Virus record (IMG/VR): IMGVR_UViG_3300006735_000008
Coordinates: 1-31,173 of that record
Source of the DNA: a virus
DNA: 31,173 nucleotides
Direction: 5' to 3' (one strand)
Shown: piece by piece, positions 1 to 31,173 of the stretch
Numbering within the stretch: the first letter of the stretch is position 1
Layout of the letters: each line of letters opens with the position of its first letter
Program-made: the position numbers and the translations under genes
Notes under the pieces: model-generated
What the model saw: only the letters and a program-made list of their open reading frames with translations
What the model was told of the DNA's origin: nothing
The model's database searches: none

Positions 1-123
1 TGAAAAAAAAAACTTATAGCTGACAGTGTAAAACTCATTGGAAATTGTTTCATTGTTTCCGCTTTACTCTCTGTTGGCTGATAATCTTCAATTTCATATC
101 GTCCATATACGTCTTGTGGTCCA
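1..123. repeat. Terminal direct repeat, first copy (circular genome overlap)
   Basis: Bases 1-123 are identical to 31051-31173. The chaperone reading frame runs without interruption from 515 through base 1 into 31050, which shows that the two ends are joined in the real molecule. An exact repeat of this size is what an assembler leaves when a circular or circularly permuted genome is opened at an arbitrary point. A true packaged terminal repeat cannot be excluded, but a cut inside a coding sequence makes that less likely. The unit genome is 31,050 bp. Confidence 0.95.
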
Positions 124-515
124 ACAAGAGGTCTATACAAAATACTCATTATGTGTTCCATATTATTTAACACATTATCGTTGCAATAGGTTTCAAGGTC
201 TATAAATTCGCCTGTTGTCATATCAGATAAATTTGGTATGAATCCATATTGTTTGCCGTTAAAATCTACAACCTGTTCAAGCTCATCTTTGTCAGGATTG
301 TACTCTGTTATTTTTTTTAGCTCCACAGCTAATCTCTCAACGTCTTTCACTGATAGTCTTATCAGGTGTTCAGGTTTTATTCCACATAATATAGTAACAC
401 TGTCAAGCAATTTTTTTCTCTCTGTTTTATCACTGACGATATTTTCGTGATACTCCTTGTATTGTTGAATTGTTATGTCTGACCAATCAGTGGGGACGTT
501 TACTTCTATCTTCAT
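1..515 (-). CDS. Tail assembly chaperone, frame-0 product (G-like), 5' part
   Basis: The reading frame starts at ATG 513-515 (MKIEVNVPTDWSDITIQQ) and continues past base 1 into 31050, ending at the TAG at 30966-30968, for 199 residues in total. I call it the shorter (G-like) tail assembly chaperone of a long-tailed phage for three reasons. A second frame in the -1 phase overlaps its 3' end. A canonical A AAA AAG slippery heptamer lies eight codons before its stop. Tail genes, including a tape measure, follow downstream. In siphoviruses the G and G-T products together fold the tape measure protein. The protein is mixed helical and has no recognisable enzyme motif. The name rests on genetic architecture, not on a family match. 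The window is cut inside this gene; the rest is listed at 30966-31173. Confidence 0.75.
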   Translation of the reverse strand, partial: MKIEVNVPTDWSDITIQQYKEYHENIVSDKTERKKLLDSVTILCGIKPEHLIRLSVKDVERLAVELKKITEYNPDKDELEQVVDFNGKQYGFIPNLSDMTTGEFIDLETYCNDNVLNNMEHIMSILYRPLVGPQDVYGRYEIEDYQPTESKAETMKQFPMSFTLSAISFFF

Positions 516-694
516 TTCATTAAATATAAAAAAGGTTCATTTTGTTTTTAAGACAATTTTTTTGTCTTCTAAGCGTGTTTTGTTTCCTTCGTGTCCGATT
601 ACATTCAAACTTTACAATCGTTAATTTCCATTGTAAAAACCGTCAAATTTTAAAGTTTTAAATACTGCGGTTGTAGTTGCTTTTGCTAATATAA
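516..694. promoter_or_regulatory. Intergenic leader between terminase and tail chaperone, with inverted repeats
   Basis: No gene is seen in these 179 bases. They contain a perfect 8-bp inverted repeat, TTTACAAT (611-618) and ATTGTAAA (629-636) around an 11-base loop. A second hairpin (AAGACAA/TTGTCTT, about 560-577) lies close to the chaperone start. Bases 615-633 match 11825-11843 in opposite orientation with one mismatch in 19. The words AAGCGTG and TGTAAAAACC occur in the same order in both regions. This is the likely control region for the late tail genes. I found no exact TAnnTTTG promoter here on the minus strand. Confidence 0.5.
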
Positions 695-1861
695 TTAAAT
701 TACATAATACTTACCACTGTGCGTTGTCATAAGTTTATTCAAACAAACATATCTAACAGCGTCACAACTGTGGTTATGGGAGTCAATCGGTTTATTTAGC
801 AACTGACCGTTTTTGTCTGTAGACCACTTGTAATGTGTAAACTCTTTGATTGTGTTATCACTGTTCTTTGTTATGTGTATCTTGTATCGTCTCATTATAT
901 CAATCCCCATTTTAACACTGTCTGTTCCCTTCTTGGCGGGTTTGATATTGAATCCTTGTCTGTATATCTCCTCAATGCTTTTTGGCTCAGCGCTGTCACC
1001 TATTATTTCTGTTTGTCTTGTGATATTTAAGTCTCTTAACCTTTGACAAATATCTTGATTTGTTAGTCTTTTTTCATAAACAATTTCGTTCAAATACAAA
1101 TTGTTATCATATTTGAATACCTCTACCACTGCGGTTGGGTCGTTTGTAAATCCAAAATCCATTCCAATTCCCACAAGAGTTGCTTTTTCATTTACAGTGT
1201 TAATTAATTGAAAGTTTCTAAAAATTGTTTCAACGGCTAATCCTATCTCACCAAGACCGTACACTGTCCAATAATTGTCGTCAAGGTCTTTAAGTCTTTC
1301 AATCTCATTTATAGTTTCTTGTGGTAAAAAAGGATTGTCTAAATATGTTGATTTTATGAAGGTTGAATCATCTCTTGGAATTACTTTGTCATATATCCAA
1401 GAATATGGGTCAGAAGGATTGTAGTCAAGAAAAATGCGCTCAGTGGTCCTTAGTATTAACTGTTGGAAGTCTTCCCAATTAAATTCATTTGACTCATTAC
1501 ACCACAGATAGTTTCTTTTACGTCCTCTAATCTTCTGTGGTTGGTCAACACTGATGAATTCAAATTCGTTTCCGTTCAGATGATATGTCAAGTCAGATTT
1601 ATTGTGATGTTCAGGATTGTACAAATCAAGTTCCTCTAGTATATGAAACACGTCTTTGTATGCTGTTGCCTTCAAGGCAGGAAGCGTTTTTCTGCATATT
1701 GTGAAGACCTTACCTGTTGTTTGTAAAGCTAACACAATAAATAGTTGAGCAAGAGAATATGTTTTTGACGACCTAGTACCCCCCTGATTGACGACTATTC
1801 TACTTGTGGTGTCATAGTTTCTCTTGAAAACATTAGTTGTCTGTAGGTCTAGTCTTCTCAA
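695..1861 (-). CDS. terL: Terminase large subunit
   Basis: This is the packaging motor ATPase and headful nuclease, 388 aa. The N-terminal ATPase has a Walker A-like GGTRSSKT at residues 27-34 and a Walker B-like YLWCNESNE around 118-126, with E123 as the probable catalytic acid. The C-terminal RNase H-like nuclease shows its acidic triad as D235 (GIGMDFGFTND), D289 (IIGDSAEP) and D367 (SHNHSCDAVRY). The frame is closed by a TAA immediately upstream of TTG at 1861, and no ATG precedes the Walker A motif, so TTG is the likely start. It overlaps the small subunit by 29 bases, which suggests coupled translation. Length and motif order fit the Terminase_3/Terminase_6C type of tailed phages. Confidence 0.95.
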   Translation of the reverse strand: MRRLDLQTTNVFKRNYDTTSRIVVNQGGTRSSKTYSLAQLFIVLALQTTGKVFTICRKTLPALKATAYKDVFHILEELDLYNPEHHNKSDLTYHLNGNEFEFISVDQPQKIRGRKRNYLWCNESNEFNWEDFQQLILRTTERIFLDYNPSDPYSWIYDKVIPRDDSTFIKSTYLDNPFLPQETINEIERLKDLDDNYWTVYGLGEIGLAVETIFRNFQLINTVNEKATLVGIGMDFGFTNDPTAVVEVFKYDNNLYLNEIVYEKRLTNQDICQRLRDLNITRQTEIIGDSAEPKSIEEIYRQGFNIKPAKKGTDSVKMGIDIMRRYKIHITKNSDNTIKEFTHYKWSTDKNGQLLNKPIDSHNHSCDAVRYVCLNKLMTTHSGKYYVI

Positions 1862-2213
1862 TTACGTTAATTTTGATTTCACTTATTTGTTCACTGTTAG
1901 ATTTTAAATCAATTTCTTGTCTCTCCACATATCCTCTTTGTTTCCCTTTAGTCTTGAGATAAAATATGATTGACGTTTCTTTGTTGTTTTTTATGTTGTC
2001 TAACAGTTTTGATTCCACATAATCAAATTGTACATTTTGTAATTCATCAACACTGTTCTTAAAATCTTCATCTGTTTTAATCCAATCGTAATATGTGGTA
2101 CGACCTATTCCTGAGATTCTACAAGCTGTTGATACTACACATAAAGTCTTTTCAAGAGCTTCAAGCATAGCCTTCTTTTTTATGTGTTCGGATTTGTTCG
2201 GTTGTTTTGTCAT
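1833..2213 (-). CDS. terS: Terminase small subunit
   Basis: This 126-aa DNA-binding subunit recognises the packaging site and hands DNA to the large subunit. Residues 14-55 form a helix-turn-helix typical of phage small terminases (TACRISGIGRTTYYDWIKTDEDF). A helical oligomerisation segment follows (YVESKLLDNIKNNKETSIIF), then the characteristic FYLKTKGKQRGYVER stretch near 84-98. The start ATG overlaps the stop of the upstream dioxygenase gene by four bases, and the 3' end overlaps the large subunit, the usual small-then-large order. The assignment is based on this motif pattern and the position next to terL. Confidence 0.92.
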   Translation of the reverse strand: MTKQPNKSEHIKKKAMLEALEKTLCVVSTACRISGIGRTTYYDWIKTDEDFKNSVDELQNVQFDYVESKLLDNIKNNKETSIIFYLKTKGKQRGYVERQEIDLKSNSEQISEIKINVIEKTRPTDN

Positions 2214-3025
2214 AATCTTTTGTGTTCTCGTTGTTTTTTCAATTCTCTGATTCGTAGCAATTCGTCATCTACTGTTTCGCATTTCCACATTTGTTCCAGT
2301 GTATAATATACTATTGTGTATCTGTAACCTTTTGCGTGTGTTTTTATTATTGGTGTAACTCCGTGTATAATTTGTTGACCGTCAAATATCAAAAGATAAT
2401 CGTTGTCAATTTCAAATTTAAGATTATATTCAGGACATACCAAACGTCCTCCTGTTATACCGTTCTTAAAACACAGCATATTGCTTAAAACACCTTTAAA
2501 ATTGCCTTTGTCTGTATGATATCTTAGCTGATTATTTTGGTTTATTATTCCTGATGTAAAAGGCGTATCTGTTATTGTCCAATCTTTTTTCACCTTCTCT
2601 TTCACTATTTTGTAATGTTCTTTTAGTATATGTGGAAAGTATTCTTGATAGTAATTTGTTAGAGTTTTGCCGAAGTTTGTTATGATACTGTGTTGTTTGG
2701 GATAATCTCTTGCTGTTGTTACAGTGTTACAATAATCTTGTCTCAGCACTCGTCTTGGCATAAATCCGAACAGCTTTGATTTGCCTAGTTGTTTCATATA
2801 TGATGTACGGTTTGATTTAGCGTATTTCATAGAACGGACCGCCCAGTGTACGTCTTCTGTGTTCTCTTTTATCTTTTTGTATAAAATTATAGGTTGCCCA
2901 TTGTAATTTACAAGAGTATCTTCATTGATTAATCTTGTGGAGTCCTTTTCTGTGGCGAATTTCTTTTTGTATTCTTTTATATCAAGGATTTTATAATCTT
3001 TGTCTGTTAAATTAATTGTATTCAT
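2210..3025 (-). CDS. 2-oxoglutarate/Fe(II)-dependent dioxygenase, TET/JBP-like
   Basis: This 271-aa protein has a double-stranded beta-helix dioxygenase core. The iron ligands are visible as H170-x-D172 (RYHTDKGNFKG) and H221 (IIHGVTPI), with R235 (GYRYTIVYYT) as the likely 2-oxoglutarate anchor. A GGRLVCPEY turn and a DYLLIFDGQ strand lie between them. The HxD, GG.L, LLIFDG, HGV.PI, RY order resembles the TET/JBP family, which oxidises the methyl group of thymine or 5-methylcytosine in DNA. I infer that it hydroxylates a pyrimidine base in the phage DNA, most simply thymine to 5-hydroxymethyluracil, because no cytosine methyltransferase is seen in the window. The roughly 160 N-terminal residues are basic and may contact DNA. 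It overlaps both the amino acid:DNA transferase-like gene upstream and terS downstream. Dioxygenase fold is confident; substrate is inference. Confidence 0.75.
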   Translation of the reverse strand: MNTINLTDKDYKILDIKEYKKKFATEKDSTRLINEDTLVNYNGQPIILYKKIKENTEDVHWAVRSMKYAKSNRTSYMKQLGKSKLFGFMPRRVLRQDYCNTVTTARDYPKQHSIITNFGKTLTNYYQEYFPHILKEHYKIVKEKVKKDWTITDTPFTSGIINQNNQLRYHTDKGNFKGVLSNMLCFKNGITGGRLVCPEYNLKFEIDNDYLLIFDGQQIIHGVTPIIKTHAKGYRYTIVYYTLEQMWKCETVDDELLRIRELKKQREHKRL

Positions 3026-3866
3026 ATAGGTATTTATTTTGAAAGGTTTCCGCGCGAAAATCCCATAACACAGACCAATCTACTCCTTTTATGTGTTTGT
3101 AATGTTCTATCTCTTTGCCTAGTCTATCAATGTAATATCCCACATATCTTTTGCCTAGTCTATATTTTTTGTAAGCGCACAGTGTAGTTTCTATTTGAAA
3201 TATATCTCCTTGATGTTTTGTTTTTATGCTGAGGAATTCTCTCTGTAATGTGTTAATCTCTTTTTTTGTTAGTTTCTTTTTACTGTGGTGATTCATTAGG
3301 TCTGTTCTTCCAATGGCGTAAGCTAAACCGTTGCGACAAGATTTTGCCTGTGATAAATCAAGGGTGTGAGGTTCGCATTTTAGGTTTGTTATTCGGTTCA
3401 AAGTATCTAAGTAGTTAAATAGTGAAAATCTGCCAAAATAAGCAATTTTAAGAGCCTTTTGGTATGTTAGTTGATAGTTGTATTGCTTATCGTCTTTTAT
3501 CCCGTTAAAGAACAAATTTTGTTGGTTATTTTGCACTAACTGTTTATAACTGATGAAGCTCTTTACAAACTGATTATTGCTCTTGATTCTTAATCTGTCT
3601 GTCTGAAATTTTAAATGTGGTCTATTGTTTGTCCACCAATTTTGTAATCTGTGTAAATCTACGTTTTGATAATCAGGGAATTCATTGTACATAAAAAATA
3701 CTGTTGGAGCACAGTAACAGGTCCCGTACAAAAAAGCAATCCAATATCTCTGTTCCATATTTAGCTCAAATCTGTTAGCTATATAATCTAAACAGATGAT
3801 TGATGGGTCCACGTCCCTAGCTTTCATCATATCGTTATGGTATTCAGTGTAGGATTTAATACTCAT
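3012..3866 (-). CDS. Probable amino acid:DNA transferase / thymine pyrophosphorylase-family protein
   Basis: This 284-aa all-helical protein contains an aromatic-rich core with QRYWIAFLYGTCYCAPT (residues 39-55), NEFPDY (61-66), a W-W-N-NRP segment (77-83), KFQTDRLR (86-93) and SFISYKQLVQNNQQ (103-116). From memory this pattern resembles the phage families predicted to swap activated 5-hydroxymethyluracil for an amino acid or polyamine (amino acid:DNA transferases and alpha-glutamyl/putrescinyl-thymine pyrophosphorylases). The context supports that: a TET/JBP-like dioxygenase is encoded directly downstream and a glutamine amidotransferase directly upstream, all with overlapping ends. The role in base hypermodification is an inference. 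A remote DNA glycosylase-like fold is possible. I cannot identify catalytic residues with certainty. Confidence 0.55.
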   Translation of the reverse strand: MSIKSYTEYHNDMMKARDVDPSIICLDYIANRFELNMEQRYWIAFLYGTCYCAPTVFFMYNEFPDYQNVDLHRLQNWWTNNRPHLKFQTDRLRIKSNNQFVKSFISYKQLVQNNQQNLFFNGIKDDKQYNYQLTYQKALKIAYFGRFSLFNYLDTLNRITNLKCEPHTLDLSQAKSCRNGLAYAIGRTDLMNHHSKKKLTKKEINTLQREFLSIKTKHQGDIFQIETTLCAYKKYRLGKRYVGYYIDRLGKEIEHYKHIKGVDWSVLWDFRAETFQNKYLYEYN

Positions 3867-4449
3867 ATCTTTTCAGTGGTTCTAATTCTTCACAGTCCTT
3901 TATTCCTGACCTAGCAAATATGTCTCTTGTGGAAGCTATGTAAGTACAATTATTGTGTTTTGTTTGATAGGCAGGACGGTTTTCATTCCTTATTGCGCAC
4001 AATCTGTTATTTTCAATATATACACAAGCAAAGGAATAGTCCTTGTGATTTAATATGTTATCATCATATAATTTTTGTATCAAAACATATCCGTCATTTT
4101 CGTTGGGTATTTTGACCTCAAACTCACTTTCCATACCGATTGTTGACTTCATAGACAAAACGCCATTAAACGCCAAATTAATTGCCTTAAATTGTAAAGG
4201 CTGGTTGTTATTTAAGTCTTTATAGTCTCCACTTGTAGAATATCGGCAGTGTCCTATTAACAGTGTTGTATCAATGTTTTTAATTTTATTAATCATCTTT
4301 TGTAGGCTATGTGTTTTGTAAGTCTCTATATTTCCCTTGTGTAAATATGATATACCAAAACAGTGTAGTCCTCTTATTTTTGACTGATAAAATATGTCTG
4401 ATAAAAGTTTGTTGTCAATATGTCCAATAGCTCCAATGATAGAACACAT
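3856..4449 (-). CDS. Stand-alone class II glutamine amidotransferase (Ntn hydrolase)
   Basis: This 197-aa protein begins MCSIIGAIG, which exposes the N-terminal nucleophile Cys2 after methionine removal. The glutaminase signature follows in order: GHCRYSTSG (residues 66-74, with R69 contacting glutamine), NNQPL (81-85) and FNGVL (94-98, N95 and G96 forming the oxyanion hole). The domain has the usual size of a GATase2 and there is no synthase domain. It should hydrolyse glutamine and pass ammonia to a partner. The neighbours suggest that the partner belongs to a DNA base modification pathway, not purine or glucosamine synthesis. The start codon overlaps the ParB stop as TAATG and the 3' end overlaps the next gene by 11 bases. 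The catalytic assignment is strong; the acceptor is unknown. Confidence 0.85.
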   Translation of the reverse strand: MCSIIGAIGHIDNKLLSDIFYQSKIRGLHCFGISYLHKGNIETYKTHSLQKMINKIKNIDTTLLIGHCRYSTSGDYKDLNNNQPLQFKAINLAFNGVLSMKSTIGMESEFEVKIPNENDGYVLIQKLYDDNILNHKDYSFACVYIENNRLCAIRNENRPAYQTKHNNCTYIASTRDIFARSGIKDCEELEPLKRYEY

Positions 4450-5060
4450 TACAATCCAACACCGTTACTTTCGTGTTTCACTGATTGTTGTAAGTAAAAA
4501 TCTATACAGTGTTTTATTACTGATGAATTATCGTCTGTTTCAATTTCTTTCGCCACAATATCTAGTTTCGCTAACATCTCTGGGTATTCTTCACTGTCGT
4601 AATACAAAACAATCTGTTTTATTTCGTTTTCAAGATATGTGTCAAGCTCCTCTTTTAAATCGTTTTCTTCAACATCAGGCTCGTCACCAATAGCTAGTTC
4701 CCAATTTTCAAATCCCCACTGTATTAATTCTTCAGTGTCAAACACGTTTGCTAACATATCAAAATCAAACTGTCCAGTGTTTTTATTTAACCTAACATTG
4801 AGCTCACGTTCTCTGTTAATGTCTAAATCAACCTCAACACAGGGGACCTCTTTATATCCCAAATCCTTAGCAACTCTGACTCTTTGGTGCCCTCCTACAA
4901 TAATGTTTTTACGTTCCTTGTTTACGTTCACAATAATTGGGTCTACAAGACCGAAAGTTTGTATTGATGTTTTAAGCTGTTCATATTGATTTTTTTTCAA
5001 CATTCTCGGATTGTAGTCCGCCATTATCAGTGTACTAATTTTTTTATTGATTATTTTCAT
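4449..5060 (-). CDS. ParB/Srx-like nuclease-fold DNA-binding protein
   Basis: This 203-aa protein has the N-terminal ParB/sulfiredoxin domain: YNPRM (residues 16-20), the helix with TFGLVDPIIVN (35-45) and GGHQRVRVAKDLGYKEVPC (56-74), where the GGHQR box binds nucleotide. The C-terminal half is acidic (DEPDVEENDLKEELDTYLEN) and lacks the chromosome-partition HTH module. Phage proteins of this shape are commonly encoded in DNA-modification gene clusters beside methyltransferases or other base-modifying enzymes. Here it leads a tightly coupled run of four genes ending at terS. A role in recognising or processing DNA for modification is inference; plasmid-type partitioning is unlikely because no ParA is present. 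Confidence 0.8.
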   Translation of the reverse strand: MKIINKKISTLIMADYNPRMLKKNQYEQLKTSIQTFGLVDPIIVNVNKERKNIIVGGHQRVRVAKDLGYKEVPCVEVDLDINRERELNVRLNKNTGQFDFDMLANVFDTEELIQWGFENWELAIGDEPDVEENDLKEELDTYLENEIKQIVLYYDSEEYPEMLAKLDIVAKEIETDDNSSVIKHCIDFYLQQSVKHESNGVGL

Positions 5061-5077
5061 TGTTATTCATTTTAAAA

Positions 5078-5188
5078 TTATCTTCCTTGACCTCTGTATT
5101 TTTTCTGAGGTTTATTATTTTTACTGTGTACACCTTTGCGTTTTGTTCTCTTTTTTGTTCTGTGTATGTAACCTGCTCTTTTAACCAT
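5078..5188 (-). CDS. Very basic 36-residue conserved phage protein
   Basis: A 36-aa frame starts at ATG 5186-5188, overlaps the stop of the preceding gene by eight bases and ends 18 bases before the ParB start. The product (MVKRAGYIHRTKKRTKRKG...) is about 40% lysine and arginine and ends in KKYRGQGR. From memory, small proteins with the RKGVH...KNYRGQGR pattern occur in many phage genomes without an assigned function. The charge suggests nucleic acid binding. It is well below usual ORF length cut-offs, so it would be missed by default annotation. Confidence 0.7.
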   Translation of the reverse strand: MVKRAGYIHRTKKRTKRKGVHSKNNKPQKKYRGQGR

Positions 5189-5549
5189 TGTCGCAACTTT
5201 TTTCGTATACTCTTTTTAAATTGTCAAGGATTTTCTGATTACATTTTCCACAGTTATTAAATTGTGGAGGTGAACCAAAAGCGCTTGTGTATAATCTTTG
5301 TAACACATATTTTTGGTCTTTTGTTATCTGATTAGCTTTTTCAATTTCGGGTACAACTTGTTCATATATCCTCTTTTGGTCTTCTGTAAAAGGCGTTGTA
5401 TTTTTTATATGTGGAAACATAGCATTTAGTTTTTGCCTTCGTTCCTCACAACCACAATCGTCTCCGAAGATTTTTTTCACAATTTTTTTTATGCCTGTTT
5501 TTTCTGTGAATTTATTGATGTCGTCTCCTATTCCTTTTGATTTTACCAT
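5181..5549 (-). CDS. Hypothetical protein with two cysteine pairs
   Basis: This 122-aa protein opens with GIGDDINKFTEKTGIKKIVKK and carries CGC near residues 32-34 and CGKC near 100-103, so a metal site is possible. The middle is helical (FTEDQKRIYEQVVPEIEKANQITKDQKYVLQRLY). Such proteins occur in Bacteroidetes phages but I know no function. Its ATG overlaps the stop of a tiny upstream membrane peptide (ATGGTAA), and its end overlaps the basic 36-residue gene. It therefore belongs to the middle operon between replication and modification genes. Confidence 0.7.
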   Translation of the reverse strand: MVKSKGIGDDINKFTEKTGIKKIVKKIFGDDCGCEERRQKLNAMFPHIKNTTPFTEDQKRIYEQVVPEIEKANQITKDQKYVLQRLYTSAFGSPPQFNNCGKCNQKILDNLKRVYEKSCDNG

Positions 5550-5626
5550 ATAGCTAAGATTGTTAATGATAACAACAAAAGTACCACAAATAAATTTATT
5601 ATTGTTTCAATCTTTTTTTCTTCCAT
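5543..5626 (-). CDS. Putative 27-residue membrane peptide
   Basis: The frame from ATG 5624-5626 to TAA 5543-5545 encodes MEEKKIETIINLFVVLLLLS followed by LTILAIW, a single transmembrane helix after a short charged head. Its start lies within the 3' end of the sigma-like gene (stop at 5607) and its stop overlaps the next start, the same coupling seen throughout this operon. It fills the only gap between the two neighbours. The size is small enough that chance is possible, so I hold it as tentative. Confidence 0.4.
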   Translation of the reverse strand: MEEKKIETIINLFVVLLLLSLTILAIW

Positions 5627-6146
5627 TGATATGTTTTTTTATTTTATTAATGCTGTTATATAACGTGTTTCTGTTTATTCCTGTTGCTTTTGATAACGTG
5701 TTGAGAGAATGTCCCCACATTGTGTATAACTTAAAAACTTCTGCGTCAAACCAATTACACTGTTGTAAAATTTCTTCAGCTTTTTTTATGTTTATTTCAA
5801 GAGTTTCTTTGTCTTGTATTTCGGTATCTTTTTTGTGAGGAATTAGCCACTGTTCGTGCCAACTATTCATATCAAGATTGCCGTCAATTTTCTGATAATA
5901 CCTCTTGTATTTGTAAAAAAATGGAGATGTTTTACTGTGGTATTGATTTACCATAATTCTCACAATATAATATATCAGTGTTTCTTCTCTGATTAATTTA
6001 CTTATTTTGTCGCAGTCAGATTCGTAAAGAATTAAAACGGTCTCCTGTAATAAATCTTCACAGTCATTGTTTTTTGTAATTTTCTTTGAAATATCTTTTA
6101 ATTTCTGAAAATTATCTTCAACAAATATATCTAGTATTTTACACAT
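5607..6146 (-). CDS. Sigma-70 family-like (ECF-type) transcription factor
   Basis: This 179-aa protein resembles small ECF-type sigma factors. Residues about 20-60 look like region 2 (NDCEDLLQETVLILYESDCDKI, with the polar-acidic helix typical of core RNA polymerase binding). Residues 140-175 form a region 4 helix-turn-helix (LYTMWGHSLNTLSKATGINRNTLYNSINKIKKHI). It could redirect host polymerase to phage late promoters, which fits the lack of TAnnTTTG elements in front of the tail genes. Region 2 is weakly conserved, so a sigma-derived regulator that does not start transcription is an alternative. Confidence 0.65.
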   Translation of the reverse strand: MCKILDIFVEDNFQKLKDISKKITKNNDCEDLLQETVLILYESDCDKISKLIREETLIYYIVRIMVNQYHSKTSPFFYKYKRYYQKIDGNLDMNSWHEQWLIPHKKDTEIQDKETLEINIKKAEEILQQCNWFDAEVFKLYTMWGHSLNTLSKATGINRNTLYNSINKIKKHINGRKKD

Positions 6147-6445
6147 AAACTAGCTAACAAAGGTACATATTTTTTTAACTCCTTAAATTCCTGTGTTGAA
6201 ATCGGGTGAGTAATTATTTCTAACACTGATTCGTTTTTTCTTAAAAACGGCAGTATTTGTTCCTTCATTAATGTGTTAGTGAACGCAAAATATCTGTGTT
6301 CAATTATATTTCTGTACAAATCTCTGTAAATAAAATTCATTTCACGACCTTTGTCAGTGTAAATTGTTAACAATAGTTTGTTAGCATTCATTTTTTTCAG
6401 TGGGTTTTTAGGTTTACTATAATTTTTGTATGAGTAAAAGTTCAT
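6131..6445 (-). CDS. Hypothetical protein, 104 aa
   Basis: I do not recognise this protein. It is basic at the N terminus (YSKPKNPLKKMNANK) and has several aromatic residues in FIYRDLYRNIIEHRYFAF. Its ATG overlaps the stop of the VRR-NUC gene as ATGA, and its 3' end overlaps the sigma-like gene by 16 bases, so it is translated as part of the same message. No signal peptide or membrane helix is evident. Confidence 0.65.
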   Translation of the reverse strand: MNFYSYKNYSKPKNPLKKMNANKLLLTIYTDKGREMNFIYRDLYRNIIEHRYFAFTNTLMKEQILPFLRKNESVLEIITHPISTQEFKELKKYVPLLASLCVKY

Positions 6446-6807
6446 AATTTCTGTGATAAGTATTTTTCAATAATTGACACTGTTTCATCATATCCTTTGC
6501 TTACACAAGCATAATATCCTCTGTTATTTAAAGATTTTATCCATTGTTTTTGTTCTTTTGTGGCGTAACACTTTTTGTCTTTTTTTAACTCAATAGCTAG
6601 TCCACTGTAACTTCCACAAGGTTCGTAAATAAACAAATCAGGAAATCCTTTGACGTATCCTGTTGCCTTCATCATTTTTGCCATATACATTGATGACACT
6701 CTCATTCCTCCCGCAGACGCACAATATAACAGCTTAGGGTATTTTAAATTGAGGTATTTTATAACCTGTGATTGTACAAATGATTCTCCTCTTAATCTAA
6801 TCATCAT
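6442..6807 (-). CDS. VRR-NUC family nuclease
   Basis: This protein of about 121 aa is a PD-(D/E)XK-type VRR-NUC endonuclease. Visible motifs are the initial helix (GESFVQSQVIKYLNLKYP), SAGGMRVS, GFPDLFIYEP (the metal-binding Asp), GLAIELKK (the E-x-K pair) and the closing TKEQKQWIKSLNNRGYYACV. Phage members act on branched or flap DNA in replication and recombination. The frame stays open to 6918, but that would overlap the zinc-ribbon gene by 122 bases. The ATGATG at 6802-6807, overlapping the upstream stop, is the natural start. The core fold starts a few residues later, so nothing is lost. Confidence 0.88.
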   Translation of the reverse strand: MMIRLRGESFVQSQVIKYLNLKYPKLLYCASAGGMRVSSMYMAKMMKATGYVKGFPDLFIYEPCGSYSGLAIELKKDKKCYATKEQKQWIKSLNNRGYYACVSKGYDETVSIIEKYLSQKL

Positions 6808-7060
6808 AAAAAGTTTCAGAGGCGTATCCCTTCCAACAATTATCACTACAATATCCGTCTTCGTCCCACTCAGGAAATTCTTCACCACAAAATTTACACA
6901 TTGCGTTTCTTTGTTCACAGTATTCGTAACATTGTGAACACATTTCTATATCTGTTATTACAGGCGCTCCACAACAATTGCTTTCGCCTTCGGTTTCAAG
7001 ATTATATTCACCTATCAAATCAGGTCTTTCATATAACTTCTGTTTCAATTCTTTTTTCAT
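6797..7060 (-). CDS. Cysteine-rich zinc-ribbon protein, 87 aa
   Basis: The protein carries CCGAP, C-x2-C-x3-C (CSQCYEYC), C-x2-C (CKFCGEEFP) and CSDNC. That gives two or three zinc knuckles, the last resembling the zinc ribbons found near the C termini of host-derived proteins. It is acidic overall, so protein-protein contact is as likely as DNA binding. Both ends overlap their neighbours (a small zinc protein and the VRR-NUC nuclease). This places it in the replication and recombination operon. Confidence 0.75.
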   Translation of the reverse strand: MKKELKQKLYERPDLIGEYNLETEGESNCCGAPVITDIEMCSQCYEYCEQRNAMCKFCGEEFPEWDEDGYCSDNCWKGYASETFYDD

Positions 7061-7193
7061 TTTTAATCTGTTTAAGTTTTTGACTATCTTTTAATGCCCA
7101 CAATAAAAAACTTTTATTGCAAAACATACATTTACTGTCTTTTACCAGTGTCATTCTTTGACACCTGATACAAAATCTAAATATCTGACTCAT
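7029..7193 (-). CDS. Small zinc-finger protein, 54 aa
   Basis: The frame from ATG 7191-7193 to TGA 7029-7031 encodes MSQIFRFCIRCQRMTL, then CMFCNK, then a basic tail, so two CxxC knuckles 12 residues apart form a plausible single zinc ribbon. It fills the interval between the replication protein and the 87-aa zinc protein and overlaps the latter's start by 32 bases. It is too short for common length filters. Function unknown; nucleic-acid contact is plausible. Confidence 0.65.
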   Translation of the reverse strand: MSQIFRFCIRCQRMTLVKDSKCMFCNKSFLLWALKDSQKLKQIKNEKRIETEVI

Positions 7194-7212
7194 ATTTTTA
7201 TGTGTTTAATTA

Positions 7213-7989
7213 TTACTGTGTTCTTTTTTTTCTCCATACCTGTCCTGCTGTTGGCGTATATACTGACTCCCAACCAATGCTTTTCAAGTGTTTATAGTAT
7301 TTGGTTTTTTCGTCTTCGTTCGGTAGCCTTCTACAAAATTCTCTGTCATAATACTCAGGATATTTGTTTTTACCACCTCCTGAACCATTAAAATTGTTCC
7401 GCGCCCACCTTCCTAATCTCAGTGACGTGTTCCACGTTTTTTGCATTTCAAATCTCATTTTTGTACCACTGGGATTCTTTTCACTCCAATACTCTATAAA
7501 CTCATCAAAATGGTCTTTATACTCCACATATTTTTTTACATCAGTTTTAAAAATTTCAAATCTAGTCTCTATATTAGAGATTTTATTTAAGTTGTTTTTA
7601 TTGTTATTCTTATTAATAGTTTTCGACTTTTTGAAATCTTGTTTCATAAAATCCTGCAAACTTGTTTTTAAAATTTTCTCAACTTGTTTTGCGTAAATCT
7701 TGTAATGAGTTTTAGCGGGTATACCTTTGACTTTTGTTTTGCAAATTTTACCACGTTTTAGCACTTCTAAGGCACTTTTACAACGATGATTGGTCAATCC
7801 TGTATTGACGCGAATATCGTTTGCCGTCTGCCAAAAAAAGCCATTATTTTCATTTATCAGATTATGTTCCTCACAATACAGATGTAGCTGTAATAAATGA
7901 GATAATAACACTGAAGCGTCTGTTCCAAGTTTCCTGATTAACTCTTTGTTGACAATCAAATAATGACTTGTGGTTAGTATATTATTCAT
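7213..7989 (-). CDS. Replisome organiser / DnaD-like replication protein
   Basis: This 258-aa protein has an N-terminal winged-helix region (residues about 10-95: LGTDASVLLSHLLQLHLYCEE, FFWQTANDIRVNTGLTNHRCKSALEVLKRGKICKTKVKG). A low-complexity Asn/Lys linker (about 120-140) follows. The C-terminal helical segment (FDEFIEYWSEKNPSGTKMRFEMQKTWNTSLRLGRWARNNF) resembles helicase-loading domains of phage replisome organisers. It should bind the origin and recruit the host helicase. I chose ATG at 7989, which overlaps the upstream stop by eight bases. The frame stays open to 8034, but the extra residues (MKVYRVMTES) lie inside the upstream gene. Confidence 0.7.
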   Translation of the reverse strand: MNNILTTSHYLIVNKELIRKLGTDASVLLSHLLQLHLYCEEHNLINENNGFFWQTANDIRVNTGLTNHRCKSALEVLKRGKICKTKVKGIPAKTHYKIYAKQVEKILKTSLQDFMKQDFKKSKTINKNNNKNNLNKISNIETRFEIFKTDVKKYVEYKDHFDEFIEYWSEKNPSGTKMRFEMQKTWNTSLRLGRWARNNFNGSGGGKNKYPEYYDREFCRRLPNEDEKTKYYKHLKSIGWESVYTPTAGQVWRKKRTQ

Positions 7990-8515
7990 ATTCTTCATCA
8001 TATAACTTTCTGTCATCACTCGGTAAACCTTCAACCATACTTTGCAACAATTCAGGATAATTTAGCAAAATATCTCTTTCATCAGAATCTAATACATCAA
8101 GGTCCTCAAGGTCGCTCATAACCTCAGACAATTCACTGTAGTCGTATCTTATGTGGTCAATCTCTCTAACATCAATATCGTTGATGTAAAATTCTTCACA
8201 CACATATTCCAAATCAACAGAGGTATCAATATATATGTGTCCGCATTCAAAATCTCCATCAACCAAACAATCGTTTATTTTCTCCTGTAATCCTTCCGCA
8301 TATTTGAAAACGCTTTCAGTGATACAATCGTATAACTTCCAATCTCCACCATAATGTATGAAAAGTTCGTAACCGTCTGCTGATGATTCCTCTATAAATA
8401 TATGATGATAAGCTCCATTTTTATATGACAACGCTGTGTCAGAATTAAAATCAAAGGCAATATCCTTCTCAAGCTCAACCAACTGTATATATGATTCAAT
8501 TTTTTCTCGTTTCAT
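7982..8515 (-). CDS. Very acidic protein, possible DNA mimic
   Basis: Of 177 residues about 48 are Asp or Glu and only about 15 are Lys or Arg, spread over the whole length with aromatic residues between them. I do not recognise the family. Such composition is known in DNA-mimic proteins that block restriction enzymes or nucleoid proteins. A gene for an ArdC-like antirestriction protein lies 1.8 kb upstream in the same operon. The start codon follows hammerhead ribozyme 1 by 25 bases and is preceded by an ACACAG block. DNA mimicry is inference from charge only. Confidence 0.6.
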   Translation of the reverse strand: MKREKIESYIQLVELEKDIAFDFNSDTALSYKNGAYHHIFIEESSADGYELFIHYGGDWKLYDCITESVFKYAEGLQEKINDCLVDGDFECGHIYIDTSVDLEYVCEEFYINDIDVREIDHIRYDYSELSEVMSDLEDLDVLDSDERDILLNYPELLQSMVEGLPSDDRKLYDEEYE

Positions 8516-8534
8516 TTCTGTGTTTTTTAAGTTA

Positions 8535-8587
8535 AATACTGACCGCCATTTCAGGCGGTTTCGGTCTTATGACCTCATCAGAGTATT
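8535..8587 (-). ncRNA. Hammerhead ribozyme 1 (type I)
   Basis: On the minus strand the conserved core is complete. Stem I 5' strand AATACT (8587-8582) is followed by CTGATGA (8581-8575). Stem II is GGTC-ATAA-GACC (8574-8563), then GAAA (8562-8559). Stem III is CCGCC-TGAAAT-GGCGG (8558-8543), then T (8542) and the cleavable C (8541). Stem I 3' strand AGTATT (8540-8535) pairs perfectly with the 5' strand. Cleavage is predicted between 8541 and 8540. The TAA stop of the upstream SSB-like gene (8588-8586) overlaps stem I, and cleavage leaves a 25-nt leader on the acidic-protein gene. Confidence 0.93.
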
Positions 8588-9017
8588 AAAATGGTAACGG
8601 TTTGCTGTTATCAGATATTTGTTTGGTAAATACCCACTGTTCAAATCTTTCAGCTCTTTGCATAATAGCTTGTTCGTCACTTGACTTTCCTTCAGCAATA
8701 GCTAAATCAACAGCGCATTTTAAAACACACTGTCTAACAATGAATTTTTGAGTATCATCATTATTACCGCTGTAAGAATAACTTGATTTTGAACCGTTAA
8801 AATCAGAGCCTTCTCTGAAAACTTTGAATGTTCCTTTATCACTTATTGTGTAAGCAACTTGGTCTCCCACTGATAAATAAGGATTGTCTCCTGTTTTATA
8901 CATTGTTCCACCGTCTCCGTTCTCCATTGATACTTCAAATACATACATTTTTTTACCGCCAAACTCTGTCGGTTCCATTGGTCTAACTTCTGTGACCGTT
9001 GATGAATCTTTTTTCAT
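8586..9017 (-). CDS. OB-fold single-stranded DNA-binding-like protein
   Basis: This 143-aa protein has an N-terminal beta-rich segment (residues 10-65: EFGGKKMYVFEVSMENGD, VGDQVAYTISDKGTFKVFRE) consistent with an OB fold and a Ser/Gly/Tyr-rich linker. A helical part (FIVRQCVLKCAVDLAIAEG) precedes an end of DNSKPLPF, which resembles the PF tip of bacterial SSB that recruits replication enzymes. It lies in the replication region, immediately followed by hammerhead 1 whose stem I contains its stop codon. The SSB role is inferred from fold pattern and tail. Confidence 0.6.
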   Translation of the reverse strand: MKKDSSTVTEVRPMEPTEFGGKKMYVFEVSMENGDGGTMYKTGDNPYLSVGDQVAYTISDKGTFKVFREGSDFNGSKSSYSYSGNNDDTQKFIVRQCVLKCAVDLAIAEGKSSDEQAIMQRAERFEQWVFTKQISDNSKPLPF

Positions 9018-9022
9018 ACTTT

Positions 9023-9262
9023 TTATAATTTTTTAGTTAATAAGATGTCAGTAATTTCTGTGTTTAGAATGGCGCTGACCTTCACCATTTCTGTCAGTGT
9101 AAAATCTTGTGGACTTTCTAACTTAGTTTTCAGTGTAGGATATGTAACACCTAGTTTTTCTGCAAAATCTTTCAGTGTTATTTTATTTTCCAATCTGTTT
9201 AAAATCAAATAGTCTTTCAATTCTTGTCCCGTTTTTATTCTGTAATTTTTTTCAATAAACAT
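9023..9262 (-). CDS. Small XRE/Cro-like helix-turn-helix regulator
   Basis: In this 79-aa protein residues 28-70 form a Cro/C1-type helix-turn-helix (ITLKDFAEKLGVTYPTLKTK, then FTLTEMVKVSAILNTEITDIL). The short length suggests a DNA-binding domain without effector domain, as in phage Cro-like or early repressors. It is the first gene after the 121-base intergenic region that carries two inverted copies of a GTGCCTTA-type element, so it may bind there and regulate its own transcription. That link is inference. Confidence 0.8.
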   Translation of the reverse strand: MFIEKNYRIKTGQELKDYLILNRLENKITLKDFAEKLGVTYPTLKTKLESPQDFTLTEMVKVSAILNTEITDILLTKKL

Positions 9263-9383
9263 AATATAATTTTTTTAATTAAAATCTTGCGATTTAAGGC
9301 ACTCAACCCACTCTAGCATATAATTTAACACGATATAACAATAAAATAGCTTAGAATTGATATTTTGTGCCTTATTTCGCATT
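9263..9383. promoter_or_regulatory. Control region with inverted pair of GTGCCTTA elements
   Basis: The region has no gene. CTTGCGATTTAAGGCAC (9286-9302) and GTGCCTTATTTCGCATT (9367-9383) form an inverted pair 64 bases apart. Related words occur at 19111-19127 (CTTGCAAAATAAGGCGC) and near 11887-11898 (CTTAAATCGCAA), also intergenic. CTTAGAATTG at 9351-9360 resembles CTTAAAATTG at about 11908-11917 and 19195-19204. Such repetition confined to control regions suggests operators for a phage regulator, for example the adjacent HTH protein. No clear TAnnTTTG box is present. Confidence 0.5.
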
Positions 9384-9824
9384 TTACTTCTTAGATTCGT
9401 ATTGGCTCAAAGCCTCTTTTACATCGTAGCTCCTTGCTCCAATGTACGAATTGTAATTTCCATTGAATATGTGATTATCAATAGCTTTGTGGTCGTGTCT
9501 GTGTTCTCCTCCCTTTTGACCAAATACAGACTCCATCATAAAATCATCATCAGAAAATAATTTTTTTATCTTAGCTAACTGATTGTCATTCCACTTAATG
9601 CTGTATTTAGCAACCTGTGTTGTTGTTTGAAATCTGTTAGGGACCTCTATCATATCTGTGTTAATATCAAAACCGTCTTTGCGTAATTCAAAAACTGTTG
9701 CCGATATTCTTGTGTTGCCTAAATCCTGTATTGCTTCAAGACTTGTGATAGAATTGAATTTATATAAGTATTCAATAAGTCTTGTGTAATGAGTGTATTT
9801 TCTTCTGTTAACTTGAGTTTTCAT
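9384..9824 (-). CDS. Helix-turn-helix domain protein (HTH_39-like)
   Basis: In this 146-aa protein residues about 10-75 read YTRLIEYLYKFNSITSLEAI, DLGNTRISATVFELRKDGFD and VPNRFQTTT, the pattern of the phage HTH_39 winged-helix family. The C-terminal half is polar and unassigned (GGEHRHDHKAIDNHIFN). The frame is open to 9854, but the only earlier start is a TTG buried in stem III of hammerhead 2. ATG 9822-9824, 25 bases after the predicted cleavage site, is the real start. Probable transcription or replication regulator. Confidence 0.75.
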   Translation of the reverse strand: MKTQVNRRKYTHYTRLIEYLYKFNSITSLEAIQDLGNTRISATVFELRKDGFDINTDMIEVPNRFQTTTQVAKYSIKWNDNQLAKIKKLFSDDDFMMESVFGQKGGEHRHDHKAIDNHIFNGNYNSYIGARSYDVKEALSQYESKK

Positions 9825-9843
9825 ATAATTTATTTGTTGATTA

Positions 9844-9899
9844 ATAACAGACAAGGGACCTTGTCCCCTGTTTCGTCCTTATGGACTCGTCAGTGTTAT
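9844..9899 (-). ncRNA. Hammerhead ribozyme 2 (type I)
   Basis: Minus-strand elements in order: stem I 5' ATAACA (9899-9894), CTGACGA (9893-9887), stem II GTCC-ATAA-GGAC (9886-9875), GAAA (9874-9871), stem III CAGGGGA-CAAGG-TCCCTTG (9870-9852, one G-U pair), T (9851), cleavable C (9850), and stem I 3' TGTTAT (9849-9844), fully complementary to the 5' strand. Core position 7 is C, which the CUGANGA consensus allows. The TAA stop of the upstream gene (9898-9896) is inside stem I. Confidence 0.92.
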
Positions 9900-10261
9900 G
9901 CCCAATTATTTTCTCCGTATCTTTTCACAATTTCTTCATCATATATCGTAGATTTTCCATTTTTTTCAATATCATTTCTGATAACGTCCTCCCACCAACG
10001 GATTCCTAATGTCATACGCTTAACTGAAAAACTTGGTATATCATCATTGTGAACATAAAAAAACAAATCTTGCCTGTTTTCTCCATTGTCTAATGTTATT
10101 TTTGTGATAATTACAGATTCAAATTCAATCCTTGCTCCCGTTTCTAGCTTGAAAAAGTCTCTTAATTTGTCTGATGATTGCCCACCTAAATTGACGCCTT
10201 CCCAAACACATAATTGTCTGTAATCGTTTTCTAACTTGTGTACTATTTTCTTGTTTTTCAT
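9896..10261 (-). CDS. Hypothetical protein, 121 aa
   Basis: I do not recognise this family. The protein contains CVWEGVNLGGQSSDKLRDFF, a segment with paired beta strands (ARIEFESVIITKITLDN, QDLFFYVHNDD) and a conserved-looking RWWEDVIRNDIEKNG near the end. The frame extends to 10297, into hammerhead 3, but ATG 10259-10261 lies 26 bases after the predicted cleavage site behind TTTACACAG and is the better start. It sits between two ribozymes, so its mRNA should be released as a single-gene unit. Confidence 0.65.
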   Translation of the reverse strand: MKNKKIVHKLENDYRQLCVWEGVNLGGQSSDKLRDFFKLETGARIEFESVIITKITLDNGENRQDLFFYVHNDDIPSFSVKRMTLGIRWWEDVIRNDIEKNGKSTIYDEEIVKRYGENNWA

Positions 10262-10281
10262 CTGTGTAAATTTTTTAGTTT

Positions 10282-10357
10282 GTAACAGACCGCCCACTTA
10301 AAATATGACTTATTAACCTGTGGACGGTTTCGCCTATAAAAGGCTCATCAGTGTTAC
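10282..10357 (-). ncRNA. Hammerhead ribozyme 3 (type I, long stem III loop)
   Basis: Minus-strand elements: stem I 5' GTAACA (10357-10352), CTGATGA (10351-10345), stem II GCCT-TTTAT-AGGC (10344-10332), GAAA (10331-10328), stem III CCGTCCAC/GTGGGCGG (10327-10320 and 10297-10290, eight pairs with one G-U) closed by a 22-base A/T-rich loop. Then come T (10289), cleavable C (10288) and stem I 3' TGTTAC (10287-10282), which pairs perfectly. The ArdC stop codon TAA (10356-10354) is within stem I. Confidence 0.92.
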
Positions 10358-11349
10358 TTATTCAATATAAATTCAACCGCTTTCTGTGATTGTTGAGACG
10401 CAAAAAACACTTCTTTTTCATTATCCTTCTTTTTTAAATGTGTTATCCAACCGTTAATGTACGCCTGTGAATTTGTCATATCGTCTTTTGGCTCTAAACC
10501 TAAAACACCACATAAAAACAACGAACCTAATTCAGCAACAAGCTCCTCTTTGGCATACTCCTGTTTTTTCTTTGAAGGAGAATTTACAGTGGCTTTCATT
10601 AAAGATTCTCTGTTTAGTATTGATTCGTGTCCTGTACTGTGTATCATTTCGTGAAACAGTGTTTTATAGTAATCGTCAGACCTTCCTGTTTTATCAGTAA
10701 AATTTTCTTTGTTAGGCATCTGAATATGGTGGCTGTTTACTTTGTAAAACGCTCCTGTTCCACCGTGTTTCAGTGTAGGTTTTTTAGGCATATTTGCGTA
10801 AACCGATTCTGCGTCAGTGATAGGTTCAAAAATTGTATCTTTTACAGCTTCATCTTTAATCTCTTGTGGTAAATAATCTATTCCCTCTGTTTGAGACAAA
10901 TTATATACAGTGTAATATCTCTGAGACCATACAGCATTAACACCTTTAGTCTTTTTGTTTACACCTGATGGCAAAGATTTTTCATTGGGGTACCACTTGT
11001 CTTTGTAGAAATAAGAACACAAGGAATATATGACAGGAAATCCTTCTGCGTCTTCGTTCAGTGTACCACCAATCTCTTTGATTTTTTTATATGTGATAAA
11101 CTCAGGAGTGTTAAAATTGTTTGTCCACATAGCTATCTGCATTAACCAATAGTTAATTCCTGTGTAAATCTTTTTAGAATCATAACTAATAGCGGGGATA
11201 TCAGGTGACATTCCGTGTTTTGTACTCCAAGGACGAACCCAATTCAAGCCTTCCTTCTCCAATCCTTTCACAATATTGTCTGTTATTATTTCGTGAATTG
11301 ATTTACCTGTTTTTTTTCTTGGTGTCCATTTAAATTTTTTAGTTTTCAT
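10354..11349 (-). CDS. ArdC-like antirestriction protein (ssDNA-binding N-domain plus zincin)
   Basis: This 331-aa protein has the two-part ArdC layout. The N-terminal domain (about 15-155: IHEIITDNIVKGLEKEGLNWVRPW, YTGINYWLMQIA, FITYKKIKEIGG, YTVYNLSQTEG) matches the ssDNA-binding half. The C-terminal metalloprotease-like domain carries HEMIHSTGH (residues 233-241, the zinc-binding HExxH) and YAKEELVAELGS (265-276, third ligand). ArdC-type proteins shield entering DNA from type I/II restriction. It is flanked by hammerheads 4 and 3. Its leader AAAACTTAATTTAACACAG is the best match to the 5' end of the plus-strand short RNA at 11748-11816. Confidence 0.85.
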   Translation of the reverse strand: MKTKKFKWTPRKKTGKSIHEIITDNIVKGLEKEGLNWVRPWSTKHGMSPDIPAISYDSKKIYTGINYWLMQIAMWTNNFNTPEFITYKKIKEIGGTLNEDAEGFPVIYSLCSYFYKDKWYPNEKSLPSGVNKKTKGVNAVWSQRYYTVYNLSQTEGIDYLPQEIKDEAVKDTIFEPITDAESVYANMPKKPTLKHGGTGAFYKVNSHHIQMPNKENFTDKTGRSDDYYKTLFHEMIHSTGHESILNRESLMKATVNSPSKKKQEYAKEELVAELGSLFLCGVLGLEPKDDMTNSQAYINGWITHLKKKDNEKEVFFASQQSQKAVEFILNK

Positions 11350-11370
11350 ATCTGTGTTAAATTAAGTTTT

Positions 11371-11428
11371 ATTACTGACCGTCACAAGGACGGTTTCGCC
11401 ACCTTTCAGTGTTGCTCATCAGAGTAAT
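11371..11428 (-). ncRNA. Hammerhead ribozyme 4 (type I, bulged stem II)
   Basis: Minus-strand elements: stem I 5' ATTACT (11428-11423), CTGATGA (11422-11416), and stem II from 11415 to 11398, which pairs as GC-CAC/GTG-GC with an AA bulge and loop TGAAAG. GAAA (11397-11394) follows, then stem III CCGTC-CTTGT-GACGG (11393-11379), T (11378), cleavable C (11377) and stem I 3' AGTAAT (11376-11371), perfectly paired. The core is intact; the bulged stem II makes this the least regular of the four. The upstream stop codon touches stem I at 11428. Confidence 0.85.
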
Positions 11429-11595
11429 TAAATTAAATCTATTGCTGATTCACCTGTTATGTCCCCGTTTTTGGTAATTTCATAATTTGGGTCCATACCT
11501 GATATTTTGATGTCGTCAATTAAATCTTCTATTGTTGTAAATTCTTTTGTGTAATATACACAGTCTAAAGAGTAAAAGTTTTCAGTGTTTTTCAT
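11428..11595 (-). CDS. Small protein, 55 aa, first gene of ribozyme operon
   Basis: The frame from ATG 11593-11595 to TAA 11428-11430 encodes MKNTENFYSLDCVYYTKEFT and ends TGESAIDLI. I do not recognise it; it looks like a compact alpha/beta protein with an acidic helix (TIEDLIDDIKISGMD). Support comes from position: it follows a TACCTTTG promoter element at 11632-11639, and its stop codon abuts hammerhead 4 exactly as the other three hammerheads abut upstream stops. Too short for common ORF thresholds. Confidence 0.65.
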   Translation of the reverse strand: MKNTENFYSLDCVYYTKEFTTIEDLIDDIKISGMDPNYEITKNGDITGESAIDLI

Positions 11596-11631
11596 TGTTA
11601 TATGTGTTAAAGTGTTAGTTAATTATTTCTA

Positions 11632-11639
11632 CAAAGGTA
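11632..11639 (-). promoter_or_regulatory. Candidate -7 element TACCTTTG for the ribozyme operon
   Basis: The minus strand reads TACCTTTG, an exact TAnnTTTG box of Bacteroidetes housekeeping promoters, about 36 bases before the 55-aa gene. A TTG at the -33 position is not evident. The upstream side is A/T-tract DNA (11642-11675) that may substitute as an UP-like element. Confidence 0.5.
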
Positions 11640-11641
11640 CG

Positions 11642-11675
11642 TAAAAAAATTTTAATAAACCTAAAAAAATTTTAA
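11642..11675. repeat. A-tract/T-tract direct repeat, 14 bp x 2
   Basis: TAAAAAAATTTTAA occurs at 11642-11655 and again at 11662-11675, a 20-bp period close to two helical turns. Phased A-tracts bend or destabilise DNA. The repeat lies between the minus-strand promoter and the plus-strand promoter, so an UP element or a duplex-unwinding element of an origin are both possible. I see no iterons to favour the origin. Confidence 0.6.
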
Positions 11676-11713
11676 CTTTTTTTATCTACCACATATAGGA
11701 AATTAACAATGAT

Positions 11714-11743
11714 TTGCTGTGTAAATAATTTTTTTTATATTTG
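11714..11743 (+). promoter_or_regulatory. Plus-strand Bacteroidetes-type promoter
   Basis: TTG at 11714-11716, then exactly 19 bases, then TATATTTG at 11736-11743: a full match to the TTG-N19-TAnnTTTG consensus of Flavobacteriia housekeeping sigma factor. It is the best promoter in the window and points against all the protein genes. About 33 bases after the box the transcript reaches a strong terminator, so its product is a short RNA. Confidence 0.8.
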
Positions 11744-11747
11744 TGTA

Positions 11748-11816
11748 AACTGTGTAAGTTTAAGTTTTCTATGTGAAAGAGTCGTTGCCAATTCGGTTTG
11801 ACGGCTCTTTTTTTTT
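11748..11816 (+). ncRNA. Plus-strand short RNA, about 65-70 nt
   Basis: The RNA is defined by the promoter ending at 11743 and the terminator ending at 11816. No open frame is present. Its 5' end, CTGTGTAAGTTTAAGTTTT (11750-11768), is complementary to the leader of the ArdC gene (AAAACTTAATTTAACACAG, about 11353-11371 minus): 9 pairs, then a mismatch, a G-U and one pair, another mismatch, then 6 pairs. It also partly matches the leaders after hammerheads 1 and 3 through ACACAG and AACTTAA blocks. That suggests a trans-acting regulator of translation start. The exact start site is estimated. Confidence 0.7.
11776..11816 (+). terminator. Rho-independent terminator of the short RNA
   Basis: AAAGAGTCGT (11776-11785) pairs with ACGGCTCTTT (11801-11810) over ten pairs with one G-U. 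The loop is 15 bases, and the T run 11808-11816 (nine T) follows directly. It is strong on the plus strand. On the minus strand the stem is followed by only three T, so lysis-operon messages may pass. Confidence 0.88.
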
Positions 11817-11950
11817 AAATCTACCAATGGAAATTGACGATTGAAGCGTGTGTCACCTTCTCGTACAACTAAGGGTGTAAAAACCTCTTAAATCGCAAAA
11901 AAAGTGGCTTAAAATTGAAATTGTATATTTAGATAATCTATGAAATTTGC
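11817..11950. promoter_or_regulatory. Intergenic region with elements shared with 570-642
   Basis: No gene is seen. CAATGGAAATTGACGATTG (11825-11843) matches 615-633 in opposite orientation with one mismatch. AAGCGTG (11844-11850) and TGTAAAAACC (about 11877-11886) also occur near 577 and 632 in the same order. CTTAAATCGCAA and GCTTAAAATTG follow (about 11887-11917), words also present in the 9263-9383 and 19111-19204 control regions. I interpret it as a composite regulatory region after the lysis operon. Confidence 0.45.
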
Positions 11951-12820
11951 CTAGATTAAGGCTCTGGCTGTGGTATTCACAATAGTTTTGTTTTTTTCTT
12001 TGTATATATCAGCAACCATTTCAAAACAGCCTAAAGGCTTTGGAGGACGTCCACGCTCTATGTGGTAATCCATATATCCGTCACCATATTCTTCTTTGTA
12101 GGTCCCTGCTCTTAAATGAAGAATGTTTTTCAGTTCTACATTGTTACGAACGTTAAGCGTTTCTACTGTGTAATACATCTGATATAATTCGTGTACGTGT
12201 CCTAGAACAAAACAGTCCGCTCCACTGACGCTTGTCATAATACGATTATTTTGTATTGTTCCTTTTGTCACTGGTCCTCCTCCTCCTGAGCCGTGAAAAT
12301 ACTTTATTTTATATGTGTAACCAAAATCTCCTTTTGTGTAATTATATTTTAAAACAAACCAACCTCCATAACCTCCTGTGTATATTTTAGATTGATTTGT
12401 GTAATTAAATAAATCTACAAAACGCTGTAATGGGTCAGTTTCTTGATGAGATAATATGCTTGTTTCGTGGTTACCATATCCTATCACTGTCAAAACATCT
12501 TTATAGGGAGACCACCAATCAACAGCGTCACTGATAACAGCGTCAAGATAATTTTCTTTATTGTGTTCAGGTCTGATATTGTTTTTACGTTTTCTTGGGT
12601 CGTATTTTCCTTGCATAAGACAGAAAAAATCACCATTAATAAACACAGGTATTTTATTTGCAAGTGCGTAATCCATATGTTTTTTTAACAGAGACCTATC
12701 ACAATGAGGATTATCCCAGTGTACATCAGACATTATTAGTATTTTGTGTTGGTTTAAATCTTTGTAATCAAAGTCAAACTCTAATCTGTGTACGTTTCTG
12801 TTTAATTCTTGTAATTTCAT
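11951..12820 (-). CDS. Calcineurin-like metallophosphoesterase
   Basis: This 289-aa protein has the full dimetal phosphoesterase motif set in order: SDVHWD (31-36), NGDFF (62-66), GNHE (116-119), HGSGGG (176-181) and GHVH (207-210). Together these bind two metal ions and hydrolyse phosphodiesters or phosphomonoesters. Phage relatives include nucleases and nucleotide phosphatases; the substrate cannot be told from sequence. Speculatively it might process 2',3'-cyclic phosphate or 5' RNA ends created by the ribozymes downstream. The start overlaps the upstream membrane-protein stop as ATGA, and the gene closes the lysis operon before the control region. Confidence 0.88.
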   Translation of the reverse strand: MKLQELNRNVHRLEFDFDYKDLNQHKILIMSDVHWDNPHCDRSLLKKHMDYALANKIPVFINGDFFCLMQGKYDPRKRKNNIRPEHNKENYLDAVISDAVDWWSPYKDVLTVIGYGNHETSILSHQETDPLQRFVDLFNYTNQSKIYTGGYGGWFVLKYNYTKGDFGYTYKIKYFHGSGGGGPVTKGTIQNNRIMTSVSGADCFVLGHVHELYQMYYTVETLNVRNNVELKNILHLRAGTYKEEYGDGYMDYHIERGRPPKPLGCFEMVADIYKEKNKTIVNTTARALI

Positions 12821-13062
12821 TTTTTACAGCATTTGTTATTATTTTCAAAAAAAGATAAACACAGAGGCAATACGCCAATAGCACATAAAGTAACTATCTG
12901 CCAACTAATATCTTCATTGTTAATCTGAGAAACGGCAGACAACACAATAAGTCCCCCCAAGGACCTCTTGGCTGACCACCGTTTTAAATCTCCTTTTGTC
13001 TTAAAAATCTCTGTTAAATTAATACCTGATAACAGGTCAAGAATTTTTTTATTTTTCATCAT
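12817..13062 (-). CDS. Small membrane protein of the lysis cassette
   Basis: This 81-aa protein has two likely transmembrane helices (about 34-48, SLGGLIVLSAVSQIN; and 54-72, WQIVTLCAIGVLPLCLSFF), a basic N-terminal part and a CCKK tail. It is encoded directly after a holin-like protein and close to the peptidase, so a second holin, antiholin or membrane-disruption role is plausible. Starts and stops overlap both neighbours. No family is recognised. Confidence 0.65.
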   Translation of the reverse strand: MMKNKKILDLLSGINLTEIFKTKGDLKRWSAKRSLGGLIVLSAVSQINNEDISWQIVTLCAIGVLPLCLSFFENNNKCCKK

Positions 13063-13244
13063 TATTTTTTACCACTGTCGGCTAATCCCTGACCTACAAT
13101 CAGAGCTACAACAGCATATAAAAACTTTTCAACCTCTTCTGCTGTTAATCCTAGCCAATCAGACATAAGAGGTACCAAGATAGCAACTATTGTGTACCAA
13201 AATTTTCTACTAGCAAACATTTTTTTCAATATATCAGTGTTCAT
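13062..13244 (-). CDS. Putative holin
   Basis: This 60-aa protein has two hydrophobic segments (RKFWYTIVAILVPLMSDWLG and FLYAVVALIVGQGLADS) separated by an acidic turn, and a short charged tail. Size, topology and position right after the cell-wall peptidase match small phage holins, which open the inner membrane at the end of infection. It ends with TAATG overlap into the next membrane-protein gene. Confidence 0.72.
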   Translation of the reverse strand: MNTDILKKMFASRKFWYTIVAILVPLMSDWLGLTAEEVEKFLYAVVALIVGQGLADSGKK

Positions 13245-13247
13245 AAC

Positions 13248-13676
13248 TTAATTTTTTTGATTAATAATTAGTTCAAAATGCGGTAAGTCAATGAAAGTTT
13301 GGTCAGTTACTTCAGTGTCGCTGTCCCAATCACCTCCCCACCTTAATCTGTGTTTAATTTTATTTTCTTTGTGTAGTTTTTCTGCTATTCCTTTGACGAA
13401 TCCGCCAAAAAAATACATTCTTTTTGTGTTATTCCAATCAATAGGATATGGAACAACATCAAGAGCCAATGAAGGCGTATAATTGTGTTTACCTTTGATT
13501 TTTACTCCGTCAACTTTTGAGAATCCCTTGTGAAACAATTCTTGTTGTCTCTCAATACTTCTGTGTCCTTCTATAACTTTACAGTCAAAATACTGTATAA
13601 CTTCTAGGAACAGTGTTTGTAGGTCCGCGTGAGCGGATATTAATTGCCGTGTACTAGATTTGCTAAATTTGGGCAT
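13248..13676 (-). CDS. M15-family peptidoglycan peptidase (endolysin)
   Basis: This 142-aa protein resembles L-alanyl-D-glutamate endopeptidases of the VanY/M15 group. EGHRSIERQQELFHKGFSK starts the domain, H-x6-D appears in KHNYTPSLALDVVPYP, and LRWGGDWD and the last zinc ligand in DLPHFEL complete it. It should cut cell-wall peptides and has no signal peptide, so it depends on a holin. The frame extends upstream to a TTG at 13706 inside the preceding gene. ATG 13674-13676, directly after that gene's TAA, is the better start and keeps the whole domain. Confidence 0.88.
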   Translation of the reverse strand: MPKFSKSSTRQLISAHADLQTLFLEVIQYFDCKVIEGHRSIERQQELFHKGFSKVDGVKIKGKHNYTPSLALDVVPYPIDWNNTKRMYFFGGFVKGIAEKLHKENKIKHRLRWGGDWDSDTEVTDQTFIDLPHFELIINQKN

Positions 13677-13678
13677 TT

Positions 13679-13849
13679 TTATTTGTTTAGCCGTGCTTTT
13701 ATCCAATTGTATGTATCTTTCGCCAACATTCCCGCAATACCTCCAATAAAACCAATTAAAACTGTTTCTATTAAAGTTTCAGTGGGCACAGCGAATATAC
13801 TGAATAAATTTCCAAAAACAAAACATTGTGTATATTCAAATTTTTCCAT
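13679..13849 (-). CDS. Small single-span membrane protein, 56 aa
   Basis: The frame from ATG 13847-13849 to TAA 13679-13681 encodes a protein with one long hydrophobic stretch (TETLIETVLIGFIGGIAGML, about residues 23-42) and a basic tail (KDTYNWIKARLNK). It fills an otherwise empty 145-base gap and ends a few bases before the endolysin start. Position suggests a lysis accessory (holin, antiholin or spanin-like), but no family is recognised. Confidence 0.65.
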   Translation of the reverse strand: MEKFEYTQCFVFGNLFSIFAVPTETLIETVLIGFIGGIAGMLAKDTYNWIKARLNK

Positions 13850-13851
13850 TG

Positions 13852-14151
13852 TTATTTTTTCTTTTTTATGACAGGCTGTAATGAGTAAGGATTACAGACG
13901 TTGCCCTTCCGTTCATTTATTATTTCAAATCGTATTCTATCAGTGTTGTCAAATCTGTCAAGGCTTGTGTTTCTACCAATAGACAAAAACGTTTCATTAA
14001 TAAAATCATCGTAATAACAGATGTAGCCTCGCGGTTTTTTAACAGTGGTATCTTCGCAATTACACATAGAGTTTGCAAAGAGTTCCAAGTATCTAGCAAA
14101 CAGCATATTTTCATCCACTGGCGGATTGGGTTTTTTCTTTTCTTCTGTCAT
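13852..14151 (-). CDS. Hypothetical protein, 99 aa
   Basis: A hydrophilic protein with a charged N terminus (MTEEKKKPNPPVDENM), a Cys pair in SMCNCEDT, an aromatic stretch (GYICYYDDFINETFLSIGRN) and a poly-Lys end. I do not recognise it. It lies between a likely virion surface protein and the lysis genes, with two bases to the upstream stop. Confidence 0.6.
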   Translation of the reverse strand: MTEEKKKPNPPVDENMLFARYLELFANSMCNCEDTTVKKPRGYICYYDDFINETFLSIGRNTSLDRFDNTDRIRFEIINERKGNVCNPYSLQPVIKKKK

Positions 14152-14153
14152 AA

Positions 14154-14678
14154 TTACATTTTAAATATCTTAACAAACAAATTAACGTCCATTGAATAAT
14201 TGCCGTTTGGTTGACCGTTGGTGTTTATCCATATTTTTGCTGATTCGGGTTGCATTACTCTAGTAAAAGGCGGTAACTGTTCTATATAAGGTCCTGTTGT
14301 TTTACTCCTCATAAATCTGTAAATACTCGACCAAACATTGTCTTGTGCGGGAGCGGGAGCGCCTGTTGTGGTTAAATATGTGAATATATTATTTGTGGTT
14401 GTTGTTGAGTTATAATATCCAGTGAAAAAACACTGAATAATGACATAATGTGTTCCCGAAGGCGGTGCGCCTAATATAAGCACTGGAGTATTGTGTAAAT
14501 TACTCACTTGCGCTGAGGTCAAAGACACTTTGTGCCAATATCCTTGATATAAACCTGATATTGATTTTGATGTTCCCTGAGCGCTACCAGTAGTGTCAGT
14601 GGAATCTACAATCATATATCGGTCATTTTCTCTTGCGTTTGATAAAAAATCAGCTTTGTCTGTTAGTCTTTGTCCCAT
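14154..14678 (-). CDS. Probable virion/tail-fibre-type protein
   Basis: This 174-aa protein is beta-rich and Thr/Ser/Asn-rich (GYYNSTTTTNNIFTYLTTTG, NGNYSMDVNLFVKIF). An N-terminal part, SNARENDRYMIVDSTDTTGS, is of a type often seen at the start of appendage proteins. No enzyme motif is visible. Its place between adaptor and lysis genes fits a minor structural or receptor-contact protein. The name is a guess from composition and context. Confidence 0.45.
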   Translation of the reverse strand: MGQRLTDKADFLSNARENDRYMIVDSTDTTGSAQGTSKSISGLYQGYWHKVSLTSAQVSNLHNTPVLILGAPPSGTHYVIIQCFFTGYYNSTTTTNNIFTYLTTTGAPAPAQDNVWSSIYRFMRSKTTGPYIEQLPPFTRVMQPESAKIWINTNGQPNGNYSMDVNLFVKIFKM

Positions 14679-14772
14679 ATTTTAGTTGTTTGTTAAATTT
14701 CTTGATGTAATTTATTAATTTTTTTACATTTTTTGCCTTCTTTTTTCTCCAATTATTGTTGTTACCTATCAT
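14650..14772 (-). CDS. Small lysine-rich protein, 40 aa
   Basis: The frame runs from ATG 14770-14772, overlapping the upstream stop as ATGA, to TGA 14650-14652. The product starts MIGNNNNWRKKKAKNVKK and is about one third Lys/Arg, probably a nucleic-acid- or virion-associated peptide. It bridges the gap between the head-tail adaptor and the next structural gene and overlaps the latter's start by 29 bases. Tentative because of size. Confidence 0.5.
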   Translation of the reverse strand: MIGNNNNWRKKKAKNVKKLINYIKKFNKQLKYGTKTNRQS

Positions 14773-15353
14773 ATACCGCTATTTTTTATGCCTATTCCAG
14801 ACAATATAGCTTTTAGCTGTAAATTATCTTTTGACGGTCTGCTATCTACATTAAGACCACTGTAATACGCGTTTTTTGAAGGGGATAAATCTGAACCACT
14901 GTTAGTGCTATATTCAGCAAAACTAGAAGTGTTGTCAATTAAATAATCCACAAGACGCTTTCTGTAAAATTCTGCTGTATCCATAGCGTTGTTTATCAGT
15001 GGTTTTATATCATCATATGTTGCTGATGAAGATTGTTCGGTTGCTCCCATTACCACAATAGCGTTGTTGACAAAACGTATCCTCATAAACGGCAAAATTT
15101 CTGCGAAGGCAAATTGTACCAATGCGGGTTGTATATAATCTTCTAACAGTGTTTCGTAATCTCCTGTTATTGTGTCCGCGTTTACATCAGAAATTATTTT
15201 ATTGTATAGGTCTGTTCCTAACACAGGTAAAATATATTTGTCTTGTGCTGTTAAAATATACGGGTGTATCAGGTTTTGGTCCACTGTTCCGCCAAGAGCG
15301 GTGTCCTTAACTAATCTGTTCGCTGATATGAATAATGTGTGTTGTATAGCCAT
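14769..15353 (-). CDS. Head-tail connector/adaptor (DUF6712-like)
   Basis: This 194-aa protein opens with ISANRLVKDTALGGTVDQN followed by LIHPYILTAQDKYILPVLGT and LYNKII, the hallmark start of the Bacteroidetes-phage DUF6712 proteins placed next to portal genes. The helical body continues to residue about 135 and the tail is Ser/Asn-rich. It probably forms the ring below the portal. It follows the portal gene by eight bases. Confidence 0.72.
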   Translation of the reverse strand: MAIQHTLFISANRLVKDTALGGTVDQNLIHPYILTAQDKYILPVLGTDLYNKIISDVNADTITGDYETLLEDYIQPALVQFAFAEILPFMRIRFVNNAIVVMGATEQSSSATYDDIKPLINNAMDTAEFYRKRLVDYLIDNTSSFAEYSTNSGSDLSPSKNAYYSGLNVDSRPSKDNLQLKAILSGIGIKNSGI

Positions 15354-15361
15354 TGTTAAAA

Positions 15362-17242
15362 TTATTTAGTCCAAGAGGGGTGATGACCGTTGTCAGGCAT
15401 TCTCACTGGAGCCGTTTTACTGTCTTCATAACCTCTTGGTGAGGGTTGATACGTTTTTGGTATGTTTCTTGTGACTTTATAGTCGGATATATCTGAAGGC
15501 ATTTCACCGTCTTTTATTTTTGTGGTCTTTTTTAATCTGTAAAGGACCTCTTTGAATATGTGACGACAATACACACCTCCTTTAAATCTGAATAAATCAT
15601 ATGCTTGTCCCTTGTGTAAAGGTAATTTATTTGATTGTTGAAATCTTAGATTACCACTGGCACTGTCAATGTCTTCTATTCTGTAAACTCTACCACTGTC
15701 TGAAGCGCTCATCATAGTTTCGCAAAACGGTCTTGACTTTGAGCCTTTTTTCATCTGTTTTCTTGAGCCAACAGCATATCTAAATCGGACCTTGTAAAAA
15801 GATTTGTCCAAATAGCTAAATCCTGAAGGCTTAGACTCTATTGCTGTTGCAAACTCCTCTTTTTGGTGTATTAATCTATCTGCCCACTGTTCGTAACCTT
15901 CTTCTGTGCTTCCAACATTTCTGCTGTCAACCTCCTCCCATTCTTCATCAATTATTTCACCGTGTAAATTCTCTAACAGTGTATCAAATTGATTGTCTGA
16001 CAAGTCGTTAAATTCTCTCATATTTTCACCGTCATCTTGTGTAATTTCTTCATCTGTTACGCCTTCTTTTATCTGTTCTTCATCAGATTGAGTTTCAATG
16101 CTCTCTAAATCAAGGAAATCAGCAGGTTTAAGCGTTTTAAAGTAAAAATCAAGGTTTATATCATTAACAGAAAAAATCTTGTTTAGAGCTTGTAAAATAG
16201 TGTTTTGGAACACTAAAATTACTGTGTTATTAAATAAGCTGTAAGAATCTCTCAATTCATCAGCGTTGTTACCAAATCCACTTCCGTCTCCTTTTACACC
16301 AAATAATAATGGTGATGTTACTCTGTGTCCTGTGAGCACTTTACGACTAACCTCTGTTGATAGAAAATTATATTGGTCATCAGCGTCATTGGTAGATATT
16401 GGTGTAATAGTCGGTGATGTTTCTTTGCCGTCATTGAACGTTATCAGTAATTTTCCCGCATTACCGCTACCACCAAATTTCTCTTGTATTTTGCGTTCTA
16501 AAATCATACGCTCCTCCTCTGTTGGTATTCCATTGGTAAAATTTAACATTGCCGAAGGAAACAAGCCTGATTTTATGTTTGATAAATGAAATTGAGCAAT
16601 CTCCATATCTAACTGTATGTAATCAGTGGAGCCTAAATAATCAGGCAATCCGTAGTAAAATGTGGCAGGGTTGTATTCTTTTATCTGTAAAATTTGACTC
16701 GCTTGTGTTCTGTCTTTAGGATTAAAAGCCTTTATTGTCTGTGGTTTATATTCTTTTTTTCTTGTGTTACTCCAATCGGCACTGTAATAAAAATCTTCTA
16801 TTTTGCCGTCAGCTCCACATTTACCGCTCCTCACATATTGAGAAGGTATGTGTTTAAGCTCTACAATCTGTGTTCTAGGTTTGTTCCATATTACATTGAT
16901 ATATGCCTGTCCGTGTAGTTTTAAGTCAAAAGAAACGTGTTTCAAACAGTTTTCGTCACTCCCCGACATAAGTGTTAGAAATCGCATATATGACTCTTTT
17001 TTTTCTGTCGTTTCGTCTTTGTCTGTTGCGTCTAGTCCTTCACCGTAAATCATTGATGATACTCCTTTTGTGATAGCGTTGTGTATTGACGAACCTGTGT
17101 ATAAGCTAATAAGATATTGAGGATATAAATTGTCTTCACCAAACGACACATATTCTTTTCCAAAATCCTCTTTCACTGAAGGGATATTGTATTGAGCGTA
17201 ATTTAACACTGAGAATTTGTATTGGTTTTTTTGTTTTTTCAT
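15362..17242 (-). CDS. Portal protein with C-terminal Cys/His domain
   Basis: This 626-aa protein contains a portal core over about residues 1-400 (FGEDNLYPQYLISLYTGS, AITKGVSSMIYGEG, FDLKLHGQAYINVIW, GLFPSAMLNFTNG, HRVTSPLLFGVKGDGSGFGN). An acidic linker spans about 400-470. A C-terminal domain of some 130 residues carries RFRYAVGSRKQMKKG, KSRPFCETMM, GRVYRIEDI and FKGGVYCRHIFKEVLY. The latter pattern also ends other Bacteroidetes phage portals or XkdF-like proteins and may be a zinc-binding MuF-like segment. The portal is the 12-subunit DNA gateway. Encoding it far from terL and the capsid gene is unusual. Confidence 0.82.
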   Translation of the reverse strand: MKKQKNQYKFSVLNYAQYNIPSVKEDFGKEYVSFGEDNLYPQYLISLYTGSSIHNAITKGVSSMIYGEGLDATDKDETTEKKESYMRFLTLMSGSDENCLKHVSFDLKLHGQAYINVIWNKPRTQIVELKHIPSQYVRSGKCGADGKIEDFYYSADWSNTRKKEYKPQTIKAFNPKDRTQASQILQIKEYNPATFYYGLPDYLGSTDYIQLDMEIAQFHLSNIKSGLFPSAMLNFTNGIPTEEERMILERKIQEKFGGSGNAGKLLITFNDGKETSPTITPISTNDADDQYNFLSTEVSRKVLTGHRVTSPLLFGVKGDGSGFGNNADELRDSYSLFNNTVILVFQNTILQALNKIFSVNDINLDFYFKTLKPADFLDLESIETQSDEEQIKEGVTDEEITQDDGENMREFNDLSDNQFDTLLENLHGEIIDEEWEEVDSRNVGSTEEGYEQWADRLIHQKEEFATAIESKPSGFSYLDKSFYKVRFRYAVGSRKQMKKGSKSRPFCETMMSASDSGRVYRIEDIDSASGNLRFQQSNKLPLHKGQAYDLFRFKGGVYCRHIFKEVLYRLKKTTKIKDGEMPSDISDYKVTRNIPKTYQPSPRGYEDSKTAPVRMPDNGHHPSWTK

Positions 17243-17244
17243 CT

Positions 17245-17928
17245 TTAAAAAGTTTGATAAATTATATTATTATCAGTGTCATTAGTCTGATAAATTTTAG
17301 TTGTTGCGTAAGCCTCTGGAGAACCTGTTCCTACCACATGAGCTGGGTCCTTCTCCATATCAAGAAACATTGTGTCTTCTTTCAATAGATTTAATCCACC
17401 GCCAACAGGGTAATTTTTTAAATAGTCTTCACTTGTAACCGCGTTAACGTCTCCTGAAATCGGGTGTCCATATATTCTCATTTTATAGAGCTCAGGAGCC
17501 TTTAAAAAAACGTGTGAACGTATTGGGTTGAAATGGTTAAAAGCCGTGTTAAAAGTGTCGTCAGGAAACAAATATGGAAAAAAAGTACCATATGTTGAAA
17601 AACTAAAAAGCAAAGCGTGATTGTCCGCTAAATCATCTGGTGAATCAGGTCCTTCTCCTTTGCAAAAATACTGCGGATTAGTGGGACTCCCTGCTCCTGA
17701 GTCTCCCCAAGCATAAGCTCCTGCTGTAAAATTTGTTGTAACACCTTCCCACCATATAACAATAAATGCTGTATTTGCAAAGTATTCATATGGAAATTTT
17801 TTTTTCAACACATCTATTTTACTCATTAATCCGCCAACACAAATAGTATTCACCCAACCTCTGTAAGTTCCGTCACCATAAGGTGGGTCTGCTGTTACAA
17901 TTCTATTTGTGCTCAGTGTATAATGCAT
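17245..17928 (-). CDS. Putative structural protein, 227 aa
   Basis: I do not recognise this family. It is aromatic- and Gly-rich (YGDGTYRGWVNTICVGGLMS, YAWGDSGAGSPTNPQYFC, FSFSTYGTFFPYLFPDDTF), as expected for a beta-sandwich virion protein. It lies directly before the portal gene and shares a TAATG overlap with the upstream 166-aa gene, so the two are probably a pair of minor head or neck-associated proteins. Confidence 0.5.
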   Translation of the reverse strand: MHYTLSTNRIVTADPPYGDGTYRGWVNTICVGGLMSKIDVLKKKFPYEYFANTAFIVIWWEGVTTNFTAGAYAWGDSGAGSPTNPQYFCKGEGPDSPDDLADNHALLFSFSTYGTFFPYLFPDDTFNTAFNHFNPIRSHVFLKAPELYKMRIYGHPISGDVNAVTSEDYLKNYPVGGGLNLLKEDTMFLDMEKDPAHVVGTGSPEAYATTKIYQTNDTDNNIIYQTF

Positions 17929-18428
17929 TATTGTCCTGTTCCAAAGTTATTTTGTCCGTATATTCTAACAGTGTCACTGTCGTTATTTGTGTATGAGTTT
18001 GTTTCAACTTCATATATTTTTGTACCGTCTCCCGCAACATTGTTATTTCCTACCCAAACCAATCCTGTGTAAACTTTTGTTAGTCCTGTGGTGTCAAAAT
18101 TAGCTCTATCAGTGTTTGGGTACATTTCAGCGTAATACATACACTGATATACGTCAGGTTTCCAACGTCCAAACATTCTCTGTGTATCAACAGGCGTTGA
18201 ATCAGGTCCGTACGGATATAATCTAAAATTTGTAGCTCTATCAGTGGTTACCGCCCAATTGTCAGAAGCGTCTCTCCAATAACCATTCACATAAGTTACT
18301 GTGTTAGATTGCGTATTTGTTAATACACATAAAATCGCATTGTTATGGTCTTCCAAATCAATGTTGGTTTTATCTTTGATTGGAATTGTCACATAAGAAT
18401 ATGCGTCAACTTGAGATATCGTTATCAC
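17928..18428 (-). CDS. Putative structural protein, 166 aa, GTG start
   Basis: Beta-rich, Asn/Thr/Asp-rich protein (NNAILCVLTNTQSNTVTYVN, GLVWVGNNNVAGDGTKIYEV) without enzyme motifs. A TAA lies a few codons upstream in frame, so GTG 18426-18428 is the start. Its 5' end overlaps the end of a 56-aa small gene. Likely a minor virion protein coupled to the next gene. Confidence 0.5.
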   Translation of the reverse strand: MITISQVDAYSYVTIPIKDKTNIDLEDHNNAILCVLTNTQSNTVTYVNGYWRDASDNWAVTTDRATNFRLYPYGPDSTPVDTQRMFGRWKPDVYQCMYYAEMYPNTDRANFDTTGLTKVYTGLVWVGNNNVAGDGTKIYEVETNSYTNNDSDTVRIYGQNNFGTGQ

Positions 18429-18576
18429 TGTTTTTAGTTTTTTTAGTTACTTTTTCAAAAAAGACAGACTTCCAAACATCTGGCATTCCTTCTAAAACGC
18501 TTTGTGGTAATTCACATAACGGTTTATTGTAATGTGGTGGAATCTTGTTTTCATATTCTTTTTTAATTTTTATCAT
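18406..18576 (-). CDS. Small protein, 56 aa
   Basis: The frame from ATG 18574-18576 to TGA 18406-18408 encodes MIKIKKEYENKIPPHYNKPL, then CELPQSVLEGMPDVWKSVFF and a basic end. It fills the 134-base space between the kinase and the 166-aa gene, overlapping both by 14 and 23 bases. Function unknown; the pattern looks like a compact helical adaptor or assembly peptide. Confidence 0.6.
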   Translation of the reverse strand: MIKIKKEYENKIPPHYNKPLCELPQSVLEGMPDVWKSVFFEKVTKKTKNSDNDISS

Positions 18577-19039
18577 CACATAGTTGTTTTAAATAAGTTA
18601 AACATTCTTCACTGTTATTAAATTCTTTGTCAAATTTATATTTTTTTACTCTTGTATCTATTCTTTTTATGTGTTGCTCCGACTGTTTGCTGTTTCTTTT
18701 TTCGCGTCCTAGTCTTCCGTCACCATTTATTTTTAACACTGTTGGCTTAAAAATATCAAAAAACTTCTGATTCATAAACCTATCTCCTTCACATATAATG
18801 GTATATTTTTTATTCACTGTAAATAGGTTAAATTCTTGAAAATCTTTAGCAATAGCCATTGACAGCTTGTCTGAGCCTTCAAACATTGAACCGTCATATT
18901 TGCCTAAAATCATTGTTGTTCCGTCTTCCATATACCGAAACAAACCTAATTTACACTGTTGAAACTTGCCTTGTTCAATGATTTTCTTCATTACCCAAGT
19001 TTTTCCAACTCCACACGAACCTATTATTTGATAAACCAT
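18563..19039 (-). CDS. P-loop kinase, possible 5-hydroxymethyluracil-DNA kinase
   Basis: This 158-aa protein has Walker A GSCGVGKT (residues 7-14), then MILGKYDGSMFEGSDKLSMA (43-62), CEGDRFMNQKFFDIF (83-97) and a basic C-terminal helix with KRNSKQSEQHIKRIDTRVKK. The GKYD, GSDKLS and EGDR boxes remind me of the phage kinases that phosphorylate 5-hydroxymethyluracil in DNA ahead of amino acid transfer. That would complete the pathway started by the dioxygenase at 2210-3025. The kinase is encoded far from that cluster, behind its own promoter and terminator. A nucleotide kinase is the alternative. P-loop kinase is confident; substrate is inference. Confidence 0.7.
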   Translation of the reverse strand: MVYQIIGSCGVGKTWVMKKIIEQGKFQQCKLGLFRYMEDGTTMILGKYDGSMFEGSDKLSMAIAKDFQEFNLFTVNKKYTIICEGDRFMNQKFFDIFKPTVLKINGDGRLGREKRNSKQSEQHIKRIDTRVKKYKFDKEFNNSEECLTYLKQLCDDKN

Positions 19040-19110
19040 ATATTCACATTAAATATAAAAAAAGATTTTTTGTTTGGTGTCTAGTTAATCGGTATTAGTT
19101 TGGTATAAAA

Positions 19111-19127
19111 CTTGCAAAATAAGGCGC
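19111..19127. promoter_or_regulatory. Copy of the CTTGC-AAGGC element
   Basis: CTTGCAAAATAAGGCGC matches CTTGCGATTTAAGGCAC at 9286-9302 in 13 of 17 positions. It lies between the candidate promoter and the kinase start, a place suited to a repressor. A further inverted repeat, TTGCTT-TT-AAGCAA, follows at about 19134-19147. Confidence 0.45.
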
Positions 19128-19156
19128 TTTTTATTGCTTTTAAGCAAGTATTGAGA

Positions 19157-19164
19157 CAAATGTA
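19157..19164 (-). promoter_or_regulatory. Candidate -7 element TACATTTG for the kinase/portal operon
   Basis: The minus strand reads TACATTTG, an exact TAnnTTTG box, 118 bases before the kinase start and just after the terminator at 19211-19242. No clean TTG is seen at 17-23 bases upstream. It would start the operon that runs through portal and lysis genes. Confidence 0.55.
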
Positions 19165-19210
19165 CATAAATTATCAGGACCGATACTAGAATTGCTTAAA
19201 ATTGTTATAT

Positions 19211-19242
19211 AAAAAAAGGACATACCAAGAAATGATATGCCC
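19211..19242 (-). terminator. Rho-independent terminator after the tail tube gene
   Basis: On the minus strand GGGCATATCA (19242-19233) pairs with TGGTATGTCC (19227-19218) over ten pairs, two of them G-U, with loop TTTCT, then seven T (19217-19211). It separates the head/tail operon from the kinase/portal operon. Confidence 0.9.
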
Positions 19243-19270
19243 TCTTTCAACACAGAAATAGAAAACTTCT

Positions 19271-19855
19271 TTACACTGGGTCTATTGCAGTAGCGGATAT
19301 TGATAAATTTGTGAGATTGTCAAAAGGATATCCAGCTGTTAAGACTCCTGATGTTTGAGCTCCCATAAAAAACGGAATATCTTCCTCACCTGTTAAGGTC
19401 AGTGTAAATCCTGCCATATCTCCTCTTGCTGTTCCCGTTCCAATAGTACCGCCTGATATCATACAACCGTTTTTAAAGCCTATAAACCAAGTTTTATCAT
19501 TGTTGTCTAACACTATTGCGATAACTCTTTGGTCACCAATTTTTTTGAAAGCCTCAACCGATTTTACGTCAAGCATATTAAATACTAACTCAGCTGATTG
19601 TTGATAGAACGCTTTTGCTCCTGCTGTTGCGTCTCCGTTAGCCACTGTAACAGTTAAGCTAGAGGACGAAGCTCTCAATTTAAATTCAAAACACGAAGTG
19701 CCTGAAGGCGCGTCATCTATTTGAAAGTCGTCAGTGGTATCAAAAGTGTAGTCCTTCCAAGCGTCATATTCCCAAGGAATCAGAAACAATTTTTGTATTC
19801 CACCAATGCTATTTTGACAAGGGACATTCCTCCCTGTTGTTAATGTACAAGCCAT
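19271..19855 (-). CDS. Probable major tail tube protein
   Basis: This 194-aa protein is beta-rich (LTVTVANGDATAG, QRVIAIVLDNNDKTWFIGF, GFTLTLTGEEDIPFFMG). It starts MACTLTTGRNVPCQNSIGGI, which I associate with tail tube-like proteins of Bacteroidetes siphophages. No enzyme motif is present. It is encoded between two terminators right after the major capsid gene, an arrangement suited to an abundant virion protein with separately tuned expression. Head decoration protein is an alternative. Confidence 0.62.
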   Translation of the reverse strand: MACTLTTGRNVPCQNSIGGIQKLFLIPWEYDAWKDYTFDTTDDFQIDDAPSGTSCFEFKLRASSSSLTVTVANGDATAGAKAFYQQSAELVFNMLDVKSVEAFKKIGDQRVIAIVLDNNDKTWFIGFKNGCMISGGTIGTGTARGDMAGFTLTLTGEEDIPFFMGAQTSGVLTAGYPFDNLTNLSISATAIDPV

Positions 19856-19878
19856 TGTAAATTTATTTTAAAAAGTTA

Positions 19879-19904
19879 AAAGGTGGTGTATTTCAACCAC
19901 CTTT
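19879..19904 (-). terminator. Hairpin after the major capsid gene (partial terminator or mRNA stabiliser)
   Basis: AAAGGTGGT (19904-19896) and ACCACCTTT (19887-19879) form nine perfect pairs with an 8-base loop. On the minus strand the 3' arm runs into TTTT, then AACTTTTT. The tail tube gene starts 24 bases later, so it probably attenuates read-through and gives more capsid than downstream message. Confidence 0.75.
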
Positions 19905-19920
19905 ATACATCTGTTAATTA

Positions 19921-20919
19921 TTACGCTGATAAACCGTAGAATGTTTCAGCAATAACTCCTGCTTGAATACCTCCACTGAATCTCATTGATAATCTTACAT
20001 TATCTGAACCGTTGATTGGCGTTCTATCAATAACGTGGATATTTGTCATATCGGTCATTAAATTTGTTCCAAAATACAAGTTAGATTTTCTAGCTATTAC
20101 ACAAGCGTCATCAGGCATACCGCCACATACCGCTATTGGGTAACCTAGATAATTCATTGGTTTTTCGTTCACATAGTATTCGTTCACATAACCTGCGTTT
20201 GCTAAATATCGTTGATAAAATATAGACGTTTTTGGTGAAACGTAAATTGTTAAATCTTCTTTGTTTAACATTGCAGGAGCGTTAGTTGTTACTCCTTCAA
20301 TCATTTGATTAAAAACGTGTATCACTGTAGATTGGTCAATACCACCCGCCGCCGAACCAGTGAGGGACACTGTTGTTCCACTTGCAGGAATTAATCCAGT
20401 AGACGCTGTTGCGAATCCTTGAAAACTTCCTGAACCTGCTGTTCCGTTCCATATACTGTTTTCTACACTCTCAGCGACTTTTTCAGCAACGTAAGACAAT
20501 AAAAACTCCTCAAAAGTTGGAGGAATTCTGTCATCATATAACGAACCTGTTGCTTGAGCTTCCCAATCGTCACGAAAATTGCCTTTGCAAAGTTCTGTGT
20601 TCACCATTAATTCTGTTGGTTGTAATACTCTTTCTGTCAGTGTAACTACACCGTCATCATTCCAATCACAAGCTCCCGCTTGAATCAAACCGTCATCTGA
20701 TACGTTTTTAAGGACCGCTTTGAATGGGACGTTTTCCTTGATAGTCACCCAATTATTTGCCAGTGTAACTCCTGATTTAACAGCAGCACTCAGATACGGC
20801 AGGGCTAATTCTCCTGCATAACTACTTGCTGTTACTAACGGGTTACCCGCATTGAAAAAATACTTTTGTAATTTGGGATTTATTTGCTTAAAATCCTCTG
20901 AAAAATTTCTTGTAGCCAT
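19921..20919 (-). CDS. Major capsid protein (HK97-fold)
   Basis: This 332-aa protein lies directly after a scaffold and a protease gene. It has the layout of an HK97-type coat protein: a long N-terminal helix region, an E-loop-like part (VPFKAVLKNVSDDGLIQAGA), a spine helix (TFEEFLLSYVAEKVAESVENSIWNG), P-loop/A-domain strands (LTIYVSPKTSIFYQRYL, GYPIAVCGGMPDDACVIARK, NLYFGTNLMTDM) and a final VRLSMRFSGGIQAGVIAE. The last motif is typical of Bacteroidetes phage coat proteins. There is no obvious cleaved delta domain, fitting a separate scaffold. Confidence 0.88.
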   Translation of the reverse strand: MATRNFSEDFKQINPKLQKYFFNAGNPLVTASSYAGELALPYLSAAVKSGVTLANNWVTIKENVPFKAVLKNVSDDGLIQAGACDWNDDGVVTLTERVLQPTELMVNTELCKGNFRDDWEAQATGSLYDDRIPPTFEEFLLSYVAEKVAESVENSIWNGTAGSGSFQGFATASTGLIPASGTTVSLTGSAAGGIDQSTVIHVFNQMIEGVTTNAPAMLNKEDLTIYVSPKTSIFYQRYLANAGYVNEYYVNEKPMNYLGYPIAVCGGMPDDACVIARKSNLYFGTNLMTDMTNIHVIDRTPINGSDNVRLSMRFSGGIQAGVIAETFYGLSA

Positions 20920-20934
20920 TGTTTTTAAATTTAA

Positions 20935-21657
20935 TTATATTCTTGTTATTTTGTTGTTAATCATGAATTTTGCTCTTTCACTAGTCGTCATTGATTTTAT
21001 TTCACTTCTTGAAGGTTTCGCAAATACTTCTCTTTTTGCTATTCCTTCAGGATTGTGAACGACTCCTTGTGTAGCGGGTGTATTTTCAAAATCTGAAAAT
21101 TTTTGTTCAACGTTTTCTAGTCTTGTCATAAGTTCTCCTACCACAGACGAAAATTCAGACAACTCAGATTCTCCTTCAACAGTTTCTTCAGTGTTTTCTT
21201 CCACTGACATTTCTTCTTCAGGTTTCTCCTCCTCCATTTTCTTTTTAACATACGCCACAATTTCTTTTGCTTTGTCTTCTGATGGAATTTCTTCAAATTC
21301 ATCATAAAGCATTTCTTCAATAGATTTTTCCTTGTCTTCAGTTTCTTCCAAATCCTCCTCTTTTACCTCCTCTTGTTCCACTGTTTCTTCTTCATCTCCC
21401 ATATTTGTAACAAATCCGTTTTCGTCCACTGTAACTTTGTCCCCACCTTCCAGTGTATATGTTCCTGCTCCTAGTGGATATGCGTTGCCGTCATCTTCTA
21501 ATACCTTAACAGATGAACCGATTGTGAAACTGTCGTCTTCTGTTGCTATAATTCTGCCGTCATCAAGTCTTGATTCAGCGTAAAATTTTACATTGTAAAC
21601 TTTGCCCTTTTTTGTTTTAGTAAGCAAATCTTTGATTTTGTCTATTGTTGTAGCCAT
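20935..21657 (-). CDS. Capsid scaffolding protein
   Basis: This 240-aa protein has an N-terminal beta domain (residues 1-70, GKVYNVKFYAESRLDDGRII, AGTYTLEGGDKVTVDENGFV) followed by a long Glu-rich coiled region (about 72-175, runs such as EEETVEQEEVKEEDLEE). A short basic end (KREVFAKPSRSEIKSMTTSE) could touch the coat protein. This charge layout and its place between protease and coat genes mark a scaffold. The frame is open to 21786, but the upstream part overlaps the protease gene. ATG 21655-21657 (MATTIDKIK) is the natural start. Confidence 0.8.
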   Translation of the reverse strand: MATTIDKIKDLLTKTKKGKVYNVKFYAESRLDDGRIIATEDDSFTIGSSVKVLEDDGNAYPLGAGTYTLEGGDKVTVDENGFVTNMGDEEETVEQEEVKEEDLEETEDKEKSIEEMLYDEFEEIPSEDKAKEIVAYVKKKMEEEKPEEEMSVEENTEETVEGESELSEFSSVVGELMTRLENVEQKFSDFENTPATQGVVHNPEGIAKREVFAKPSRSEIKSMTTSERAKFMINNKITRI

Positions 21658-21703
21658 TGTAATCTTTTTTTTAAAATATGAATAATTAATTATTGTCTGT
21701 TTC

Positions 21704-22516
21704 CTATCTGTTATGTTTAGTTTTCTTGCTATATTTTTCTTGTGTAGCGTCAGAGTGGTCTTTACAAGGCATAAACAATTCTTCACCGTCTAATATGTGT
21801 TTATGTACACCGTCACACTGTAATATAAATTCAGCGTAAATTTGTGCCTCTTGCTCCGTTTTGAATAAAGGCATACCATCTAATGAATGAACAGCAGATA
21901 GTTCCTCTAGCAACAAATTTGACAGCTTATTCAACACGAACGGGTCCAAATTAGTCTCCTCTTTTTTAGCTTTTTTTGACATTTTCTCAATACGGTCTAC
22001 AAAAAATCCTTCTATGCTAAACCCTTTCACAAAACCTTCTTTGATTTTCTTCCATACTTCGTCATTATCAACTTTCATTTTTACAAACCAAGTACCCACA
22101 GGCATTTTAAATCCGTACAGTGTTGATTTATCTCTTGTTTTGTCTTCTGATATCCAAGATTCTACCACTGACAAACCGTCTATATCAATCTGATGTTCAT
22201 ATGTGGCGTTATTAATCTTCAAACCGCTCATATAAAGTTCTTCGGCTTTCACAATAGTTTCAGGAGTAAAATACACATCGTATTCTTCGCCTGTTTCGTT
22301 GTCATATCTTGGTATTTTTTTATCAGGAATCAATACGGCTCCCACCAATATCTTTTTTTCTTCGTCAGCTTTCGCCAATGATAAGAAATTATCATCTGAA
22401 AAGTACACAAAATCCTCTTGAATCGCAGGAAATTCCACAAGGGATATTGCCTGTACGCCAAATTTTTCACTGAATTCGTCTATAAGTAATTCAACAAGTT
22501 TCTTTTTATCTGCCAT
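21704..22516 (-). CDS. XkdF-like prohead protease
   Basis: This 270-aa protein shows the pattern of the PBSX XkdF-type serine protease group. EKKILVGAVLIPDKKIPRYD (53-72) is followed by FTPETIVKAEELY (83-95), NATYEHQ with probable catalytic H108, VVESWISED (117-125), YGFKMPVGTWFVKMKVDND and VKGFSIEGFF with probable nucleophile S167. It should process the scaffold during head maturation. The C-terminal 90 residues (Cys- and His-containing, CDGVHKHILDGEELFMPCKD) are extra and may bind the scaffold. Confidence 0.8.
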   Translation of the reverse strand: MADKKKLVELLIDEFSEKFGVQAISLVEFPAIQEDFVYFSDDNFLSLAKADEEKKILVGAVLIPDKKIPRYDNETGEEYDVYFTPETIVKAEELYMSGLKINNATYEHQIDIDGLSVVESWISEDKTRDKSTLYGFKMPVGTWFVKMKVDNDEVWKKIKEGFVKGFSIEGFFVDRIEKMSKKAKKEETNLDPFVLNKLSNLLLEELSAVHSLDGMPLFKTEQEAQIYAEFILQCDGVHKHILDGEELFMPCKDHSDATQEKYSKKTKHNR

Positions 22517-22558
22517 AATAATCTGTTTTTTTTATAAATATAAATTTTTTCATTTTGT

Positions 22559-24334
22559 TTACAGTGTAGCTTGGAATTCTAGTTCAGATTGTAGCGCTTG
22601 TGTATCGGAAATGTCTGACTCTACCACATACGCTTGTATCGGTTGTACGTCTTCTGCTTGTGGTATTAACTGAAAATCTTCAAAATTACCTGATATTGCG
22701 TCTTGTTGTGATTCGTTTTGTCCTGTGTTTGATACCGAAGGTGGTGAAAAGTCAGGAGTGTCCAATGATAAATCGGGCATATCAGGACCTTCTACACCTG
22801 ATAGAGCTTGTTTTGCATTTGATATACCAGAGGCAACCGCTCCTACCATTGTAGCAATATATCCTGCAATTAAGAATGGTGCCGCAGGTCCTCCTGCATT
22901 GGCGGCTTTACTTGCACCACTGATTGCACTAGCAATAGCCATACCACTGTCAATCGCAATACTTGCAACGGCTGTGGCTTTACCAAGTCGTGTTCCTTCA
23001 CCCGCTATTTGACCAAGAGCAACTAACACTTTCTGTGCTGATTGTACTTTTAGTTTCCACAGTTCTTCTTGCTTTCCTTTTTCAGTGTCAACTTCTTTAT
23101 CATCATATTGTTTGTTTATTTGTCTGACTTTCTCATTGTAGTTTTTTGTTAGCTCCGCTTTGTCTAATCCGAATTTGTCTGCTGTTTCTAAAAGATTTGT
23201 GTAATGTTGGTCTGCTTCATATAATTCAAGTTCTCTTTCGGTCATTAATTCTTGATAAACAACAGATTTTTCTTCATCGTCCTCATCTTTCCAACCTGCC
23301 TTCAATTCTTTCATTGCGTCCCTTTTGGCTTGTTCTATGTTTGCTGTTTCTGTACCTGCAATTCTTGCCTTATCAAGTAGGTCAGTGTAATAATTATCTA
23401 GCTCCTGCAATTCTCTGTCTCTCTCAGACATTCCAACAGTGGACAATTCGTTTTGTAGGTCTCGTTGTTCTTGTAATAGTCCATTGGTATTTGTAAGCAT
23501 TTCGGACCGTTGTCCTGTGATACGTTCCTCAAGGTCCATAAGCTCTGTTTCAGCATCAATAACAGCTTTTTGAAATTCTATGTTACTTTCATCAGTGGCT
23601 AGTTTTTCTTGTGCTAGTCTCAGTTTCCTATCTGCTTGTGCTTTTTCTTTGATAAATTGCTCATCTAAGATTTCGCCAAGTCTTTCATTAGCTTGAATTC
23701 TCTCATCAATAGTTTTTGAAACATCGTCTCTGATTTGTCTTTGTAGTTCAGCGTCCCTTTGATAGGTCATCTGTAATTTTCTTTGCTCACTTTCGGCAAT
23801 ACTAACTTCGTTTGTTAAGTTTTTGATGTTTACGGCTGTATTTACTGTCTCCTTAGCAAATTCTTTTACATCTGAAACAGTTTTCTTGACTCCCTCTTTA
23901 AACTTCTTAAAACTGAAATTTTTGATTTTATCTTTTAACCTTGTGATTGTTCCGCCAAAGTCCTGAAAGCCTTTTACAACACTGACAATTGTCTGTGTAA
24001 TTTTCTTAAAGGTGATTTCAAGCGTTGTGGTAACCACACTTAAAATGTCCATTACAACTTGGTTTTTTTGCATAATATCCCACAAGTAATTTAATGCTTG
24101 TAACAGAATAGCAATCCCCATAGCTTTCATTGATACACCAATAGCGTCAAATCCCGATTTCATACCTGATAACGTTTCATTGGTCTTTTTGCTTGAATCT
24201 CCTAAGTCTTTGATTTCATCAGAAATACCTTCCATTCCATCAGCTATATCGTCAACACTGTCTTTTACGTCTTCCATACTTTTTTGAAGACCTTCTGTTT
24301 TGACAATTAACTCAAATATCAGTTTTTTTGACAT
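22559..24334 (-). CDS. Tail tape measure protein
   Basis: This 591-aa protein opens with coiled coil (about 1-60) and a hydrophobic region (70-110, SMKAMGIAILLQALNYLWDI). A long charged coiled coil covers about 170-430, with the repeated phrase ELQELDNYYTDLLDKA / ELYEADQHYTNLLETA. A Gly/Ala-rich hydrophobic segment (about 455-515, ATAVASIAIDSGMAIASAIS, PFLIAGYIATMVGAVASGIS) and a polar tail follow. This architecture is typical of tape measures, which set tail length and help DNA entry. At about 0.15 nm per residue the tail would be near 90 nm. Confidence 0.82.
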   Translation of the reverse strand: MSKKLIFELIVKTEGLQKSMEDVKDSVDDIADGMEGISDEIKDLGDSSKKTNETLSGMKSGFDAIGVSMKAMGIAILLQALNYLWDIMQKNQVVMDILSVVTTTLEITFKKITQTIVSVVKGFQDFGGTITRLKDKIKNFSFKKFKEGVKKTVSDVKEFAKETVNTAVNIKNLTNEVSIAESEQRKLQMTYQRDAELQRQIRDDVSKTIDERIQANERLGEILDEQFIKEKAQADRKLRLAQEKLATDESNIEFQKAVIDAETELMDLEERITGQRSEMLTNTNGLLQEQRDLQNELSTVGMSERDRELQELDNYYTDLLDKARIAGTETANIEQAKRDAMKELKAGWKDEDDEEKSVVYQELMTERELELYEADQHYTNLLETADKFGLDKAELTKNYNEKVRQINKQYDDKEVDTEKGKQEELWKLKVQSAQKVLVALGQIAGEGTRLGKATAVASIAIDSGMAIASAISGASKAANAGGPAAPFLIAGYIATMVGAVASGISNAKQALSGVEGPDMPDLSLDTPDFSPPSVSNTGQNESQQDAISGNFEDFQLIPQAEDVQPIQAYVVESDISDTQALQSELEFQATL

Positions 24335-24513
24335 AATATAATCTGTTTTACGTTATTCATTAAGCGCTTAAAACTAGCGTGTCTGTGATACAAACCGTAA
24401 GCTACATTGTAAATATGGTAACCGTATAATTTGTTTGCTGTTAGTATTTTTATCACTGAGGGAGCGCTTTTGCCGACTCTGTTTATGTATTTGTGTATTT
24501 GATTTAGTTCCAT
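24319..24513 (-). CDS. Small basic protein, 64 aa
   Basis: This protein is rich in Lys, His and Tyr (NQIHKYINRVGKSAPSVIK, KLYGYHIYNVAYGLYHRHAS). It lies between the 1183-aa structural gene and the tape measure gene and overlaps them by 10 and 16 bases. I do not recognise it. The place suggests a tail assembly factor or tail-tip component. Confidence 0.6.
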   Translation of the reverse strand: MELNQIHKYINRVGKSAPSVIKILTANKLYGYHIYNVAYGLYHRHASFKRLMNNVKQIILCQKN

Positions 24514-27500
24514 AACATATCTGTATTATCTTGAAATTCTATCTGTTCTAAATTTTGGAACATAGCGCCTGAATTTATTGATGTGCCTGTCAATTCGTGT
24601 AAAGATTGTATATCATAAACAACTTCGCCTGATACGTTGACTTGTGTTCCTGCTTGTCCGTTTAGATATTGAACAGCAACCATTAGCCTGTTATCCTTTG
24701 TAGGAATAACCGCCATTTGTGGATTTAATGTTATTGTTGTAAGCTCACTGTAAACCGTTGTCCAATCTCCTATTGGAAACGGAGATAAATGTGTAACAGC
24801 TCCGTTTTTAATTTTGTACGACTGTGTACCCGTTAAAACAGCACATTTTCCTACATCAACCGCTCCTGATACAACAGACACCATTAATTTAACGTTTATC
24901 AGTGTAAACGTATTCGGTTCAAGTCTCACTTGATTTCTAGCGTCTCCCTGTACTCTCAGTGCTATAACTTTTTCATCTCCACGCCTTGTGCCCATCACAT
25001 ATTCTTTTATGTTTTCAGCATAAAATCTTACAACTTTGCATTTTTCTTCGTCCTCTTTTGGTGGTATATATAGACCTGTTTTTGTGTGAAATCTGCTCAG
25101 TGGTACAGGTTTTCCTCCGTATTTATGTGTTGTTCTGTCAACGTTTCCTTTGCTTTTTATCATTGAATTTCTGTTGAGTCCTGAGCCTCTAGCTTTTTTG
25201 CCTCCTCCGTACACATTACCGATTTTGTATGATTTACCACTGTATTTATCTGTTGTAGAAGGTCCATTGTTTATCATTATAGACATCATCATTTCAGGAA
25301 CATCGTTTATTTCCTCCAAAGGTCCTCCAGTTCCGTTTCCTGAATTTGCAGGTGAACAAATACCAAGTCCTGTGCTCTCTTGCGTCAGTGTAAAATATCC
25401 CGCATTATTTATACAGCATTGTTCTGTGGTGTTTGTAGTTAATATCCCGCTTGGATTTAACCATAAAAAAGCAGACGATTCTCCCGAACCTAATGTGTAT
25501 TGATAAATGTAATCACAAGAGGGTTCAAGATTAGTTCCTTCAGTGATATCTAAGTTGCCCAACAAATCATTACTTTTTAACAGTGTAACTTTAGTTGACT
25601 TAGAATCTCCAACAGTGTAACTTTTAACTTCAACGATTCTCCAATATGTGTCTTTCAAAAAGATTTTATCATTGAATTTAAAGTTTGCTATGTCGCTAGA
25701 ATTCAAATACAAATACACAGTCATAATCCTAGAATCCTCATTGTATAATTCGTTCAGATATTGTTTCCAATATGTGTTGTATAAATTAAATGATGTTCCA
25801 ACAGTAGCTATTCCAAACACTGAAGATTGTTGAATCCAGTCTGCTGATACGTCTCCCCAATATAAATTCCTTGATGAGGTTTGTATTCCGTTTGTGTTGT
25901 CTAGCTCATAAGGGGTACACAGTGGAAATGTATCAAATTGTATTCTCTCTAAAACATAACCTCCGTCAACAAAAATCTTGTGTAGCCAAAAATTTATTTT
26001 TACATCGTTTGGTATATCCATTGGAGTACCATTGTAATAAAATAACATTGGCGGTGTAGTAGTGTTCACAATAGATTGTTCCTCGTCAGTATATGTGTAC
26101 TGTTCTTGTACCACTAATTTTTCAATGATACTGTCGTTAACTCCCCACCAATCATTCGGTATTTGTCTAACAAGATATGGTGTAAAAATTGGTTTGTTTT
26201 TTAGCGTACCTTCAGAAACATAAGCGTCAAGGGACCTCCTGTAATAATTCCCATACACACTTAATTCGGGCATTTCATTGGTAATCCATTTATTCAATAA
26301 GTTGTCTGATTCTTTGTCTGAGAAACGAATCTCTTGTTTTTGTAGTTTTGTTGTAGGTCTGACAATAATCTCTTTTTCTGCGTCTATTTTGTCTGTCCAA
26401 TACTTGTCCTCACCTTTGCCGAGATAGTCGCTAAACGGCTCAATTAACACGTTCGTTGGGTCTTCTGGATTCGGTTCAAATACCAAATTAAATCTCTCTG
26501 TTAAATCTTTCAGAAAATCTTTCTGTGTAATGCTTGGGTCAATACAAGGCGGTATTCTAACCTTTGGTGTTGGAAACACAAACGGGTTTACATCTTCCAT
26601 TGTAGGAGTAGCCACCAATAATCTCCAACGCTCACCTGTTGCTAACGTTTGACTTGTACCGATTCCCACCTTGCTACCATCTAGTGAACCGTCACTGTTA
26701 GAGATTCCTAGACTAAAATAGAATTGGTCTGAACCAATATCTTCATCAATTGAAAAATAAGCAAAAGTTGAAAAGAAATAATTGCCCGTTCCCAGTGTTA
26801 CATTTTCTTCATTCCAATAGTAGATTGTTTCCCAACCAGGGTTGACCAGATTTAATTGTATTGTTTTTGGCACGTTCGTAGCTCCTGCAACCGAATTATC
26901 AAGCCAACAGGCGAACCATACAGACACGTTTGTTCCCACTGTTGGTGAAAAAACTATTTGGTCACCATAAGAATCTGAAAATTGAGGTGCTGTTAAAACG
27001 TTTCCTCCTGTGGCGTTACCTGTAAAATATGTTGGGTCATTATAGTCCCAGCCTGTGTTCATTAAATTAGAGCTAAGATAATAATCATTGTAAACAAAAA
27101 ATTGATTTATGTTTGAGGACGGTTGAGCGCATACCCACCAATTTTGCATAGCTATATCAGGCAACGTATTGAAAATCATTCCCGCGTCAACTGATGTCCA
27201 ATCACAGGTCGTCATATATAATTTTCTGAAATAATCAGAGTCTAAAAAATCAGATGTCCAAGTGAATCCCGCTTTCGCAAAGATTTTTTGTAACACTGTT
27301 CGTAATTGTAATGCAGGAGCAAGGCTTGTTATAAGATTTTTTTCATCTTGTGTAAAATTCATTATCACGTCCCCGTCAGCGTCAAGGTCATCTCCTGTGT
27401 TGTTTAGCCAAGAATTTTGTTCATCATCAAAAATTAAAGGGTTTCCCCGTCCTCTGATAGGGTACAAAACTTTTGACATATAATCTCCTGTTGACAATTG

Positions 27501-28055
27501 GTCTCTTATATAATCGTTGTTAAGATTTTGCAGTGTAGCGCTCCAAGACTCTTTTGTTGCTGTTTCCGTTAAATCGTGATTCAGGTCTGTGTCGTCAAGA
27601 TATTGTTCTGTGGTTTCGTCATAAGTTTGAAAAGCTCTTTTTAATGTTTTACTTCCTATCACTGTAAACAACGTACTCATTTCACCAACAACAGCACAGT
27701 CGTAGTATTCGGCTTTCATAAAGATTCCCAACAACTGAAGGTTCCCTGATAACACTAAATTTCCACCAACAGTAATATCACAAGAGATTTTATCATTTTG
27801 TGAAAACACAAGTTTTTCTCTATTTACATTATACCAGTGTTCAAAGAATTTATTGTTGTCAGGAGTAAAGGGCAACTTAAAAGTCTGTGTAAATGAAGAG
27901 GACCTTTTTTGAGGTTCTTTTATATCAGCAAATTTATAGTTAACTGATATTGTGGATTTTTCATCTACATCTAAACTGAAAGCTCTTGTGTCACCAACGG
28001 AGTCGGTTTCATCAAGTCTTCTGTACGCTCTTATTTGTATTTGTTTTTTAGCCAT
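24504..28055 (-). CDS. Large tail/baseplate-type structural protein, 1183 aa
   Basis: This is the largest gene in the window. The N-terminal part (KRSSSFTQTFKLPFTPDNNK FF) and a middle part (about 510-620, DFLKDLTERFNLVFEPNPED, VLIEPFSDYLGKGEDKYWTD) resemble hub or tail-tip proteins of Bacteroidetes phages. The remainder is beta-rich and Asn/Thr/Gly-rich with a Gly/Lys-rich stretch near 960-1010. No enzyme motif is obvious. It likely forms part of the tail tip or host-contact structure. It starts one base after the stop of the 528-aa gene, so the two probably act together. Confidence 0.68.
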   Translation of the reverse strand: MAKKQIQIRAYRRLDETDSVGDTRAFSLDVDEKSTISVNYKFADIKEPQKRSSSFTQTFKLPFTPDNNKFFEHWYNVNREKLVFSQNDKISCDITVGGNLVLSGNLQLLGIFMKAEYYDCAVVGEMSTLFTVIGSKTLKRAFQTYDETTEQYLDDTDLNHDLTETATKESWSATLQNLNNDYIRDQLSTGDYMSKVLYPIRGRGNPLIFDDEQNSWLNNTGDDLDADGDVIMNFTQDEKNLITSLAPALQLRTVLQKIFAKAGFTWTSDFLDSDYFRKLYMTTCDWTSVDAGMIFNTLPDIAMQNWWVCAQPSSNINQFFVYNDYYLSSNLMNTGWDYNDPTYFTGNATGGNVLTAPQFSDSYGDQIVFSPTVGTNVSVWFACWLDNSVAGATNVPKTIQLNLVNPGWETIYYWNEENVTLGTGNYFFSTFAYFSIDEDIGSDQFYFSLGISNSDGSLDGSKVGIGTSQTLATGERWRLLVATPTMEDVNPFVFPTPKVRIPPCIDPSITQKDFLKDLTERFNLVFEPNPEDPTNVLIEPFSDYLGKGEDKYWTDKIDAEKEIIVRPTTKLQKQEIRFSDKESDNLLNKWITNEMPELSVYGNYYRRSLDAYVSEGTLKNKPIFTPYLVRQIPNDWWGVNDSIIEKLVVQEQYTYTDEEQSIVNTTTPPMLFYYNGTPMDIPNDVKINFWLHKIFVDGGYVLERIQFDTFPLCTPYELDNTNGIQTSSRNLYWGDVSADWIQQSSVFGIATVGTSFNLYNTYWKQYLNELYNEDSRIMTVYLYLNSSDIANFKFNDKIFLKDTYWRIVEVKSYTVGDSKSTKVTLLKSNDLLGNLDITEGTNLEPSCDYIYQYTLGSGESSAFLWLNPSGILTTNTTEQCCINNAGYFTLTQESTGLGICSPANSGNGTGGPLEEINDVPEMMMSIMINNGPSTTDKYSGKSYKIGNVYGGGKKARGSGLNRNSMIKSKGNVDRTTHKYGGKPVPLSRFHTKTGLYIPPKEDEEKCKVVRFYAENIKEYVMGTRRGDEKVIALRVQGDARNQVRLEPNTFTLINVKLMVSVVSGAVDVGKCAVLTGTQSYKIKNGAVTHLSPFPIGDWTTVYSELTTITLNPQMAVIPTKDNRLMVAVQYLNGQAGTQVNVSGEVVYDIQSLHELTGTSINSGAMFQNLEQIEFQDNTDMLWN

Positions 28056-28056
28056 A

Positions 28057-29643
28057 TTATCTTGTTAAAGAATCGTCACTGAAAGCAAACTCAATGTCCA
28101 TTGTAAATTGTACCAAAGGATTATCTGATAAAACGTCCTTGTGTTCCTTTTGCATATTAGTTATTGAGACTGTTTCACAGTGGTTTCTCACTCTTGTTGG
28201 ATTACTTCCTGCGTCCCAATAAGGCACAATTTGTATTAGCGGTGATTTTATTAACCACTCTAAATATCGGCTGACGCTAGTTGTTACAAATCCTGTTGAA
28301 ATTGTCACTTTTCTTGTCGTTTCCTGCGTGATAACGGTCTTTATGTCTTTATGCTTGGTTGGGACATTAAATCGTTTCTCCCACATTCCTTGTATTTTTT
28401 TCTGATATTTCCTTTTGGAAACAATTTTCTCTCTCCTGTGTTCTGTGAAATTAAAATAGTCCCAAGCTCCCTTGCTGTTTATCCAAGCTAATCTCACATA
28501 TCGTAAAGACGTGTTATCAGGTGAAGCTGTTGTTCCTCCCTGTGTACTAAATTTGTTGCAATACTCTTGATTTAAAGCATATTTTTGATTCAAAAAATAA
28601 TAAATGCCTGAGCCTTCGTTTGTACCGCCATCAATTAATTGTACAGTGTAACAAACAAAACCTGAAACGTATCCCGACAGTGTAGAGTTTTCAGTTTGTA
28701 GAGCCAAATTCATTGGTCCAACTCCTGCGTGTATTAGTCGCTCATAATCATTAACAGCACTAGCGGGTTCGCAACCACCGTTAGCAACAGTGTTATCTAA
28801 ATACTGTGTTACTCCTGTTTGGTTTCCGTTTATATTATAAAAATTGAATTCTAATCTATCACTGTAACTATCGTTTGAGTACGAATCAATGTCTGCATTT
28901 CTGTAATTTAAGAATGATACAGTGTGATAATCTCCTTCGTTAACAAATTGTACATTAGGAAGTAAATTGTACGGATTCAGTGTAGATTGTTGATAATAAT
29001 CTAGCCTGTAATCAGTTAACATATTTTTAGTCGCTGACTGTGAATCGTGAAAATTTAATCTAGTATTTGAATCTGTTAAATATGTAGCTCCAAAACTTGA
29101 TGTAATAGGATTTAAATTGATACACGCGTTCACATAATACTTTTCATCAAAAATAGTATATGGCTGAATGTTAGGCGGTTCTGTGGGCGTTGACGCGTAT
29201 TCATAACCTCCCACAAGAGTAATTTTTCTGACGATATTATTGTTTGTTCCAAAAGGTTGTCCCGCATATGTGTCTGTTCCTAGATGGTGTATTGGTGTTA
29301 ATTTATTCGCCATATAGTTACCATTCAGTGGATTAGAATTATAATATGTGTAATCTAAATATGAATTGACAATATCCTTTATATCAAAAAAAGCTCTCAA
29401 ATCTTCATCGTTATTTGTTCCTGTGGAATAATTGTTTCGTGCTTGTTTCAAATTAGCTATAACGGGACCTGTGGCGTCACCAAGATGTATTCTCAGTGTA
29501 AACTTTAATTTGTACACTGTACCCATAGCGTTTGTTTCGGTTAGTCCTACCACAAGATTGTCATACTTATTTGTAGCAATAAACGTTATTGCTGTTGAGG
29601 TTCCCGTGTTTCCTCTTGCGTCTTGTACCCAAGTTAATGCCAT
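28057..29643 (-). CDS. Structural protein, 528 aa, probably tail tip
   Basis: The first 400 residues are beta- and Asn/Thr/Tyr-rich (YYNSNPLNGNYMANKLTPIH, YYFLNQKYALNQEYC). The last 130 residues form a basic, more regular domain (HRREKIVSKRKYQKKIQG, TISTGFVTTSVSRYLEWLIK, QFTMDIEFAFSDDS). I know no family name. It is paired with the 1183-aa protein, as in other Bacteroidetes phages I recall, and fits a tail-tip or receptor-binding complex. It overlaps the gp10-like gene by one base. Confidence 0.6.
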   Translation of the reverse strand: MALTWVQDARGNTGTSTAITFIATNKYDNLVVGLTETNAMGTVYKLKFTLRIHLGDATGPVIANLKQARNNYSTGTNNDEDLRAFFDIKDIVNSYLDYTYYNSNPLNGNYMANKLTPIHHLGTDTYAGQPFGTNNNIVRKITLVGGYEYASTPTEPPNIQPYTIFDEKYYVNACINLNPITSSFGATYLTDSNTRLNFHDSQSATKNMLTDYRLDYYQQSTLNPYNLLPNVQFVNEGDYHTVSFLNYRNADIDSYSNDSYSDRLEFNFYNINGNQTGVTQYLDNTVANGGCEPASAVNDYERLIHAGVGPMNLALQTENSTLSGYVSGFVCYTVQLIDGGTNEGSGIYYFLNQKYALNQEYCNKFSTQGGTTASPDNTSLRYVRLAWINSKGAWDYFNFTEHRREKIVSKRKYQKKIQGMWEKRFNVPTKHKDIKTVITQETTRKVTISTGFVTTSVSRYLEWLIKSPLIQIVPYWDAGSNPTRVRNHCETVSITNMQKEHKDVLSDNPLVQFTMDIEFAFSDDSLTR

Positions 29644-30287
29644 TATTCAAAAAATTTAGTTAATTGTTTGTGCATAAATTCTGTTAAATCTTGTTCAAGA
29701 TTGTCCATTAATCTCTGTTCTATATTTGCGTTTTGTCTTATAACAGGAGTGGTAAAAAATCCGCTAAACGGCAAACCTCTTGTTGCTATTGCCCTCCCTA
29801 TCATAAATGAAGCTGATTTTATGTTTGCTGAATCTTTTTTGATGAATCTCCCTTTTGCGTCTCTGAGTTTAATCGGCTTGTCTTTTATCCATTTTTCAAC
29901 AATACCTTCTTTGATGTTTTTACCTTTGAATTGAAATCTAGGCTTCCAACCCATCATTTTATTATTCTTGCCCACTGGTTTCTCAGACCTTGCCCACTTG
30001 GGACTTCCTGTTTTAACACTTCCGTGTACTCCACTGTCTACAAAAGGCACATATTTTTCAGCTTTACCAAATGTAAATCCAACAGTGTATTCGCCTGTTT
30101 GTTGATTAAAATTAACAATGTAATCCATTTCTTTGTACAGTGTTTTTGCTTTGGTGTTTCTTTTACGTTTACTCAAGATTGCTCTTGAATAGTGTACAAC
30201 TTCTTTGCCGTACGTCTGAAACAACTGTGTTGTGTTAGGTCCTTCTACTCCTGAACCTTGATATTTGAATGTTAGTTTCTCTGACAT
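29643..30287 (-). CDS. HK97 gp10-like head-tail/tail completion protein
   Basis: This 214-aa protein contains YVPFVDSGVHGS (about residues 79-90), the most telling piece of the gp10/neck family (usually Y..YVE.G...). A basic central part (KWARSEKPVGKNNKMMGWKP) and RGLPFSGFFTTPVI near 170 precede a C-terminal helix. Such proteins join the tail tube to the connector. Its place between the terminator-like 165-aa gene and the tail-tip genes fits. Confidence 0.65.
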   Translation of the reverse strand: MSEKLTFKYQGSGVEGPNTTQLFQTYGKEVVHYSRAILSKRKRNTKAKTLYKEMDYIVNFNQQTGEYTVGFTFGKAEKYVPFVDSGVHGSVKTGSPKWARSEKPVGKNNKMMGWKPRFQFKGKNIKEGIVEKWIKDKPIKLRDAKGRFIKKDSANIKSASFMIGRAIATRGLPFSGFFTTPVIRQNANIEQRLMDNLEQDLTEFMHKQLTKFFE

Positions 30288-30784
30288 TATGTATTATCTA
30301 TTTGTGGTACATCACATAACGAATTAATGTTGTTACACTCAATGCTGAACGTCCCCTGCCACCCTGTTAACATATTGTCAAAACGTGCGGTAAAAGGCTC
30401 TAAATTGATTGGGAGCTGTAATTCAACTCTACCATTGACCCAACTTGTGGAATATAAATTTTGATGATAATTAGCAATAACATCTTTCATACACATAAGT
30501 AAACTTGAATACACATCGTCTCTGTCCGCTAAGTCTTCTCTGATTACATCACATATTAATACGTTAAAAGCATATGTGGTCGTTGAGTCTCCTATATCTG
30601 TTGACAAAGGCTCAATGTACAAAAACGGATAATTGTTGAGACCGAGTTTTGACACGTCAACTTCATCAAGAGGACCGTTTTGAAATGATTGTAAAATATG
30701 GTGATTGTCAGCAATCAATTTAAATTGGTCCACCATATATCTGAAGGTGAGGTTGTTATATGTGGTGTTACTATTATCAGGCAT
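30287..30784 (-). CDS. Tail completion/terminator-like protein
   Basis: This 165-aa protein has the alpha-beta layout of tail terminator proteins: an N-terminal helix (RYMVDQFKLIADNHHILQSF), a central strand pair (YPFLYIEPLSTD, TTYAFNVLICDVIRED), a helix (DDVYSSLLMCMKDVIANYHQ) and end strands (ARFDNMLTGWQGTFSIEC). Families of this type cap the finished tail tube before head joining. It shares its start with the stop of the chaperone T frame. The name is by fold pattern and position. Confidence 0.6.
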   Translation of the reverse strand: MPDNSNTTYNNLTFRYMVDQFKLIADNHHILQSFQNGPLDEVDVSKLGLNNYPFLYIEPLSTDIGDSTTTYAFNVLICDVIREDLADRDDVYSSLLMCMKDVIANYHQNLYSTSWVNGRVELQLPINLEPFTARFDNMLTGWQGTFSIECNNINSLCDVPQIDNT

Positions 30785-31017
30785 TACACAATACTTTTTT
30801 GTTGTTGTTTTTTAAGCTCTCTGTTATAATCTTGTTGATAACACAAGAACGTCAATGTTTCATATATTTTTATTTTTGTAACAGTGTTTATTTTTAAAAT
30901 ATCCTCATTGGCTAATCTAAACAATATATTATACCAACCCCATTTCCCGTCCATTGTTTGCTCATCTACTTTAACACTGTTGTCTTTGTCTTCTTTTTTT
31001 GCGTTGTTTTCGAACAA
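30784..31017 (-). CDS. Tail assembly chaperone -1 frame extension (T-like)
   Basis: This frame lies in the -1 phase of the chaperone gene and has no ATG, only a TTG at 31015-31017, and is open further upstream. It is most simply read by ribosomes that slip -1 at 30993-30999, which gives a fused product of about 260 aa, the last 69 from here. The part beyond the slip site includes GKWGWYNILFRLANEDILK, TVTKIKIYETLTFLCYQQDY and a Gln/Lys-rich end. The WGWY...YETLTFL pattern is reminiscent of T-domain proteins that contact the tape measure. Confidence 0.78.
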   Translation of the reverse strand: MFENNAKKEDKDNSVKVDEQTMDGKWGWYNILFRLANEDILKINTVTKIKIYETLTFLCYQQDYNRELKKQQQKSIV

Positions 31018-31173
31018 CTGTTGGTATCTTGTAAAAGTCTGTCGCCTAAATGAAAAAAAAAACTTATAGCTGACAGTGTAAAACTCATTGGAAATTGTTT
31101 CATTGTTTCCGCTTTACTCTCTGTTGGCTGATAATCTTCAATTTCATATCGTCCATATACGTCTTGTGGTCCA
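30966..31173 (-). CDS. Tail assembly chaperone, frame-0 product (G-like), 3' part
   Basis: This is the continuation of the gene that starts at 515; bases 31051-31173 repeat 1-123. From the junction the frame reads FTLSAISFFFHLGDRLLQ, then DTNSCSKTTQKKKTKTTVLK, and stops at TAG 30966-30968. The last residues are low-complexity Lys/Thr, which fits a short read-on after a frameshift site and not a folded domain. The unslipped product of 199 aa should be the major form. Confidence 0.75.
   Translation of the reverse strand, partial: GPQDVYGRYEIEDYQPTESKAETMKQFPMSFTLSAISFFFHLGDRLLQDTNSCSKTTQKKKTKTTVLK
30993..30999 (-). promoter_or_regulatory. -1 programmed frameshift site A AAA AAG
   Basis: In the chaperone frame the codons read CAA AAA AAG, so the canonical heptamer A AAA AAG is in phase, 24 bases before the TAG at 30966-30968. 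A -1 slip enters the open T-like frame. A second possible slip run is the T10 tract corresponding to plus-strand A10 at 31053-31062, which leads into the same frame. Confidence 0.8.
31051..31173. repeat. Terminal direct repeat, second copy
   Basis: Identical to bases 1-123 over all 123 positions; see the first copy. It should be removed once when the circular genome is built, leaving 31,050 bp. Confidence 0.95.

Follow-up and report, generated by a model that had tools for sequence, protein, structure and literature searches.

A predicted glutamine-dependent thymine hypermodification cassette beside the terminase genes of an uncultured phage

Organization of the locus

The window analysed here, the whole 31,173-nucleotide stretch of viral DNA, carries a cassette of four minus-strand genes that leads directly into the terminase genes TerS and TerL, together with a kinase gene that lies elsewhere. 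The features are as follows.

4449..5060, minus strand: ParB-like protein, 203 aa, encoded by the gene that opens the cassette (PF02195, 1.9e-10, over cut-off)
3856..4449, minus strand: stand-alone class II (Ntn) glutamine amidotransferase (GATase), 197 aa, predicted glutaminase and source of NH3 (phrog_4736; PurF/GlmS profiles)
3012..3866, minus strand: ADDT-family transferase, 284 aa, predicted to replace the phosphate of 5-phosphomethyl-U in DNA (PF18724, 9.8e-20)
2210..3025, minus strand: TET/JBP Fe(II)/2OG dioxygenase, 271 aa, predicted to convert T to 5hmU in DNA (PF12851, 2.1e-10)
1833..2213, minus strand: TerS, directly downstream of the TET gene, a landmark outside the chemistry (phrog_4102, 9.9e-7; phrog_309, 1.9e-6)
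695..1861, minus strand: TerL, landmark (PF04466, 2.7e-28; PF17288, 4.6e-23)
18563..19039, minus strand: P-loop kinase, 158 aa, encoded apart from the cassette and predicted to act on 5hmU in DNA (phrog_800, 1e-6)

All four cassette reading frames are open, and successive genes from ParB through GATase, ADDT and TET to TerS overlap by 1, 11, 14 and 4 bp. The initial annotation, made from the letters alone, had described four genes overlapping end to start at 2210-5060 and running into the terminase genes; this arrangement stands in its order and strand, and profile searches with the four proteins upheld each family assignment, including that of the ParB-like protein. TerS is the adjoining gene also in loci L006 and L015. 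Because the gene order and the pairing of genes recur across many divergent contigs, the cassette is not a chance assembly. Since the record is linear and fragmentary, absences within the window are provisional. The host is probably a member of the Bacteroidota. No isolate phage matched the cassette in a search for distantly related DNA. The gene set is widespread, yet apparently undescribed. The window ParB resembles the ParB part of methyltransferases; apart from this, the Rfam, tRNA and PADLOC scans gave nothing further.

The GATase is a conserved partner of the ADDT-family transferase

The GATase matches phrog_4736 (9.5e-14) and NCBIfam purF (8.5e-10), and its family profile finds the structures of PurF (8w7d, 1.7e-8) and GlmS (1.3e-7). 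It represents a divergent subfamily that in the window falls below the curated Pfam GATase_6 cut-off (22.2 bits vs 27, 1.5e-4) and that includes a relative, L065, which passes it. Residues C2, R26, H67, R69, N95, G96 and D119, which form the catalytic and glutamine sites, do not vary among the 42 distinct homologues, in agreement with the intact Cys2 that had been read at the start of the protein. The window protein consists of the GATase domain only, and a fused acceptor or synthetase domain of the PurF, GlmS or AsnB type is absent from it.

When viral contigs were scanned with the GATase as seed, an ADDT gene lay beside it in 46 of 50, and the remaining four contigs stop 0, 0, 705 and 2809 bp beyond the GATase. 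The converse scan was seeded with an ADDT alignment, a single-sequence query having returned nothing; its 80 closest loci, the best from a set of over 550 matches and in part drawn from contigs already sampled in the earlier scans, contained the GATase in all 80, the kinase in 77, the TET gene in 76 and ParB in 71. Loci collected with the window-type TET also commonly carry ParB (76/80). GATase and ADDT distances show the strongest correlation of all gene pairs (r=0.89), and the pair occurs with at least three TET lineages. The GATase is thus a conserved partner of ADDT and no passenger. A fused GATase-ADDT protein was looked for across the loci and none was found, and L023, which seemed to be a locus without GATase, proved to be a longest-ORF artefact with the gene intact in another frame.

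That the GATase serves a separate pathway and is a mere neighbour of the modification genes might be suggested by phages of the phiEco32 type, which have GATases of about 27% identity and for which no such cassette was noted. We regard this as extremely improbable, given that the pairing with ADDT is seen in both search directions wherever a contig reaches far enough, that the GATase/ADDT overlaps of 4-13 bp are conserved, and that the divergence of the two proteins is correlated.

The ADDT-family transferase

The window ADDT scores 71.7 bits against PF18724 (cut-off 26.2), and its AF2 model (pLDDT 94) has as its only convincing Foldseek matches in the PDB the entries 8z2m and 8z2n, a 5-PmdU glycinyltransferase (for 8z2n, prob 1.00, TM 0.63, E 7.8e-4). 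The motif ETxLCxxK is common to both proteins. The modelled fold and the profile point to the 5-PmdU glycinyltransferase (PUGT) of phage PaMx11, and the resemblance of 3012-3866 to amino acid:DNA transferase families, noted earlier from its translation, was borne out by both approaches, neither of which placed it in an unrelated family. The characterised ADDT relative uses glycine, not ammonia, which is a point against the ammonia route set out below.

The TET/JBP dioxygenase and the identity of the modified base

The dioxygenase exceeds the PF12851 cut-off (40.5 bits vs 34.9), its family profile matches TET2 (3e-8), and the HxD...H...R signature that had been recognized in it (H170, D172, H221 and R235) is invariant in 16/16 sequences. 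Its nearest relatives, 50-54% identical, adjoin TET-associated glycosyltransferases (PF20691), and of 80 loci with close TETs about 72 have a glycosyltransferase next to the TET gene; the window itself has no match to the TAGT or GTx HMMs.

Some phage TETs oxidise 5-methylcytosine. An enzyme of this kind, with the later steps acting on 5hmC, would make cytosine the modified base, as might also be read from the glycosyltransferase neighbours of the closest TETs and from the PF00145 match in one GATase record (G014). This possibility is improbable, however, as no C5-cytosine methylase was found in the window, in the L002-L006 records, in phages Heath, Nigel, Tonitrus and MementoMori, or in the other 13 of the 14 GATase records, and as the fold match of the ADDT works on a deoxyuridine.

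A displaced kinase as candidate for the activating enzyme

The kinase at 18563-19039 lies outside the cassette, 14 kb away, while its relatives in other phages hold a position within it; it is 48% identical over 154 aa to the cassette kinase of L020. Its phrog_800 match links it with the family of Tonitrus gp7 (phrog_800, 1.7e-23; PF18751, 3.6e-50). It carries a Walker A motif and the FEGSDKLSM/CEGDR motifs and has a P-loop NMP-kinase-like fold. As it falls below the PF18751 cut-off and stands 14 kb off, its assignment rests on orthology to the cassette kinases. In the 44 kb contig L050, kinase, GATase and ADDT occur together without TET or thymidylate synthase, which, like the lack of GATase-ADDT fusions, counts against the pathway proposed below.

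The initial annotation had envisaged a route in which thymine is oxidised, activated and then substituted with nitrogen from glutamine. The gene associations agree with this order of events, the chemistry itself being predicted. The activation step was part of that route and the enzyme for it was missing from the annotation; on the strength of its sequence relationships, the displaced kinase is a good candidate.

Its location also bears on whether the window cassette still functions. The nearest kin of the window TET and kinase differ from those of the window ADDT, and one could picture a decayed cassette in which a borrowed TET and a kinase 14 kb away no longer cooperate. With every reading frame intact, the catalytic residues retained and the overlapping starts preserved, such inactivity is very improbable.

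A predicted pathway to 5-aminomethyl-2'-deoxyuridine

From gene content, protein families, intact catalytic residues, the ADDT fold match and conserved linkage, post-replicative hypermodification of thymine emerges as the probable function of these genes. The TET/JBP enzyme would oxidise the thymine methyl group in phage DNA to give 5-hydroxymethyluracil, which the kinase would convert to 5-phosphomethyl-dU (5-PmdU). The ADDT-family transferase would bind 5-PmdU in DNA and displace the phosphate, while the GATase would hydrolyse glutamine and pass NH3 to it, the pair forming a split amidotransferase that is chemically PurF-like. The predicted product in the window phage, a base that had been left without a name, is 5-aminomethyl-2'-deoxyuridine (5-NmdU). 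Relatives that also encode a GNAT would probably N-acetylate its amine. ParB probably aids the loading or positioning of the enzymes on DNA, and the presumed benefit of the modified base is protection from restriction, as a disguise against bacterial DNA-cutting defences.

The ADDT might instead attach an amino acid to 5-PmdU, whether glycine, glutamate, glutamine or some other, with the GATase-fold protein working after it or alongside it as an Ntn amidase that trims or deamidates the adduct, or as an amidotransferase that amidates the adduct's carboxylate. Among solved ADDT homologues, the only one to which an activity is ascribed transfers glycine; amino-acid adducts are usual across the Pfam ADDT family, no acceptor domain is fused to the GATase, and L065 has an amidoligase-like gene (PF12224, weak) between GATase and ADDT. 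We nevertheless find this account doubtful: the GATase still has the residues with which PurF/GlmS-type enzymes bind glutamine and carry out catalysis, a carboxylate-activating ligase is missing from most loci, the GNAT present in 22/57 loci would be expected to require a free amine, and a glycine and flavin module occupies the same slot in one lineage.

The data lean modestly toward a broader proposal, in which a split PurF-like amidotransferase acting on DNA places glutamine-derived NH3 straight onto activated thymine to give 5-aminomethyl-dU, as a second route beside that of glycine and flavin. It would occur in hundreds of phage contigs, as a module that trades places on a shared TET frame with modules for glycosyl transfer or of the glycine-flavin type. 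If true, phages possess a glutamine-dependent amination of thymine in DNA, the known thymidine hypermodification routes are widened, and the enzyme pair would be useful for putting reactive amines into DNA. The tailoring modules exchanged on the common ParB-TET frame would comprise glycosyl transfer, kinase alone, kinase with glycine/flavin, and kinase with GATase/ADDT; such swapping would help in reading the modified base of an uncultured phage from its genes, and would account for several database mislabels.

Comparison with known systems

The closest parallel is the N-alpha-GlyT/5-NmdU pathway of PaMx11, whose product is assigned as 5-NmdU by a cited title and PDB titles. The pathway shares with the window the ADDT family and fold, the kinase family, a GNAT found in many window relatives (homologous to PaMx11 gp48 in 22 of 57 GATase loci) and the same predicted amine end product. 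The PaMx11 genes gp46-gp51 run transferase, FAD enzyme, GNAT, kinase, (kinase helical domain) and thymidylate synthase homologue; the window has TET where PaMx11 has the last of these, it has GATase and ParB, and it lacks the flavin enzyme and the GNAT. Among the window and 13 GATase records, neither the FAD-dependent enzyme (PF01266) nor thymidylate synthase (PF00303) was detected (0/14 each; PaMx11 positive for both), whereas TET is present in 13 of 14 GATase records. Loci L164-L166 combine a PUGT-like ADDT and an FAD oxidoreductase with a kinase and a TET 47% and 49% identical to those of the window; a module of the glycine/flavin type thus sits on the ParB-kinase-TET frame, and the two modules therefore appear interchangeable.

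Mycobacterium phage Heath and Rhodococcus phage Tonitrus likewise have ParB, TET, the ADDT family and a P-loop kinase near the terminase, and the Tonitrus ParB-TET-ADDT-kinase cluster has been described as one for thymidine hypermodification (PMC11955845); they differ in having no GATase, an ADDT only about 19-25% identical and the kinase within the cluster. Cassettes with TET and a PF20691 glycosyltransferase (L002-L006) share the ParB-x-TET-TerS-TerL layout and the TETs of 50-54% identity, but the glycosyltransferase occupies the slot of the window's GATase and ADDT. The 5-NeOmdU pathway of the Ackermannviridae (ViI/SFP10) has an ADDT (PF18724) in common with the window and differs in its thymidylate-synthase-family gene, the likely source of 5hmdU, and its HMUD2 kinase, with no TET or GATase found beside the ADDT.

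The CmoX/CmoY systems for 5-carboxymethylcytosine share the ParB association, and one of their ligase clusters is predicted to use glutamine-derived ammonia (PMC12783734). They differ in the cytosine base, the carboxyl handle and the asparagine-synthetase-like ligase; identity with them was rejected, as the window has no C5-methyltransferase. PurF, finally, offers a mechanistic analogy, in that it too has a class II GATase and NH3 displaces a phosphate leaving group, but in the window the GATase is separate from the acceptor enzyme, the acceptor is unrelated and the predicted substrate is a base in DNA.

The four-gene cassette

The four overlapping genes that the initial annotation placed at 2210-5060 are present and intact on the minus strand, their ends overlapping, and they run into the terminase genes TerS (1833-2213) and TerL (695-1861):

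4449-5060, minus strand, ParB-like protein
3856-4449, minus strand, stand-alone class II glutamine amidotransferase (GATase)
3012-3866, minus strand, amino-acid:DNA transferase (ADDT; PF18724)
2210-3025, minus strand, TET/JBP dioxygenase (TET)

Its family assignments also stand. ParB, ADDT and TET each score above their own curated Pfam cut-off; the GATase is divergent and scores under its cut-off, but is recognized by PHROGs (9.5e-14), by NCBIfam purF (8.5e-10) and through its family profile, which matches the structures of PurF (1.7e-8) and GlmS (1.3e-7). The catalytic residues of GATase and TET are intact and do not vary among the homologues compared. ParB-domain proteins are found alongside other phage base-modification genes as well (PMC12783734). 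The PHROG label "queuine tRNA-ribosyltransferase" (phrog_6059), widespread in phage annotations, is borne by TET/JBP dioxygenases, including that at 2210-3025.

The record is linear (31,173 bp) and may be incomplete, so that absences within it are provisional. A host among the Bacteroidota is probable, since the terminase is similar to that of phages of Bacteroides, Parabacteroides and Flavobacterium, and since two cassette relatives lie on contigs assigned to a Phocaeicola MAG. A second likely counter-defence gene, at 10354-11349, encodes an ArdC-like anti-restriction protein (PF08401 and PF18818).

Linkage of GATase and ADDT

When relatives were gathered with the GATase alone as query (22 clusters at 70% identity), ADDT adjoined it in 46 of 50 viral contigs, and the four lacking it stop 0, 0, 705 and 2809 bp beyond the GATase. 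Among the best 80 of more than 550 ADDT relatives, which overlap in part with the contigs sampled before, GATase is present at all 80 loci, a kinase at 77, TET at 76, ParB at 71 and a GNAT N-acetyltransferase at 39. The two genes mostly overlap by 4-13 bp or have one gene inserted between them, and within-GATase and within-ADDT distances correlate more closely (r = 0.89) than those of any other gene pair. By this linkage, the GATase belongs to the system. On one 168-kb contig an amidoligase-like gene (L065:8677-9558; PF12224, weak) lies between the pair, which suggests that the base may there be extended further.

A candidate kinase gene among the virion genes

The activation step had only been supposed, with no enzyme named; a candidate can now be given:

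18563-19039, minus strand, P-loop kinase candidate (phrog_800), among virion genes

The candidacy rests on its match to phrog_800, a family that includes the kinase of the Tonitrus (Rhodococcus phage) hypermodification cluster, and on 48% identity over 154 aa to the kinase encoded between ADDT and TET in L020, a compact GATase set; it is about equally near to the kinases of loci L022 and L049. Unlike in nearly all relatives, the gene lies 14 kb from the cassette.

The label "terminase small subunit" is carried by phrog_800, Heath (Mycobacterium phage) gp4 and PaMx11 (Pseudomonas phage) gp49, which are P-loop kinases of hypermodification clusters; in a profile search the Heath protein matches PF18751 at 3.9e-74. 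The loci concerned are:

L007:2863-3465
L009:3234-3764
L075:14218-14787

Proposed substrate and chemistry

The AlphaFold model of ADDT (pLDDT 94) has only three convincing matches in the PDB, all to the PaMx11 5-phosphomethyl-dU (5-PmdU) glycinyltransferase (8z2m/8z2n; probability 1.00, TM 0.6). Independently, the family profile finds the same PDB entry and 25qc (E about 0.001-0.002) via the motif ETxLCxxK. Since fold and profile both point to this enzyme, the likely ADDT substrate is 5-PmdU, the expected kinase product. Searches for a C5-cytosine methylase were negative for the window, for 13 of 14 GATase-bearing records and for the glycosyltransferase relatives, all of them records that may be incomplete; this absence, together with an ADDT homologue that acts on deoxyuridine, favours thymine as the modified base.

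TET would act on thymine in phage DNA and the kinase on the resulting 5-hydroxymethyluracil (5hmU) in DNA; the nucleophile would be ammonia rather than an amino acid, giving 5-aminomethyl-dU (5-NmdU) as the final base. In PurF, a class II GATase supplies ammonia that displaces a phosphate leaving group. The proposed displacement is chemically analogous, but here GATase and acceptor form two distinct proteins, and the acceptor shows no relationship to that of PurF. The main rival reading is that ADDT, like its glycinyltransferase match, still adds an amino acid, and that the GATase-fold protein edits or amidates the adduct.

Apparent exchange of modules

The window TET is 50-54% identical to TETs adjoining a glycosyltransferase, which is present at about 72 of the 80 TET loci closest to that of the window. 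With the TETs of other GATase cassettes it shares only about 26-34% identity; the GATase pair is associated with at least three TET lineages. In one lineage, ParB, a kinase (47% identical to that of the window) and TET (49%) surround a PUGT-like ADDT (PUGT being the PaMx11 glycinyltransferase) and an FAD oxidoreductase whose PF01266 score, 26.9 bits, is slightly below the cut-off of 27.9:

L164:1879-4808 (also L165, L166), ParB-kinase-TET frame with PUGT-like ADDT and FAD oxidoreductase

A common frame thus appears to take either a glycine-flavin or a GATase-ADDT module, both together occurring in none of the loci examined. Loci L156, L162 and L168 carry ParB-kinase-TET alone, with no transferase nearby; their end product could be 5-PmdU itself.

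Comparison with known systems

Clusters of TET, ADDT and kinase adjoining terminases are already known in the isolates Heath and Tonitrus (Tonitrus: PMC11955845). The GATase-bearing system would be a variation on these, with the GATase the apparently undescribed part: no glutamine amidotransferase in a system of this type was found in the literature searched, the coverage of which was partial, and no priority is claimed.

The PaMx11 operon encodes a transferase (PF18724), an FAD-dependent enzyme (PF01266) and a GNAT, together with a kinase that bears the terminase small subunit label, the kinase helical domain PF18723 and a homologue of thymidylate synthase. In PMC11946847 a 2024 paper is cited whose title connects glycinyl-thymine and 5-NmdU biosynthesis, and the PDB titles of 8z2m/8z2n name the glycinyltransferase; from these titles we infer that 5-NmdU arises from the glycine adduct through the FAD enzyme. 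Neither the FAD enzyme nor thymidylate synthase was found in any of 14 GATase-bearing records (window included), in searches positive for both in PaMx11. Of the 14, 13 have TET. A kinase-GATase-ADDT set in a 44-kb record (L050:7507-10217) breaks the TET rule, with neither TET nor thymidylate synthase in the record. As in PaMx11, a GNAT (homologous to gp48) is present at 22 of 57 GATase loci, though none was found in the window. On the simplest reading, TET stands in for the synthase route to 5hmU, and GATase with ADDT for glycine transfer and flavin cleavage, so that the same amine would be made and, in some phages, acetylated.

Follow-up and report, generated by a model that had tools for sequence, protein, structure and literature searches.

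A candidate short RNA beside a phage hammerhead cluster: the probable remnant of an early transcript

The DNA analyzed here, which we call the window, is an IMG/VR virus record of 31,173 bases from a marine phage, and all the predicted phage genes we searched or compared lie on its minus strand. Reading the other way, next to a row of predicted hammerhead ribozymes and an ArdC-like antirestriction gene, is a candidate short RNA whose open 5' end can pair with some of the leaders that the ribozymes would release. Our reading is that this RNA is probably a product of the phage family's divergent early promoter, left in place after a small-protein operon vanished from behind it. An earlier note had proposed something more purposeful, namely that the RNA regulates several ribozyme-separated genes at once, by blocking or helping their translation. 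Parts of that proposal stood and parts did not, as we describe below.

The short RNA and the operon it faces

Promoters of Bacteroidota carry a -7 box, TAnnTTTG, at -12 to -5 (PMC9723704). The putative promoter of the short RNA (11713..11743, plus strand) consists of TTTG at 11713-11716, a gap of 19 nt and TATATTTG at 11736-11743, which matches this box; given where the box sits relative to the start, transcription is predicted to begin near 11748. A transcript of ~69 nt (11748..11816, plus) would follow, made up of an open 5' end of ~25 nt and an intrinsic terminator, a hairpin of 15 pairs (-17.1 kcal/mol) and then a T run (11775..11811, plus). This is the strongest terminator of the plus strand in a scan of the window with a finder that allows bulges (a finder without bulges overlooked it), and no other promoter-plus-terminator pair was detected in the window. 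The RNA folds at -18.0 kcal/mol, more stably than shuffled sequences (z -3.2), with its 5' end mostly open. From the promoter to the convergent gene at 11951-12820, the window holds no plus-strand open reading frame of at least 40 residues. Judged by sequence, then, the RNA has what a stand-alone small RNA should have (its own promoter, an intrinsic terminator and no coding capacity), and it is credible as a transcription unit. When an exact 17-base word of it was searched elsewhere, there were 10 matches, and the contexts printed for them had no corresponding promoter or terminator.

The RNA carries an AUG followed immediately by UGA (11771-11776), about as far from the promoter as some relatives have their first start codon. 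Could the transcript be a tiny mRNA, or the remnant of one? The candidates would be this AUG-UGA at 11771 or a GTG-started frame of 23 codons that runs from 11773 across the hairpin. The longer frame is open, and the similar spacing of the relatives' first start codons speaks for the idea. Against it, that frame crosses both terminator and T run and has no Pfam match, and we regard a coding role as highly improbable.

The promoter is also rich in one heptamer. TGTGTAA occurs at 11718, 11742 and 11751, the third copy lying inside the RNA itself, within the leader-complementary stretch CTGTGTAAGTTTAAGTTTT (11750..11768, plus). That third copy is absent from the aligned relatives, so the 5' sequence of the RNA is a peculiarity of this phage. 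Random placement seldom puts three copies within 40 bp (p 0.012), and two copies occur at the matching promoter in two relatives (L010 and L011). It could be that the heptamer acts as DNA, the promoter copies serving as operators for the helix-turn-helix (HTH) regulator and the leader copies being further operators or chance. We consider this very unlikely: most copies in the window sit inside genes, those in several relatives have diverged, and the control region contains another palindrome-like element as well, TTAACA...TGTTAA.

The predicted promoter of the ArdC/ribozyme operon points away from the short RNA and has its -7 box, TACCTTTG, at 11632..11639 on the minus strand. The first gene (11428..11595, minus) precedes the first hammerhead and encodes a small protein, for which tblastn finds homologues in 17 other viral contigs (53-69% identity). 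These contigs (L213-L229), several of which are long (174 kb at most), carry a family of ~50 residues with the pattern (M)YSLDC...GMDPNYEITKNG. Four minus-strand hammerhead motifs follow, with CUGA(U/C)GA cores at 11422, 10351, 9893 and 8581. In the motif scan, all four have a type I core (CUGANGA...GAAA...UH) and three stems, open at stem I. Three of the four take the hammerhead shape at minimum energy. None reaches its Rfam gathering threshold; the best is the motif at 9844..9899 (minus), which also folds and matches Hammerhead_1 at 30.9 bits (E 6e-4; gathering score 34). The motifs at 10282..10357 and 8535..8587 (both minus) come from the motif scan and the fold, with Rfam matches below threshold to the RAGATH-1 hammerhead and to HH9, respectively. 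The motif upstream of ArdC (11371..11428, minus; motif scan), with predicted cleavage at 11377/11376, has an atypical stem II. Its predicted activity is less sure because of an AA bulge in that stem and a different minimum-energy fold.

Each motif is followed by a short leader and a gene, all on the minus strand. The first leader, 27 nt long (11350..11376), contains AAAACTTAATTTAACACAG and precedes the ArdC-like antirestriction gene (10354..11349; PF08401, PF18818; phrog_7245). The second, of 26 nt (10262..10287), contains TTTACACAG and belongs to the open reading frame at 9896-10261. The third, of 25 nt (9825..9849), leads a winged-HTH gene. Farther along come a Cro/C1-type HTH regulator gene (9023..9262; PF13443) and the fourth leader, of 25 nt (8516..8540), which contains AACTTAA and ACACAG and precedes the open reading frame at 7982-8515. 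The earlier note had leaders of almost equal length, 25-27 nt, and predicted cleavage does give 27, 26, 25 and 25 nt from ArdC downwards. It was right, too, that the ACACAG block of the ArdC leader recurs behind other ribozymes, at 10262-10287 and 8516-8540. The winged-HTH leader is the one of the four that lacks it.

A promoter shared with related phages

The case for an inherited promoter comes from relatives. Eighty loci carry a terminase 66-69% identical to that of the window. Those that also have a homologue of the HTH gene at 9023-9262 have a divergent promoter, TTTTGTGTTAAATTTATTTTATATATATTTGTGTA, upstream of it, and in nearly all of them it reads outward into ATG-started protein-coding genes. 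In five (L010, L014, L057, L063 and L067), the rightward genes are separated from the promoter by 3-7 small open reading frames that form a leftward operon. We built a matrix from the promoters of 13 relatives, leaving the window out. Its top site in the whole window, on either strand, is the short-RNA promoter (11704/11706, plus; 22.5-24.0 bits); the next-best distinct site is the operon promoter at 11632..11639 (18.5 bits), and the best unrelated site reaches 12.0. The short-RNA promoter also aligns with those of the relatives, the best direct similarity having an E of 2e-7 in one record. Both its sequence and its position opposite the HTH gene agree with the relatives, where that gene faces the divergent promoter directly; in the window, the two are separated by the ArdC/hammerhead module. 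On these comparisons, we identify the short-RNA promoter as the family's conserved divergent early promoter. Since the promoter drives protein-coding mRNAs in relatives, the short RNA needs no dedicated origin as a leader-targeting molecule.

Counterparts of the ArdC/hammerhead module and of the short RNA were mostly lacking in what we searched. None of 43 related records, many being fragments, shows a hammerhead pattern, no counterpart of the short RNA was found in related loci, and no relative had both. Scans for close relatives returned none for ArdC or for the open reading frame at 7982-8515 and a single distant relative for the one at 9896-10261; tblastn also found no ArdC in the related loci.

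How might the RNA have come about? In relatives, the promoter facing the Cro/C1-like regulator gene would yield an mRNA for a few small proteins. Here, that operon would have gone, leaving the ArdC/hammerhead module between the promoter and the regulator gene. Transcription from the old promoter would then halt after ~69 nt at the strong terminator, giving a small early noncoding RNA. The homology of the promoter, the synteny, the missing operon, the terminator and the potential for pairing can all be read directly from the DNA. What we infer is that the RNA is transcribed, that it is made early, that the HTH protein controls it and that the operon was lost here (rather than gained in relatives).

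Predicted pairing with the ribozyme leaders

The pairing that the earlier note described is real enough as a duplex. We located CTGTGTAAGTTTAAGTTTT and reproduced its match to the ArdC leader: six pairs, a mismatch, two pairs (one of them G-U), a mismatch and nine pairs, hence 17 of 19 positions, at -15.3 kcal/mol and ending just before the start codon. Only 0.3% of other plus-strand windows and 0.7% of mononucleotide shuffles reach 17 of 19 ungapped pairs. From the ArdC leader downwards, the duplex energies with the short RNA are -15.3, -16.2, -8.0 and -12.9 kcal/mol, the weak pairing being that of the winged-HTH leader; cofolding gains 10-16 kcal/mol.

The note had asked for such energies to be set against shuffled RNA. 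When the RNA's 5' end is dinucleotide-shuffled, the sum over the leaders stands out (p 0.019), but taken singly the leaders are borderline or ordinary (p 0.05, 0.03, 0.19 and 0.11). When 36 gene starts are ranked, the ACACAG leaders take the top three places (p 0.006 by shuffling, 0.001 against other plus-strand windows), and their mean differs from that of the other gene starts (p below 0.001); because the three resemble one another, they are not three independent matches.

These numbers are what give life to the regulatory alternative, in which the RNA is a multi-target antisense whose open 5' end pairs with the leaders that hammerhead cleavage frees upstream of ArdC and of two further genes, keeping ribosomes out and so holding those genes down at one stage of infection. 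The open 5' end, the strong terminator, the cofolding gains and pairing that spans the start region, as in GibS of Bacteroides (PMC7366714), all fit. Yet one of the four ribozyme leaders does not, and two genes with no ribozyme (6131-6445 and 6797-7060) come close to the third-ranked leader in their pairing. More telling is the rest of the coding strand. Counting the RNA's own complement, 77 of 3,892 minus-strand windows bind it as well as the ArdC leader does, and 16 distinct sites besides that complement out-pair every leader, one at -24 kcal/mol. The seed word itself is strand-biased, with 45 copies of CTGTGT in the window on the plus strand versus 10 on the minus. Leader pairing thus stands above shuffled controls when gene starts are compared, but it does not exceed what other parts of the transcriptome offer. 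It is modestly non-random, a signal confined to gene starts because so many coding-strand sites bind equally well or better, and it is suggestive, not decisive.

What, then, of the leaders themselves? TTTAAC, TTAACA and ACAGAT are enriched before the start codons of this phage, whether or not a ribozyme precedes them. In unrelated phages, 82 of 101 hammerheads lie within 60 nt upstream of a start codon, most commonly at 20-30 nt. We had weighed equal leader length as evidence for the short RNA and rejected it, as leaders of 20-30 nt commonly follow the hammerheads of unrelated phages. Shared leader words fared little better. Three other loci (L260, L288 and L313) have five or six consecutive hammerheads, with the word ACTATCAA, different from that of the window, in the leaders of nearly all the genes that follow, and the stretches examined have no such RNA; the argument is accordingly weakened. 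Eight loci from other phages that carry such clusters yielded no comparable short RNA, a further point against antisense action. Leader lengths of 20-30 nt and leader words that recur within one phage are both general where phage hammerheads come in clusters.

On our preferred reading, that of a leftover early transcript, the match would arise mainly because the leaders use common gene-start words (ACAGA, TTTAACA) and the promoter region is rich in TGTGTAA. The matrix ranking, the alignment, the synteny, the absent open reading frames, the CTGTGT bias, the common leader words and the usual leader lengths all point this way. Two observations pull against it: the third TGTGTAA copy is phage-specific, and the ACACAG leaders come first among gene starts beyond shuffled controls. 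That top ranking is not fully explained by a leftover transcript. Any regulation of leaders by covering the start region, in the manner of GibS, would be a later gain.

Where does this leave multi-gene regulation? The RNA, its open 5' end, the complementarity, the leader lengths and the best-pairing starts survive from that proposal; the family-promoter origin, the generality of the leader features and a strand-biased seed word with many rival sites count against it. All told, we judge an antisense acting on several leaders rather unlikely. Less likely still, in our estimation, is the bolder idea that an orphaned early promoter has been turned into a source of trans-acting RNA, controlling hammerhead-separated genes, ArdC included, through one leader word.

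Known systems and the wider window

Hammerhead clusters around antirestriction genes have been seen before. Those flanking ardA in prophages (Perreault et al. 2011, PMC3088659) are organized as here, several hammerheads separating single genes and an antirestriction gene directly behind one. In Agrobacterium tumefaciens, hammerheads flank ardA and the set cleaves in E. coli; in three Legionella strains, ardA lies behind a hammerhead (PMC3088659). Processing of long phage transcripts was proposed for these clusters, with cleavage demonstrated in vitro and in E. coli (PMC3088659), whereas the hammerheads of the window are predicted from sequence. Our locus also differs in having ArdC rather than ArdA, an AT-rich phage, Bacteroidota-type promoters, leaders that lack a Shine-Dalgarno sequence and a divergent short RNA. 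The cluster is a further member of this known group; the adjoining short RNA is its unusual part.

For the RNA itself, one close likeness is GibS of Bacteroides thetaiotaomicron (PMC7366714), also AT-rich, with a long open 5' end that can pair around start codons. GibS, however, is conserved and tested, whereas the candidate RNA here is phage-borne and found once. Lambda OOP RNA and P22 sar RNA (reviewed in PMC12197685) are likewise short phage RNAs from control regions. They act as antisense RNAs on one mRNA each, by established pairing (PMC12197685); the putative pairing here would be in trans, partial and with several leaders. Our search of the open-licence literature found no report of antisense RNA against ribozyme-released leaders.

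Why phage genomes carry hammerhead clusters is an open question (PMC6155905), and the locus offers a concrete arrangement to set beside it: predicted short leaders of near-constant length, words shared within the phage and an adjoining candidate RNA that could pair with these leaders. Should the RNA act on them, hammerhead cleavage would prepare targets for joint control. If it does not, the locus still shows how a conserved phage promoter can lose its operon yet keep a noncoding transcript.

Elsewhere in the window, a TET/JBP-type oxygenase (PF12851) sits beside an amino acid:DNA transferase (PF18724) at 2210-3866, a pair that looks like thymine hypermodification of phage DNA; PHROGs labels the oxygenase-like protein differently, as a queuine tRNA-ribosyltransferase. 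A ParB_N protein is encoded at 4449-5060. Several short words are scarce across the whole window (observed/expected: CATG 2/54.5, AATATT 1/25.9, CTCTTC 1/17.0 and TCGA 3/21.9), which possibly reflects avoidance of restriction.

Follow-up and report, generated by a model that had tools for sequence, protein, structure and literature searches.

A predicted small RNA gene in head-on orientation at the late/early seam of a probably flavobacterial phage

Background

What might a promoter serve that points against all the genes of a phage and leads, after a few dozen bases, to a strong terminator with no gene in between? Such an arrangement is found in the DNA analysed here (henceforth the window), namely the 31,173 nucleotides of the IMG/VR virus record IMGVR_UViG_3300006735_000008. 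The best single reading of the unit is a dedicated small RNA gene with a predicted transcript.

The record is classed as linear and carries an exact 123-base direct terminal repeat (window 1-123 and 31051-31173); the genome is therefore probably complete, with 31,050 bases. The best named relative of its portal protein is the portal of Nonlabens phage P12024S (~30% identity), and this relationship, along with the promoter type of the unit, points to a host that is probably flavobacterial. A portal query against bacterial genomes returned no match, and thus identified neither a prophage nor the host itself.

Results and discussion

Setting of the unit at the late/early seam

All homology-supported genes lie on the minus strand, opposite to the RNA unit, in agreement with the preliminary description of this DNA. 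The late block, which runs in the minus direction, finishes with p81 (12817..13062, minus), a small conserved late protein that serves as a syntenic marker of the slot, and then with the last late gene, a metallophosphoesterase (11951..12820, minus; 'DNA repair exonuclease', PHROG 7339) that is convergent with the RNA. This is followed by a gap of 355 bases, the largest true intergenic gap of the window, beyond which the first early gene (11428..11595, minus) encodes a protein of 55 residues belonging to no known family. The unit is located within this late/early gap, where it faces the phosphoesterase gene head-on at its 3' end and is divergent to the early promoter (11639, minus). The latter shows a -7 box, TACCTTTG (11632..11639, minus), with A-tract repeats behind it at 11639-11675; no TTG was detected around -33. 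The repeats comprise ACSTAAAAAAATTTTAA twice, at a spacing of exactly 20 bases, and resemble A-tract or UP-elements. The GC skew has no turning point at the RNA locus, and accordingly offers no support for a replication origin there.

A further motif, CAATGGAAATTRACGATTG, occurs at 11825-11843 (plus) and 633-615 (minus), with a partial copy at 11698-11712 (plus). It is confined to the two long non-coding gaps of the genome, being absent elsewhere in the window and in the portal-related loci L002-L081, and is possibly an operator or the relic of a small gene start. The stretch 540-631 (minus) contains an apparent small gene split by a frame change, with MEINDCKV in one frame and VIGHEGNKTRLEDKKIVLKTK in another; no homologue of this broken gene was recovered among the fetched loci. 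Elsewhere in the genome, the region 2210-5060 (minus) encodes a queuine tRNA-ribosyltransferase-like protein near glutamine-amidotransferase-like and ParB-like/methyltransferase genes. These might possibly specify a 7-deazaguanine DNA modification and, along with an ArdC-like gene (10354-11349), constitute an anti-restriction set.

Promoter, RNA body and terminator

The unit begins with a Bacteroidota-type promoter (11713..11743, plus), in which TTTG (11713-11716) is separated by 19 nt from TATATTTG (11736-11743). This corresponds to the consensus of the Bacteroidota primary-sigma promoter, with TTTG near -33 and TAnnTTTG at -7 (PMC7366714, PMC9723704). Its position and sequence (11713/11714-11743, TTTG-N19-TATATTTG) are as previously described, but its designation as the best promoter was an overstatement: the pattern TTG-N17-21-TANNTTTG is encountered 10 times in the window, mostly within genes, against a mean of 6.4 in shuffled sequences. 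By itself the promoter pattern is unremarkable, and it is common in the T-rich plus strand. With the -7 box placed at -12 to -5, following the spacing given in PMC9723704, the predicted start lies at about 11748.

The predicted RNA (11748..11816, plus) measures 66-69 nt, its 5' end being set by the -7 box and its 3' end falling within the T run; the predicted start and the end of the T run delimit 69 nt. It consists of a 5' hairpin (11746..11762, plus; UAAACU-GUGUA-AGUUUA, with two pairs fewer if the start is 11748), a short single-stranded U-rich linker and a terminator hairpin. The intrinsic terminator (11775..11816, plus) combines a stem at 11775-11811 with a T run at 11808-11816. At -16.9 kcal/mol, its minimum free energy hairpin is the top hairpin-plus-T-run of the window, which bears out the claim of a strong terminator. 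The stem had been described as ten pairs followed by T9; the T run stands, but the stem actually contains 12 outer and 3 inner pairs. A simple terminator scan of the window did not include 11775-11811 among its calls, probably owing to this interrupted stem. The second-ranked hairpin-plus-T-run (-16.7 kcal/mol, 19246-19214) is on the gene strand. It is the only other strong terminator and directly follows the gene at 19271-19855; in many relatives a terminator occupies a comparable position ahead of the portal gene.

No complete reading frame is present inside 11746-11816, as had been stated, and a micropeptide reading is thereby excluded. The unit thus displays several features of a stand-alone small RNA gene: a promoter of its own with the -33 and -7 elements given above, an intrinsic terminator of its own and no translated frame.

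Joint occurrence and strand-specific folding

One objection to a functional reading is the chance pairing of a promoter-like string with a stray terminator. Besides the abundance of the promoter pattern in the T-rich strand, this is suggested by the terminator itself, as AAAGAGnCG...CGnCTCTTT hairpins are a generic terminator type found in 12 unrelated contigs. However, the real window contains a single promoter that has a terminator at or below -12 kcal/mol within the next 160 nt, against a mean of 0.017 in 60 whole-window dinucleotide shuffles (one pair across all 60), and this is before an intergenic site is required. As the slot and orientation are also conserved (see below), we consider coincidence highly improbable.

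Folding provides a further line of evidence. When compared with 200 shuffles, the plus strand of 11746-11816 forms two hairpins with -20.9 kcal/mol (z -4.53), a value reached by none of the shuffles, whereas the minus strand folds poorly (-9.4 kcal/mol, z -1.9). This difference arises because U-G and G-U pairs of the stem turn into A-C and C-A on the other strand. The predicted transcribed strand hence folds more stably than shuffled versions of itself, and the strand asymmetry is independent support that the unit is real. A bidirectional terminator serving the late operon was also considered, and is ruled out by the lack of a U tract and the poor fold on the minus strand, which make the terminator one-sided.

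The same slot in related phages

To place the unit in context we used a comparison set of 80 related contigs, whose portal proteins show 48-66% identity over the best segment. In 12 of these (L022, L042, L047, L050, L053, L056, L065, L066, L069, L077, L076 and L078) the same gap contains an opposite-strand operon of small genes, represented in L056 by its last gene only. In most cases the last gene encodes a winged-helix HTH_39 protein (Pfam match in L066; phmmer homologues), the exceptions being L042 and L069, which end with another gene. The p81-phosphoesterase neighbours are common to the window, L047 and L056. Where the operon promoter lies within the contig it has the same TATATTTG box, and 15 bases, TATATTTGTGTAAAC, are common to the promoters of the window and L050. 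A strong opposite-strand terminator is present in ten contigs (L009, where the contig ends there, L022, L042, L047, L050, L053, L056, L065, L066 and L069), its stem lying 1-7 bases beyond the phosphoesterase stop codon. The operon of L066, L050, L042 and others therefore resembles the unit of the window in slot, orientation, promoter box and a terminator facing the phosphoesterase 3' end. It differs in containing 3-8 small genes, usually with HTH_39 last, and in having another terminator hairpin, positioned 1-7 bases from the stop codon.

By contrast, nine contigs (L005, L008, L010, L017, L018, L030, L032, L043 and L046) possess no opposite-strand unit, and their early genes, including HTH_39 where found, are in the main direction. 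The window is intermediate: its HTH_39 gene (9384..9854, minus), with 47-50% identity to the HTH_39 proteins of L076 and L078, is in the main direction, yet it has an opposite-strand promoter and terminator without a gene between them.

This distribution raises the alternative that the unit is the emptied shell of such an operon, whose ancestral opposite-strand small genes disappeared or were relocated to the main direction, leaving a promoter, a terminator and a functionless RNA. That many relatives have a protein-coding opposite-strand operon in the slot makes this a serious rival, even though we regard it as unlikely. The unit occupies the exact syntenic slot of the operon in twelve relatives, has the same promoter box with the 15 bases identical to those of L050, and the HTH_39 gene that ends the operon of the relatives sits in the main-direction early operon of the window. 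On the other hand, the promoter similarity to the operon beyond the consensus is not above background, so that promoter homology was rejected as an argument, and the operon terminators form hairpins of a different kind. Moreover, the promoter and the strongest terminator of the window are both intact, the 5' hairpin fits the predicted start, and other phages also have bare units, with a selected structure on the antisense strand, as described below.

In a further set of loci downstream of p81 (L176-L255, e.g. L183, L184, L200, L223 and L244), one or a few opposite-strand genes are frequent at the end of the late block, their ORFs having been called mechanically. Across many phages this site resembles an exchange slot.

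Gene-less counterparts

Scanning with p81 brought up two pairs of contigs, L186/L188 and L190/L204, with the unit identical within each pair. These contain p81 and a phosphoesterase (45-48% identity to that of L066) followed by a gene-less antisense unit, in which TATATTTG precedes a 5' hairpin (CAGAT...ATCTG) that a linker connects to a terminator-like hairpin. The stem shows compensatory changes from L186 to L204 (GAGAGC...GCTCTC versus GAGAGG...CCTCTC), and in both units the antisense strand gives the more stable fold (-32.8 and -30.7 kcal/mol; z -5.3 and -4.8), the sense strand reaching -25.0 and -20.7 kcal/mol. Past the antisense unit these contigs have a sense hairpin with T9, at which transcription of the phosphoesterase would stop only once the entire complement of the RNA had been copied; an overlap of the two transcripts is thus likely in L186.

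The L186/L188 and L190/L204 units share with that of the window the slot after p81-phosphoesterase, the TATATTTG box, the succession of 5' hairpin, linker and terminator-like hairpin, and the absence of a gene. They differ in an RNA body without sequence similarity, a poor U tract and an unclear -33 element; furthermore, the hairpin of L186 is 6 bases from the phosphoesterase stop codon, whereas the RNA of the window is 135 bases away. The likeness is one of place and build, and we make no claim of homology.

No Rfam family matched the RNA of the window above its gathering cut-off; exact and degenerate DNA scans of IMG/VR with the RNA or the promoter gave either zero matches or generic terminators only; blastn of the region against phage records gave no match; and the phosphoesterase or ArdC alone as queries retrieved no relatives. 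No close relative of the RNA was retrieved from the collections searched, from which records very near the window may be missing, so that this result does not argue against the existence of close relatives; compensatory changes were confined to the comparison of L186 with L204. Conservation around 11700-11820 was found for slot, orientation and gene-less layout, but not as a sequence homologue of the RNA.

The preliminary description had proposed a dedicated small RNA as the simplest reading, and this is partly supported. In favour of it are the completeness of the unit, its occurrence beyond chance, its strand-specific fold and the gene-less counterparts, with the emptied operon as the main rival. 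Between these two, the bare two-hairpin units in the slot and the plus-strand folding bias of the window speak for a real small RNA.

Antisense terminator-like hairpins directly after the phosphoesterase stop codon were also observed in L087 (4890-4915), L088, L089, L112, L090 (4837-4867) and L101, all on the minus strand. They have a common AC-AACG-GT loop; their candidate promoter is weak, has no -33 element and may be due to chance.

Proposed mode of action

The best explanation, and one that holds about half of our confidence, is a phage small RNA gene, whose most likely mechanism would be an antisense action on the 3' end of late mRNA comparable to that of the OOP and Sar RNAs. A host-type promoter at the late/early seam would give rise to an untranslated RNA of 66-69 nt, oriented opposite to all genes and probably transcribed early, because the promoter is of the host type. 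With less certainty, the RNA might then act like lambda OOP or P22 Sar. Late transcripts that pass the phosphoesterase stop codon would contain its full complement, and pairing could cause the late mRNA to be trimmed or destabilised at its 3' end, or restrain late read-through into the early operon. The geometry is that of an antisense RNA: the unit opposes the main operon and has both a promoter and a terminator of its own, while its complement flanks the phosphoesterase gene on the 3' side and there is no coding overlap. The antisense step would require late mRNA to continue beyond the phosphoesterase stop codon by 135 bases or more; a search of the window found no late terminator to mark how far it runs.

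Lambda OOP is a short RNA with its own promoter and terminator that is directed against the main operon in a control region and overlaps the 3' end of the cII coding sequence. The RNA of the window is of similar length, has its own promoter and terminator and likewise opposes the main operon; it differs in being wholly intergenic, 135 bases from the stop codon, unrelated in sequence and with a pairing that is only proposed. P22 Sar is a short antisense RNA, also with its own promoter and terminator, that pairs with the translation start of ant. It is similar in these respects and in its location inside a phage operon region, but the RNA of the window faces a 3' end. Sar is cited in PMC12197685, and intergenic small RNAs of Bacteroidota hosts are represented by GibS (PMC7366714) and Rfp18 (PMC9723704). 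The latter two share the promoter type and the stand-alone promoter-terminator architecture, but are host-encoded and show no sequence relation. Among the open-licence papers searched, none dealt with a phage-encoded small RNA in Bacteroidetes.

The unit could also function in other ways. Its RNA might be trans-acting, with the linker targeting host or other phage mRNAs, as the stand-alone promoter and terminator and the single-stranded U-rich linker between 5' and 3' hairpins would permit. We consider this quite unlikely, since the best predicted pairing between the linker and translation starts of the phage, the targets covered here, is equalled by 84 of 200 shuffles. Alternatively, head-on transcription itself rather than the RNA might bar late polymerases from the early promoter region, the terminator keeping transcription short. 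Such an interference or insulator role is consistent with the head-on geometry at the seam, the divergence from the early promoter and the one-sided terminator, but would need neither a 5' hairpin nor a conserved RNA fold of the kind seen in L186/L204, and appears very unlikely.

A more general and rather doubtful proposal is that the late/early seam in a broad group of Bacteroidota phages might be a head-on transcription slot with alternating products, an operon for regulatory proteins in some phages and a bare two-hairpin RNA in others, with the bare RNA doing the job alone and replacing a protein regulator of the early-to-late programme. For the window, the unit has the appearance of a genuine regulatory RNA, if not a revolutionary one. 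It is a clean, testable candidate, the slot offers a natural comparison of protein operon, bare RNA and nothing, and it could reveal how such phages separate late and early transcription.

A distinct structured RNA in other contigs

A separate structured RNA was observed in L125 (7715-7822), L146 (4595-4702), L153 (3326-3432) and L154 (4828-4934), all on the plus strand. A Bacteroidota promoter of its own precedes two hairpins, whose loops are complementary, covary and could form a kissing interaction, and a terminator follows. Across the four sequences 11 of 27 pairs are changed on both sides and 95% of cells pair; the covariation score was reached by 0 of 500 shuffles, with the structure drawn from the same four sequences. 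No Rfam family matches this RNA. The RNA of the window was considered as a member and ruled out, as it gave no covariance-model match at default settings and its loops are not complementary; the model scored the window at 15.3 bits (E 0.085 over 4.5 kb), ranked behind an unrelated stretch. In L087, L112 and L153 the kissing-loop RNA is just upstream of replication-initiator genes, while in L146 an HNH endonuclease gene intervenes. Diverged forms, recognised by eye and without a model match, are probably present in L087 (2827-2920, minus), L088 and L112.
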